From Clitopilus passeckerianus (Eukaryota; Basidiomycota; Agaricomycetes; Agaricales; Entolomataceae): a stretch of DNA of 64,000 nucleotides. Position 1 is the stretch's first letter. Each line of letters opens with the position of its first letter. Made by a program: the position numbers and the translations under genes. Where the stretch lies: assembly GCA_944990035.1 (NCBI GenBank), contig CALYLX010000077.1:310001-374000 (forward strand), given 5' to 3'. Under the pieces are notes generated by a model. It did not search any database and was not told where the DNA came from. It was given only the letters and a program-made list of their open reading frames with translations. This document shows, piece after piece, positions 1 to 64,000 of this stretch.

Positions 1-909
1 TAGTCTTCGACCCATTGACGCTTGGGAATGGACTGCTTGCACCAAAGGTGAAGGTCGAAGATGTAGTGGTCGGACTGTTGGTTGACTTAACTCCTGTGTA
101 GAGATGGATAGAGAGCAGACTTACCTCGTAGGCAAAGTCGGTGTTGTAGCAGTCAGTGTAAGGGCTCCAGCAGGTGAATCCGTGCTGGTGGTAAGCGTCC
201 ATGTGGGAACGCTGAGCGACGGATTGGTGTAAGATGGTATCGTAATAACATCGTCAGTGGTAGTCTTCTTAGTCGTGGTGGTATGTTTTGTGGTAGGGCT
301 GGGAGCAGGAGTATAATGCGTCGTCGTCTTATGGGTGGTATAATGTGTGGTCGTATGCACACTTCCCGAAGAACATTTAGGGTTGCCCGCAGAATCGCGG
401 TAGCAGTAGTATCCGTAAGCTAAGGTAGAACATCAGAAGAAGAATTCGCGACATGATGCGTGGGTAACTTACGGCAACAGAAATTGTCACCGGAACACTT
501 TGCGTATCCGGACTTGGTACAGTAGCTTCCGCCGACACCCGTGCAGATTTTGCCATTCGGACAACAGCCACGTTTGCCTCCCCATATGCCGCAGTAGGTC
601 CCAACGGGGCAGCAGCCAGCACCTATTGCGTTGTTTAGTAAAAGCAAGTCTGCCGCTGAAGAGTAGCTCACCGTCACTGCAGATGTAGTATCCAGGATCG
701 CAGTAGTAGCCTCTTTCGACGAGGTTGTTGCGCTTCTCCGAGGCCGAATCAAAGGCCGACGAACGAAGCAGAGGAGGGATTAATCCCGATGGCCCATCAT
801 TCCCTGGTGGTGTTGCCAATACCTCCGCAACGGGAGAGAATTCAGCGAATTCTGCTAGCGATGGGCTAATGAGAGCAGCGAGAACGAAGGCGGCCTGCGA
901 GAGAATCAT
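1..909 (-). CDS. Cysteine-rich GPI-type surface protein, 3' end cut by window edge
   Basis: Four exons are supported: 909-672, 622-473, 419-125 and 74-1, with introns of 49, 53 and 50 bp and consistent phases. The start gives a hydrophobic signal peptide (MILSQAAFVLAALISPSLA). Exons 2 and 3 carry a compact Cys array including GCCPVGTYC, GCCPNGKIC and NFCC, which resembles small chitin-binding-like disulfide knots. A long Thr/Ser tail follows (repeats of TTTHYT), and exon 4 continues as TSSTFTFGASS before the window ends. It is a clear paralogue of the complete gene at 4451-5294, where the tail ends in a hydrophobic GPI-anchor-like segment. I infer a cell-wall or plasma-membrane glycoprotein; the molecular function is unknown. 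A TATA-like TTATAA lies about 70 bp upstream of the start. Confidence 0.8.
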
Positions 910-2008
910 GCTCAGTGGGTATTGTGTTCACTGTCTCGAGACGGGGATTTACGCGGTCAATGATGAGTTCCAGGCTTATAAGCAGTCAAGGGCGTCTTTG
1001 TTCTCACAAGAAGTCACTAAAACCGGCGAGAATTGGGGTAAACGAACTCTGAGGTTGAGACTTGGTGGCCCTCATCGCATAGAACAATGCCAGCTTCTGT
1101 CAAGCCTGTCACTGCCCCTGAGTGCTATGGCAGATGAATGTCAATTGATGCAGATCATCGCTCATACGTCCAGGTGATTCCTCGGGTGCAACTTGGGCCA
1201 CGAAATATGAGCTGCCAGCCTACGCCAAGAGTTCTGAAAGGCCCGAAAGAGAAGGCATACACCTATTTTGTGTACCGCCGGTGGGGCGACGAAGGCGTGT
1301 GCGACGACTCGGAGGACAGTTTCAACGTTTTGTGAGAAGTACCACATATCATGTGAGAGCCCATCTGTTCATCGTTCTCTTAAAACAAGGCGATTTCCTG
1401 ATGATCAGGGATGCCGATCCTTATCGAGTTACATTGCAGATCCTACGTCGTCGGAGAAAGGGGTAATTGGAGGAGAACCTCTTGCATTCTGTAACAAATG
1501 CCCGAATTTGGATCAACATGTCGTAGACAGTAGACTCGAACACTGCTTCGACGAGTGAAAATTCGGCCGAACTGGCCAAAACTTGAAAGTGATGGACGAA
1601 GAAAAGAGATAGCAAATTCTATGGCCAATTCTGGAGAGTCCTGGCAATAAGTATACCCTGACATTGTAGACGTTATTTGCTAGAATAGATTGAAGGAACG
1701 CTACACAGTGACCAAAGGTGGATAGTATGTTAAGCTGAGAGAAGAACGGTGTCCTGGACGAGGTTCTGGCGCAAAGTTGACGCTGACGCGTATACCGTGA
1801 GACCGTCGGAATTCGGTTGAAATACCAGCTGTATCGCCTCGGTCTTGGGATTGCAACTAATCAATTCGGTGCCTCCCCTGTTAGGTTTTTCTGTCGTAGA
1901 ACAGGGAATTTTGGATTCCAGATAACGTGCTGACACTCTATACCAGCTTGGAAAGCCCAGAGAATAGAGATTCCTGAACTTTCCAGATGTCAAAAAAATG
2001 GTTGTGAT
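910..2008. repeat. Intergenic: gene promoter plus orphan copy of the paralogue upstream repeat
   Basis: Positions 1150-1640 closely resemble 3030-3500, the upstream region of the gene at 2009-2908, in the same orientation; shared words include tacattgcagatcctacgtc and cgtcggagaaaggggtaatt. No coding copy of the gene family accompanies this segment, so it looks like a leftover of an earlier duplication. 1730-2008 is the 3' flank of the next gene and is itself repeated downstream of the copy at 7087-7988. No other gene seen. Confidence 0.6.
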
Positions 2009-2908
2009 TCATATCGACAGAAGCAGAGCGAAAGTGCACACAATCAGGAAGAGAATTCCGCTACCACTATCAAATACGCCTGCCGTTTTGCTACGCGCGA
2101 CATATGTGATGAGCTGCAGACCATCTGGAGGGACAGTAGACGCACCTCGAAGAGACTCCATTGCTAGCAGGAGGTGAATCTGCGCCATTGACTACCGCAT
2201 AATCGAACCACATCTGCCCAAAAGAAATTGGCGATGTAACGGTACCAACGCCAACACGAAGGGTATGATGTGTGGTTGGTAGCCCTTGGACATCATAGAA
2301 CATATAGTTATAGGTGATGTTTCCGATCAGATCCACATTGAAAATCTTGAAGACCACAGGTTGCGAATCGAGTTTGTAGGTTGAGTTTTGCCGCCCTCTC
2401 CCGATACCATAGAGGGAGATACCAGAGCCTTGGGTCCAAGCAGTGTGAATTAGGGGCAAGTCGTGATAATGAGGGAGATGTACCGTAAAATTGGATGGTA
2501 AACCCTGTCGCCCCACTGATCCAGGCTGAGTCGCCAACTACAAATGGGCCATGTCAATGAATGGCACATCTATGTTGCAAGGAAGAAATACAGCTTCTAG
2601 AAGGGTTTTTGCTTGAATATGAGTGCCTCGCTGGCAAAAGTGTTAGTCAGATCTCACATTGTCTGATTATAAAGCTTCGTTGAATCCCAATCCCTGCTCG
2701 AATGTAAGTGCTTCATTGGCAAGGTGTTGGCCAGAACTCACATTGTCCGATTATAAAGCTTCGTCGAATTGAAATCGCTATTAGGACCATAGTGATCCAT
2801 GCGAGAGTAAGTAATAGCAGTGGTATTGTTATCGTCGATAATATACACTGCATGCACCAACGAGGCGCATAAGAGCCAGAGAACCGAGAGTAACTTAGCC
2901 TGCATCAT
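2009..2908 (-). CDS. Secreted/anchored galactose-binding-like protein, copy A
   Basis: Six exons: 2908-2742, 2696-2658, 2611-2592, 2537-2484, 2428-2146 and 2090-2009; introns 45-55 bp; 214 aa, all phases consistent. N-terminal signal peptide (KLLSVLWLLCASLVHA), then VYIIDDNNTTAITY, a start typical of a large basidiomycete family with a galactose-binding-like beta-sandwich. The core strand motif is split by intron 4 and reads GFTIQFYG + SGISLYG; later strands are NITYNYMFYDVQGL and MWFDYAVVN. The protein ends in a short linker and a hydrophobic tail (ILFLIVCTFALLLSI), consistent with a GPI or tail anchor. Exons 1 and 2 end in nearly the same sequence, so exon 2 looks like a duplicated exon end. 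I infer carbohydrate or surface binding; the ligand is unknown. Confidence 0.75.
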
Positions 2909-4450
2909 GAGGGTCGTCTAAGAGCGACCGGCCTCACGCAGTTAACGATCGCTCCCAGACTTATAACCAGATCCTCATCGCATAAACCAGCTTACATCAC
3001 TCCCATCGCTGGTTCTGATGACGGTTACTTCATATAAATCATCGAGCATACATCCAGGTGATTTCTTTGTGCCCAATACGCCGGAATACGCGACACCTAT
3101 GCGAAGAGTTCTGAACGGCCCAAAAGAGACCGTCTTGATCCAGTTTTGCATACCACCCATGGAACGACGAGGGCATGCGCGATGACTCGGAGGATGGTTT
3201 CAACGTGTTGTGAGGAGTACGTATACCATGTGAGAGCACATCTGTTCATCGCTCTCTGGAAATGAGGCGTTCTATTCTGATCATGGATGCAGATCATTAT
3301 CAGGTTACGTTGCAGATCCTACATCGTCGGAGAAAGGGGTAATTGGAGTAGAACTTCTGCGATTCTGTAACAAACGCCTGAATTTGGAAATCATATCGAT
3401 GTCGAAGTCTCTTCACGGACGCTCATGAACGTTGCTTCAACGAGTGAATATTCAGCAGAAGTAATCAGAAAGTGATGATGAAGGCGAGATATTTCAAATT
3501 CTGAGCAAGCTAATGACGCAGTTCTTTAGAGGCCGAAAGCTATGATTATCGTCTGTGCTAGTCCATAGAGTGTCTCGGAGATGCTTGAATGGTGAACCAG
3601 TCAGGTTCGTGGAGAGGAAAGGCGTTCTGGATTGAAGTTGAAACGTTGACACGCAAAGCGCATCAGCCTCCAGCAATCGTGGGAACATCGGACTTCGGTT
3701 GGAATGCCGACTACATCGCCTCAACCTCCGACAAACCAGGATCTGTTCTGTCCCATCGATGAATCCTGAATTTCTGTTCCTGATTCTAACCAGGTTCCAG
3801 CGGGTTGCCAGACTTCCCTGCAGACTGTGACCAACAGGGCACCCGCTAAGGACTATACGTCCTTACTGTCACACACCTGGAAACATCTCGGATTCTGTGG
3901 CAAAATACGGGACCAACCTCTGCCAACGTTTTCGTTGCGGACAGCTCACTAAACTTCTTGAGGACCTCCGCCACTCAGCTGATATCTCTTGGCAAAATCA
4001 ATAATTGACAAGCGTCGGCACCAGACAGCACGGCCTTCGTTTGACGTTTGTTCCTCTGCATCCGTCAGGGTGGCGCTGTGCCCAATCCTTTCAATCCAGG
4101 AACTCGTGTTCTCCATGAGCTGATACCCGCTGATACGAGATCCCCAAATCCAGGCCCATGCGTACTTCTCTGGGACAATAACGGCTGTATATGGGCGTCA
4201 ATCTTCATAGCCTCTCAGGGTTCGCTCGCTGTATGGGTAAATCAGGTCAGGATAAGGAGGAATAAGGTCCGTAAACGCATGTGTCACTGTCAATGAGGGG
4301 CGAGTTTGGACATATTTCACTCTCGGGCGGTGTTTTCATGGACGATGCAGTCGCGTATTGGGAGAGGTATATAATGTGGGAGGTTTGAGCTCTCGGTTAC
4401 GCAGGACATTCCCTCCAGAGTCATAGACTTGCCACTCAACTTCGAGCAAC
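2909..4450. repeat. Upstream repeats of copy A and promoter of the second GPI-type gene
   Basis: 2960-3500 is the duplicated upstream region of copy A, repeated at 1150-1640 and, inverted, at 6660-7080 and 8390-8780. 3490-3740 is matched in inverted orientation by about 6410-6570 (shared coding-like string PRLLEADAL on opposite strands). 3740-4450 is unique and holds the presumed promoter of the gene starting at 4451, with a possible TATA (gtatataatg) near 4366. No further gene seen. Confidence 0.55.
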
Positions 4451-5294
4451 ATGTTGTCGTTCCTGTACCCTCTTACCATCCTCCTTCTCCCATCCGTCTC
4501 CCTCCTCGCGTCAGCTGACGAATTGGCACGAGCGGCTCTCACACCTCTGCGACGCACACCTGCCTCGGGCGTGATTGCACCTCTCCTCCACCTCCCATTC
4601 GGCAAAAGCGACAAGCTGCAGCGTGTTGCAGCGCGCGCTACCTGTCCTATTGGGTATCATGAGTGTGCTGATGGTACGTCTACACCTCTAACAAATTCAT
4701 AGCGTTGGGTCTAATATCAGCTTCTCTTCGTGCAGTGGACGGATGTTGCGTTATTGGAGAATACTGTGCATACGTATCTGGTGTGCATGGATGCTGCCCG
4801 AACGGAAAGACATGTACTCCAGGCGGAAGTGACTCCTGTGTCGATCCTGGATACAGCCCATGTTCAGGTTCAGATTCGGTGTGCTGTCGTGAGTACTCCC
4901 CTCCCTCCCTCTCTCGATGAACATTCACTGACGATTATACCTCACAGCCGTCGGCGCAACCTGCTACCAAGATGACTTCGGTGACATCAAATGCAGAGGC
5001 GGCTCAACAGGCGGCGGAAACACCATCACCACCACCACCAAGCAGACAACCTCTGTTGTGTTCACTACTTCCACTACGGATTCGTTCTCGTTCAATATCC
5101 CGCCTGTGACTTCAACGCCGGTTATTCCGACTGTGGTGACGGTGACGGCGTCTACGACTACCGGGTCTGGGTTCACGTTCGGAGGAGCCAACGCTCCTTC
5201 ACCGACGAACGCTGCGACGAGCAAGTCTAGCGCGGGCGGAATGGGTATGCTGTCATTGAGCGTAGTGATGGGCGTTCTCTTCTCATGGGCCTAA
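4451..5294 (+). CDS. Cysteine-rich GPI-type surface protein, complete paralogue
   Basis: Three exons: 4451-4673, 4736-4888 and 4948-5294; 240 aa. Signal peptide MLSFLYPLTILLLPSVSLLA. The Cys region reads CPIGYHECADG, then GCCVIGEYC, GCCPNGKTC, DSVCC and PVGATCYQDDFGDIKC across the exon joins. A Thr/Ser-rich stalk follows and the C terminus is hydrophobic (GMLSLSVVMGVLFSWA), a good GPI-attachment signal preceded by small residues (SSAGG). Intron positions 1 and 2 match the paralogue at 1-909, which has one extra intron in the stalk. I infer an anchored cell-surface protein, possibly glycan-binding; no enzymatic motif is visible. Confidence 0.82.
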
Positions 5295-5535
5295 TTCGCT
5301 CCTGTTTGCTTGAAAATGGGACTCTCCAACGTAGAGATTATGTTTTATGACTCGATCACCTTTACGCCTGAACGATTTTATACGCCTTTTTTCTTCATTA
5401 CTCAGTACTGTACATTCGGATGTCTGCGATGTTATACTATATGGCTCTAGAATTTGATGTTGTTACCCCCTCCTGCTAGTACAGTATCTAAACTCAAAGA
5501 AGAGAAAAATAGCTTCCGAATACACCTTAGGAAAA

Positions 5536-5610
5536 GGTCAGTGGCGGGATTCGAACCCAAGCATTCCAGCTCGGGGCACTACCAAGTTACTTTACAGGTT
5601 CTCCACTGAC
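5536..5610 (-). repeat. tRNA-like element (SINE head or tRNA pseudogene)
   Basis: On the minus strand it starts GTCAGTG and ends CACTGAC, giving a perfect 7-bp acceptor-like stem, and contains a B-box-like GGGTTCGAATCCC. The D arm and anticodon arm do not fold well (8-nt anticodon loop), so I do not call a functional tRNA. A related sequence lies at 5793-5873. Confidence 0.45.
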
Positions 5611-5792
5611 GTCGCATGCGCCAGTATAGGGAGAAGTATATGTAATTGTGCTGGCTAGATGGGATGAATTTAACGACGCATTCAAAATCGTTGAAGACGA
5701 AGACGAAGCTGCAAAACCGACATAGGCGGCCAGGTAGAGGAAGGGTCTGTCCAATGACTTAAGAATGGGAAAATTTGTTTCCCTTCGTGAGA

Positions 5793-5873
5793 AGGTCAGT
5801 GGTGGGATTCGAACCCAACGAACTCAAGGATTCCAGCTGAGGCAACTAACGTGTACTTTACCATTCGCCACTG
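5793..5873 (-). repeat. tRNA-like element, second copy
   Basis: Minus-strand 81-nt sequence with the same GTCAGTG/CACTGAC stem, an A-box-like TGGCGAATGGTAAAG and a B box GGGTTCGAATCCC. It has an insertion relative to 5536-5610 and a poor anticodon arm. It is most simply a Pol III-derived SINE head rather than a working tRNA. Confidence 0.45.
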
Positions 5874-5994
5874 ACGTCGCATATGTCGGTTTAATGAGAG
5901 GTATATAAGTCGGTTCTCCGGCTTCGATATACTCAACGTCAGCGTTGAGACCTTTGAAGATGAAGATGAAGATTATTCAAGTATCAAATATCAA

Positions 5995-6400
5995 ATTAAT
6001 TCAAGGGAGTCATGTATTCATTCTGAACGAGGGAAATGAGAATAGCTCTTCTCCCGGAGCTGCATGGTAATGGTAAAAAGGATGCTTATTCGCACTATCT
6101 CTATCACTGTGGTGGGGCTAGAACCCAACACTCCTATGCAGTCGCCAACGTAAGTTACAAAGTCCTCCACGGGTACTGCATATGCATGTAGCGGGTGTAC
6201 GTATATGAACTCTGAGAGCATGCTAATAGAAAACAATGTTGGATTCGATGAAATATGGAAGTTCAAACGTCCAAGCTCAAGCTTCCAAAACAATTCGAGG
6301 AATTGTCGAGAAATCGAGTCTTGTATGTCAGGCTCGTTGCCGGCCCGAGGGTGACTAAGCCATCGGGTGCAACGTATACGGAAATAATTCCCCACGCCTG
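5995..6400 (-). repeat. SINE-like dispersed repeat, copy 1
   Basis: Aligns by eye along its length with 11935-12365: shared blocks are ttctgaacgagg, ctcttctcccggagctgc, a degenerate B box near 6116-6135 (gctagaacccaac), tgcatatgcatgtagcggg, and near the end gccggcccgag with gtgactaagccatcgggtgc. A third, truncated copy of the distal half occupies about 9836-10015. The tRNA-related part is degenerate. Confidence 0.5.
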
Positions 6401-7086
6401 GTTGCAGGATTCATGGATGCGATACGGCCGGCATTTCGGCCGAAATCCGATGGTCCCACGATTGCTTGAGGCTGATGCGCTTCAGCGTTTCAGCTTCAAT
6501 CCTGACTCTTTGTTCACCATCCAAGTTTCTCCGAGAGAATCTATCGCCCCTCACTACCATAGTGGCTGATCGTAAATTTCGGCCTGCGAAGACTGGCTTG
6601 CCTAGAATTTGAAATCTCACATCTTCACTATCACTGTCTGATTACGTCGGCTGAATATTCACTCGTTGGAGGGACGTTCATGAGCGTCCATGAAGAGACT
6701 TCGACATTTTCCTTCCATCGATATGATATCCAAATTCAGGCATTCGTCACAGCATCGCAGAAATTCTGCTCCAATTAGCCCTTTCTCCGACGACATAGGA
6801 TCTGTAACATAACTAACTTGATCAGGATGTTCCTCCATGATCATCACGAGGACGCCTTGTCTCAAGAGAGCGCTGAACAGATGGTCTCTTACATGATATG
6901 TAGCACTCCTCACAAAACATGGAAACTGTCCTCCAACTCATCGCACATGCGCTCGTCGTTCCATGGGCGGTGTACAAAACTGGAAAAACGGTATTTGGTT
7001 CTATGCGATGAGGAACTAGTTATAAGTCAAGAAGTCATCGTTAACTGTGTGAGGCCCCCACCTCACAACGCTCTTCGACTGCCCTC
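6401..7086. repeat. Inverted duplicate of the copy A upstream region (promoter of copy B)
   Basis: 6410-6600 matches 3490-3740 in reverse, and 6660-7080 matches the upstream segments at 2960-3500 (reverse) and 8390-8790 (direct). Shared words include ttctccgacga followed by a variable hinge and tgtagg/cataggatctg. The block ends just before the ATG ATG of copy B. Confidence 0.55.
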
Positions 7087-7988
7087 ATGATGCAGGTCAA
7101 GTTACTCTCGGTTCTCTGGCTCTTATGTGCATGCAGCGTATATTATCGACGATAGTAACACAACTGCTATTATTTACTCTCGCATGGATCACTATGGTCC
7201 TAATAGCGATTTCAATTCGACGAAGCTTTATAATCGGACAACGTGCGTTCTGGCCGACACTTTGGGAGTGAAGCGCTTACATTCGAGCAGGGATTGGGAT
7301 TGGGCAAAGCTTTCTCATCTGACAATGTGAGTTTTGACCAACTCTCTGCTGGCGCAGCACTGACATTCGAGGAAAAACCCGTCTAGAAGCTGTACTTCTT
7401 CCTTGCAACATAGAAGTGCCATTCATTGACATGGCCCATTTGCAGATGGCAACTCAGGCTCGACCAGTGGTTGGTCGGGGTTCGACATCCAATTTTACGG
7501 TACATCTCCCTCATGATAATGACCTGCCCCAGCTCACAACGTTCACACTTGGACTCAAGGCTCTGGCATCACTCTCTACGGTCTCCGTAGAGGGCAGCAC
7601 AATGCAAGCTACGTACTCGATTCGCAAATTCGGGCCTTCAAAGATTTCGATGCCGGGGGAGATTCGATCCAAAACACAACGTATAATTATACGCTCTTTG
7701 ATTTCCAGGGGTTACGGACCGCAAATCATACTATTAGCATCGTTCTTCGAGACTATATAGCAGCAGATTCTTCCGGAGAGATGTGGTTTGATTATGCGGT
7801 AGTCAACGGCCCGGATTCACCTCCTCCTCCTAGCAGTGGAGACCGTGCAAGGTACGTGTACTGTGCCTCTGGATGGTCTGCAACTTATCAAATATGGCCC
7901 GTACAGCAAAACGACGGGGGTGTTTTATAGTAGTAGTGGAATTCTCTGCGTGATTGTGTACACTTTCGCTCTGCTTCTGCAGATATGA
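7087..7988 (+). pseudogene. Galactose-binding-like protein, copy B, frameshifted in the signal peptide
   Basis: Same six-exon layout as copies A and C, and every splice junction after exon 1 keeps phase: the core reads DIQFYG + SGITLYG, TTYNYTLFDFQGL and MWFDYAVVN, ending in ILCVIVYTFALLLQI. The only lesion seen is the absence of 11 bp (cgcctcgttgg in copy C) in the signal-peptide region near 7128. This shifts the frame into a stop at the IIDD segment. The rest of the coding sequence is intact, so inactivation, if real, is recent. It could still be expressed if an unusual start or splice rescues it, but I see none. Confidence 0.65.
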
Positions 7989-8791
7989 ATCATAACCATG
8001 TTTCCGACATACGGAAAGTTCGGAAATTGCTATGATTTGAGCGTCCAAGCTAGCATAGAGTATCAGCGTGTCACCTGATTTCCAAGGACTCCCTGTTCTA
8101 TGTCAGAGAGTCTAACAGTGGAAGCAGCAAATCGATTATGTGCAATCTCGAGATTGAGAGGATACAGCCTGTTCCAACCGAATTCCGACGTTCCCTGGAC
8201 ACTGATACCTTTCTTGCGTCCCCGTCGACTTTGTACCGGAAGCTCACCTAGAACACCTTTCCCCTCCCATTCACTGTGTAGCTTCCTTCAAACTGCCCGA
8301 TATGAAATAACTCCTACAGTGTCTGATTTTATACTTATTACCAGGACTCCCCCGAACTGGCCAACCCATAATCTGGAATCACTATTCGATCACTTTGGCC
8401 GATTTCTCCTCATTGAAGCAACATTCATGAAAACTACGAGCCTGCTGCCTACGACGTGTTGATATCCAAATTCGAGTGTCTGTTCCAGAACGACAGAGTC
8501 TGCTTCAATTGCCCCTTTCTCCGACGATGTAGGATCTGCAACGTAAGCTGATAATGATCTACACCCATGATCATTGAGAAGACGCCTTCGTGTTAGGAGT
8601 GCGCTGACCTGATGGACTCTCACATGATATGTGATGCTTCTCACAAAACGTTGAAACCATCCTCCGAGCCATCGCGCATGGACGGGATTGATAGAGGCTA
8701 GTTCTATGCGATGAGAAACCGGTTATAAGTCTGGGTATCATCATTAACTGCGCGAAGCCCCCACTCAGGGCGCTCTTAAACTACCCTCCTG
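7989..8791. repeat. 3' flank of copy B and duplicated promoter of copy C
   Basis: 7990-8240 resembles the 3' flank of copy A (about 1735-2000, inverted). 8390-8790 is another copy of the upstream repeat seen at 6660-7080. No separate gene is supported. Confidence 0.5.
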
Positions 8792-9733
8792 ATGCAGGCC
8801 ATGTTACTCTCGGTTCTCTGGCTCTTATGCGCCTCGTTGGTGCATGCAGTGTATATTATCGACGATAGTAATACAACTGCTATTACCTACTATCTCAACG
8901 ATCACTATGGTCCTCATAGCGATTTCAATTCGACGAAGCTTTATCATCGGACAATGTGAGTTCTAGCCAGCACTTTTGCCAATGAAGCACTTACGTTCGA
9001 GCAGGGATTGGGATTCGACGAAGCTTTATAATCAGACAATGTGAGATCTGACCAACACTTTGCCAGCGAAGCACTCACATTCAAGCAAAAACCCTTCTAG
9101 AAGCTGTACTTCTTCCTTGCAACATAGATGTGCCATTCATTGACATGGCCCATTTGTAGTTTCCGACTCGGGCTGGATTGGTGGGGCCTCAGGGTTTAAG
9201 ATCCAATTTTATGGTACGTCTCCCTGATTATCATGAATTGGCCCCAGTTCACGCTCTGATTGACCAAGGCTCTGGCATCACCCTCTATGGTCTCCGGAGG
9301 GGGCAGCACAACATACGCTGCATACTCGATTCGCGCTGGCAAGACGCGGTCATCAAAAAGTTCGATGCCGAGGATTCAATCAAAAAAATCACGTATAACT
9401 ATACGCTCTATGATGTCCAAGGGCTACCAACTGCAAATCATACTATTGAGGTGACGAATGAAGGGCCTATATATTCTTTCACAGAGATGTGGTTTGATTA
9501 TGCGGTGGTCAATGGCACGGATTCTCCTCCTTCCCCCCCTTCGCCTTCGCCTTCGCCTCCTCCTTCCCCTCTTCCTAGCAGTGGAGCGTCTTCAAGGTGC
9601 GTGTACTGTCCCTCTGAATGATCTGCCACTTATCAAATATGGCGCGTACAGTAAAATGACGGGGGTATTTCATAGCAGTAGTAGAATTTTCCTCATGGTT
9701 GTGTGCCCTTTCGCTCTGCTTCTGCAGATGTGA
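8792..9733 (+). CDS. Secreted/anchored galactose-binding-like protein, copy C
   Basis: Six exons: 8792-8955, 9002-9040, 9086-9105, 9160-9213, 9269-9596 and 9652-9733; 228 aa, phases consistent. Signal peptide MLLSVLWLLCASLVHA, then VYIIDDSNTTAITY. The beta-sandwich core is GFKIQFYG + SGITLYG, KITYNYTLYDVQGL and MWFDYAVVN. A Pro/Ser linker, longer than in copy A, precedes the hydrophobic tail IFLMVVCPFALLLQM. Exon 2 (39 nt) repeats the end of exon 1 (STKLY), as in copy A. It sits 0.8 kb downstream of copy B in the same direction with a duplicated promoter, so it is part of a tandem array. Predicted to be exported and membrane- or wall-attached; ligand unknown. Confidence 0.75.
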
Positions 9734-10129
9734 ATCATAACCATGTTTCTGACATACGGAACGTTCGGAAATCATTATTGGTTGGGATTTTGGCGTGGGC
9801 ACTATTGACAATCGCAAGCGTTATTTATAGGTTGTCTACTTGCGCTACGTATGCATTCAGCAGGTGTAAGCATATAAGAGAAAATGCGTTATAAAAGAAT
9901 CCAGTGTTGAATTGGAAAGTTCAAGCTTTTCAAGCTTCAAAACTCGCAGATTGCCCGACCGGCCCGGACCAGGCCCGATGGTGACTAAGCCTCAGCAGCA
10001 ACACATAGGGAGGTTTAGACCGACGCCTGCAGGCTGCAAGTCTGTGTCCTCACACTTCTGCCTTTCCATTCGACAAGATTGCGGTGCTTGGAAAATTGTG
10101 CTGGCGACCTTCGAGGTCAACCTATGGTA
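9734..10129. repeat. 3' flank of copy C followed by truncated SINE-like repeat (copy 3)
   Basis: About 9836-10015 matches the distal half of the repeats at 5995-6400 and 11935-12365 (tacgtatgcattcagcaggtg, gttcaagc, gaccggcccg, ggtgactaagcc). No gene seen. Confidence 0.45.
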
Positions 10130-10640
10130 CTGGACTCGATACTACATATGAAGCGATAACTAAAGTCCGTTTCCAGCTGTTTTATTGTAGAACATGCAAG
10201 TGCAAATGACGTGCAAATGACTTTTTCGCCTGATTCTGCTTCCTATGGTATTGACAGGACCTGGAAGATTTCTGGCATAACTCTGGTGTGTCTACGATAC
10301 TAGTAATGCATATACCCTTATGTCTAATTCTCGATCCTAGTGACCTTTCCATCGAAAGAAAGATCCCTATATCAATATCAAGTGCAAGCGCCATATCATG
10401 AGCAGGGTTCAAAACATCTTCAAACCCACGAGCTTGCTCTCCCCTCGTCGGGAGCCGTAGCTCGGGTACGATACTATGCTGCGAATTGGGCTCCTTGGCC
10501 GATTATCGAAAGCGGCGGTGTTCCCTGGCCCGCAACCACCTTCGGACCTCCTGTGGTCTTCAGATGAATCTCGGCCTCCGCGATACGCAGTCGCAACATC
10601 GCCACTATTCTTGTCTAGCAGCGAGCTAGCAACAGCTCGC
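10130..10640 (+). repeat. Direct repeat R1, partner of 12460-12975
   Basis: Matches R2 2.3 kb downstream: both begin around gcatatgaagc (catatgaagcgataac), share aaatgactttttcgcct and tgcttcctatgg, then run through a coding-like stretch that ends at the same FGPxVVFR-stop position (10567 and 12906) and a conserved gcgagctagca. Similarity is clear but diverged. The shared short frame may be the end of an old coding region; many non-synonymous differences argue against an active gene. Confidence 0.5.
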
Positions 10641-11362
10641 TCACGCCAGCAGCAGCCTCTCCGCTATTTGCCAACACCCTGTATCCCCACGTCCTCCCAC
10701 GAGAACACGTTTCGCTGCCTTCCGGCATCAAGCGAGCGAGCAACCACTCCAGCTAGGGTCATTCGGCTGCATAGACCGACATTCCTGCTCAATCGGAGAG
10801 CATCAGGAGCCTATCTGCCTATCAAGAACGATATTATCTGGGATAAAGAACGACTCAACGAGCCAGGCTTCATCGGGAAAGATGTCAACATCCGTCTCTC
10901 GCAATCCAACCAACGGAGTGTCCTTCCACCCTCATATCTCCAAGCTACGTCTGTGCTGGCATCGGTATCCGTACCTGATGACTCTCCCGTTCCTTCAAAA
11001 CTGGCCTTTCCAACTATCCCATTCTTGCCGTCTCCCGGCCGAGGCACTCAATCTCCACAACCCGGGCTTGGAAGCATCTTCCATGTCAAGTCCCCTGAAA
11101 TGCCCTGGAATGCAACATGATACTTGTTCTCCTGCCATTTCTTCAGGTCCTAAAGCCGCACGGGCATTGGTAGAGACCGAGCATGTCTAGGCACCACTGG
11201 ACCTTGCCAGAGAGCCATTTCTTCATATAAAGAGCCTTTGCAATCGAAAGATGGATTCCTTATCCCGTTGGACCCACCTCGCTCCAACCTCAACTACACA
11301 CATACTCGTGAGTCGTAACCCATCCCTTCCTCCCCACCCTACTAACCCAGAATCAAGATAAA
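10641..11362. other. Intergenic, no gene recognised
   Basis: Several open frames overlap here (for example 10476-11120, plus), but they share no recognised motif and compete with one another, so I leave them out. A TATA-like catataaag at about 11225 is well placed, about 135 bp upstream, for the gene starting at 11363. Confidence 0.4.
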
Positions 11363-11902
11363 ATGTCCGCCATCGACGTCCAAGTCGCCGGATTCGGCTG
11401 GCACGGCCCCAAACGAATCCCAATCCCAATCGGGCTCCTCCCCTTCCTAGCCAACCAACGCCACAATGACGATGACGACCCCTTCCAGCACCAAGGTCCC
11501 GGTCCCCAAATCGTCTCCCCACCAGCCGAACCTACACGTCTCTACACCGCCGAACAACAACAAGCCGCCAGCTCGACCGTTTTGCAGGCTGTGATCCTCC
11601 AAACGTTCATTCAGGACCTGAATAACCTCCCGGGGCTTCCGCTTGGGACGAGGAATGAGATGTTGGGGCATATACGGGCGATATATGATTTGTTGGTGCG
11701 GAATGGGGAGATGGTGGTTGTGGCGGGGAGGGAGATGCATTTGGATCTGGGTGCGGTGAGGGATGCGTTGGCGGGTTATAGGTTGGGGATTTGGCCGGTT
11801 AATTTGCCGGATGCGTTTCAGAGTATTTTGCATGAGTTGGATCGGTTGGCGGATTTGGTGGATGCGTTGCTTAATACGTTTAATGGTGTTCATTATTCTT
11901 AG
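11363..11902 (+). CDS. Hypothetical 179-aa protein, single exon
   Basis: Uninterrupted frame from ATG to stop with no signal peptide or clear transmembrane segment. The first ~65 residues are polar and Pro/Asp-rich (HNDDDDPFQHQGPGP). The rest is probably helical, with heptad-like Leu/Val spacing (LQAVILQTFIQDLNNLPGL and LHELDRLADLVDALLNTF). I do not recognise the family. It lies between the two diverged direct repeats R1 and R2, so it may have been bracketed by a duplication. A promoter-like TATA lies about 135 bp upstream. Coding confidence rests on length, start context (aaaATGTCC) and the amphipathic helices. Confidence 0.5.
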   Translation: MSAIDVQVAGFGWHGPKRIPIPIGLLPFLANQRHNDDDDPFQHQGPGPQIVSPPAEPTRLYTAEQQQAASSTVLQAVILQTFIQDLNNLPGLPLGTRNEMLGHIRAIYDLLVRNGEMVVVAGREMHLDLGAVRDALAGYRLGIWPVNLPDAFQSILHELDRLADLVDALLNTFNGVHYS

Positions 11903-11934
11903 GAGTGGAGGGTTGTAAGTAGGCGTAGGCGACA

Positions 11935-12365
11935 TTGTTATATATTTATTCTGAACGAGGTAATGAAGTGAGAAAGTATTGGGGATGGCTCTTCTTCCCG
12001 GAGCTGCGTGGTAAAAAAGTCTATTCCCATAACCTTCATCAGTGGTCGGGTTTGAACCCAACGCTCCTCGGTCTCAGCACTCAGCGCAGGCACTAATCGC
12101 GAGGGCAAGCTACAGGTCCCCCACTGGTACTTCGTATGCATGTGGAGGGATTGGACATATAATAGATTACACCCATTTCCCAGAACTCAACATTCAATCG
12201 AGAAGTTGAAGCAGGAGTCGAGCGAGAGTTCAAACGTTCAAGTTCAGGCCTCAGGCTTCAAAAATCAATTCAAAGTCAAGTATTTCCTGACCGGCTCGGT
12301 ACCGGCCCGAAAATGACTAAGCTATCGGTTGCAACATATGCGGAAATATTTCCCCACGCATGAGC
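11935..12365 (-). repeat. SINE-like dispersed repeat, copy 2
   Basis: Partner of 5995-6400, retaining a better Pol III head: on the minus strand CCAGTGGGGGACC through GGGTTCAAACCC to GACCACTG at about 12039-12130. The distal block (ccggcccgaaaatgactaag, tatcggttgcaacatatgcgg) matches copies 1 and 3. Confidence 0.55.
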
Positions 12366-12459
12366 TGGATCTCCTCTCCCACTCCGTTGGGGAACATTGG
12401 GGTACTTGCAAGGCGAACGAAGGGTGTGCTGTTAGCCTTCGTGTTCAAGGTATGGACCC

Positions 12460-12975
12460 AAAGTTAATCATGCATATGAAGCTATAGCTAAAGTCGGTTT
12501 TCAGCTATTTTGTTACAGAACACGCAAGTTCAAATGACTTGCAAATGACTTTTTCGCCTGCTCCTGCTTCCTATGGCCTCGACCAAATCTGGTAGATTTC
12601 TGGAGTAACTCTGGTATGTATAGGATATCTCTTGGCTGTGTGCTTGTATCTCTGACCCTTGGATGCAGGACCGTCCATCGTTATCGCCAGAAAGAGCCAT
12701 ATATCAAGTGCAAATGCCATAACACGAGCAAAGGGTTCAAAACCTCTTCGTACCCATTCCGAGCTTTCTCCCTCCTCGTCAAGCCTCCAGGAGCTATGGC
12801 CCGTCTACGATACCAGGCCACGACCCATAATTCTCGGTTGATTACGGAATGCGGCGGTTCCGCCTCACCTGCACCCACCTTTGGCCCTCATGTAGTCTTC
12901 CGATGAATCTCGACATCCGAGATACGGAATCCAACACCAGCACCACCCTCGCCTAGTAGCGAGCTAGCACAGGCC
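12460..12975 (+). repeat. Direct repeat R2, partner of 10130-10640
   Basis: See R1. The coding-like part runs 12616-12906 and ends FGPHVVFR-stop against FGPPVVFR-stop in R1. Confidence 0.5.
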
Positions 12976-15900
12976 TCCTTCCTATTTTCCAACATCCTGT
13001 ATCCCCACATCCGCTCTCACGCGAACATGCTCCGTACCCTCCCAGCATGAACCAAACATACAACCCATTCGAGCTACGGTCGTTAAGCTGCATACATCGA
13101 TGTACCAGCACAGTCCACGGCATCGATGCCCTATCTTCCCACCCAGAACGACGCGTTTACGAGTTGGTCTCACACCTGCTCGTGCTTAACATGGCCCAAA
13201 TGTGCGCATATATTCGTGATGGCTAGGCCTTGCTGAGGAAAGGCTGTCTGTGGAGGATGGCGTGGACGGTGTTGATGTATGCATATGGGGCATGTGGTGG
13301 ATGGTCAATCAAGAGGTCGTGGGTGGGGATGTCGATGAATTACAAGCCGATGAAGATGTTACGTATGACTGTATGTGAATCCTCGTTTCCCCTCCTTCCC
13401 ATCGCTGGACCAAGCACCACGTCCTGAAGGTGCTGCTGTTCCTACGGCACAACCTGGGGAAGAACGTCAATACAGCAGGATGTATGGAACGACAAGAAAC
13501 CTCATGGTCATACCCCGACATTCTCTCTCTCATAATCTTCCCGCCCACACAACCAACCAGCTGCCCACCATCATCTCTGCATGTGTTCCCAGAGCTCGAA
13601 CCCCTCTTCTCCGTCATAGAAGTTTGGGCTATCTCATGCATATCCGGGACGACCGCAAATCCACAAAATATTGCACCAACGGCAGATGCGAGCACATACT
13701 CTCCACCACTGCCTTCACCAATTGCCAACCTCGTTCTCAGCGCTGAAATCCAGGTCCTCCTGGTGGATGGTCAATAAATGGCTTACGGGTCGTAGTGGGG
13801 ATGCCGAAGCATTGCTGTCCAAATGCATACGTGGGACCACCGGGTGTTCCTCTCCCTTCCGTGGCTGCACCAAGCACCACCTGCTGAAAGTGTCGTTGTT
13901 TCTGTCGCGAGGCGTGGGCAGGAACGTCAATATCAGCGGGATATACAGAACGACAAGATACCCATATGGCCGTACCTCGACCTACCCTCCCCCATAACCC
14001 TTTCAGCACCCAACACGATTGTATCCTCTCCACCTCTTCCCCAGCAACTACCTGCTTCGTACTCAGGAATGAAATCCAGTTTCTCCAAAGTCCTGCTTGC
14101 GATGTTACGAATCCTCAACGACGATGTTGAACGCAGTCACCACCGTACTTGAGCCAGCACCAGCACCAGCACCTGTAACCGCTCACCCACCACGACGTAC
14201 AGCTGGTACGATTTGTGCGAAGCTGGAGCTATAGCAGAGGCAGAAGGAAAGGTCCTTGCCCGGTGGGAACGTCAGCTGAGGGTGTAGTGGTTATATTCGC
14301 CCACGTCCCGAATGTTATTACCAACCAACCTCCCTTTTTCTGGAACTTCCACCATCCACCAATCTTCTGCGATATTGGAGACATCAACTACACCCATCAT
14401 CGTTCACATGGCGAAACTCGACGGGAAGGACAATAACTTCCGTGGTGCGACCAATAGCAGCCGAGGATGCGGCTACCCACGACGACGACGACGTGCAGCT
14501 CCTTAGAACTCGTCGCAGCAGCAGCAGCACTCATGCTAGCATACCAACTTTCGTCAACATGCGGCATTGGCGCACCAGCCGTTTCCCGTCTTCCTGGAAT
14601 ACCTAGCAGATGGCCGGCGTACGCGTAATCCTTGTATCCTGGGAGGGAGGAATTACCCTGTAGCAGCAGCAGCCACAGCATCCGTACCCGATTGTGGCCC
14701 CGATCCATGTACCAAGTTCCTGCGATATAGAGGCGTTAACTACGCTGCATCCTACTCCCACCAACCATGGAAAAGAGGTCGCAGCTGCTGCAGTGGTACC
14801 ACCAACAGGGGCCGAAGCTGAGGCATTCGCCTTGTTGACCCAGGACGACGTATAATTCCTCAAACTCGAGGGATTTACTATACGGCGAACATGCAATCAC
14901 TCAGCAGCAGTAGCAACGGGAACAACAACAACACTTGCCGGGAATACCGATATTCGTCTACCTGGGCCATTGACGTACCAGCCGCATCCCGTCCCCCTGG
15001 AATACCCATCATATGCATACCTATCGCCTATGGGGACCAATTGGGAACAGCAGCAGCCGCATCCTCACATCTAAATCTCCACCATCTGGAGTCGTGTTCG
15101 TCTTGCGCTTGTTCAACATTACGAAGGGGATACCCACCTCTACATCATCAGGATCATCCACGACCATCCATCACCCACACATATTCTCGCTGCCACTGCT
15201 GCCGCCGAAGCAAGAACGCAGAAGGTTTCAACTTGGCGGGCCTTGACCTTCGCTACCCTGCTCAAGAACATCTGGAACGCGACGACCTCCCTTCCTCTCT
15301 TGTATCACGCCTCTGGTGCTGGGGATGCAGTAAAGAGGGTTGATCCAGGCTCTCCAAGAACCGGGGGCCTGTGATGCGGGTTGTGGGTGCAGGATGGGGG
15401 AATATGCCGTTGGGCTGTATTAGAGGAAGTTTGGGTCGATTCAGAGGCGGATGAGGAATGTTTGGAAGGGAATGGAAAGCATCCTCGGTTGTGCGAGAAT
15501 CAACGTCAACCTGCGTTCTGCGACTTCAAGGGCCGACCGAAGACAAGCGCCAAACCGGAACCTATCATGCTATCATCATCGCTGCGGTGGAGAAATGGTC
15601 CAGCTTTCTCGGTAGCACAGCTATCTCGTTCAAGAGCAAAAGCTAGAAACTCGACTCCTACCTCTACTACCCCTCATCTTCCTCCTGCCCACTGGTCTGC
15701 TCTACGATTCCCAACTATCTTATGGGAAAGCAACAGTGGCAGCAACGGCAGAAACACCAGCAATGGCCCCAGACACGTTACATACCCCTGCAGCTGCTCC
15801 AGCTGCCGTTCTCCATCCACAATGTTCGAAATTCGTGAAACTGGTACTAGCCCTCAACGAACTGCATCAACAGTTCCCGGCTTCCCCTCTCCGGTCATCC

Positions 15901-17823
15901 ACTGGCTGCTTGCTGTACCTGTCGTCATCAAGGATGAAGGATGTTAGAAGTGCAGCAGCTATGTCATGACCCGATTCCACCGCGGTCAGAAGAGAACATG
16001 CAGATATTCTCAACCAGCTGGGAATCAAGGTCGTTCTGCGTTCTGCAATTTCAAGCACCGACGGATGATACATACTGGATTGGATTGCTGGTTCATCCAC
16101 GACCATCCTTTCATGCCTTATCATTCATCTTCGTCGTTGTCGACGCTGGACGGGAGGGAATACGACCCTGTTCTTCAAACCTTGCCGTAATGCGCTGCCC
16201 TTGTTCAAGAATCCAAGCACGAAATCCGACAGCCTCCCCTGGCCCACGTCCCCTCCCCGCTCTCTGTCCTACCCAAGCGATTCCCGAAGGTCCTCAGGAA
16301 AACTATTAGCAGCAGCAATGAGACTAGCCGCGTCATATGGAGCCATAGCTGCTACAGCTCCCCACTTCCATTTCCAACTTTCAACTTTGGAAATTCGTGA
16401 AATAGGGTCTCGTCGTAAACGAACCGTATTAGCCGTTCCTGGCCTCCCACTTCCCGCCGGCCAACTGCTCGTTGCACTGGTCGTCAACGATGGAGGATGG
16501 AGGATGTTCAGCAGGTGCACCACAGCGCAATTCTACCTACCCAGATATAGCGACGGACGAGGATCGTCGAGGATTGCACATTCTCCTCCCCTACCCAAGA
16601 CCATGCCTATTCACGCCTTGGCCCCTTCGGATATCTGTACCCGCAATCCGGGATGCATTCCATGCACACCACCTATACCTGAGCTCTAGGCCTTCAGGTC
16701 TGGAAGTCGAGACGCGCAGCCCGCCTAGGATCAATGGAAATGTTGAGCTCAGCTGGTTGGAGGTCAAAGTTGTTGGTTGAGGATCAAAGGAGGATGCGAG
16801 GATGGCGAGGGTATGGAGAAAAGCACAAGAAGGTGGAGCGAGGCTGGGAGCAAGACCTGGCGTAGCAGTCAAAGCTGGAGGCTCTACCTATTCCTCGACA
16901 CATACCACGAAGGGACGGAGGCAGACGACCACACGGGATGTACGAACATTACAACCTCATACCCCAGTCCCAGCGTTATTGCCCTGCTTCTCAACCCAAG
17001 ATGTCCAGATGGTCAACCGTATCCTCGCGAATGCTACTACCAAATTCAAGCATTCGTGTGGGGCATCAAGCCCATCTTCCTCTACCCCATTCTCATACTG
17101 TCACCCGCGATGCAGGCCTTGTTGCTGCCATTACTGCGCTGCTGGGAGAATTACACCCTGCGGCCTCGGTTTCGCGCAACCAGAACCTTCGACATGTCCT
17201 CCGAATTCTGGAGCTCTAGTCTCCCGAAGAAAGTGGATATACGAATCACGCGTCTCCGAGCCAAGAAGTACAATCCTCTTCTGCATCACCTTCCCCCCGG
17301 GTCCAATGTCGACATTTGCCTGCACATTCCGAGCCGACGGCATTTGCCTCCTTCAGCTGTGGTCCTGCAGTGGACACTCTCATCCGGGTACTTCGCCTAC
17401 GCCAGGCGCAGTCGTCCCCATTCAAATGAGCGGCGGTGGTTACGGCCAAGCGACTCTTGGTTGGAAGGAACAAGGGGCCGTGAGCGTTGAACGCTATGGA
17501 CGGGGGAGCTCCAGTATGACGAGGACGATTAGAAGGAGATGGCGACGAGGAGCCAATCGACTCTTCATTCACCTATTTCGAAGCAAGCTTGGGTTCAATC
17601 CTGCTTAGCCATGGACCTGTAGTACGTATTCGAACGTTCAAGATTTCTTGCTTCTAGCACGTTACAATAGCTATAAATTTTGTTTAACTCTGCATTCCCG
17701 TGTATAATTTGCAGCCATTTGATGTATACTATACAAGCCCGTAAGTAGATTAATGTAACGTAGCGTAAGAACCCTCAGTAAAATGAACAGCGTATATGTA
17801 CAGATAATAGCCATGGCTTATGT
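12976..17823. repeat. Degenerate tandem repeats of a decayed Pro/Ser/Gln-rich sequence
   Basis: No intact gene is supported although many frames are open. Internal repeats are visible as translated echoes: around 13420 and 13890 (EERQYSR versus QERQYQR, 470 bp apart), around 15500 and 16030 (QPAFCDFKGR versus RSAFCNFKHR), and around 15830 and 16370 (FEIRETG with VPGFPSPV versus LEIREIG with VPGLPLP, about 540 bp apart). Frames shift between units. CAG-type microsatellites occur near 14515 and 15045. The long frames 16777-17490 and 16802-17608 overlap each other and neither looks protein-like. I read this as a repeat-expanded coding sequence or mobile element that has decayed. Confidence 0.4.
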
Positions 17824-19590
17824 TTAAACAGTATCGAGCGTAACTTTCGGTGGTGGTCGCCCGAATACGAGATCGTTTCCCGAATCTCCGTCGCTTTCGT
17901 GACTCGGCCCACGGCCACAGTCTTGGGTACCGTCGTATACGCTGGAACTTGGGATTCTGAACTTGGGAATATCCCCTGTCACTTCGTCTGCAGTGGATTC
18001 ATCGCCAAGTTGGCCTTCGAAGTCGTCCAGCTAGAAGAGAAGAGGTCTTGTCAGCAGAGAGAAATTGGAGATGGAAGGATGACTTACGACTTGTGTGGTA
18101 TTGGATCTCTGCATCCCTTCTCGCAGTTTCCTCCTTACAATAAGGGTATCCATAAGAGTCTGCGTAGAAAGCTCAGTTCGTGCAGACAGGGAAGGACGAC
18201 AAAACACATACCAGGGTGTATACCCGTCCTAGTGGGAGGGAGAAAAAGGCGTATAGGTTGCTTGAGTTCGTGCCGAATGAAACTAGGTGCAAGCATGAGC
18301 CGACGTATTTAGAGGTACGGGTAGCACAACGTACGATATGTGGCCAAGCTGGCGATAGCGAAACAAGTTGCTGGTATACCAGTTTGCAGTGCCCGCCTGA
18401 GGAGCTTCTTCAGCGCCCAGTCCGTTCGTCGGTTCCCAGTCTTGGAGGCAATGAAGGCCCAGGATAGTGATGCTGGAAAACACGTTAAGAGGCAACGCGA
18501 GGGATGGAAAAAGATAACGAACTTGTAATGGTAACATCTGTAGCAGCTTGGAATACCAGCCATGGTATACAGATATATTTCAGCCCAGCAATCTCGGAGA
18601 GCCTGGATGCATGGTCAGCAAGGAGGTCTGTCGGGAATAAGATGGACTCACGAGCTGATATGGAATGCCCTGAACATATGGAGAAAGAAGCCTTTGGTGA
18701 GCGGATGGACGAGGCAGGAGAGACGGACCATACTTTGCGCCAGCTGCAATGGCGAAGGAACAGGTGGTTAGGCTGAGAGCCATGATGAGACCATAGAGGT
18801 ATAAGTTTCGCGTGAGTTTGAATGCTCTACGGTACGGACGTCAGTAGGGGTAAGCAGGATTGAAGCAAAGGACCAACCTCGTGGCCAGAAATGCCTGGGT
18901 GATGAAGGCCGGAATGACTTCGAGTATTGGGGTTAGCATGTACGCCCATAGTGGATCTGGATATGAAGGATGAGGTGGGTGGTTCCAAAGATATGGAGGC
19001 GAAAATCTCACAGTCGAGCATGTCTGGTCGTGTGTAGTTCTGTATGCCAATCGAGGCTTAGATGAGAAACAGAAGCTCGAACAGCAAGGAGAGTGTACCA
19101 ATAGAACCATACGACATATAAGATCCTAAGGAACATCACACTTAGCTGAGCTCATCAGAATGGAGGAATAAACCGAACTTACAAGCAACTATGTGCCCCG
19201 TCGACTATGGCCAGTATGCTTACGAGACCCCTACGTTGAGATTCTGTTCAGTGACCTTGAGGAACGTGGCTTGGGGGCCACACATACTTCAGCCAAAGAG
19301 GGTCCCCGAATTCTGAAAAGTAACATAGTCAGGACGAGTGTACCGGCCCTTCGAAGTGCATGCACTTACTTCCGTAGAAATAAACGGCGAATTGGAAAGA
19401 AGTCAGGCCAAAAAGGAAGGTGTTCACTGCAGTCACAATCAAGCCTTGAACTTGTGTTTTACGCGGAAGAAAAAACGAACGGACGGCGCTAAGTAGAAGT
19501 GTCCCTAAGAATTACAGCCAGATATCAGCGCGGTGCCGGAAACTCATGGTGTAAGAACATACCAAGTAACCATGAATAATCTTCGCTCAT
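17824..19590 (-). CDS. Seven-helix membrane protein, DUF6534-like
   Basis: A many-exon gene starting MSEDYSWLLG at 19590. Supported exons: 19590-19563, 19504-19370, 19312-19288, 19230-19183, 19140-19113, 19039-19012, 18956-18878, 18826-18734, 18669-18652, 18602-18571, 18472-18335, 18282-18212, 18159-18088 and 18030-17824; about 333 aa. The order of landmarks fits the basidiomycete DUF6534 family: TLLLSAVRSFF, GDPLWLK, PLWAYMLTPILEVIPAFITQ, AFKLTRNLYLYGLIMALSL, LSEIAGLKYI, SLSWAFIASKTGNRRTDW and ALQTGIPATCFAIASLATY, then a polar acidic tail. Intron 10 (98 bp) may hide a further 15-nt exon at about 18521-18537. The family is a fungal multi-pass membrane group of unknown function, plausibly sensory. 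Confidence 0.75.
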
Positions 19591-20896
19591 CTTGCTGCGT
19601 TGCGAGGCGCTGGGTGAGTTGAAGGAGAGTGCTAAGTGGGGTGGTGAGGAGGTGAGTGTTGAATGTCAAGCGTGAAAGGTGGCGTTGACTGGGGTACCAC
19701 CATTTTCGACGCCGCTGAACGAGTTTCCAGCCAATTCAGTGGACCAAAAGGGCATCAAGGGACCCAATGGAAATTAGCGTATGTGTCACGGCTCATGTCA
19801 GCCAAGGGAGCCGAGCCAAGGATCACGCGATCAAATCTCCTCCAGGGTTTGACCCTTTAAGTTTAGACGACTGGCAGAATGGAACCATTTCATTCCAACC
19901 GAGAAAACGAAGTGCGCAAAAGAAGAGATTTCATGAATTAATGAAATATACGAAGGGAGACCATTCCATGGAGAATCGCACTTCTCCGGTTGTTCTTCCA
20001 GAGCAACCAGTTTGCCACATTGATTTCCAATCCCCCACCCTCGTTTCGATCTGGCAGAGGTAGAATTTGGTTCCGAGGGACCTTGTACCGACAAATTTGA
20101 GTTTTAGAACTTCCCTGTGCAAAGCCATCAGATCGACACCCAACTGTATTAATAGCTCGACGACGCAACTCAGCGCTTGATTGCGCTACAAGCCAACGCA
20201 AGGAAACTCACTGTCTGATCAAAATCGTCCACCTCTCAGAGTCTCAGTGTTCGATTTCTTCAACCAGTATGTAATTCCATTCGACTGTGTCCTTTGGTGT
20301 TAGGCCGAGAAGTTCGGCCCGCAGGGACTGATTTGGCAGTCCCACTGGTGTCAAGGAAATCTACCCAAATACATACGCAAAGCAAGCAACCAGGTACACG
20401 GCAAACTCGACCCCGGCAATCATCCAGGTGATCTTCAGAGTCGACTGCACCTCAAGCAATCAATGCGCCAGAAGCATTCCTGGGAGCTGGAGGCTGCTAA
20501 GACGAAATAGACTTGAGGGATCTTCCTAGCATTATGTAGGCTTTAAGCAAACGTGGGCAGGGGATGTATTAACTGACTTTATCTACGTGCGGAATATAGG
20601 TAATCTATAATTTACTAGAAATACAGTTGGCGGGGGTTTGCGAGTCCAATATCAATCGATGGGGGTGTGCACTCTGAAGTCCAAAGGTCCAATGATAACT
20701 ATAACTGAGGGATGAGCGAAAAGCCGGAAGGAAAAACCAGGGACAGCAAGACGATAGCAAGAAACACTGATACAATGAGGAGTCGTGAAGGAAAATGCGA
20801 CCGGAGGCGAGAGAGGCTGCGTTGGCGCCCTCATGTATGTTGCCAGATTGGGACAAGAAAAGCAAGAATCCAAAGCATTGAAAGCAAATGTCTCAA
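19591..20896. other. Intergenic, no gene recognised
   Basis: Only short overlapping frames without motifs. 19591-19760 is the promoter side of the minus-strand gene; 20600-20896 is presumably the 3' flank of the next minus-strand gene. Confidence 0.5.
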
Positions 20897-21683
20897 TCAG
20901 AAGAGATGGAGCGACCAGGATCCATCTTGGTTTAGGGATAGCCCTTGGAAGCGGCAAGATCCGACAAAATCAACTCGCCTAACGCCCTCAAGGCGATCAA
21001 AGCGACAGGACTCGATGCGACTTTTGTGTCGCATTTTGAGATGGGAGACCAGGTCCTGGGGTAAGGTATGAATGAACGCACTCTCGACAGGTGCTTGAAA
21101 CTGCTGAAACACTGAGAAAAGTATGTCATACGCTGAAATCCCGTTAGGATTCCTGACGTCGAAAGACCAGCTCAGGTAACTCGTTCTGACATAGATGCGC
21201 AATGTCGCGACGTGCTGAGGGAACCTTAGGCCTGCAAAGGCATTAGACGGCGGAAATCTCAAGTCATATGTCGTATTGGGAGGGAGCTGCCAATGTGAAG
21301 GTGACAAAGATGAAGACGTTGTACTCGGGGTAGGGAACGATCCATCTAAATGGGATGAACATCAGCAACGTGATCAAGGAGATAACAGTCGTGGAATACT
21401 GACTCAGGCTCACTGCCGGACTACCGGAGTGGTTGGACGGGGCTGAGGAGGCGGGATATACAGATGGCGGAGAGATGGACGGAGGGTACGGCGCATAAGG
21501 GGAGTGGACGGAAGGTGCGCAAATCGAGGCAGCGTGGTGGGACGGCGCATGCAAGGAGGGAGCGGTCGTCGGAACGGTTCCCCATGTAGAGATATGCGTG
21601 GATGCGACGCTCTGTGGCGAGTGCGTAAGATCCCCAGCATACGATTTTGAAGGTGAATAGTAGTACGACGGAGGGCCGGACAT
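20897..21683 (-). CDS. DUF6699-like protein with Pro/Ser/Tyr-rich N terminus
   Basis: Two exons, 21683-21404 and 21345-20897, joined by a 58-bp intron; 242 aa. Residues 1-110 are low-complexity Pro/Ser/Tyr/His (MSGPPSYYYSPSKSYAGD). The C-terminal half matches the layout of the basidiomycete DUF6699 domain: SWSFDVRNPNGISAYDILFS, then an 'RVDFVGSCRF' strand and a final DGSWSLHLF. No catalytic motif is visible and the family has no known function. Alternative extension upstream of 21683 is possible because the frame on this strand stays open, but MSGPP is the natural family-like start. Confidence 0.72.
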
Positions 21684-22449
21684 GTCGAATTGATGAGGAG
21701 CGGGGAGGGGTCACCGTACAAAGGGCCGAGCACGCTGGTGATTGGGGCGAGGGCGGGCGGCGGTAGGAATCGAGGGCGATGTGGGAGTTGGTTTGAGTCA
21801 TTTCTCGCTTGGGGGTTATAAAGGGCGGTTTGTTGAATACAATCAACAAAGTGTGAGCGCCTATCCCGCCTACCCACGATTGGCCAGAAGCACCGACGCT
21901 GTCATATGCGCCTGCCAAATACAGAAAAGCGCTTGCTTGTGATTGGATGGGTAACTCGGCAAAGTCACAAGGTGGCTCGAAAACGTAACCGGGACCGACA
22001 TATGAGTCAATTGGTGCGCCCACATTACCGAACTGGGTCAAACCAAGGTACCAAATCAGTCGTTGATGAGTCGGGCGAACGTCGGCATTACCATATAAAG
22101 TAAGGGCGGATGCCACCTTCTGATACGAGCCGCCGACTCGCGCGCTTCTGCTGATGGATGTTGAAAATGTGCCAAAACAGGCCAAATGTGGGGTGAATAT
22201 GAATGGAAATGACACGTTGAGCTTCACAACCATCGACTTCTCTACTCCTTGAGGTGTAGAACCTCCTTGAAACTGGAAACACACTCAACAGCCTGCCGAA
22301 CAAGGAAGATTCGGACCTTCTGTACGAGTAGTACGTGCTTTAGACCTCTTATTCGGGGATCGGAGAATGTTGTTACTGTGCCTCAGAGTCAATACTCGTT
22401 ATTAGTATCTGATAATCTGCGACTTTCGTTCGGAGCGAACAAGATAGAC
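21684..22449. other. Intergenic; open minus-strand frame without support
   Basis: A 287-codon minus-strand frame (21421-22284) overlaps the first exon of the DUF6699-like gene in another phase. It has no recognisable domain and I treat it as chance. Otherwise nothing seen. Confidence 0.4.
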
Positions 22450-23085
22450 TCATTTCCTTGCTTCGGGCCTTCTTTCCTCCATCTGTACGACCACCTGCTT
22501 CATAACCTCAGGATCCGGCATCGCCTCCGTTTGAGCCGCATCCTTGACCGGTAACATCCAATCGCATCTATCTTTTACAAAATCTGAGAATTAAACCCAA
22601 TTGTCAGAACCGATGAAGATGCCTAGTGGTGTAAATTTAAGAGCCTCACATTCTCCGATAACAGGCAGGGTTTTCGAGATGCTGAAGTTACCTGCCTGGA
22701 CACACAGAGTAGGTCCGAACCCGGTTGACTTGTGGGCTATCGGGGATCCGCAGGATTCACAGAAAATCCGGGTAACTGCCCGTAGATACTGGGATTAGCC
22801 GGGTTTTGCTGCAGGATAGGCAGGTACCTGTATTCCCGTTTGCTGCCTTGGTCTGATACTCCTTCGTCCGTCCCGTAATATTCACATCGCTCTGAAATAC
22901 GACAAAGTTAGTACTGAATGTACTGCCGCTCGTATGACGGCAATCAAGGCAATGGCATATCATCTAGCTAGATATTCAGACATTTACCACTTGGAAAATG
23001 TTTTCCAACGTACCTGGTCTCGGATTTCCCCGGTTATGACGACCTCAGTCGCTCCACACAGACAGGCGCCTTCCACTCGTGGCAT
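22450..23085 (-). CDS. GFA/CENP-V family zinc-binding protein, copy 1
   Basis: Four exons: 23085-23014, 22963-22828, 22775-22650 and 22583-22450; 155 aa. Zinc-ligand cysteines in the family order are present: CLCG, CHCLDC (with RHTSGS after it) and CESCGSPI. The family is named for glutathione-dependent formaldehyde-activating enzyme, but most members act as small Mss4-like zinc proteins of unknown substrate. Exons 2 and 3 are 136 and 126 nt, exactly as in the three other copies in this window (45581, 60526, 61796), so all share one ancestral gene structure. This copy has a longer C-terminal tail (VKDRCDWMLPVKD onward) than the others. Probably cytosolic; no signal peptide. Confidence 0.85.
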
Positions 23086-23487
23086 CTTAGACACAGTTGA
23101 CTATGATTTGGAGAGGAGTTGCCTTGTTAGCAGAAACAACTTCTGTAATAGGTATTTTATATGCGTTTTGAACGTTGGGAAGTGGTTCGATCGCCAAGCC
23201 CTAGTGACTTACTCATCAGTTTGCGAGTCGGAGTGCGTGTGTGAGCGAGCGAGCGAGTGAACGTCAACTAGGTGGACGAATCTTGGAAGGGAGTTAGTGT
23301 GCCGGAAGAATCCGTTCGGACGTCGCGCCAGTACTGAGACTTGTACGGTGAAGGACATTCTTGATTTTCAGAGAAAATAATGAACAAGACATGTATTCTC
23401 GTATTCTATGGAGCCATTCGATCATCTAATAGTCTTATAAACTATTCTACAGCTCGCTATCTAAATATGAGTTTGACAGAAAGGCGA

Positions 23488-25419
23488 TCACCCGAGGCGG
23501 ACTGCAAAGGCGCAGACCAAGAAAGTTAACCCGACATAGACATAATATACCAGATTGCCTCCAAGATACTCCTTCTTAAGAGAAATCGCGAACAGCGAGC
23601 TGGCAAGAGCTGGGCTTAGAGCCTTTGTGACGCTCGCACATGTCTTTGGCGTTCGTCAGCTTCATGCACACCGAAATGTGGGCTAAATGGCATTACCTGG
23701 CTAATGCCGTTCACGGTTCCCAATGAGGCCTTGCTAGGTGCAGCAGCAGCGATCAAGATAAATACAGAACCTATAATAAGCTCTGAGTACTCATCGATAA
23801 CCGGAAAAGCGATATAGACTGACCTGCAGCCATACTAACGCCGGCCGAACACAGAGTCTGAACGCCTATGACGGACCAGACGGCCGGGCTAACCTTCCCT
23901 TGCTGATGCGCCAGCCAACCGATAACGGGAAATAGTACGAACGAGGGGATCAGGGATCCCAAGCCAGCGATAACGAGTTTTTTGGCTCCGTGGTTCTGGT
24001 ATAGCCGCGAATAGAAGAAAAGCATGAAGATGCTACTTGCTAAACCAGCGGCGAAGAGAATGTTTCCAATCGAGGAGGGGAGAAGTCCCAGTCCTCCCAA
24101 TCGCCACGGGGCTGAGAAGAAGAGCGGTTGTATTGCTCGATACGCTAGGTCCACCGAGGTGAGGAAGGAGTGCGACGCTATCGCGATGAGAACTTGGGAA
24201 GACCGTAGGAGATCGCGGACAGAAGGTAGAGCATCCTCGATGGGTGCCTCAGATGGAGGTTCATTAGAATTCGTGGTGGTGGTGGTATAGTTATTGGACG
24301 GCGAGGACTTTTTCAGAGGGGTGAAAACAGCCCGAGAAAATGGCTTCGGGTTCTCGAGCGTCTCCCGTAGATAGATAGCCACCATGATGGCGGCGGGCAA
24401 CGAGAGGAAAGAAGCGGCAGCACATGGCAGAAAGTATGGATGCGCCTCGAAGAACTTGATCCCTTTGAAGATTCCTGGATATTGCTCAGTGGGTTTCGCC
24501 AAGTAACCACCGACTAGCGACCCAAGCTAACCATCTTATGAGCACGATATTCTGTGCAAATAAAGGGGTGGGTGGCATACCGTGACCCCTAGAGACCATG
24601 TTAGTGGTAGGTAGCCGTAAGCCTGATGATTGCTCAGCATCAAACTAACGCAGACGTCGTTTCACATACCTTTCCTATGTTGCTAGTGTCACAGAGTTCT
24701 GCAATAATACTAGAGATAAGGCGTCAGCGGGTAGGCTACTACGAAGTTACAAATATACTCGCGTTCTTATCACGCAGGAATTCCCTCCCACTAACGACTT
24801 GATCAGCCCACAGTACAGTCCAAGTTTGAACTAAAATGATCGTACCGAGAAGGCCATACAAGCAACGACTGAGCGCAATCAATTGGTAGCACATAAGCCT
24901 AGTTATAGCAGCCACCCACCTCAGCAGTAGACCCCAGAAGTTGGTCGTCATTCCGAAACAAAGTGTCGAGACCGAGGAGCCACACAAGCCGAGAAGTAGG
25001 ACGGGCTTCCGTCCAACGATATCTGATGTCCGGCTCCAGTATAGCGAAGAAAATGCTTGTGTGCCAAAGTAGACAGATTGCTGACAATTTCACACAGATA
25101 TAGAGCTTCTGGAAAAGGACACCTCTTTAAAGTGCTCACCAATAACCCAGCGTAGTATCCGATTCGACGGTCGTCCCCGTGTGTGATCCCGGAGTCACGA
25201 ATGAGCTTGATGTGAGCTAAGTCAGTTCTTCTCCCACAGAAACATCGGGCATCGTATATTCACCTCGGGGAGAAATGGGTAAATAACCTGTGGCACCAAC
25301 GACTGAAGAAACTGAGCTAGAAGAATGATCGTTATTTGCAGGCGAGGTAGAGGCGAGATTGCTGGTCGAGAGGCGTGCTCTGCGAGCAGTGGTGTATTCT
25401 CCTCATTTCTTCTTGGCAT
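23488..25419 (-). CDS. Major facilitator superfamily transporter (DHA1-like)
   Basis: Multi-exon gene starting MPRRNEENTPLLAE at 25419 (first exon to 25264) and ending at 23488 in VCAFAVRLG-stop. Motif A is clear near 24990 (SDIVGRKPVLLLGL), preceded by YWSRT. Hydrophobic segments include LQITIILLAQFLQSLVPQV, PCAAASFLSLPAAIMVAIYL and VLFPVIGWLAHQQGK. The central loop between the two halves is Thr/Ser/Asn-rich with a charged start. Near the end, APSKASLGTVNGISQ followed by TCASVTKALSPALASSLFA is typical of fungal MFS proteins related to yeast YCR023C and plant ZIFL transporters. I infer an efflux or small-molecule transporter; substrate unknown. Middle exon boundaries between 24500 and 25260 were not all resolved. 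Confidence 0.82.
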
Positions 25420-25950
25420 ATGGAGTGGTGGGCAGTAGTAAAGTGTTGATTTACCGCGTTGTGCCAGATTGCTACCCCACTGCTTGGTGATAAATTGAGG
25501 GACTTCTGCTCACTGCGGCATGAGCGGCTGGCATGCCGATACGGTGACCCGTGTCGTGGGAAAATCAGAACTACCAGCCCTAAACACTGCGCGAGCGGCA
25601 TGCAAACCATCTCTTCCTTTGGGTAGGTTCACGGAACGGAACCGTTCGCCGACCTTCTTACTGTTGCTGCCTCGGGCTGAATCCACTTTCCGCTGGAGTG
25701 ATGGACTCCATGGATTGATCTACTCCGTTGAAGACTCTGCATGCCCCCGCAGTATACTCTCTACAGCCACCGTCGACTCCTGAAATTACCAGGCCCAGGG
25801 GGAGTAAGAAAGGATGCGCATGTAGTGCGCTAGGAACCGCTTGTGAGGTACCTCATACTGCTTCGGTGCTTGATTACTGGCGCTCACCCATGCTTTAAAC
25901 TAGGTTAACAGGCTGATACTTGGAATTCTTCCTGTCCGTCGCCAATCGCC
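25420..25950. other. Divergent promoter region, no gene seen
   Basis: Lies between the minus-strand MFS gene and the plus-strand gene at 25951. Short frames only. Confidence 0.4.
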
Positions 25951-26755
25951 ATGCTTTTTACTGTCATTATCAACATAGCCGCAGGTGACCTCCAAGGGCT
26001 GAAAAGTCAAGGATACCAGCTGTGCTTCTCGCAGCCTGTCGTGGTGAATGGCCAAGAACATTCTGGCAGTGGCATACTCGCCTCTTTTAGCTCGACGGAG
26101 CTTTCTCCTACACAGACTTTCTCGTGGCAGGAGGAATACCAGGTGTTCGCGGAAATGGAGGTGAGTATCGTCGTTTGGCCAGATTTGAGACTGTACTTAT
26201 TAGGAACGTCCCTAGACCCCCATGATCACCACTACGACTAAGCCGGTCACAATCGGCGGGAATCAGACAGCGACCATCGGAGCCGCATCAACCACTGTTA
26301 CGGGAACCGCGAAAGGTGTCGCATTACCATTTTTTGCCGTCAACGAGGCAGGACAGCCAGGAATACCTGTCAGAATTGGCGTGAGCGTTAGATGCGGAAA
26401 GACGGGGCTGGGAGTTAGCAGCCAGGAAACGGCCGAGACCGATGGGAACGCTGGCTTCCCCGTCGCCTTTGTCTCGTCAGAGGTTGCTCAAGGGTCTAGC
26501 ACCTCTCTGCTTCCCTCCAGCAGGAAGCTGCTGATATACTTTTCGAGTTCTTCTGCTACAGGTCCACCTCTGCCCCCGTATGAGATTGTGGTCGGGACAA
26601 ATACGCTACTTATCGTTTCCTATGAGGATGGTTCTTGGTCTCAGGACTCCGCGCAGTCCTCTGTCAGCCGTAGGGCTAGTCTTGGAATAGATCGGTTTCG
26701 CGCTTTTTTCGTCGTTCCCTATTTCTTACGTCGACTGTTCCGATCTCTGTTTTAG
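25951..26755 (+). CDS. Lineage-specific fungal protein, YxLCF family, member 1
   Basis: Two exons, 25951-26160 and 26216-26755, intron 55 bp; 249 aa. The N terminus (INIAAGDLQGLKSQGYQLCF, then TFSWQEEYQVFAE) matches a recurrent basidiomycete pattern in which a short strand-rich start is followed by YxLCFA and FSWxxxYxVF. I know this as a common uncharacterised family and cannot name a function. The C-terminal half has PFFAVNEAGQPGIPVRIGV and SVRCGKT. A paralogue lies convergently at 27105-27779. No signal peptide or membrane segment is evident; probably cytosolic. Confidence 0.68.
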
Positions 26756-27104
26756 CTTGTGTATTCATAGGTACTAATATATGATTTGCAATAAGATTGT
26801 CTTCACGACTTATGTTCCGGTCTACTTATACTCGGCAATCTTGGAGAACCTTAAAGTTCACGGGTTTTGCCCGAAAATGAGTCGTTAGCTGGAAGGTATC
26901 AATTGGCGTTGTGTTCAGAAGCTGGATCAAGGTTGGAACGTTCACGCTCATAATGTCTGAACAAAATCCATTAATAAATATTATGATACATTCGCAAATA
27001 TTGTATGCTACATGTAGTGAGGTTAATAAATATGATCGCCCACTCTACTCGCCAGTGCTTCCAGAAGGACTTCGAGTCTGATATGGAGGAAAGGGACCAG
27101 CGCG
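26756..27104. other. Short intergenic region between convergent paralogues
   Basis: AT-rich (aataaatattatgatac), probably the two 3' untranslated regions and polyadenylation signals. No gene seen. Confidence 0.5.
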
Positions 27105-27779
27105 TCAGTTTCGGAACGCCACATGAGCGACCTCTCTCCTAGTCAGGTCAATTGTACACGTTTTTGTTACAGTGGGGTCGAACGAGAATCCTGGCCCTAA
27201 TCTCCGAGAGACGTCGACGAACATCGAGATTTTGCGGGATGGCTTGAGCTTGACTATGGTGTGACGAGGAATCGCGCTGGAGATGAAGGAAGGCATGTAC
27301 ATTTCCTTCCAGGAGCCTCTCGCTGATGTTACAGCGCACCGAACATGTATTCCCACCCTTCCAAGATCCTGCCAATCGTTCACCACGAAGAAGGGGCTTC
27401 TCGGAGACGGCGGACCCTTTACGGAAGATTCCCCCGTCGGTTTTAGGGTCAGGAGCTGGCCGCCACTGACAGAAGTGGGGACCGTATCGCAGCTGATGGG
27501 TGCGTCATACTAAGCAGAAGAATCTAGTCAGAAGCAAGGACTATCCCAGAAACGTCTTTAACTCACCGTGCTATCCTGTTGCCCAAATACCATGAAGGAC
27601 TCGTCCCATGAAAAGGTAAACGAAGTGCTGAGGTGGCTGGCACCAATAGAATAGAGTACCACGTTTCCGGCGTGTTCGACTCCGTCGACCTCGACGGGTT
27701 GGGCAAAACAGAGGCTATAGTTGTTCTGTTGAAGGAGACGTAGCTCCTCATGACCGATCGTGATGTTTATGCAGAGCAT
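27105..27779 (-). CDS. Lineage-specific fungal protein, YxLCF family, member 2
   Basis: Two exons, 27779-27567 and 27509-27105, intron 57 bp; 205 aa. Start MLCINITIGHEELRLL, then NNYSLCFAQPVEVDG and FTFSWDESFMVFG align with member 1 (GYQLCFSQPVVVNG, TFSWQEEYQVFA), and PFFVVNDWQDLGRVGIHVRC aligns with PFFAVNEAGQPGIPVRIGV. The intron sits at the equivalent place. An open frame upstream (27801-27983) ends in a stop before this ATG and is not needed. Function unknown. Confidence 0.65.
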
Positions 27780-28140
27780 TTGACGTGGGCGTTGAGACTG
27801 TCAGTCGTACAGGGAGTCAGAGAAATGCAGGTCGTCGTCCAGTTGAGCATCGTGCAGGTACATATACCAAGCTAGCTGTATATCGAAGCCAAGTGAAAAT
27901 GTTCTGCCATCATCGGGTAAAAAGAGTTTGAATTGGAGAACTCCTTTTGCTGCCGAATCTATACTTGCTGCCTGAGTTTCCACAACGTGGGAGTTAGCCG
28001 GACATCAACATTTCAATGTTCGGCAAATAGATCTGCTCGCTTTGGCGCGCCTAAGAGGCAGAATCGATAACACGAAGTAATTCCATCTCCACTAATCCAA
28101 TCTTGGTAACTTTTGGCCGAGGAAGGATAGTATAAACCTC

Positions 28141-28166
28141 GGCACTCTAACTATGGATGTGGGCGT
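28141..28166. repeat. Left terminal inverted repeat of the transposon
   Basis: 26 bp, pairs with 34234-34259 with 25 of 26 identical (a/c difference inside ATGGATGTGG versus ATGGCTGTGG). Flanked outside by the 8-bp duplication at 28133-28140. Confidence 0.9.
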
Positions 28167-28415
28167 CGCAGACGGAGAAAAAAATTAATTAATTAATTAA
28201 TTAGGAGGGGAAGATGTAGCATAGAAACGATCGAATTGCCGGCAAAATAGAAACAAAATTAAGGGTCCTTACCACCGTGGCTAGGCGTACATATCTACGC
28301 GAGATCAGAGATGACTATCAATGATAACAACCAGTGTCGAAAATCTGCATCCAAGGCTTTACATCCGGCCTAGTGAATTGAATCTTGGGTTAGCCAGGCT
28401 CTGCGAGAATTGCTG

Positions 28416-31400
28416 CTACTCACCTAGTAAGAACATCTGTCCAATTGTTTGCTGAGGGTTATCTTTACGTTTGGGACAAGGATTCCCTTTCCACTTGCCG
28501 TCGCATGTGGTTGAGCGGCAAGTCAGGCATGAACGAGGTTTTCTTGCTGTGTTGCGTTTCTTCTTCGCTGGTTCGGTTTCATCGGCCGTGTTGTGCTCCT
28601 CGGTATCCCGTGCTCGCCTTTTACCCTTTGCTCGTTCACTTAATGCCAAAGAAGTTGAAGCACGGGCGGGACCATAGAATGCCACCGGATCAACGTGCTT
28701 GAACATCCGGGTGGTTTCCTGGCTTTCGTGCATCGAGAGCATTCGCGAGACCTCCCAATCATTTGATGGGTCGATATATGTTTGTACTGAAGGTACCTTG
28801 CGACCTGTGGTGACCTGAAGATTGAGTGATTGAGCTTCTGTGACGTGAATGGTGGGGATCGAGGTGGGGCTGGTTTTAAGAAGCGAGGCAAGTTCATCGA
28901 CAGCATTCCTCTGCATTTCTACCGAGTTTTCTTCGTTTCGGAACTCCTTCCACGATTTGTAGTAGTTCTTCAATTGTTCAGGAAGCTAGAACCGAAATCA
29001 AGAGGCCATTCCATCTAATCCACAGCTAAAATGCACGAACCTTATAGAAGATTGTCTTGCCATTAACGTGCTTTGACCACTCAGAGGCAAATACTACCCA
29101 GTTAGGCTGAGTTTTCGATACCAGGGGACCTTCCGTGCGAGAAACCAGCGTCCCAAAGAGTGCCCGTTCAGCGGATGTGTGAATTGGTAGGATAGCAACT
29201 TGAGTCTGCTGCAGCTTTGCAAGGTTCATATGATGAATGCTCTCCTCTCGAGCAAACTCAGATGAAAAAGGTTGCATATTCAAAGTATCCCGAGACGATT
29301 TCGAGAGGGGCAGGATACCAAAGGTCTCTGGAGAACGGATGAAGTCGTTTCCATTTACCCAGCCAAGCATTGAGGGCTCCGCAGAGTTTGGCGCAAAACC
29401 CAGGCTGGTAATATCAATGAGTTTCATTAGACGGTTGCGTGTCCAGACATCAAATGACCCCTGATAGCGCTTCCTGTCCGATTGAATGTACCAACCTAGC
29501 CACTGTTCAGCTGGTGATATCGACTCGCGATGTAGGATAATAACATACCACGAGGTTGTGTGTGAGTGTGAAATCTCGAATGAGATTCACAGCAAGACGA
29601 GGGGACGTGTTATAGGAACCATATCGTTTTGCGATGCTCTGGTGAACACCACCTTCGATGCCGTTGGTTCCACGCATGCAGCGATACATGACGAGACCAT
29701 TCCGGTCCTTCTTCTGCGCAACATAGAAATCGATTCCAACAGGATCTGAGTAATATCCAAGGCGGATATTCTCAAGAATGTTTGCTGCCTTCTCCCAGGA
29801 TGCGTCATTGAATAACGGCTGGTTGGTCACGGCATCTACAAGGGGACCATACTTCTTGAAAACCTCTGACACTCTGTAGTGCAGTGCTTCAGCACCAGGA
29901 ACATATCGGCGCACACGCTTCCAGATCCAATCTGGATGATAGCGGAGCATTCGATCCCATGAAATGCCGCGTTTCCTCAATACTTCTTCAACAGCCTTTT
30001 GATCAGACGCATCGGGAACAAAAATAGCATCTCGTAACGCTCGAGCAAACGGTCGTCGAATACCATGATGAATGGCAATCTTAAACATGTCCATAAGATG
30101 CCAAATATCTCCAAGAACGCGTGATCGGACTTCTGGGTCCTCCAGAAACGCTGGCTGAATCAGACTTGGAGAGCTGATCCCCAATTTCTCCTCAACATTT
30201 ACCGATGAGGAGGCTGTATCTTCAGGAAGCTGCTCAGTTTCAGGGTCATAGGGGATAACAACGGGCCACCCTGGGCCCTCTGCTAACAATGGCATATCAG
30301 AGTCCAAGTCAGCTGACAGGGGCATATCTGCACCTGAGGCTCCGTTAGACTGCACATAGGCACTCTCGTGGGGCACATAGGAGGGTGGAGGGGTGGAGGT
30401 AGATGTAGCAGGGGTTTGAGTTAGGGGAAGTTGATCATGAGGAATGATCTCGGTATCCTTGATGTGGCAGAGAAGACCGAATGGGAGAGCGGTACTCAAA
30501 GCGCTCAGAGGCGTCTCTGCTCGGCATTCGAGAAGCTCTCGTCGAATGAGATAGCCAGACTGAATGATGTGCGTAATGTTAACAAGAACACGAGTTCCAG
30601 TCACGTTGACATTCTTGAACACTGCTGGGCGATCAGGTGCGATGAACCCAAAAGCGACAGCAGAACTGCGATCGCGGGAGAGGAGCTTGATGGGTGTCCC
30701 TGACGGGGTGGTAGGTGTTGCACGTTCTCGTGATGGTAGGGTAGAGAATGCATCTCGAAGCGCCCATGCAGCATAGGCATCAAGTTTGGCGTAGTCTTGC
30801 TGAGCATCGGTGAGGGCATCATTGTCCCAGGCTGTGCTGACCCGAATTGCCTCGTCTTTGGGAAGATACTGGTGGAGAATAGTTGCCACAAGGTCAGCAA
30901 GGCTGGTGTTGGATCTGCTGACGAGATTCCGATTGTGAGCGAGAGACCCAATCTCAACTGCACCCACGAAAGGGAGTTCACCATCCTTGAGGTTGCAATC
31001 ATGAAAGAGTTTCGTGAAGTCAGCCTTGATGTGAACTCCCCATTTTCGAATGCGTGGGGACCTCAATAGCACCAGTAGGGCATGTGGCGGGTTTAGAAAG
31101 CCGTCCTGGGTCACAAATTTGGATAACTATTAGCACAGAAGTTAGACATCAGACCCAAATATAGATAAGAGACGAAAGAACGCACTCGAATGAGATATAT
31201 ACATCCTAAATATGCAATTGTAACCAGGGAAACACGCCCCTGAATACCCTCGCGGCGGTCAGTGGACCACTCCATATCCATACTGATATCAACCGACTGG
31301 TCAGTGGGAAGTCCAGAGAGTTGCTGCATGAACTCGTTGAGTCGTTGGTTGATAAGATAGGTGGTGTCAAGAATTGTCGTATCCCAATCGAGAGGGATGC

Positions 31401-34056
31401 TAAGAACCTGCAGTGAAGACTTGATAGGCACTGGGTGGACACCATGGCGTAGCGAAGGAAACATGCGCTCGAGCTCAGCCTTGTCGGCACGGACATTGTC
31501 GGTCATGATGGCCTCAATGTCCCCATGCCCATACAATTTCAATGATTCCGAAATCTTCGCCAGTGCGGGCATGAACTGGTCGTGGGCCTTGGTGGGTGTA
31601 AGTGTCATTTGGCGAACTTCTACGTATTCGTTGGTTGCTGTATGTAACGCGCCAAAAACGGGTTCTCCGTTCACTTTACCAAGGTGTTTTGGAACCTGTA
31701 TCCAATGATCAGTCTGCCGAATATGACAATGATAGAGGAACTTGAGGATTCACCTTATGGCTATGGTCTATTGCTAACAAGCGTGCGGATAACATTGCCA
31801 TCCGCTGATCGATCTCTGAGCTATGCTCCTCAATGATCATGTTGTACAGATCACCGAAATAACGTCCTGAAGGGACATAGCCTGCATAACCGTCTCGATC
31901 ATTCCAAGCACCAAAACGCTGGTGCTTGGCAAGCAAGGTTCCTGTGGCAGATTTGAGGCGCATGTTCACCAGCTCATAATACTGGAGCTCGAGTTGCTCA
32001 AAGCCGCGGATGTGTAACGTGCGTATAAGGGCTGCGAAGGGGGTTGGTCCTAGACCTCGCTGGAATGAGGAGCGCAGGATCGCAAAGAGTCGGTCGGTGA
32101 TGCCACTGCGACAAGTGAGGTGAAACTTGAACTGGCTGGAAAGAGCTGGGGGTAAGACATTGAGAACGGCAGGGGACCAGCTGAGGTACGTCTTCTTGCA
32201 CTGCCCGCAAAAGTAGCGATAGCCTATAATATAGACTGTCTTGTCAATATCAGCAACTCGCCGTGGAGCTTGTGGCCACCCGTGATGCTGAAGCATGACT
32301 TCCCCGCCTTTCGTGCTGTATGTCCTCCCCGCTTTCTTGCACTCGGGACATGGGATTTTGCCAAGAACATGTGGGAGCCATACAAAGAATGATGGCGTGA
32401 AGAAATCTTTGGGTTCAATTTGATGTTTCGTGGCTGTCGTAAATAGTGGGTTCTTAGGCGGAATCGAGAAGTGACCGTCATCGTAGCAGGACGGTATACC
32501 GGATCGATTATTCGTCATCTCACTACGCAGGCGTTCACATAGTTCTCGATAGATAGTGTCGAGCCAAGTAGGAATTGAGGCCCGCGGCGTCGAACGAGAT
32601 CGCGAAGGACTGCTACTGCCAGGGGCAGCAGCAGTCAACGAAGACACTGCAGGCGAAGTTGCAGTGTCTTCATCATCGTCGAGTGCAGGTCCCACATCCT
32701 CATCATCAACATCTCGGTCCTCACCACATCCCATAAGCCTATCAATATCATCCACCATCCCCGGACCGTCCTCCTCTAGCTCCTCCTCCTTGTCCTGCAG
32801 GCTCAGTAATGCCTCGAAGTCGATCGCGACATTGTTCGTCACATTTGGCGGTGGTAACCCAGGAGCGGCTGCTGCGCGTGAAGTCAGAAAAAACTGATAC
32901 CGGTTTGTAGGTGTACGAGAACTTACCAGTTCTGGTTGTATCTCTGTTGTGGTCTGGACCAGGGGTGGTGCTTGACCTGCCGCCGACTTCCTCTAAGGAT
33001 GCCGGTGAAGCTGATTGTTTGGTGGTGTAAGTAGCAAGCTGCTAGACAAGTAAAGCAGGCTCACCTTGAGTCCGGCTCTCTGTACCGTGTCCCGTTACAT
33101 CATCAAATGTGCTGAGGTCTATATTGGAGGGTATCAATTAGAACTGAACGGAAAAGTAATATACATTGATTTTACTTGAGCTGAGTATTGCACTGAGCTG
33201 GCGAGAGGTATCTGGCGAGAGAAAATGCATCAGTCCCTGTGTTTAGATGATCGGGACCTTCGTTACCTTGTTTCTCCGCATTGACCGTTTGGGAGTGTGC
33301 ATCCGCTTCTTGATCGCGTGCTAGGAGTTCACCTGAGAGAGAATGAATGTTAGTTAGAGATCGCAAAGCATTGTTCTTCACTCACCTGAAGGCTCGAACT
33401 GATCCTCTTCGTTCACGCGCGTGAGAGGCAGTGTAGCACGGTCAGGTGCGAAAAAGCTGCAAATAGGGTGTATTAGTCCAAAACGAGCTTGAAATACCAG
33501 GGAAATGGGCAAACACACCCGTAATAGATGCCTGACGCTTCTCCGTGCTTGTTCTTTCCTGCTGGACCTCTGATGATTGTTGCTGTGAGGCAGAGGCTGC
33601 AGTCGGCGGTCCATCACCCTGCTGTGATGTGGTTCCCAGGCCTCTTACATCGCGTGTGCCGGTGTTTGAGTTGGTGGGGGCGGCAACGGCAGTCTCAGAT
33701 GGGAGAAGAGAGATAACTGGTTCTGGATCAACAAAGGGAAATGAGTTGTGCTGTATATACTGGGAGGAGCGGCACTTACCGTTGATAACGACCGGATTGA
33801 CAGGACCCGCGTCGACAGCTAATTGACGTGTGCCGTGTGAGGTTCTCCATGCACATGAACACGTTGTGGGACCAGGCTTACCTTTTGCAGCCAAATGAGA
33901 GGCCTCGGCAGGCGCCTGCTTCTGAGTTTTCTTTGGCCGCCCAACCAGCCTTTTTTTGCCTTCATTTCCAGTGTTGAGTTTGTTCTTTGACCCTTTCGGT
34001 CGACCGACAGGGCGCTTTGACGGATTTGGGGTGGGTTCCCCTTGAGGCGTAGCCAT
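28416..34056 (-). CDS. Transposase: AT-hooks, DUF6729-like region, DDE core with inserted DEDDy 3'-5' exonuclease, Cys cluster
   Basis: One long multi-exon gene starting at 34056. N-terminal exons carry two AT-hook-like motifs (KRPVGRPKGSKNK and KRLVGRPKK) and ITGFFAP across a join. 32480-32030 codes for a DUF6729-like zinc-containing region (FFTPSFFVWLPHVLGKIPC, CPECKKAG, YRYFCGQCKKTYLSW). A DDE-like core follows: AIDHSHK (D near 31766), then HLGKVNGEPVFGALHTATNE, MTDN (D near 31499) and GTNGIEGGVH (E near 29655). Between the second D and the E lies a full DEDDy exonuclease: SMDMEWSTD (near 31275), HIKADFTKLFHDC (near 31020) and YAKLDAYAAW (near 30780). The C terminus has CLTCRSTTCDGKWKGNPC. 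I infer one protein of well over 1000 aa that binds and mobilises the element. Introns are short; not every junction was resolved. Confidence 0.8.
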
Positions 34057-34233
34057 GTAGTGATGTATGGGTGATGTGCGCTGTCAGATTGGGCGGAGGA
34101 GGTCTGGTCAGGACTAGCTGGGAATCACGAGGTAAGATCGTCAGGTCGATATAAACAGTATATCAAGTTTCCTAACCAAGTATATCGATATACCATATAC
34201 AGTATATCATTTTAAACTCAGCTACATCGCTCC

Positions 34234-34259
34234 ACGCCCACAGCCATAGTTAGAGTGCC
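34234..34259. repeat. Right terminal inverted repeat of the transposon
   Basis: Reverse complement of the left end; followed outside by the matching 8-mer at 34260-34267. Confidence 0.9.
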
Positions 34260-34850
34260 TAAACCTCAGGGTCATCGCCTCACCCATCAGAGCTTGAACG
34301 TCCCTCCCTCGTCTCCAACCAGAACGGCAGAGTTGGGCCTTGTTGGGGCAATAGGTACGTCAGTGGACGAAAATTGGACCAGATGAATCTTGAACCTGGC
34401 GTGAACTGGTATTCGAAGGCACGGATTACTCCGAAAATTCCTTCCAAATTAACACCTTGCTTGGCAGACGACGCGAATGTCCAAGTAAGTGGAGCCTCGA
34501 GGGTACGAGTACAGTACCTGTGAGAGTGTTCTGTACCCAATCTGGACTAGCATGACCCTCGATCAATTATTTTGCCTGTTGTGAGAGCGATCGCAAAGGA
34601 TTGCTCCTGTCAAAACGAGTCCTCTACTCCACGGTTTTGCACATATGATTGATAGCATCCCAGGCGTGTCCCCCGCAGAGGTGTTCAGCGATCACGACAA
34701 ATGTTGTCGTTACCAGGCTCTGCATCAGGGTCAATGAATGTCCCTCGAGCTGTTGAGGAACAAGGCGCTGGGAAATGAACAGGGTGGAAGCTGGAAGACG
34801 AGAACGTAATCATGATTTGCCACTGATAGACCGCTTAACCGGTCTCCTAC
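34260..34850. other. Right flank of the transposon, no gene seen
   Basis: Begins with the 8-bp duplication. No supported coding region up to the tRNA. Confidence 0.5.
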
Positions 34851-34922
34851 AGCAGCATGGCGCAGTGGAAGCGCGCAGGGCCCATAACCCTGAGGTCACT
34901 CGATCGAGACGAGTTGCTGCTA
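34851..34922 (+). tRNA. Initiator tRNA-Met (CAT)
   Basis: 72-nt cloverleaf: acceptor AGCAGCA/TGCTGCT with discriminator A, D arm with TGGCGCAGTGG, anticodon stem CAGGG/CCCTG around loop CCCATAA, and T stem ACTCG/CGAGT. The T loop begins ATCG rather than TTC, the hallmark of eukaryotic initiator tRNA. A TTTTT terminator follows at about 34932. Confidence 0.92.
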
Positions 34923-35447
34923 AGAAATTATGCTTTTTCACTTCGTGACTTTGAAAGCCGAATTTGGATGTGTACATTCATTTTAACATTTGTAGGGCTT
35001 TGGGAAGGGGAGCTCCAAAATTTATCTTCTGATTCTAAACACTGCGGTTACAAGTATCCCCAACTCCAGTGAGTATAACGCCACATAACTACAGTGTCCG
35101 CCTCAGTCAAGACCGTATCGGACGTAATCTTGGCATTCATAATGACGATTATACCAGAGTACCTTGACTGTCATTTTGACAGCCTGAAACTGGGCAAAGT
35201 CAGATGCCTGAACTTCGCATGGGGTTTGAGGCGTAGTAGCAATCATTCTGGATCATCGATCACCGTTTCCCTACAGCACGAGCACGCGATCAGTGGTTTT
35301 TGGTAGGAAAAGCCCCTGAAAAGCCTCTTATGGAGTGGAGGAACCTTAAGATTGTGTTGAAGTATGTAACGTCTATTACTATCCGGAGCAAATGGCGCCT
35401 CCTTGAAGTGACGCTGTCATAACCTACTTCATACTTACGGTACTATT

Positions 35448-36385
35448 CTAGCAGTAGTCACTGAGCGCTAATTTTACCGCCTCAGCTAACCTGGGCAAAC
35501 AGACCATTTCAATCAACTCAGTCACCACGCCCCCGCTCAGCTCCCACTCAGAGTCATTTATGAATCGCAAATGAAATGTTGGGCGTTCCCCGGGAAATCT
35601 CTCGTTATCCACTAAAACATCCTCTATCAAAATCCACTCAAAGGCTTCTATGAGCCCTCTACCTTCCTCCTCGTCCTCCGTTCCGCCGTGGAAGGAAATA
35701 TATCCCGTCAATTTTTTGAACCGTTCACGAGATGGGATAGTGGCGAGGTCAGACGACAACCAGGTGGGGGAGGCCGATTCTTCAATTTGTAGAAAAAGAG
35801 CAATGCTCCCAATATCCAGTTCTTGGAGGGATGTGTTATGTTCCAACGTAAAGTCAGTCAGTCGCATTACTCCGCCTAAATACGTGTCAATGCATAGACT
35901 CCGAAAAGCAGCTAGAGTAGTCCCTCACCACTATCCTCGCCGATATCTCGCAATGGAAGGATCAATTTCGTCACGGAGGGGCCTACGTGTCGGAGTACCT
36001 CTTGCATCAGAACTTGGTTCACCATATCCGTTGATTCGTCCTGCAACAGAAGCTCGGTGATGTTCCAATTGTTGTGCAGAACAGTCTTAAGTAGGGCTGG
36101 AACATCGCCGTAATCAGTGTCAATCTTGAACTGCAACGAGGGATCCGCTAAGAAACGGCATTTTACAGAAGTATCCCAGTCCTGATCAATGTAGGATATG
36201 GGCCCGAGTATGCAGCTGACACGAAGAGAGGGTAACGATGCGAGAAAGTTGAAAAGCTGATCAGGCGACAAAAACGTGGCATCGCATAGTTCGATGGAGG
36301 TAAGAGAGTTTATGGATGCAATTCTCGAGATAAGGTCCCCGGGAAGCCCAAAGAAACATACAAATACATTGAATTTATGCTCTTA
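35448..36385 (-). CDS. Leucine-rich-repeat-like protein, 5' end unresolved
   Basis: Two exons are supported: about 36385-35929 and 35876-35448, joined across a 52-bp intron (GEDSG + GVMRLTDF). Sequence such as LISRIASINSLTSIELCDA, LFNFLASLPSLRV and NTSLQELDIGSIALFLQ has LRR-like spacing, as in the C-terminal half of basidiomycete F-box/LRR proteins. The first exon here follows an AAG acceptor after a stop, so at least one upstream exon should exist, but I cannot identify it or an F-box. It may be a 5'-truncated relic. Likely cytosolic or nuclear if functional. Confidence 0.45.
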
Positions 36386-39300
36386 AAACAGTCGCTCTGA
36401 CACTCGTTGAGCCTTTCGGCTAATAACATTCCTAAACGTTGACGTCAGTTGGGTTGCTGCAGATGATTGAAGTATTTTGTCTGCGGCTCCTTACATTGGT
36501 ATCTGGGTTACATGCATGGCCGCAACAAAGGCTCTCCTTTGTAGGGCAGCTGGCTCCTGAAGGCAAGCATGCTGGGGCTGTGCGACGAAGTCAGATCTTG
36601 CGAAATCCACCATGGCGAGAGTTCAAGAGATTCACCTCGCTCAGAAATCACGGAGGAAGCGACAAGAGTGTACATGACGCTCATGAGCAAGAGAAGGTTG
36701 TTGGGCGATGCGAACTTCATGATGAGACTGATCGACTTCAGCAGGCAAGTGGTATGAAAGTCACGAATACCTTAGATTCTCTTTTTATGCTCTCCATGAA
36801 TGCCCACCGTGCCTCAATGGGCGCATGTAATAGGTTCACATGACGAATTATGCTTCTGGAGCATGAATTGGCCAGGTACAGAATCAGTGATTCAGTGTCT
36901 ATAGTTGACAGTTGGGAGAGCTTCTGGGCCTATGTGCAAATGGCTCAGAATCCATCCGAAATTCTGCGATTTGGTTTCGGTTTTTGGCATGTATACCATC
37001 CAACGTCGTATGTGTCTGATTTCAATCCGCCAGATCTCCACTCACTTTAGACCCAACGCGCACTTGGTATCTAACTAATTAGCCTCGCATATTGCTAGCG
37101 TATCTAAATGTCGATGTGAGTTTGTGGCCTTCCTACTAGACGTCGGTTGTGTCTCAGTGACCTAACACACCAAACTCACATGACCGCACCATGATTTTGA
37201 TAATCGTATGGCGGTTCCCCAGCCAGTGGAAGAAATGAACGTCATAGAGCTTGGTTCCGTGACAGCTTTCATGTCATGCTGTCGAAGAAATGTGGCATAC
37301 ACAATGGACTGTGATCGTGCTTGATGGTGCCATTCGGCATAGGAACGAAGTTCCAGGGACTACGGGGAGCTTTCGCCTAGCTTTTGAGTCAACAGCATGA
37401 CTGGCGTGATGGCTTGGTCAGATGAGCTTTACGGTGGAGGTGGAGGGGAGCATTTATCAACGTCGCAAAATGTATAACCATTGCGTATTGGAGAGGGCAC
37501 AGAGTGGAGACCGTTCATGCCGAAGCTAAATCTGGGTAAAATGAGACCAATGCATCGAGCGTGTATGCCCACGAGCCTCCGTCAGAGAAAGTAGTCGAGT
37601 AAACATGAGCGGTAAGGTCTGATTCACAAGGAGATATGACGAGTGAACGCATTCTTCAGGAACTGCCTGCTTTGTCCAGAAGAAGTTCATAGATCTGAAC
37701 TACATCTTCTCCGTGGCTGTCGTAGATATCATCCTGGCGTGACAGATATTTCGGAGAGAATTCGATGTTGGCCGACTTCTTTCCCTCAGTCCGAGGAAGG
37801 CCGGCGAAGACTTGGGGAGAGAGGAAAACCGTTTAGTCAGTGAATCAGCCGCTCGACCAACCCTATCAAATAGCTCTGATCCCGTCTGCTCTTGTCTGTC
37901 GGACTGCGAAGTAATTGCACAAGGTGTGTGCATCCGGTTTCTGGCAGCTGTCATCTCGACGTATATGGTTCCGCAAGGTGTGACCTTGATATATATATAG
38001 ATCCGCCCATGCCATTCCGACCCACCTATTGATGCATGTCGTCCAATCGTCATGGGAAGCTTTTGATCTCAACGTTGAGCTTGGGAGCCAGCATGGAAGA
38101 TTTGGGGTTCGCTCAACGTTAAATACATCTGGCACTCGGTCATGACAACATTTGTGAGCACCGTCTTGATGAAAAAAACGTTCAAGATATCAATTACTAG
38201 CATTAATCGTAGGCGATAACAAGATGATTTTGGCCGCTCAGATACTCATGTGTAAGAAAATCAAGTATTTTCTGGGAGGACAATCGGCTATTTCCGCTGA
38301 GACTGGGAGTCAACGCCAGGTTCCTCACCTGATTGCAGGTCGGTTAAGAACATTGCCGAAATCGAAACTAGAGGAAGACATCACCTACTTTCGCAGACGT
38401 AGACACCACGCTAACGGTGGAATCTCTATCAGGTGTATGTGAGCCTTTCCGTCGAATGCCTTTTTGAGGTGTATTCGATATCCGAATGAGGACCACGGGC
38501 AGCCCTCTGAATCGCACGAAGTCCAGATCCAGGCTCGTACACTCCATTTCGTTGTGTTTTACGGCTCTTAGCGTTCGTCTTGGTGGTGCGTATGGCGCGT
38601 TCAAAATCACGATAAAATAAAGGTAGGCTGGAGCCTCTTATTGGATTAGAAGTGGAAGGTCGAGGGAATACAGCCGTACCTCTGCCGCACCATGAGCTCA
38701 GCGTCGACCACCGCACGTCCATTGAAGTGGAATAGAGTCCTTAGGGAATGAATCACTAACGGCGGATATAGTATAGAAACTCGTTCAAGATCTCACTCAA
38801 ACGCCCTATCTTTCGCCATATAACGGGAGTTGGGATGCTGGTCGAACGCCACTTTGATAACCTTCCGTCGAGGAGCTGCTTCCACGTAGATGGATCCGAA
38901 AGCTATGGCATAAAGAATAACACTTTTGAAGGAGACCATGGCGACGGTAGCGAGAGACGTTAGACGGAGTCAGTGACCAGCACTTGACTCTGAGGAAGGG
39001 ATTTCAGAGCCCTCCGGCTTATGAACCACAATGGGTGTGGATGAAGCAGTGCTTTGCAGGTCCCAGTACCCACAGATGAACCAGGGCATGGTGTTTCATC
39101 AAATGATTTGAAGATGCGCCATAGAGTTCAGGCCTTGGTTTACGTCAGAAAGCACAGAGTCGAGTGGAGTCAAAGTCCCAACTCGTAGGGCCAGGCAGGA
39201 GGCGCACAGACTGCTAGCTACAGGCACGAATCCTTGCCTTCGTTGAGAAACACTCCAAGGGACATACTAGTTAAATACAGATGTGTCGCTAGAGAAGACA

Positions 39301-42300
39301 TGTACCGCGCGTCAAATCGATATTCCAAAGACGGCTTGTCAGAGCTTCTGAGCACTGCATAAGCCAGCTTCCATTGCATTCCTAGTTCCTTTCGTCGCCA
39401 TGGACGCTCAGCGCTGAGTCTAGCGTTAAGTTAAAGGCACCTCCAAAGCGACGTGACAACGGTTGCACAGATATTTGTTCATGGAAAACGTGTTGGCCAC
39501 GTGTAAGTAGTATTCGCTTGTATAACTGCTACCTTTCGAGTCCCCTAGCGTAGTCTAGCTATAGATGGAGGTCCTTGTTGAAACCCAGGATGGAGGATCG
39601 ACTGGCGATCTATGGGGTGCTGAAGTTGAGGCTCTTGATAAACATGTGCAAGCAGATGCGGCAGAGCCTTCGGCTCATCTCGGACTTGTGGGCTGAGGGC
39701 CAACGCTACCGCGCGGCAGGGTACGAGTCTGGAGGGCTGCTTTGACGAAGTTACTGGTCATTATACTATGGGACAACGGTGTAACAAAACAGGTTCCACC
39801 TGAAGACAATCAGATTCAAGCTACGGCAGAAAATGACGTTGTGGTCCCAATAAGAACAGCTGTGTTGGTGCTACGTCTACAAGAACTACCATCGCTAGGC
39901 GAGTACTCTTACACAAGCCACCAGCGTATATCAGCGCTTGATTGCCTCTGTGGTATCCCACGGGCCACGGTCAAGAAAAACCTCGCGGCGGTTTCCCTGA
40001 CATTCTTCAATTCTCGTAATTCTACATGGTACCGCACCTTCGTCATCTTGCTCGTCTCTTGAACGTCCTTGAATGAACCAGGGCCCATATCTATTGCGAA
40101 TTCTGGTGATATTAAAGGTCAGCACGTTTTCCGATACATCAATCGAACTACTTACAGATACCGAGTGCCAGTGCACTTCGACCAAACATGGGGACATTAG
40201 CTGCGAATCAAGGCTTTATTCATATTGAAGGTACAGCAAGACCAGGACTTGATGCACCTTTCAAGGCCGTCATCAAGTTGAAGAGGATTTGCTGATTTTC
40301 GATATAAACTGGTTCTTCGCTTTCTTTGAGGCTGTAGATAATCTGTCTGCCCTTGATAGTAATAACGACGATCAGCGTCTCGCGCACGCACAGAGGTGAT
40401 GAATCCGAGCCGCTTGACATCTCTTGCCTTGGGCCTGAGCTCGCCTGCTCAATCGTGAAAGCAGCTGCGTCCATCTCGTAATCGGAACGAAAAGTAAAAT
40501 CCGAAATTTTGACAGGACGATGGCGGGTGGAACTCTTCTGCCTTGCCCTAGGGAAGGTGCATCTTGGTCACTGACTCATTCTAGAAGAGCAGGGAGGACG
40601 AGATGAACCGGAAAGCCTTTCAGAGTCATCGCTAAGCCGATCAATGTTGTAGGGTTGTGATTCTATATGAGACTACGGCCTGTAGATACGTTGGCTTAGC
40701 CTAGTGGAAATCTCTGGTATTGGCTTCAAAATGAATTCAGCCGTTGGCGGTTGAATGGACATGACTGTATGGCCTGCAAGGGAGAATCCCGGCAGGCATA
40801 TCGGCAGGGCTGATGAATCCATAATATTAATAGCATCAATATAACCACGTGGACAGTTACTAGATATAGTATGAACTACATATGGGGAACCAAAGCATTG
40901 ATGCCCATTGATGAGCAGCAACGGCAACCCACGGCAGCACCATATATAGAGGTAACCCCGTGTAAGAAGGCCTGTTGCCCCAATTAGAAGTCAGAAGTGG
41001 ACGAGCAGCCAATCAAAATGCGAGAATTGCAGTCGACCGGGCGGGGATCTTGGCGGACAGCTCTCAATACAAGTTCTCGTTGGAGTAAACTCCAGACTCG
41101 TAATTTCGGCACCACATTCCATTGCTTTTCCTTTGCTTTTGAAGGGCACTGGGGTGTGCAGAGAGGGTCGGGATCAACGCTCGAAACTTTTAAGATGGAC
41201 GAAGTAGCACATAATATAATTTCCAAGGCAATTTCTAGTGAGGGATGAATGAAAGGGGCATAGGATTCTTAGAATCATGATCGTGGACGTTTCTTCGACT
41301 GGACAACGTCCGCCTGTATAATCCTCTCATATCGCTGGGCACATTTTCCTTCGAGAGATGGTTTTATCAAGATAATTCTTATTTGTTCGATCTAACTCCT
41401 CCCCAAGACATGCCACTAAGATCATGACGTAGAAACCTCCCTGCCGGCGGTCGTGGTAGACATCTAAAGTGCTACTGTTTCATGAAATCTCATTCCAACT
41501 CGGACCCGTTCACGGAGTCGTCATTCCTCCCTCCTCGAGTCCCAGAGGGAAAACATACCGATGGCGGATAACGAGCCGGCGGGCGGAATCCTAGTCTCGG
41601 ACGCTGGGTAGGGAAGATACGAAATGAAATGAGGGAGAGACAATAAAGAAAGGATCAAGAAAGGTCAAAGCTCGATTCGCAGATCAAAGTTAGCTCGGAT
41701 AACGTGGTCGGCCTGTTTCACGTTGGGGAAGTAGCGTCCGATATCGAGAGGTTTGTGGGCGTAGAAGTACCATTGAAACAATTCAGTGCGAGTGCCACTG
41801 GGAAAGGTGTTTCAGGATAAGCACGTTCTGGCGTGAAGAAGAACTCTATTCATTGAGAAGACTTCGAATGATACACGCGGCGTAGTGGGATCGTCTGATA
41901 ATAAACTACAAGCAATAAAGAATGACATGCCGGCGGTAGGTTTTACCACCTGAGTTGAGGTGATCTTCACCGGTTAGGAAACACTCGAGGATTCATACCG
42001 AGGAAAAATATTGGAAAAGGAACAAGGACGCTGGGACCCTGATGCGTCCATTTGCCACATCGGAATTGCGTTCCTAGCCTCCGGTAACGGATGTACAGCA
42101 CTCGGTATGGATTTCGCTTACGGCATAAACCTTCGGTGATTGTGAGCGGGGATACCGCGCTGACTGAACCTTGATTAGAGGCCCTGTGGGTCCGAATAAG
42201 AGAGCGATGGTATAACGATTCCTCAATCTTTACAGAAAGACAGTCGCTATCGACATAGCCGAACATGAGAGATAGTACAGCTAATCACTCGATGGATGTT

Positions 42301-42956
42301 CAACCTATGTTGATTTCCATCTCAAGCAGTCAAAGAGGTGTTGGATGGCGCTTTGCGCCCAGGTTGATATAAGATGGGATGGTCACGAGGCGATGGGAAC
42401 ACGGGCGAGGCAGAGCTATTGCGCTAACAATTCTGATGGATGGCCAGGAAAGGCAGACGGAGGAAGTTCGATAAAGAACAAGGACCACAAGGGCACGTAA
42501 AAGGACAAGTCCAAATCTGTCGAATCGTTTGTGGGCGATATATCAGGAATCATGAAGACCCCGAGTGATGCCGCATTTGCTCATGCGTGAGATATCTTTG
42601 AGTTCCAGAGTCAAGCCACGAAAAACGTGTACTCTGGGAGGTGCAGAAAGACATGGAATTTGCGGTCAAAGACACAGCGTTAATTGTGTTGATAGTTGCA
42701 TTGAAGTTGCGTTGGCACAGGACGAGGAGATGATTGTAGTGAACGAAGGGTAAGCGTACGTGGTGATCGGGGTACCTGTGATTTGATGGCGGCAAGCAAC
42801 CTCGGATCGCCTGTGAGAACTTGACCCGGTTACTTATAGCACGAGTACAAGCCACTGCTCCCTTGACCGCCAGAATTCCCTTTCCTTTTGTCTTGTCGTC
42901 TATCACCAGACGAACCACGTTTTTATTGTCTTCAAGAATCTAACGACTGACACGAA
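36386..42956. other. Gene-poor stretch; one doubtful frame
   Basis: No recognised domain over 6.5 kb on either strand. The best candidate is minus 40474-40220 (MDAAAFTIEQASSGPRQEMS start, 84 codons), possibly continuing into 40197-39931. The join cannot be made without a stop or phase clash, so I regard it as doubtful or decayed. A TA-rich run (gatatatatatag) lies near 37988. 42100-42956 is the upstream region of the HMG-box gene. Confidence 0.4.
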
Positions 42957-44899
42957 ATGTCTTCCGTACGCCTGTCAAGAAGAAAAAGATCCTCAATCGG
43001 TAATTATCTGGCTTGTATCTTGTATTGCTGCATGGAGACTGACGAGTGGCTCAGCGGCTGGAATGCCAATTGCCCCAGCCAAGCCAGGATTCTACGGTAT
43101 CCAGAAGCCTGTACAATTTGCGCCCAACGTTACTCCCGGAACCTACGTTGCACCTGAGGACGAGGATATCGATTTCTCTGTTCTGCCCAATGAGGATGAT
43201 GACTCGCAAGCGCTCTTCCCTCCCTCATCGGAACCTGCGCCGGCTCCTTCTCGTCGACGAGTACCACCTCATAAGAGGCGGTCGCTAGGCTACATTCCTC
43301 GTCCGCCGAATGCTTTCATGCTTTTCCGAGCAGACTTCGTCCGCCAGAGGCATGTACCTGGAACCATCGAAACTAACCATGGTTCGCTATCAAAAATCAT
43401 CGGTAAGTTTCTTGATTTAGGTGATCATCGATACACTTCACTCACGCCACACTTCAGGTAACGTTTGGAACGACCTACCTCCCGAAGAGAGGAAGACCTG
43501 GGAACATCGCGCGAAGATCGAGAAAGCTGCTCACAAAGCAAAATACCCCGACTACCGCTTCCGACCGGTGCATAACAAGAATAAGAAGAAGCAGAAAGCT
43601 GCCTCTGCTGCTGCTACCTCGTCATCAAGCATTACTTCCACATCCGACAACTCTGCGGAGACTGTCCGATGTGAGAAGATTTCGGCTCTTCTGATGACCG
43701 GCAAGAAGGGCGAGGAGCTTGCCGCCGCCGTTGCTCAGCTGGACCACGAACAGCTGCTTCAGCGCCAGCACCACCATCAGCAGTTCTTCGCCAACGGTGC
43801 TGCCCTTGCACAGCCCGTGCCATCCTACCCTCAGCAACAGTCGTACCTTGCTCCCCCTCAATTCCAGAGGCGGCCTTCTTCTGTTCCTCTTCCCGTATAC
43901 CCTCCCGGCTTCTACGGCTTCGAGACGACTCATGAACCAAGCATTGCTCTTCCCAGCTTGAACACGCAGTTCTTCCCCGCCTCTCAGTCGTCGTCGAACT
44001 CGCCTGATTCCGCCGATCTCTCCCGGCCCATGTCTGCCGTGGCTATGCAGTATCAGCATCATCAAATGCAAGAAATGCAATTCGCCGCGCCCAACCCGAC
44101 CCACGTTGATGCGAACTCGTTTCTCCAGCCCTGGCCGATGCAGTTCAACACCCGGATGTCCATCTCCAACCCCCAGATGGCGCTCGGCCTCGGTCTCCGC
44201 CGTGCGTCCTCGACGTCTGCCATCCAGAACGTCGCGAACAACCACCACATCCAGTTCGGTGGTTTCGCTCGCAACTGGGAGTTCAACTACGGTGGGAACG
44301 AGATGCCCATGCAGTCCTTGGACGGTGGTATGGGCCTGCAGAGGGACGACGAGCCTCTTCCCGAGGTCAACAACTCCCTTTGGGAACCCTCGTTCGCTCT
44401 GAACACAGCGACCGGCTCTGGCGCTACTCCTCCTCACACCTACGAGTCGTATGGTGCCAGCCCGCTGGAGAAGCCCACCCACTCCAGGTCTCACTCGCAG
44501 AACCACATGGACAATATCGCACCTCATGAGGTCCTCCACCCCGTGGACACCACCATGCAGTACCAGCAGCATCAATCAATGTCTGCCTCCGCCTCCCCTG
44601 CTTCGTCGATGTCCCTCCCTGAACTCGACCAGTACTCCTGGATGACGCCCGTTAACACCAACGGCGCCGTCGCTGGCGGTGAAGGTTCTGCCGAGGTCAA
44701 CGTCCTTGCACCTCAGCCTACTCCCCTCACTGCTGCTTTTGCTGCTCTGGAGAACTACGAACACACCCAGAGCGTCGACGAGATGTGGCAGTGGCAGGGC
44801 TTTGCTCAAGGTGATGCTGGCCACAAGGGTGATGGTGTTCCCATCGACACTCTCTTCCAGAACGACGGCAGCTTCGAGATCGATGCGTACATTGCTTAG
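42957..44899 (+). CDS. HMG-box transcription factor
   Basis: Three exons: 42957-42999, 43055-43402 and 43458-44899; introns of 55 bp; 610 aa. The HMG box lies at about residues 95-168 and is interrupted by intron 2: GYIPRPPNAFMLFRADFVRQ, then NHGSLSKIIG + NVWNDLPPEERKTWEHRA and AHKAKYPDYRFRP. A basic stretch (HNKNKKKQK) follows and could be a nuclear localisation signal. The rest is Gln/Ser/Pro-rich, as in activation regions. The box is of the MATA/SOX sequence-specific type, as in fungal sexual-development regulators (Prf1, Mat2, Ste11 group). I cannot assign an orthologue. A long, well-spaced upstream region suggests complex regulation. Confidence 0.9.
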
Positions 44900-45580
44900 G
44901 TTTTCTCCTTTCGAAATGTTCTCCCTATGGACTGTTGTATATCCCTTTAATACCCCCTGCTTTCTTCCCCATGCCTCCACTTTCACGACCACCTACCTAC
45001 ATCTCCCTGCTCACGACGATTTGTTGTTTACCAAGACTTTTCATTGCATCGTTCATATACCCTATATGCAGGACGCCTGGTCGTCTCTAATCACCTATCT
45101 GTTCTGCAAAACCCTGTAGCCTTACTGAATCTCGTTTCCCTCTCTCGTCTCTATTCATTCCGATACCACTGTAGCCTTTCTAGTCCTCGCTTTCTGTTCC
45201 CGTTCCCCGTTGTCTCTGTTGCCTTCGTCGTCTTCATCCTTGGGGTCGATTATGGTAATGGGGTGTATATATATATTCTTATCTATTCTAGATCCTATAC
45301 TTCATATCAACCGCTGTAGCCCTATCTCGAATCGTTTCAATATACGATGTTTTACTGGATTATCCGTGCCAATCGTTGAGTCTTATGACCTTCTTGTTGG
45401 ATGCTTCGTTCCTGTATTGATAGGCCTTCGTCAGGTGCGGTGGCGGTCGGATCTTACGAGGCCTCACATTTACCGTCCATGACCGTCATGAATGAGATAT
45501 GGGGGACGTAGGTGGGCTATAGCTTGGGCTATAAAACCCTCGAATATTTACTATCCAAGCCTTCAATCTGATATCTCACA
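44900..45580. other. 3' flank of HMG gene and promoter of GFA copy 2
   Basis: Pyrimidine-rich, no gene. A TATA-like ctataaaac lies about 53 bp upstream of the ATG at 45581. Confidence 0.6.
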
Positions 45581-46150
45581 ATGACGAAGTACGAAGGTGC
45601 ATGTCTGTGCAAGCAAACCAAGATTACCATCGAGGCAGACCTCAAGAGTCAAGTACAGTCCTTTCTACCAATCTCAGTTTCGACCTCTACTGACGATGTC
45701 TCAAGATCACCTGCCACTGTCTAGACTGTCAACACACGAGCGGAAGCGCATTCAGCACGAACGTTCTGGTTCCTAAGAAGGATGTCAAGATCGATGGACC
45801 TATTAAGCAATACGATGCTAAGGCAGCAAGCGGGAATACGGGTACGCTGCCTACATCTGCATGCCTTCAGCGATGTCTGACTACGGCGACCCTACAGTGA
45901 CTCGCGTATTCTGCGGCAATTGCGGAAGTGCTATTTCCCATCTCTCCGTCGCCTTCGGTGACGCCCAAGCCATCCAAACTGGCAACTTCCAGGCCGCCCA
46001 GAAATGGCCTGTTGAGATGGAGCGTGAGTTGATCGCCAAACCTTCGGTATATGAGCTGATTAATTCATTTCACCAGTCTTCGTGAAGGACAGATGGTTGG
46101 GCATACCTGCGGTTGGAGGGGCGAACCAGGTTCAAGCTATGCCTTCCTGA
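45581..46150 (+). CDS. GFA/CENP-V family zinc-binding protein, copy 2
   Basis: Four exons: 45581-45652, 45706-45841, 45898-46023 and 46077-46150; 135 aa. Cys motifs CLCK, CHCLDC (QHTSGSAFS) and CGNCGSAI are complete for the family's zinc sites. The central AVFGD-type strand reads SVAFGDAQAIQTGNFQ and the end VKDRWLGIPAV. Exon sizes (72, 136, 126) match the other copies. Small cytosolic protein; catalytic role, if any, unknown. Closest by eye to copies 3 and 4 in the third exon. Confidence 0.88.
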
Positions 46151-46809
46151 GCATCGTTGTCTCATTTAGTTATCGCAAATGTCAATTGATACCGCCAGAT
46201 CCGGCTCGTTGCTTGAGTTTGTGGAAGTTTCACATTGAATCTGGGGAGCGATTCTGCTCGTGGCGTTCTATGAGTGTCTCTGCAAGGTTGTTGTACTCGG
46301 GCAGCCTCCAGAAAACCTGGGTGGTACTGCGACTAGCGTTTGAATTTGAACGGTCACCACCACGACATCGAATCTCTGAAATGGTGAACAGCTGGACTTC
46401 CGGACGTGGGAAATGAGCAATCCGAAGGTCTACCAGTGGTTGAGAAAGCCATATTTACGCCCAATCTTAGATGTGTACGACGAGCATCCGAAAGCGCCAA
46501 AGAGGGAAGGAGGGAGGGAAGGGTTTGATTCTGATCGTTTGAATAATCGAATCCCCGCGACGTTGCAGGCCACGGACGGCCGTCCGCAGTATGGCTTCTT
46601 CTCTCGATAGCACACGACATGTTTGGATCACAGGGTCACGGTATAAGTGCATTCGGGCTGCCTCAGCAGACTTTATATGAAGTACTATTGTATACTATTG
46701 TGTAGTAGAGGGATGAATCAGCATCGAATTTTCTCTAAATCGATCAATCATACTTCATGAACACCCAGCTCTGCGTCCTTTGGTCCGACTCTAGTGGTCT
46801 CAGAGCAGT
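46151..46809. other. Intergenic, no gene seen
   Basis: Short frames only, no motif. Confidence 0.5.
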
Positions 46810-47369
46810 CTAGAAAATGCAACCACCACCTTGAGTCTTTGTACTGATGAGGATATTGTTCTCATAACCTTCGGATGATGCCAATTCGGTAAGTCGACAA
46901 CGAGTTCGAAACGTTCTTCGTTGAGCATGATGGCCTCTCCTGCAAGCACAATACTTTGGAAGAGGTCAGGCAACGTACTCGGAAGCAGATGGTAGTCTTA
47001 CAAGAACCGGTTCTCAGATCCGTAGGGCTTTAACTCCCATCGTCTAGGCTTAGCTGTTCCGACAACTGCGATGTGGTTGCTTTGTCCAAGGCTGTCAATC
47101 CCGAGGAAGGTGGGTGTCTTCGCCTTTTCATTTTGAAGAGAATAAGTCCCATCCTTGTTTCTTCTCACTCTCCACTGATGAGGAACAACTGTTAGAACGC
47201 ACAACTCGTACACATAAGCCGGACGTACGAGATGAGGTTTCCTCCGATAAAAGGTCAAGTAATCCAGAGCGAGAACACTCAAGTTTTCTGCGGCATCGGG
47301 GGGTAGTTCAAGGCGAGAGCAGTGTTGATGTATCTCGTACAGTCCTTCCTCGAGTGAGGATGTCGCCAT
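46810..47369 (-). CDS. Small beta-trefoil-like protein (lectin or protease-inhibitor type)
   Basis: Three exons: 47369-47229, 47174-47002 and 46939-46810; introns 54 and 62 bp; 147 aa. Start MATSSLEEGLYEIHQ, then WRVRRNKDGTYSLQNE, PTFLGI and PRRWELKPYG. The repeated 'W-x-V/L ... DGxYxI/LxN' strands are typical of ricin-B-like lectins and of fungal I66-type protease inhibitors, which share the beta-trefoil fold. The last exon is basic and does not add an obvious third trefoil unit, so the protein may be divergent or truncated. No signal peptide, as usual for cytosolic fungal defence lectins or inhibitors. Assignment is tentative. Confidence 0.55.
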
Positions 47370-48388
47370 GAGCAGAAAACAAAGAGGAGATGGGAGGGAC
47401 GCGAATTGCATGCCAGTCCATTTCAATGTCAGCCACACAACGAGGCCGACCGACGATTTGGTAATATATTGAATGTTGACCCTAATAACGTGTCAAAGTC
47501 TAGGCTGGTCGTGGTTATTATATACGCTGGTTTGATGAATTGGGCCATAAGTGGCAGATTACTTCGGAATTGTATCCAACGCCGTCGATGGTTTACCCTT
47601 CCCTACAACTTTCATGCCGTTGAAAGTAGCCTTAGGAGCTTGTTGTAACATAACATTCGGGACATTCGAAGATATACGCTGGTAATTTTGCCCCTTCTTA
47701 GACGGGAAGTGGAGCGAAACCGTTGACAGCGGCGAGCAAGTTAATTACATGGTATTTAAGTAAAGAAAAAGGGCTTGTTCTACCATTCCAAAAAGAATTT
47801 CGCGAGGGGAGCCGCTGCGGGTCCTCCACTTTCAGCCTGTCTATTACAGGTAGCCACGCAAGCTGGGTTTCAGACGGAACGCAGGTTAAAGGGGCACTTT
47901 TTCTTTATGGAAAAAGTCGAAGCCGTCGAGTCGGAGGTTCGGGAGGCATACTGCTCAAGGCGCTGGGTGAGCATGCTTAGAATACGACTTTTCACGGAGG
48001 ATAGCTCACAGTGCTACTGGGGGTGGCCAGCCTCTCAGAATTGGAGTATCGGACAGAATACAGGATGTGTAGGGCGAGCTCCTGAATGAAAGATGTAAAC
48101 GGCAAGCACAAGGATTACATAACGGAAATTTGTCTTCACCATCCGTCACAAGTGCGTTCCAAAATTCAGGTTTTCCACCGAGTACGCATTATCTGTCGAG
48201 CGAACGCATCATGGTGAACAAATCTATAGGCCTACATGTACTCGCATCCTGTGCGTCTTTCCGCATACACGTCCCGTGATCATCCTCCTTAGATGAGTCT
48301 ATTGATAATCAGAATTTTCCAGCACTTCCTTAGTACTCCCATTGTCAATCTCAAGCTGATTGACAGCTGGCGTTCGCTGAGAGTCGAG
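47370..48388. other. Intergenic, no gene seen
   Basis: Region between a minus-strand and a plus-strand gene. An in-frame ATG at 48293 could extend the next gene by 32 codons. Confidence 0.45.
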
Positions 48389-50835
48389 ATGTACCGAAAT
48401 ACTAGCCACATCCCAGATACACCACTCCCGACTTTTGCTAGGCTCGGAGCTACGGCACCCAACGAACTGGATGTTAAGGAAGTGGCGACCACATGGTTCC
48501 AGGAATTCACTGCTGCTATGGAAGCGTGCGACGCCGAACGAATACTGCAGCTATTTGTTCCAGATGCTTTCTGGAGAGATATACTCGCCCTTACCTGGGA
48601 CTTCCGCACCTTCTCAGGAACCGAGCCTATCCTCGACTTTCTTACCAACCGTCTCTTGGTCACCAGAGCCAAGAACTTCAGCCTTCAAGAGGACGAATCA
48701 CTTGCTCTCCAGCAATTCTATCCAGACGTTGCATGGATCAGCTTTTTCTTCAATTTCGAGACCGACGTTGGGATAGCATCCGGAATTGCACGGCTGGTGT
48801 ATACACCAGAAGGGGTGTGGAAGGCACATTGCGTCTTCACCAACCTCGAAGAACTGAAAGGTTTTCCGGAGATAAATGGCACCTTAAGAGACTCCTCTCC
48901 TGCAAATCCACATTGGGAAACCGAGAGAGCTAAGACAGCCTCTTTTGCCATGGTGGACCCGACGGTCCTGGTCATCGGAGCCGGTCACTGTGGGCTTGAA
49001 GTAGCCGCCAGACTTCAGGCTCTCCAGATCCCGACGTTGGTGGTCGACAAGGAGGGAAGAATTGGTGACAACTGGAGGAACCGCTATGACACGATGTGCT
49101 TACATGACTACATCTGTACGGGCCTTTTTTGAGTCGATTCGTCGTTCAAAGTGTAGCTGACCGCTGTATTTTCAGGGTTTGACCAAATGCCTTATATGCC
49201 GTGCGTGGCTTTTCGGTGACTGGCTAGTCAACAGATCTGACTATGTTACCTCTACTAGGTTTCCTTCGACGTGGCCGGTATATATCCATGCCCAGAAGGT
49301 AATGCATCCATTGACGCACCTGAAGTCAACTTACATGGTACTGACCATCTCTGGGTTGCAGTTCGCGGGATGGCTGGAATTCTACGCCGAGGCACTGGAT
49401 CTCAACGTTTGGACGTCCACTACGGTTATCAAGGCTGCTCAAGACGACGCTTCTGGGATGTGGAACGTCCTGATCAGACGTGGCGATGGCTCAGAGAGAT
49501 CCATGAGCGTCAACCATGTCATATTTGCTACTGGGCTTGGAGACAGCGATCCAAATACACCGACGTATCCTGGAATGGTGAGTAGTGCCACACGCTTCGA
49601 GGATCTTGCGTTCTCACAATAAGTTGCAGGACAAATTCAGCGGCAAAGTCCTTCATTCGTCCCAATATAAGAAGGCTCAAGAGTTCCTTGGTAAGAAGGT
49701 GCTCGTCGTTGGTGCCTGCAATGCAGCACATGATATCTCTAAAGACCTCTACGATCACGGTATAGGTAAAATATTCTGGTAACTTGAACTTGGGAAAGGT
49801 GCTAATTGATGACTGCGTAGACGTGACTATGCATCAGCGAAGCTCCACATTCGTTATGACCACGAAGAAAGGCTGGAAAGCCCAGGCGGAAGGTATTTCT
49901 TCAACTCGTCTTCGGTCCCGAGCATCATATTAACAGCCCCACCAGGACTCTACTCGGAAGGCTCGCCACCACCTGACGTTTCCGACCGGATTATCAACTC
50001 CTTCCCAGCCTTCATGAGTGTCGAAATGAACCGTCGTTCAACGCAGATGGTCGAAGATCTTGACAAGTAAGCAGAACCGCACCCCTCCCTACTGGTGGAT
50101 ATCGAGTAAATGATTTTAGGGACCTCCTCGACGGCCTCAAGAGCGCTGGATTCAAGTTGAATTCTGGCATCCACGGTTCTGGGTTTGCACTGTTGTTTAT
50201 GACGCGCGGTGGTGGATTCTACCTTGGTATGTTGACGACGAAGCTGGCTTCTTGTACTAGATGCTGATGCCTTGGATGCTGTTTAGATGTCGGCGCAAGC
50301 CAGCTCGTGGTTGACGGAAAGATCAAGTTGAAGTCGGGGAGTGAGATCCGAACTTTTGAGGAGAATGGCGTGAGGTTCGAGGATGGCACCGAAATTGTCG
50401 CGGATGTGGTCATATTCGCCACTGGGTGAGATTTTCAGCTTGACGTCCTAAAGCTCTCGTGCGTGGCTGATGCTGCGTAATAGTCTTGGGGATCCAATGG
50501 TTCCAGCACGCCAAATTTGCGGAGAGGAAGTTGCAGGGAAGTGCAAGCCAGTTTGGGGTCTGGACGACGAAGGAGAGCTGAACAGTGTTTGGCGTGACTG
50601 GGGAGTGAAGAACCTATGGGCAATGATGGGTAAGCTTGGGTTCTGAGAGATACTTCTGCAATGCTTACCGATTGGATGTTCGCAGGAAACCTTGGGATGT
50701 CTCGTTTCTGGTCTAAACGTCTTGCGCTTCGTAAGTGGTGCATTCCCCAAGTGTGATGCCAGGACTGACGACAGTACAGAGATCAAGGCTATAGAGGAAG
50801 GTGTGTTCGGGGAGAGGTACAGCATTCAGAAGTAG
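48389..50835 (+). CDS. Flavin-containing monooxygenase with N-terminal NTF2/SnoaL-like domain
   Basis: Multi-exon gene of about 600 aa. The first ~190 residues (ATTWFQEFTAAMEACDAERI, FVPDAFWRDILALTWDFRTF) form an NTF2/SnoaL-like region. Then comes an FAD-binding motif VLVIGAGHCGLEVAARL with VVDKEGRIGDNWRNRYD, a splice to WFDQMPYMPFPSTWPVYI, the NADPH-binding region KVLVVGACNAAHDISKDL, and two FATG-type turns (VIFATGLGD twice). This arrangement is common in fungi and related to YUC-type monooxygenases; the family oxygenates soft nucleophiles or carbonyls using NADPH and O2. The second nucleotide-binding loop is GACNAA rather than GxGxxG, which is usual for this branch. ATG 48389 is chosen as family-like; 48293 is an in-frame alternative. 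The end is IQK-stop. Confidence 0.88.
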
Positions 50836-50986
50836 ACGTAGCCCTGTAAACATTAGCAACCGGGATGCAGAGCTTGATGAGCCCCGTAGTGCGTTCGGGA
50901 GAATTTTTAGCAATGACGATACAGACATGTCCAAAATCACAAGCAATCGTCATTCAATATGTGAAAGAATACAGGGTTGGTACTTG

Positions 50987-51667
50987 TTACAGGGTGAGGT
51001 TGTATTCGTATTCGTTGCCGCCTGACTGCGCTATCCACAGCACGACTGCGGAGAGCATCAGGGCGACACTCTGCGAGACGTTGGCGTAGCCATAATACGT
51101 GAATTGCGGGGTGTAGCCTCCGAGGATATATTTGAGGATGAGAACGGTCTGCGAAGATGTCAGATTTGGAGTAGCAGGCGGTTAAAATGAGCAAACGTAC
51201 GACACTACCAGCAAGACCACCAGCCATGAGAGCAAATCCGATGAAAAGGAACAAGCGGGCCCTCCAAACAGCACGAGAATCTCCAAAGCCTTCGTCACCT
51301 CTCACACGGTCCTTGTCGATGAGGTTGATGACCAGGTATCCGAGCAAGGAGCAGATTCCGGGAATCCAATCGGTAAAGGTGACATGAACAGGTGCATCCG
51401 CAGGTGGTTCGTTTGGGTCTCCAAATGGTGATTTGGCATGTGCAGACAGCACAGCGGCGTCGAGGAATGTCCAATTTGCGAGAGCGAACTGTCGTTGACC
51501 ATGGTGAGCAAACGTGTGTCGTGCGGGCGCTGAACAATGGAACCGAAACTTACGAGTGCTCCGGCAAGGTATACGCCAACGGTTCGGCGGTGCTTTCCAA
51601 GAGATAGCTCAGGGAAAGGGTTCACGAAAACTCTTCGTGGGTCGTAGTTTGACCTGGGCAACGACAT
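50987..51667 (-). CDS. Vps68/TMEM50 (UPF0220) family membrane protein
   Basis: Three exons: 51667-51554, 51488-51201 and 51148-50987; 187 aa. Family landmarks are very clear: RTVGVYLAGAL + FALANWTFLDAAVLSA, VHVTFTDWIPGICSLLGYLV, WRARL FLFIGFALMAGGLAGSV and a C terminus of NEYEYNLTL. Four transmembrane helices are predicted. In yeast Vps68 works with the ESCRT machinery at endosomes; the animal homologue is TMEM50. The gene is convergent with the monooxygenase and their 3' ends are 150 bp apart. An upstream in-frame ATG at 51787 would add a Ser/Pro-rich leader; the shorter start fits the family. Confidence 0.9.
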
Positions 51668-52576
51668 TGGACTCGTCGACGTCGGGTGGGGCGATGTGGA
51701 TGGAGGAAGTTGGGAAGGAGCCTGTGGCTGTGACTGCTTGTGGTCCGTGCGTTCGTCCGCTGACAACCTCCGATCCGAGTCTCCCACCGCCTTTCACCGT
51801 TGTCCATCAAATACAGCGCCGGGTGGCAAATCGACGTTCGATTCCCCGACATACATTCCACGATGTTATCGATATCCAGGGCTGAAGTGGCAGAAAGCTG
51901 CTCGAAGCACTTTATTTACCCGAGCTTGCAGAAGAGACATCAAAATCCGAGTTGGTTTTGACCTCTTGTTTCTATTGAGGGATTCTCGACCTCCTGCATC
52001 AGAGGAAACGTCTCCTGGCCGCCTCAGTGAATTTTGTACTTTCTGAGGGGAGCAGGCAACGGTGCCTGGTTTGCCCTGGAACCTGCCGTCATTCATAGAA
52101 TAAGTATGCTGGTTGGTCAACGGAGCCTTTGACGTTTCGGAACGAGTTAGCGATCATTTTGAATTTCGCATTGAATTTCGCAAACTTCCAGCGTCTCTGG
52201 TTCAACCTTCTAGGCGGCTCTCAAAGCTCAATAGTTGTGGGCATGCTCCTTCTTTTATCGCTGTGACTCTCCAAAATAACTGTGATTCAAGCTGATTCTA
52301 GGCGGTGCATGCAGCATCCGAACAAGATGCACCGCGCGTCCCACGAACGGCATTTGGTAGGAAATGATTGTCAACGGCTAGAGCAGCGCACCGAATGCCA
52401 AGAACTTTAGATTCGAGATTGGCTCCCCTGCCCAGGAATCGCGTCCCGCTCTAAACTCGAGGCGTTCATCAAAAGGATTGTATAACATGCAGGTTAAAAT
52501 CGAGTTTTTTTGCTTGCCATCCCTCCAAGTCTAGCCCACACTCTCGCCAACGCGTCGGAATCTCAGGACCGTCGTC
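51668..52576. other. Divergent promoter region, no gene seen
   Basis: About 0.9 kb between the Vps68-like gene and the plus-strand gene at 52577. Only short motif-free frames. Confidence 0.5.
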
Positions 52577-53690
52577 ATGTTCATTCCATTCATCTCCTCG
52601 AGAAATACTAGCAGCCTTGGACGCCGCGCAGGCGGAGGAGGCAAAGGCAAAGGAAGCTCCTCTACCTCTAAACCCTCACCTTCGAGTTCAAGTTCGAAGC
52701 CATCCACCTCGAGCTCTTCAAGCTCAGGCTCCGGAAAAACAAAGACCCCCAAGAAGAAGACAAAGTCGAAGAAGTCCAAGTCCAAGTTTCCAGACTTGGA
52801 GAAGCAGTCCTCCATATCTCCGTTTATGATGGGAGGTGCTATGCGCTCTGCTTCTGTCTATGGCTATGGTGGAGGAGCTGCGAGCGTCATACCCGCTGGT
52901 GAAGCGTTTGCTGGTCGTACGGTCGGTGGCTGGAGTCGTGACCAGATTTTTGGAACGAAGTACTTTCTTGTTCTCACTTCCAACTTTCGTGTACTGATGA
53001 GCTCTTCCTTAGGACTTATGGCAGCGGGTACCCAGGTATCAATGGTCGCGGTACCGCTGGCCGAGGGTTCCCCTTTTACTTCTGGCCTGTTGTCTGGACT
53101 GGTGCGGCTACGGGCGCCGGTGCCTTCGTTATCGCTGAATACCTTTCTGGTGGAGGCGAGGTAAGTAATCTATTCCAATAGTGTCGTATATCCAGTGATT
53201 AACTCTCGATTTCATATAGTATGGTGCGCCGAATAACAGTACCAGACCTGGTGGAGCGATGGCAGCAGCCTTGTTCCCTTCAGACTCCAACTCGTCCGTC
53301 TTCCGTGTCGTCGCTGATACCGCGACAGTCAAGGACCTGATCGAGGCTATCAAGACCAACTGCTCTTCGCCACTTGACAATAGCGCATCCTCCTCGTCCC
53401 CTTCTCCGTATGAAAACTATCCTCGTCCTGACCAGGTCATCCAGTACTTCCGCGGAAGTTCTATCGCTCTCACTCTGGATGGGTACTCGAATAACGCAGC
53501 GAATGCTCCTGAGGGAACTCCGGATACACCATTGCCTAGTGGTGTTGATATGACGCTTTTGGATTGTCTAAATCAGACTATAGGTGCTGCAGCGCCACTG
53601 GTCGATGGGGCGAGTGGACATGCAGTCCTTCCACCGCTAGGGCTGGTTGGATTGGTGTACGTGGTCTGGAATTTAATGGGCTTGTTGTGA
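52577..53690 (+). CDS. Ser-rich membrane protein with FPFYFWPVVW motif, unknown function
   Basis: Three exons: 52577-52959, 53013-53160 and 53220-53690; 333 aa. The N terminus is Ser/Lys low complexity (KGKGSSSTSKPSPSSSSSK, then KKKTKSKKSKSK). Exon 2 has Gly-rich TYGSGYPG and GRGFPFYFWPVVW followed by a hydrophobic stretch (GAATGAGAFVIAEYL), a probable membrane segment. Exon 3 has YGAPNNSTRPGG and a soluble region with two Cys (TNCSSPL, LDCLNQT), and the C-terminal LGLVGLVYVVWNLMGLL is hydrophobic. This Gly-Tyr/FPFYFWP pattern recurs in basidiomycete hypothetical proteins. Likely a surface or membrane protein; no function known. Confidence 0.72.
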
Positions 53691-53853
53691 GGAAGCTGCC
53701 GGATATGGTCGTTCTTCAATTTTTGGGTCACTAGGAACACTTGGACACTGGTAATGAATCGATACGATTAATGATAATTCAGATGTAATTTTTATGATCC
53801 TAATACACGAGGGGTATCGATGATCCACCAAAAAAGCCTCATTGCCAACTACA
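53691..53853. terminator. 3' flank with Pol III terminator of tRNA-Lys
   Basis: A plus-strand run of six A (53829-53834) gives TTTTTT on the minus strand, about 20 nt past the 3' end of the minus-strand tRNA. Confidence 0.6.
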
Positions 53854-53938
53854 AGCCCACCGCGAGGGTCGAACTCGCAGCCTTCAGATCTCATCCTACG
53901 TAAAAGTCTGACGCTCTGGCCGATTGAGCTAGGCGGGC
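53854..53938 (-). tRNA. tRNA-Lys (TTT) with 11-nt intron
   Basis: Acceptor GCCCGCC/GGTGGGC, D arm TAGCTCAATCGGCCAGAGC, anticodon stem TCAGA/TCTGA around loop CTTTTA-A, T arm GCGAGTTCGACCCTCGC. The loop is split after position 37 by cgtaggatgag, the canonical place of nuclear tRNA introns. Confidence 0.92.
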
Positions 53939-54686
53939 ATGCGATCAGGAAATTTTGTTTCCAATCAGTCAATACCCGCCCGTCACAGCCACTTTGAACC
54001 ACCTGCATCCGTATGCCTCTTATACAACCAATATGTACATTTAAATGGCTATCTACATAGTACTTACTCGTATCTCTTCTATTTAGGCTGTATTTATTCA
54101 CGAAGGGTAATAACCAACACTTTTCAAAGACGCGACGCGAGTCAAAGTGAGGACGCGACTTGGTCACGACGATCACGTGTTGATTAATAACTCGGTTTAG
54201 GATTCCTCCGGCTGGGCGAACAATGAAGCTGAACCCCTACATTCGACCATAACCATCTCGCCGTCTTATACCACTGCGACACCCGCCCTTGCGATATACC
54301 AGGAAAACCCCAAAGATTGAACGATACTTCCTTGCTATCTGGACCGTCAATTGTGAAGTATGCGGGATATCACGAGAAGATTTTCTCTTCCTCTGTCGGA
54401 GACTGGCGATCAGGATATGGTTTGAAACGCCTCGCCCGATTCTCTTGCGCAGTGCTCACGACGCGCAACCTGTAGACGCTGAGCCCTTCAACCACATTCT
54501 GCTCGCCCTCGCCTGTTGTTCGCTTTTCTGAGAACAACCTCCCTCGCTTAGAAATTGAGACACTGGACGCAGTTCCCTTTTCAGTGGGTACTCTTCGCTT
54601 TACGCAAGCAAAATCTCACTTGTACTACTCAGGGATCCTTCAGCGCACTTCTTGGCCAATCCCAGCCGAAATCACGGCCGATTAGT
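53939..54686. other. Intergenic, upstream of the pseudokinase gene
   Basis: No gene. A degenerate tRNA-like sequence on the minus strand at about 54210-54295 was considered and rejected. Confidence 0.45.
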
Positions 54687-57494
54687 ATGACAACAACCAA
54701 CACCACTGTGGATATGAGCTACGATATCGAGGTACGTATTTCTGGCGTAAACAATATGTTCTTCATTTTCTCAATCCTTGATAGTGCTTTACCGATGTCA
54801 AAGAGCTCGACTCACAGTGGGAGGACGATGACGTAGATGTGAGATTCTGCCACCAACTACCATCTTTTCGTTGCTCACCAATTCGCCCAGGAAGTACTTG
54901 TCCTCTCCCCAAGGTCCAGAACATCTCGATATCTGGACACCATTGCAGAGGAGCCGCATATAGACACCTCTCCGGCCCATCAAGCCTCTCCCGAGGTATG
55001 TTTGACTATTCGTTCCGCATTCTCAGTTGGGAATCTTGTTTACAGGGCATGAATCTTGGCGCATTCGAACTTCTTAACGCAGATCCGCACATAGAGAACG
55101 GTATCACGACGAAGTTATACAGAAAGAAGGACACATGTCGGATCTATTGCTTGAAAACATTCGCTTCTGAGGGAACCTCCAAGACATCATCCGATATCAT
55201 GAGAACAGTCAGCGACCTGAAGAGCTCGTTCTTCCCCGAGGTGCACTGGACATTCCCTGTCGAGAAGGATATATGCGTTGTTACGGTATGCCAAATCGCC
55301 TCTATCATCTTTCGTGATCTAAGATGCCTCCTTTCGTAGGATTACTTCCCAAGAAAGAACCTCGACGCATTGGTCACAAGTTGTGGCAAATTCGGGTTAA
55401 AGGAATCCTTGTTCTACGCGAGTGAACTTGTACGTCTAATCTACTTGCACTGGGATTCTTCTAACTATGAATATGGCGTATTCTAGGTGCAAGCGCTGGA
55501 GTACCTACATTCGGCGCATATAATCCATCGCTGCCTGCATCCAGGGGCCATCAACATCGACGCCAATGGACATGTGGTATTGGGCGGCTTAGGGTATGCG
55601 CAAACTCTGCACAGAACTCCAGATCGCCATTCACGAGAGTTCTGTCTATCGAACGAGCTCCCTAAGGAGGATCCGGCTCGCTCCTTCCTTGCGCCAGAAC
55701 TGATCCTCGGATGGTCGCACGACTTCGCCGTTGATAGCTGGGGTTTCGGCATGGTGCTGGTGTTCATGCTCCTGGGAAAGGTAAGTCGGATTTTAAATGG
55801 TCACGGATGTTTTCTAATCCCATGTCCTGTAGTGCCTTTTCGCGGCTGATGACACTACGAAGGTCGATGATCAAATCGTATCCCAACCACTTCCGCTGGA
55901 TGATCTAGATGAATTGAGCGCAGACCTCATCGCCAAGGTAGGGAGGGAGTCCGTCTTCGATTTTGACTAGCGCTCATCCCACCTTTCAGTGTCTCGAGAG
56001 AAGCGCTTCTGCGAGGGCAACTCTTACCGCTATAGCTGGCCATAATTTCTTTAGCTCGGTGTAAGAACATCCGTCCTTTCCAATGAATCTCGTCACTCAC
56101 CTACAAGTAGTGATTGGAGTGACGTCATGAAGAGAAAGGTCGAAGGTGACTGTATATGCATATGCGTTTCGGTTTAATTCTAACTCTGGTCTCGTCTAGC
56201 TCCTCATCCTACAGATCCACCATCTCGGGTCGGCTCTATGGATGTCGATTTTCTTTCTATGGTGAACCCCAGGAAAGAAGGCCTGGAAGAACCTGCGACT
56301 ACTGAGGCAGTTTCAGAACGAGGCGAAGTCAAGAAAGCCGCTTATGCGTTTCCTCCTGGTGCTCGACCTGATCGACTTCCTAAGATCTTCCGCGCTTCTA
56401 TGACCCTCGACGGCCTCCCTGAGGTACTTGAGGAAGACGGCACGCCTCTCTATGCTGAGCAAGATAAATCTCAAGAGATACCTACGGAAGGAGCTGGATC
56501 TGCTGCCGACGAACATGGACAGGAAACGCCCGAACAGCGAATGGCTGCCTTCTGGGAGGACATTGACCAAGAGGAGAAGATGTCTCGAAGAATCCTAGGG
56601 CGGCTGGGGCATGTCTCGACTACTGAGGTGAACAAACCCAATAGACCTGCTAAACTTCGCAAGGCCCGTTCTTCTGGCTCTGTGTATCTCTCTCGGCGAT
56701 TATTTCCGAGTTTTAGCTCGTCGTCCCTGAACAAGAAACTTCGGAAGCGTACTAGCCAGCCCGCCAACCTTGCAACTTCTCCCATCAACAATTCTGGTCG
56801 GATGGCACCAGAGCCTACGACGCCTATTTCTATCGAATCTCCCCCAGTGACGAAGAAACTCCCTGCGGGTGTGAAGCACATGGGGAGCGGCATTGGATTT
56901 TCGTATAATGTTCCCACTGCATCGAGGTCGAAGGTTTCTATTTGTACAACCAATCTTCCGAACGGCTGCCACCCCATACTACAAAAGCCCTTTACCGGAC
57001 TCTCACGAATTCGTTTGCCAGATTTCAGTCTTTCCCTTAAACGAGGTGCTACGAACGACGAGGATCCGGCGACACAGACTACTTCCAACATGGGAGTCGT
57101 CCTACCCTATTCTGTCGAGTCATCTCCTCAACTTGATGCTATCTATCCAGGAGCATCTGCTTGGACTCTCACGTCGACACCTGGGTCTGTCCTCGTCATA
57201 TCATCTGAGTATGAAGCTACTCCTACGACCGATGACCAGAATGAACTGGAATCACCCGTATCCGAATCCGCACCCTCTACGCCTGCCGAACCATCCTCTG
57301 GATTGAACCCAGCTATGTTTGTGGAACCTGGAATCGTCATGAAAACCGAGGTCACTCATCATGGTGTACCCATTGTACCACAACGAAAGCTGCATGACGG
57401 TGAACCAATGACTCTACGGTTGGTTCCTTCTTGTTCAAGACTTCAGATGGATTTTCATTCGTATAACAGCGGCTTCATTCCACCCTTGTATTAG
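54687..57494 (+). CDS. Protein-kinase-like protein, probable pseudokinase, with long C-terminal tail
   Basis: Multi-exon gene starting MTTTNTTVDMSYDIE (exon 1 54687-54731). N-lobe: GAFELLNADPHIENG, then CRIYCLKTF, which supplies the VAIK-type lysine; no glycine-rich loop is visible. The C-lobe is recognisable (VQALEYLHSAHIIHR), but the catalytic loop reads HRCLHPGAINI, so the HRD aspartate is Cys and the loop lysine is His, and the DFG site reads VLGGLG. The APE motif (FLAPELI) and DSWGFGMVLVFMLLGK remain. After the kinase fold a ~420-aa, Ser/Pro-rich, probably disordered tail begins at MDVDFLSM (56238). I infer a scaffold or regulator without phosphotransfer activity. No signal peptide. Confidence 0.78.
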
Positions 57495-57624
57495 ACCTAT
57501 GATTAGTGGTTATATCCTGTCGTTACTCCGTACGCCATTCGCTTTATACAATACATTCCTCATAATAAACATCGAGACACCCGCTCGCGTAATAAATATC
57601 CCGCCGAAATGTATCATTTTTCCG

Positions 57625-58660
57625 TCAAACGGCCTCCTGATTAGGCGTTCGTATCATCTAGCTCGAATGAGATTTGGAAGTCCTAGCAAGGCGATTTCGG
57701 ACTTACAATGGTGATTACTACAGGGGGAGCATTCCACCCTGGATTGGACTCGCCGACGGTAACTGTCGTGATTGGCACAAAGCCACGTTCAACGTAGAAA
57801 TCTGTGTTTGCCATGTTGCTCGACTGCAACCAACAAGTCTTTGATTGGGCGTCAGCCTAAGTGCAAAGGTCAGCCAGCCCATAGGTTTGCAGGCACTCGT
57901 TGTCTGGCTTACCATTGCTGCAATCGACTCCAGAAGCGCTCCGCCATAGCCTCTTTTTCGCCAAGATGGGTGTGTACAGAGTCCCTCAAGATACCACATT
58001 TGGTCTACGAAATCGCCAAAGTACTCATGCACTGTGCGGGCCATCTTGTCCTCGTACTCAATGAGTCGCTGGCAGGGAACTCAGTGTTGGCCAGCGTGTT
58101 ATAGAGGAGTGACTTACCTGCGTCTCAGACTCTGGCGTAAGCTTGTCTTTTTGGCGTTTCAGAAGGACCCTGAGGTCCTCTATGAACACGGTAAACCCAT
58201 CCTTGGATACCTGTTCGCTCTTCGGAGGAGTCCTGGGCAGTAACGATCGTAGTTGTCAACGCAAGCGTCTGGGTACGAGGTGAGCTGCCTACCCTATGAG
58301 GTTGGCCCTCCCATGACCAATAGTGAGTGCCGTTTTGGTGCGCATGGCCGCCATGAGGTACAACGAGATGCTGGCTTTTTCAGCTAGTCGCTGTAACTGT
58401 GTCTGGGGTCGATTCTGCGGGAGTTCATCAGTGCAAGAGCTTTACAACGAGAAGAATATAACCCACGTCTCGTAAATACCGGATAAAGGGATCGGCGGCA
58501 TTAGTGATGGAATACGTTTCTGCAGCTTTGAGAATGTCGACTGTTATGGTGATAAGCTTGGAATCGCTTTTGAAGGACCACAGCACTCACGATATCCCAG
58601 TCTCACAACTTTTGACACAGGTTTATCGAACGGGAGCCAATGAATGTTGTGGGTGGCCAT
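57625..58660 (-). CDS. GNAT-family N-acetyltransferase
   Basis: Seven exons: 58660-58591, 58540-58467, 58414-58293, 58232-58118, 58068-57913, 57856-57707 and 57657-57625; 239 aa, all phases consistent. Motif A of the GNAT fold is clear: WYLEGLCTHPSWRKRGYGGALL, with the R/Q-x-x-G-x-G/A acetyl-CoA loop as RKRGYGG. Motif B region follows (SSNMANTDFYVERGFVP). N-terminal residues (MATHNIHWLPFDKPVSKVV) and a central linker are typical of fungal members acting on unknown small molecules. If the last intron is not removed, the protein instead ends at 57683 after ITIVSPKSPC. A TATA-like TTATATA lies about 50 bp upstream of the start. Confidence 0.85.
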
Positions 58661-59154
58661 GGGGGAGACCGTTATAATTCCGCAGCGGGGAGAAGCGTCA
58701 CGAGTGCGACGTATATAAGGTCGACGTCGTGCGCAGGCCATCTGTCCGCTGCTGCGCAGCATGCGAAAGTTCCATGATCGCTTCCCGTAAGATGCATGCC
58801 ATTGTCGGTCAGTGAGCATTGAACGTGCACGTTAACGCTAGTTTGGGCCCCTGGTATTCCTTAAGAACCTCCTCACAAGTGTCGTGTGGAAACCAGGCGC
58901 CTGCAAGTTGCCAGTGGACCTGCAGTGGACCATGTATTCGGAAATCATCTTTCTCGATCGGGCAGGTATCAGGTTCGACTGTCCGCAGTCAAGCGATCGG
59001 CATTGCGAGGATCAACGATGGATGTAGAAAGCCAAGCTTGTCAGGGTCACGAGAGTTAGGCAAAAATCAGATGTTCATATTATCGTAAGTTCAAGCATTA
59101 ATGAACTTAGAACACTGGCAACTGCACATATACATGTAGGGCTATACACATGAA
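58661..59154. other. Intergenic, no gene seen
   Basis: Promoter of the acetyltransferase and 3' flank of the next minus-strand gene. Confidence 0.5.
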
Positions 59155-59551
59155 TTATTTCAAGGAATGATACCATGTCTTTAAGGGTGCTCTTACGGAT
59201 ACTAGAGCTATCTTCATCGAGCCTCCCTTACGCCTTTCCAAAACCAAACCCTTAAAATCCCATCCATGGGCCCGAACTCCAAGATTCCCAGCGGGAGCAC
59301 CTCGCCCAAGGTAGAATCGCGGAGGGGGCACCGGGCTTCTTGTGGCAGGCGCATCCCTTGACCTAGCTTGAGCAAGGGCTGGCTCAGATGTACGAGATGC
59401 TAGGGGTGGTGGTGATTGGGCGGATAAACTGCCTTGCTGAAGTTTTCGAATCTGTCTGAATTCGTGTGAGGCCCAACTCACGAGTAAATCGAAAAAAATG
59501 GACATACCGACTATTCCTCCTCAACAGGCGCCGTAACAGCGCTGATGACAT
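59155..59551 (-). CDS. Small Arg-rich protein, possibly mitochondrial
   Basis: Two exons, 59551-59508 and 59455-59155, intron 52 bp; 114 aa. The N terminus MSSALLRRLLRRNSRQIRKL is amphipathic and strongly basic without acidic residues, as in mitochondrial targeting peptides. A Pro/Ser/Ala linker and a compact C-terminal part follow (PRFYLGRGAPAGNLGVRAHG, then MKIALVSVRAPLKTWYHSLK). I do not recognise the family; the mitochondrial assignment is inference from the presequence only. The clean splice and phase support it being real. Confidence 0.5.
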
Positions 59552-60525
59552 AGAACGCTTGCAATTAAGCGCATAAAATTCGCCCAACTCGACGAAGAAA
59601 GGATGCCACCAGGTATGTGTTGAAACGGCCAGAGGTGACGCAGTTGAAATCTCTGGTATGGATCAGGGAACGACTGCGTCCTCCTGCAAAGGATGCGTCC
59701 GCAGGACTGCTGTTGCCTTGGAAGCTGTTGCCAAAGGATATACAGTATGTCGTTTGGGTTTTGCTGGACCGGCAGTGCTGAACCAAAATGAACTTCTGCA
59801 ATCGCAGGACAGCCGAGTCAAAGGACGTATCAGGACAGCTTCAGGCTTCGCTTAGACTTCTCCATGCGAACATGCTCGTATTGGAGGCCGCCAGGTATTG
59901 TTCTCGAAGAGATTGGTCGACAGCTACAAGGGCCAGTCGTCAACAATTGTATAGCCGGAACATTTAAAATGCTCACCTTCGGCGCCGTAATGTTATATAT
60001 CTCATGCGAGATGTTATGAAGCAGGTTCTAGGGCCACCCAAGCACCTATGTTTGGCCGTTGTGGACCTGTCCTGAGAGGGAGGTGAATGGTTGGCGACAT
60101 GTGGGGGAGCAACTGATGTTCCGAACTCCGACGTTACATCCGACTCAAGGATCGTGATCAGGTCTGGTCGACAGTTGAGCGTTTGAACGACCGGCCAAGC
60201 TCTTCCTTGATATAATAAAGCCTTTGGCCTACGACGGCGACGGAGCCTTTCTCCAGTGGAATCTACCCTCTCTGCGAACATTACATCCCTTTCTCGTCCG
60301 TTATTTGCATTTATCCGCCATGGGCCATGATATCGGCGTTAGAGAAAGTACAGTTTCGGTCAGCTCATATGTGTAAATGTACTTTTCAATACTTCGAATT
60401 CAATTCCTCCAGAGATTCTAAAGTTCAGGGAGGAGCAGATATTTTCTATTTTCAACAAGTATTATTGGAGTAATGGAGTACAGGTGTATGTGTCGGTTGT
60501 ATTATTGACTGAGGAAACAAGAGCT
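59552..60525. other. Intergenic, no gene recognised
   Basis: Several short minus-strand frames (for example 59973-60281) lack motifs. Confidence 0.45.
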
Positions 60526-61096
60526 CTAGCTCGGAGGAGTCTTCTCGAATTGTCCAGCATCCTTGACCGGTGGGATCACGGACCAGCGGTCCTTGGTGTA
60601 GACTGGAAACTTTCGGTCAGAATTACTCCACCAACATCGTCAGAAAGACACTTACTCTCAGCACCGACGGGGATCTTGGCGAAGGTAGGGAAGAGGCCAG
60701 TCTGAACAGCCTGGGCATCACCGAAGACGGCAGAGGTGTGAGAGATGGCGGCGCCGCAGCGGCTGCAGAAAACACGTCCAACTGAATTTTGTGTTAGCAT
60801 ATGGATAGAATCGAACATAGAGACTTGTAACATGCCCATGTTTCCGCTGTCACCCCTGGCAGCATATTCCTTTACGGGTCCTTCGATCTTGAGGTACTTT
60901 TTGGGAACAAGGACGTTGGTGGTGAAAGCAGTACCGCTGGTAGCTCTGCAGTCAAGGCAATGGCAAATAACCTATCAGAGGTAGCGTAAGCAGGTATTCC
61001 GTAGCTCGTGAGGTGAGCCGTTCTCACCTGGTCGGGATGGGCAGAATCCACAGTGACGGTGGTCTCGCCACAGAGACACTTTCCAATGAAAGGCAT
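60526..61096 (-). CDS. GFA/CENP-V family zinc-binding protein, copy 3
   Basis: Four exons: 61096-61028, 60971-60836, 60781-60656 and 60602-60526; 135 aa. Cys motifs CLCG, CHCLDC (RATSGTAFT) and CSRCGAAI are complete. The second intron begins GC (GCATGT) rather than GT. The exon lengths 136 and 126, identical to the other three copies, make this reading secure. The third exon has SAVFGDAQAVQTGLF and the end reads YTKDRWSVIPPV. It is in tandem with copy 4 at 61796 and shares its 69-nt first exon and 77-nt last exon, so the two are recent duplicates. Cytosolic; substrate unknown. Confidence 0.88.
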
Positions 61097-61795
61097 GATT
61101 TCGTTCTTGTGGAGGTAGAGGTGCTTGAAGAAGGAGTTTGAAGAAAGACTTGTCGGACATTTTACGTGCGTGTTCCTCTATATAGTCCTGCGTAAACGGT
61201 CAGTTCGATATCAGCGGGGGTGGGTCTAGTACTCACGTGCCGAAGCTCGTCAGCTCGAGGCTCGAGCAAAACATGTCATCAGGTCTTCAGCGATGGATTT
61301 GACCAGAATAGACGTGGTTCAGATGAACTCCGTGCCCCGAGGTCCTCCTGAACCTCGGAGTTGCTGGTGGCCGCATTGTTGAAGCTGCGGCGAGTTGGCA
61401 GTACGCAAAGTCGTCAAAGTTCGTCCTTATCACCCTTCATATGATTTTGGCAAGTGCTTGCAAGTGCAGCGCCCTTTTTTCAGGAATCTCAGGTTGTCGG
61501 TGCTGGACAGTGCACCGTCGCGCCCAAGGACATCGCTGTTGTGTTGGAAGACATGGAAAATTACGTAATTACCTCAATCAATGGAAATGCAAGCCTCACT
61601 TTTCGCATACGACGTAACGAATCCGATGCAGGATTTTCAGCGAGAGGGTAGCCAGGCTGGGCATGCAGTGGCCATTGTTTCCAGTCTCACAATCACTCAG
61701 TTTGAATTGACAAAATATCACCACGAATTGCCTTCTGCGCAGAATATATTTATTCCGGAATTAAGCTGGTATTACATCTAACTTGACTAGATAAT
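61097..61795. other. Intergenic between tandem GFA copies, no gene seen
   Basis: Contains the promoter of copy 3 (tatatag near 61178) and the 3' flank of copy 4. Confidence 0.5.
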
Positions 61796-62376
61796 TTAGG
61801 CCGGGGGACCAGCTTGGAACTGAGCAGAACCGTCAACAGGGGCGAGGCCACTCCATCTATCCTTGATGTAGACTGAAAAAGAATATCATCAGAATTTTTT
61901 GCAGACCTAGGTTCGCGAAATTACACGTACTCTCGACAGCGACGGGGACCTTGGAGAACTCGGGGAAGATACCAGTTTGGATGGCCTGGGCGTCACCGAA
62001 GACAGCAGAGGTATGGGAGAAGGCGCAACCACAGTTCGAGCAGAAGATACGGCCAACTGATCCAGAGGTGGTCAGATTCCCGAAATATGAGAATTGTTGG
62101 ACGAAAGTGACCCACCCATGTTTCCACTGTCGCCTTGGGCCTCGTAGTATCCGGTGGGACCTTCAATCTTCACGTCCTTCTTGGCAGCGAGGACGTTAGT
62201 GGTGAAAGCAGCACCACTGGTCTTTTTGCAGTCATTGCAGTGGCAGAGAACCTACAGATCGATCCGGTCAGCACTTTCGTCCAGGAATTCCTAGAAATAA
62301 CAGATACCTGGTTCTCGTGGTTAGAGGTGAGAGTGACGGTGCACTGTCCGCAGAGGCACTTTCCGACGTAAGGCAT
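61796..62376 (-). CDS. GFA/CENP-V family zinc-binding protein, copy 4
   Basis: Four exons: 62376-62308, 62251-62116, 62056-61931 and 61872-61796; 135 aa. Cys motifs CLCG, CHCNDC (KKTSGAAFT) and CSNCGCAF. In the last motif an extra Cys replaces the usual Ser/Ala. SAVFGDAQAIQTGIF and IKDRWSGLAPV follow the family pattern. All introns are GT-AG and fall at the same places as in copies 1-3. Same strand as copy 3, 0.7 kb apart. A TATA-like TTATATA lies about 65 bp upstream. Confidence 0.88.
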
Positions 62377-63194
62377 AATGAAGAAATCTAATGAGAGGAA
62401 CTTTGTAGAAGGGAACTTATCGAGCGCAAGCGACACACGGAGTTCTTATATACTCAGTACACCGAAACCCTCCCGCTCGGAAATTGAATATGGGTTGGCC
62501 GAGATCACGAGATAGCACGGTAAGCAGGTTTAATTACAGACATTTGGGCGATGATTGCGGCCTGTGCGGTTGACGGAGAAGCTGAAGCCTCCTGGAGAAA
62601 TGCCGGGGTGATCGATGAAACCGTGGTTAGTTCTGACTTCCCCGGAACTCAGAGTGGCCACGATCCAGGCGTAGGCGCTTGCTAAACGAAAGCTTCCTCA
62701 CATCTTGCCAAAACAGGACGCCGATGGAATCAGGGACCACAGGTAGCCAGGTTTCTCGACAGGAGAGTTGTTCCAGTATGGATATAAACTGAAAGCGCCA
62801 GACAGCCATCCTTCAGTATGTGTTAAAAATTGGAAAGTCGAACACAGAGTGGAATGGCGTCTAAAACGATGGACTAGAATGAGATAGAAGACGGCCAATA
62901 GGCAGGCGGAAGGACCCCAACACCACAATGAACTGATATTAACAAGACGTGGGTACGGGAGACGACAGAGAGAAATAATAATGGATATGCTCCTTTATAA
63001 GGCCGAAGGAACGAGTACCTCTTCGTTCGGGAACCCTCACAGTGAGCAGAGAAAATACCTCACGTGTTTAGCGCAAGGTCAGCTTAATTGGCCAACGAGA
63101 GAGCATGTCATATGCGATGGCATTGAAGGTACTCCGATCATACATGCATAGTCATACAATATAACATGAAACCCATGGTCACAAAGGGGAATGT
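62377..63194. other. Intergenic, no gene recognised
   Basis: A minus-strand frame at 62698-62928 is hydrophobic (CWGPSACLLAVFYLILVH) but short and unsupported. A TATA-like ctttataaggc lies near 62992. Confidence 0.45.
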
Positions 63195-63830
63195 TTAAGC
63201 AACGAGGGTAGAGGCAGTAGCAGCATCGTACTTGAAGGTAGGGGGGATCTGCTGCTTGGTCTTATAGTAGCGAGCAAGACGATGAATCCTGGACTCAATC
63301 AAGATAAGACGGAACTTGGAGTCCTTGTCTTTCCTGTTGGTCTCAAGATGCTTGCGAACGGCAACCGCCTTTTTGATGAGGTGCCAGAGGTCCTCAGGGA
63401 TGGATGGGCCAAGTCCTATCCCCAAACAAAAGGCAAACGCAGAATGCGAAGATGCAAGCAAAAGCAAGCAGGGAAGGTAAGAGAAGCGGAGAAGCAGTGC
63501 ATGAGAAAACGTTCGATCAATAAGAAATGGAAGGAGTACCGTGTGACTTGAGGATACGAAGGATCTTGTTACCAGTGACGAAACGGACTTGAGGGATGCC
63601 GTTGGAGTCACGGAGGGTAACACCGATCTGGGAGGGAGTCAAGCCCTTACGAGCGTGCTTGATGATCATCTCGACGACCTCCTCAGGAGAAGTCTTGAGC
63701 CATGCAGGGGGAGCGCGGCGGTAAGGGAGGGCGGAGGACGCTGAAAAGAATCGCGATCAGTATGGTGCATCACGATTGATTGGCTGAGCTACGTACAAAT
63801 GCCCTTTCCGGGAGCGTGCATACGACCCAT
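63195..63830 (-). CDS. RPS13: 40S ribosomal protein S13 (uS15)
   Basis: Three exons: 63830-63797, 63740-63540 and 63415-63195; 151 aa, the standard length of eukaryotic S13. Start [12 protein letters not shown], then [56 protein letters not shown] and [20 protein letters not shown]. It is part of the small-subunit body and binds 18S rRNA. The second intron is longer (124 bp) than most here, as often in ribosomal protein genes. The 5' flank runs to the window end. Confidence 0.97.
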
Positions 63831-64000
63831 GGCTGCTGAGTTTTGTTAGAGATGGACGTCAAAAAGAGTCTTGAGGTTGCGGGCGACGACCACGGCGAGG
63901 GAACGAAGAGGAAAACTTGATCAAACAATGATGATTTGTGCTGTCGGCATGCGCCGAGGGGCTTCTGATGGGACTGTATAGTTCTGAACTCTAAAGTTTA
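63831..64000. promoter_or_regulatory. Presumed promoter of the S13 gene
   Basis: Immediately upstream of the S13 start on the minus strand. No clear TATA box, and no other gene seen before the window ends. Confidence 0.4.

Follow-up and report, generated by a model that had tools for sequence, protein, structure and literature searches.

A Dada-like DDE transposon of Clitopilus passeckerianus with terminal inverted repeats and a predicted exonuclease in its catalytic domain, apparently active very recently

Dada is known as a superfamily of DDE transposons that hit small RNA genes, hAT and P elements carry terminal inverted repeats (TIRs), and the target-site duplications (TSDs) of MULEs are 8-9 bp long. 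The rule given for Dada in the available parts of Kojima & Jurka 2013 (PMC3706591) and Kojima 2022 is TSDs of 6-7 bp and RNA-gene targets; in the same material, families with examined ends have no TIRs and many families insert in multicopy small RNA genes. The accessible text of PMC3706591 also describes an exonuclease between the second catalytic D and the DxxH motif in Laccaria and Ectocarpus Dada transposases, namely Dada-1_LB and Dada-2_LB (Laccaria bicolor) and Dada-1_ES (Ectocarpus), with the domain order CCCC zinc finger, D, D, DEDDy exonuclease, DxxH, E and C-terminal zinc motif, and reports it for these families only. The C-terminal finger is stated there to be of the CCHC type, the Laccaria representatives measure about 7.8 and 5.7 kb by the paper's coordinates, and for the exonuclease-bearing families the available text leaves termini, TSDs and targets unmentioned. 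The same source assigns hAT and P elements TSDs of about 8 bp and DxxH-group transposases.

Fungal genomes have been surveyed for Dada as well. According to the accessible portions of the papers concerned, Ganoderma leucocontextum is rich in Dada (PMC8955403), 15 Dada families are given for Agaricus bisporus (PMC7473861), and Marasmius oreades was searched for Dada without multiple well-supported hits (PMC8290104). Within the text available, a paper on TET transposons of fungi (PMC12730594) mentions neither 'Dada' nor 'exonuclease', PMC12477816 gives one Dada family in Ectocarpus with the exonuclease unmentioned, and PMC10045372 names Dada among C/DxxH superfamilies and goes no further. A search of the literature, as far as the accessible texts go, found no account of exonuclease-bearing elements of this type that have TIRs, produce 8-bp TSDs and insert at dispersed sites.

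We analysed a window of 64,000 nucleotides of the C. passeckerianus assembly, in which one copy of such an element (28133..34267) spans 6119 bp between its TSDs (Table 1). A sequence-only reading had described 26-bp inverted ends matching at 25 of 26 positions and an exact 8-bp TSD, and both were recovered, the TIR pair being 96% complementary (25/26). The first 23 TIR bases, with at most 3 mismatches allowed, occur at two sites in the 64-kb window, which are these two ends, and at none in 100 dinucleotide-preserving shuffles of it.

Table 1. Features of the window copy, in window positions.
Feature	Position	Strand	Basis
Left TSD TAAACCTC	28133..28140	.	read in sequence; single copy in empty site C156:45455-45698
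Left 26-bp TIR	28141..28166	+	inverted-repeat alignment
Last transposase exon, C-x2-C-x4-C-x8-C zinc-like motif (~28476-28529)	28416..28985	-	splice model
Transposase exon	29041..29502	-	splice model
Transposase exon, second exonuclease part, DxxH (~30098-30109), catalytic E in TNGIEG (~29654-29656)	29549..31126	-	
WRN-like DEDDy 3'-5' exonuclease, intron-interrupted	30779..31278	-	PF01612, profile match, residues
Transposase exon, second catalytic D (~31498-31500), exonuclease start (DME)	31186..31695	-	splice model
Transposase exon, DUF6729 (~31952-32449), CCCC zinc site (~32198-32350), first catalytic D (~31766-31768)	31754..32842	-	
Two AT-hook motifs near N-terminus (ATG 34056)	33928..34014	-	sequence; weak profile matches
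Right sub-terminal region, common with ~1.1-kb short elements	34153..34233	.	similarity including TIR
Right 26-bp TIR	34234..34259	-	inverted-repeat alignment
Right TSD TAAACCTC	34260..34267	.	read in sequence

The one long interior gene of the earlier reading is indeed present, but it is not a single open reading frame: in our own splice model its conserved core, on the minus strand from 32842 to 28416, is split by introns into five exons that encode 1402 aa with zero internal stops, and further putative N-terminal exons would begin at an ATG at 34056, upstream of the start of the core model. Of the proposed AT-hooks, DUF6729-like region, DDE-like core and nuclease, DUF6729 (PF20499, E 1.3e-14) and the 3'-5' exonuclease (PF01612, E 1.4e-5) both score above their Pfam cut-offs, and the family exonuclease profile matches the WRN exonuclease chain at E 1.6e-26, with the putative active-site residues D503, E505, D569, Y645 and D649 in the core model. 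The AT-hooks are visible by eye, and the consensus N-terminus of alignment A1 reads GRPKGSK...VGRPR, but their profile matches are weak (Pfam E 0.91; HMGA chain E 0.043 with the family profile), and the MULE match to the core stays below its cut-off.

Relatives of this protein seem to be numerous in basidiomycetes. The third protein search gave 309 relatives at E<=0.01, of which the best 120 were listed, and the second and third searches scored about 7,990 candidates each. Members of this protein family are present in Ganoderma leucocontextum (P0027) and Agaricus bisporus (P0098, P0110), the two species with Dada reported above, which speaks for the kinship; no animal or Laccaria name occurs among the matches listed (34 of 34, and the best 120 of 309), some rows of which are nameless, and scans found no relatives in viral contigs or prokaryote genomes. 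In the conservation alignment (164 rows; the counts leave out the weak partial hits P0054-P0058) the catalytic residues are almost invariant, D1 being D in 147/147 rows, D2 in 152/153 and E in 143/146, as are the D (151/153) and H (152/153) of DxxH. The N-terminal zinc cysteines are kept at C165 and C168 in 121/128 rows each, at C212 in 126/126 and at C215 in 95/110, and the first two cysteines of the C-terminal C-x2-C-x4-C-x8-C motif in 22/29 and 16/21 aligned rows. All five exonuclease residues are retained in 132 of the 145 rows aligned at all five positions. Among the 125 rows in which DDE and DxxH are aligned, 119 fill all five exonuclease positions and none misses more than two, an impression of an exonuclease that is 'never lost' which may be biased, because the searches were seeded with exonuclease-bearing queries and the best-listed hits were taken.

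The ~6.12-kb element is present in six copies in the same assembly, this and all other copy numbers from the genome search being lower bounds. Four of the six carry exact 8-bp TSDs, all four different, and the C157 and C150 copies have none. Five copies are 0-1 substitution apart over 6.1 kb, and the sixth differs from them by 25-26. Copies also differ by 1 bp in length, one such run difference falling in the N-terminal part of the gene, so that not every copy is in frame as assembled. Each of the four TSD-flanked copies has a counterpart locus at another place in the assembly, where the site is uninterrupted and the 8-mer occurs once. These empty sites are 93-95% identical to the occupied loci, with the 8-mer matching at 8/8 positions in three and 7/8 in one; the site corresponding to the window copy, on C156, has the same order and orientation on both flanks, and the other three are collinear over the roughly 550 bp examined. 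The contigs that carry them are likely the other haplotype, or parental chromosome set. Near-identical copies, different TSDs and empty sites within the same assembly bear out the suggestion of the sequence-only reading that the element is young and possibly active; it looks intact and has apparently been active very recently.

All four empty-site alignments also contain an indel of 1-5 bp near the right end of the TSD. It lies 6-17 bp past the TSD, or, for C136, within the 8-mer under an alternative alignment. As the flanks have further indels too, we treat it as unexplained and possibly due to chance.

Related ends occur in the same assembly on a second autonomous-looking family and on short elements of four sizes. 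Over 25 insertions of all families with both ends read, the TSD is 8 bp in 19, 9 bp in two and absent in four; this count leaves out L020, L036, L037, L039, L040, L042, L048 and L049, in which one end was not found, and L007/L014, which have an internal match only. The 8-bp TSDs are mutually different in 18/18 cases of the compared set, and a 6-bp repeat occurs solely as the spacer within one tandem pair. No tRNA was found at the rejoined target sites (0/21), and Rfam gave no match on the four empty alleles, nor at the insertion points of occupied loci, where a split gene could escape if the empty allele is lacking. Insertion sites thus appear varied and untargeted. The short elements have the first 58-70 bp of the left end in common with the 6.12-kb element, and the ~1.1-kb ones (2/9 copies without TSD) match its right end, TIR included, at 88% identity over 107 bp. 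That both ends are common to the 230-bp and ~1.1-kb elements suggests that the transposase may move them in trans.

How does this element compare with Dada? It shares with Dada the DxxH between the second D and E and the N-terminal CCCC zinc site before the first D, and with the Laccaria/Ectocarpus branch the domain order, introns and a similar size, the likeness to that branch being one of description and not of sequence; a C-x2-C-x4-C-x8-C motif stands in the window copy where Dada has a CCHC finger. The RNA-gene families (Dada-U6, -U1, -tRNA, -5S), on the other hand, have 6-7-bp TSDs, lack TIRs where their ends were examined and insert in snRNA, tRNA or 5S targets, whereas our element has 26-bp TIRs, TSDs of 8-9 bp, no tRNA at 21 of 21 rejoined sites and an exonuclease throughout the aligned rows. 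Kinship with Dada is suggested by domain order and motifs, but since TSD length, TIRs and targets differ, we do not file the element as a canonical Dada. We consider it quite probable that it is a cut-and-paste DDE transposon with TIRs and a WRN-like exonuclease placed in the catalytic domain as in the Laccaria and Ectocarpus Dada, and a TIR-bearing, seemingly untargeted, exonuclease-carrying lineage of this kind is apparently a new variant. In such a transposon, the TIRs and the AT-rich sub-terminal DNA would be recognised through the zinc finger and the AT-hooks. Excision would fall to the DDE core, which would then link the 3' ends of the element to target strands cleaved 8 bp, or at times 9 bp, apart, and gap filling by the host would produce the target duplication. 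A likely task of the exonuclease would be to process ends laid bare in transposition, and the same transposase could mobilise the 230-bp and ~1.1-kb short elements.

An ordinary hAT, P, KDZ or MULE member that has acquired an extra domain seems highly improbable. The element does share with hAT and P a TSD of about 8 bp, DxxH and TIRs, its 8-9-bp TSDs fit those of MULEs, and sub-threshold MULE matches exist; it differs from hAT and P by the exonuclease insertion, and from MULE/IS256 also in the N-terminal zinc region. The 8-bp length in particular fits what PMC3706591 gives for hAT and P. However, in 20 family members at E<=1 no hAT transposase or dimerisation model, no P transposase or THAP model and no KDZ transposase model of Pfam was matched, and MULE always stayed under its cut-off (PF10551, best 19.1 bits, E 0.0018, curated cut-off 27.6 bits). 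The earlier view that the domain set does not match hAT, P or KDZ agrees with these results, and no Pfam transposase model reaches its cut-off. The D1-D2 stretch resembles MULE weakly in 4/8 segments (13.7-18.0 bits, E 0.004-0.089) and an IS256-type Mutator transposase in 1/8 (E 0.022), in agreement with the kinship stated in the Dada paper (PMC3706591).

Two further readings turn on how far Dada itself extends. The element might be a plain Dada, of a fungal kind whose TIRs and 8-bp TSDs are already recorded in Repbase or in papers; only this copy would then be new, and the mechanism would be the one outlined above. The genome papers that name fungal Dada families, in their accessible parts (Agaricus bisporus, PMC7473861; Ganoderma, PMC8955403), speak for it, but the available text of Kojima 2013 and 2022 keeps to the 6-7-bp, RNA-gene rule with fungal termini unreported, and our literature search, within the accessible texts, did not turn up any account of how fungal Dada elements end; we regard it as unlikely. 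Distinctly less probable is a separate unnamed DxxH superfamily, beside hAT, P, MuDR, Kolobok and Dada, that gained its WRN-like exonuclease independently. The TIRs, 8-9-bp TSDs and dispersed targets do differ from published Dada, and no direct sequence link to any Dada could be made, the matches listed bearing neither an animal nor a Laccaria name. Yet the same unusual domain order is described under Dada for the mushroom Laccaria as well as for a brown alga, which makes convergence the less simple reading. It also means that the domain set was already known from PMC3706591, and the earlier proposal of an undescribed superfamily, inasmuch as it was based on that set, is not supported in that form.

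A bolder reading, which we put forward tentatively and would doubt slightly sooner than accept, is that of a basidiomycete superfamily with TIRs, 8-9-bp TSDs, no targeting and a working proofreading-type exonuclease in its catalytic domain, either the untargeted sister of Dada, with RNA-gene targeting derived, or a superfamily of its own, that is moving now, its insertions being found on one haplotype and lacking on the other. If Dada has an exonuclease-bearing relative that inserts at scattered sites, with TIRs and 8-bp TSDs, the question of how Dada targeting arose would become testable, and defined ends together with recently moved copies would let the role of an exonuclease inside a transposase be asked. 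The element would also account for many basidiomycete proteins (309 at E<=0.01) that now bear the names 'hypothetical', 'DUF6729' or '3'-5' exonuclease'.

The window element is complete at 6,119 bp (28141-34259), and the sequence-only reading of its ends was confirmed: the terminal inverted repeats (TIRs) span 26 bp, with 25/26 positions identical, and TAAACCTC is present on each side as an 8-bp target-site duplication (TSD). The element's anatomy points to a cut-and-paste DDE transposon. No further copy of the element end was found elsewhere in the 64-kb window, nor in shuffled sequence. A search of the host genome assembly (64.8 Mb, 160 contigs, referred to as C plus a number, with C77 being the window's own) gave six full-length matches for the element's first 360 bp and six for its last 360 bp, the window's own counted, as well as 7 and 34 weaker matches, respectively. 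The six copies range from 6116 to 6122 bp; private substitutions number 25 in the C136 copy, one in the C59 copy and none in the remaining four. All other differences, as assembled, are 1-bp indels in seven places, and in three copies, likewise as assembled, such indels split the DUF6729 exon. The expectation that other copies would bear other duplications was borne out within this genome, as four of the six have exact and mutually different 8-bp TSDs (TAAACCTC, TCCCCAGT, CTTTCTGC and CGGAAAGA), while the C157 and C150 copies have none. A further recent repeat, at window 40000-41104, is 99% identical to C82:160941-162045.

The joined flanks (240 bp) of the four TSD-bearing copies were searched against the same genome, and each pair gave one additional place, covering 239, 240, 237 and 223 bp of the 240. 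These places align as uninterrupted sites with one 8-mer each, matching at 8/8 positions for C77, C59 and C136 and at 7/8 for C29, with identities of 95.5%, 95.4%, 93.5% and 94.7%, respectively. The empty site proposed for sister strains was thus found, for the window's copy, inside the same assembly, on C156. This contig also carries window 25000-26500 (85% over 1.5 kb), a 49-bp stretch near window 41150 and, in four pieces at 81-90%, window 35000-36500, part of which has its better or sole match on other contigs; the order and orientation of the three matches are as in the window. At C59, C136 and C29 the comparison spanned roughly 550 bp each. We infer that both haplotypes are present in the assembly and that the four insertions are heterozygous. 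Each of the four pairs of empty and occupied alleles also differs by a 1-5 bp indel situated no more than about 17 bp from the TSD's right end. Given its copies, TSDs and empty sites, the element has been recently mobile.

As for the two copies without a TSD, ATGGAAAT is common to the left flank of the C157 copy and the right flank of the C150 copy. When joined at this sequence, the two flanks align to C75 through the junction with 78% identity, and their longer versions occupy neighbouring stretches of that contig (80199-81208 and 81230-82505, 67-78% identical); they therefore belong to one insertion site now divided over two contigs, either because the assembly was wrongly joined within the 6.1-kb repeat or because copies have truly exchanged sequence. 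Because identity to C75 is only 67-78%, it would represent either a strongly diverged haplotype or a paralogous region. Neither an empty site nor a partner half was found in the genome for the other two flanks (C157 right, C150 left).

In the same genome, an exon-by-exon protein search with the DUF6729 exon gave 57 matches. The members of a second, autonomous-looking family (C34, C57 and C89, 99.7% alike) are about 5.93 kb long. Their ends are related to those of the window element, which the right end matches at 87.5-91.7% over 24 bp; the TSD is 8 bp long at C34 and C89 and 9 bp long at C57. A tandem pair of this second element (C18:40428-52307) has an outer 9-bp repeat, CTTTTTGTG, and a 6-bp spacer, CTTTTT; tandem Dada copies with a 6-bp TSD between them have been described (PMC3706591). 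Short elements of four sizes also occur, and the core protein had no match in any of the 15 tested. In those of 1111, 1097 and 230 bp, sequence shared with the window element amounts to 58-70 bp at the left end and 72-108 bp at the right.

Short elements of the genome and tRNA genes of the window
Feature	Position or length	Strand	Remark
Short element	1111 bp		8-bp TSD in 4/4
Short element	about 1097 bp		8-bp TSD in 7/9
Short element	1029 bp		8-bp TSD in 1/1
Short element	230 bp		8-bp TSD in 1/1
tRNA-Met gene	34851-34922	+	just under 600 bp beyond the window element's right TSD
Second tRNA gene	53854-53938	-

Among the 25 insertions read at both ends, the TSD is 8 bp long in 19, 9 bp in two and absent in four. 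All 18 of the 8-mers compared are different, and the surrounding bases show a weak bias (e.g. C two bases upstream in 11/18) and no fixed motif. Aragorn found no tRNA in 21 rejoined sites. At gathering scores, Rfam models matched nothing in the four empty alleles and, across all 25 insertion loci, nothing at the point of insertion, where a gene cut by the element could escape detection. As Rfam found no tRNA in the other insertion loci fetched, the nearness of the tRNA-Met gene to the window element is probably a coincidence, and we take these results to mean that RNA genes are not targeted here as they are by Dada.

In our splice model, the five-exon core of the predicted transposase comprises 1402 aa. 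Its DUF6729 region holds C165, C168, C212 and C215, and is followed by D359, D429, the exonuclease residues (D503, E505, D569, Y645, D649), D873xxH876, E1024 and a C-terminal cysteine cluster. Wherever a source was named, the rows of three protein searches were basidiomycete proteins, from Amanita, Mycena, Lentinula, Tulasnella and Phenoliferia among other genera; some rows of the second and third searches had no source name. Precomputed Pfam annotation places DUF6729 and the exonuclease together in 18 of 34 first-search rows, and at least one of them in 32. In an alignment of 164 rows, a non-random sample since the searches started from exonuclease-bearing queries, the conserved residues are D1 (147/147), D2 (152/153), E (143/146) and both D (151/153) and H (152/153) of DxxH. 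The five exonuclease residues are complete in 132/145 rows, and DDE plus DxxH in 119/125, with at most two exonuclease positions missing in any of these 125. The family profile matched WRN exonuclease structures (E 1.6e-26). The earlier failure to place the protein in a named superfamily was upheld by Pfam, whose transposase models matched none of 20 family members at E<=1; cut-down segments gave a MULE match below the cut-off in 4/8 and Transposase_mut in 1/8.

Whether this is an undescribed superfamily, as had been suggested, depends on the comparison with Dada, for which the accessible text of PMC3706591 (Kojima & Jurka 2013) gives a DDE transposase with DxxH and N-terminal CCCC and C-terminal CCHC zinc fingers, TSDs of 6-7 bp, snRNA or tRNA genes as targets, and no TIRs found for Dada-U6 and Dada-U1. 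The domain order speaks against novelty: a DEDDy exonuclease, with a proposed role in 3' end processing, lies between the second D and DxxH in Dada of Laccaria bicolor and Ectocarpus, and the protein order of our family is alike. In its favour, TSD length, TIRs and targets all differ from canonical Dada, for which TSDs of 6 or 7 bp, and the insertion of many Dada elements in RNA genes, are again reported in the portion available of a later study on fish (Kojima 2022, PMC8869645). According to the same text of PMC3706591, every Dada with clearly definable termini is located in small RNA genes, and Laccaria family names bear no target; the ends of the Laccaria families were thus presumably left undefined there. 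No paper in the open-licence literature searched named DUF6729, and none among those listed described the ends of fungal Dada.

Published papers report 15 Dada families in Agaricus bisporus (PMC7473861) and an abundance of Dada in Ganoderma leucocontextum (PMC8955403), and our protein searches found proteins of the window element's family in both species. For Marasmius oreades, a published search for Dada is reported to have yielded no multiple well-supported hits (PMC8290104), which counts against universal presence. The family may be a superfamily of its own. By its protein order, the window element appears Dada-like, of the exonuclease branch, and by its TSD length, TIRs and targets it is not canonical Dada; taken together, these features thus point to a variant of the Dada-like kind.
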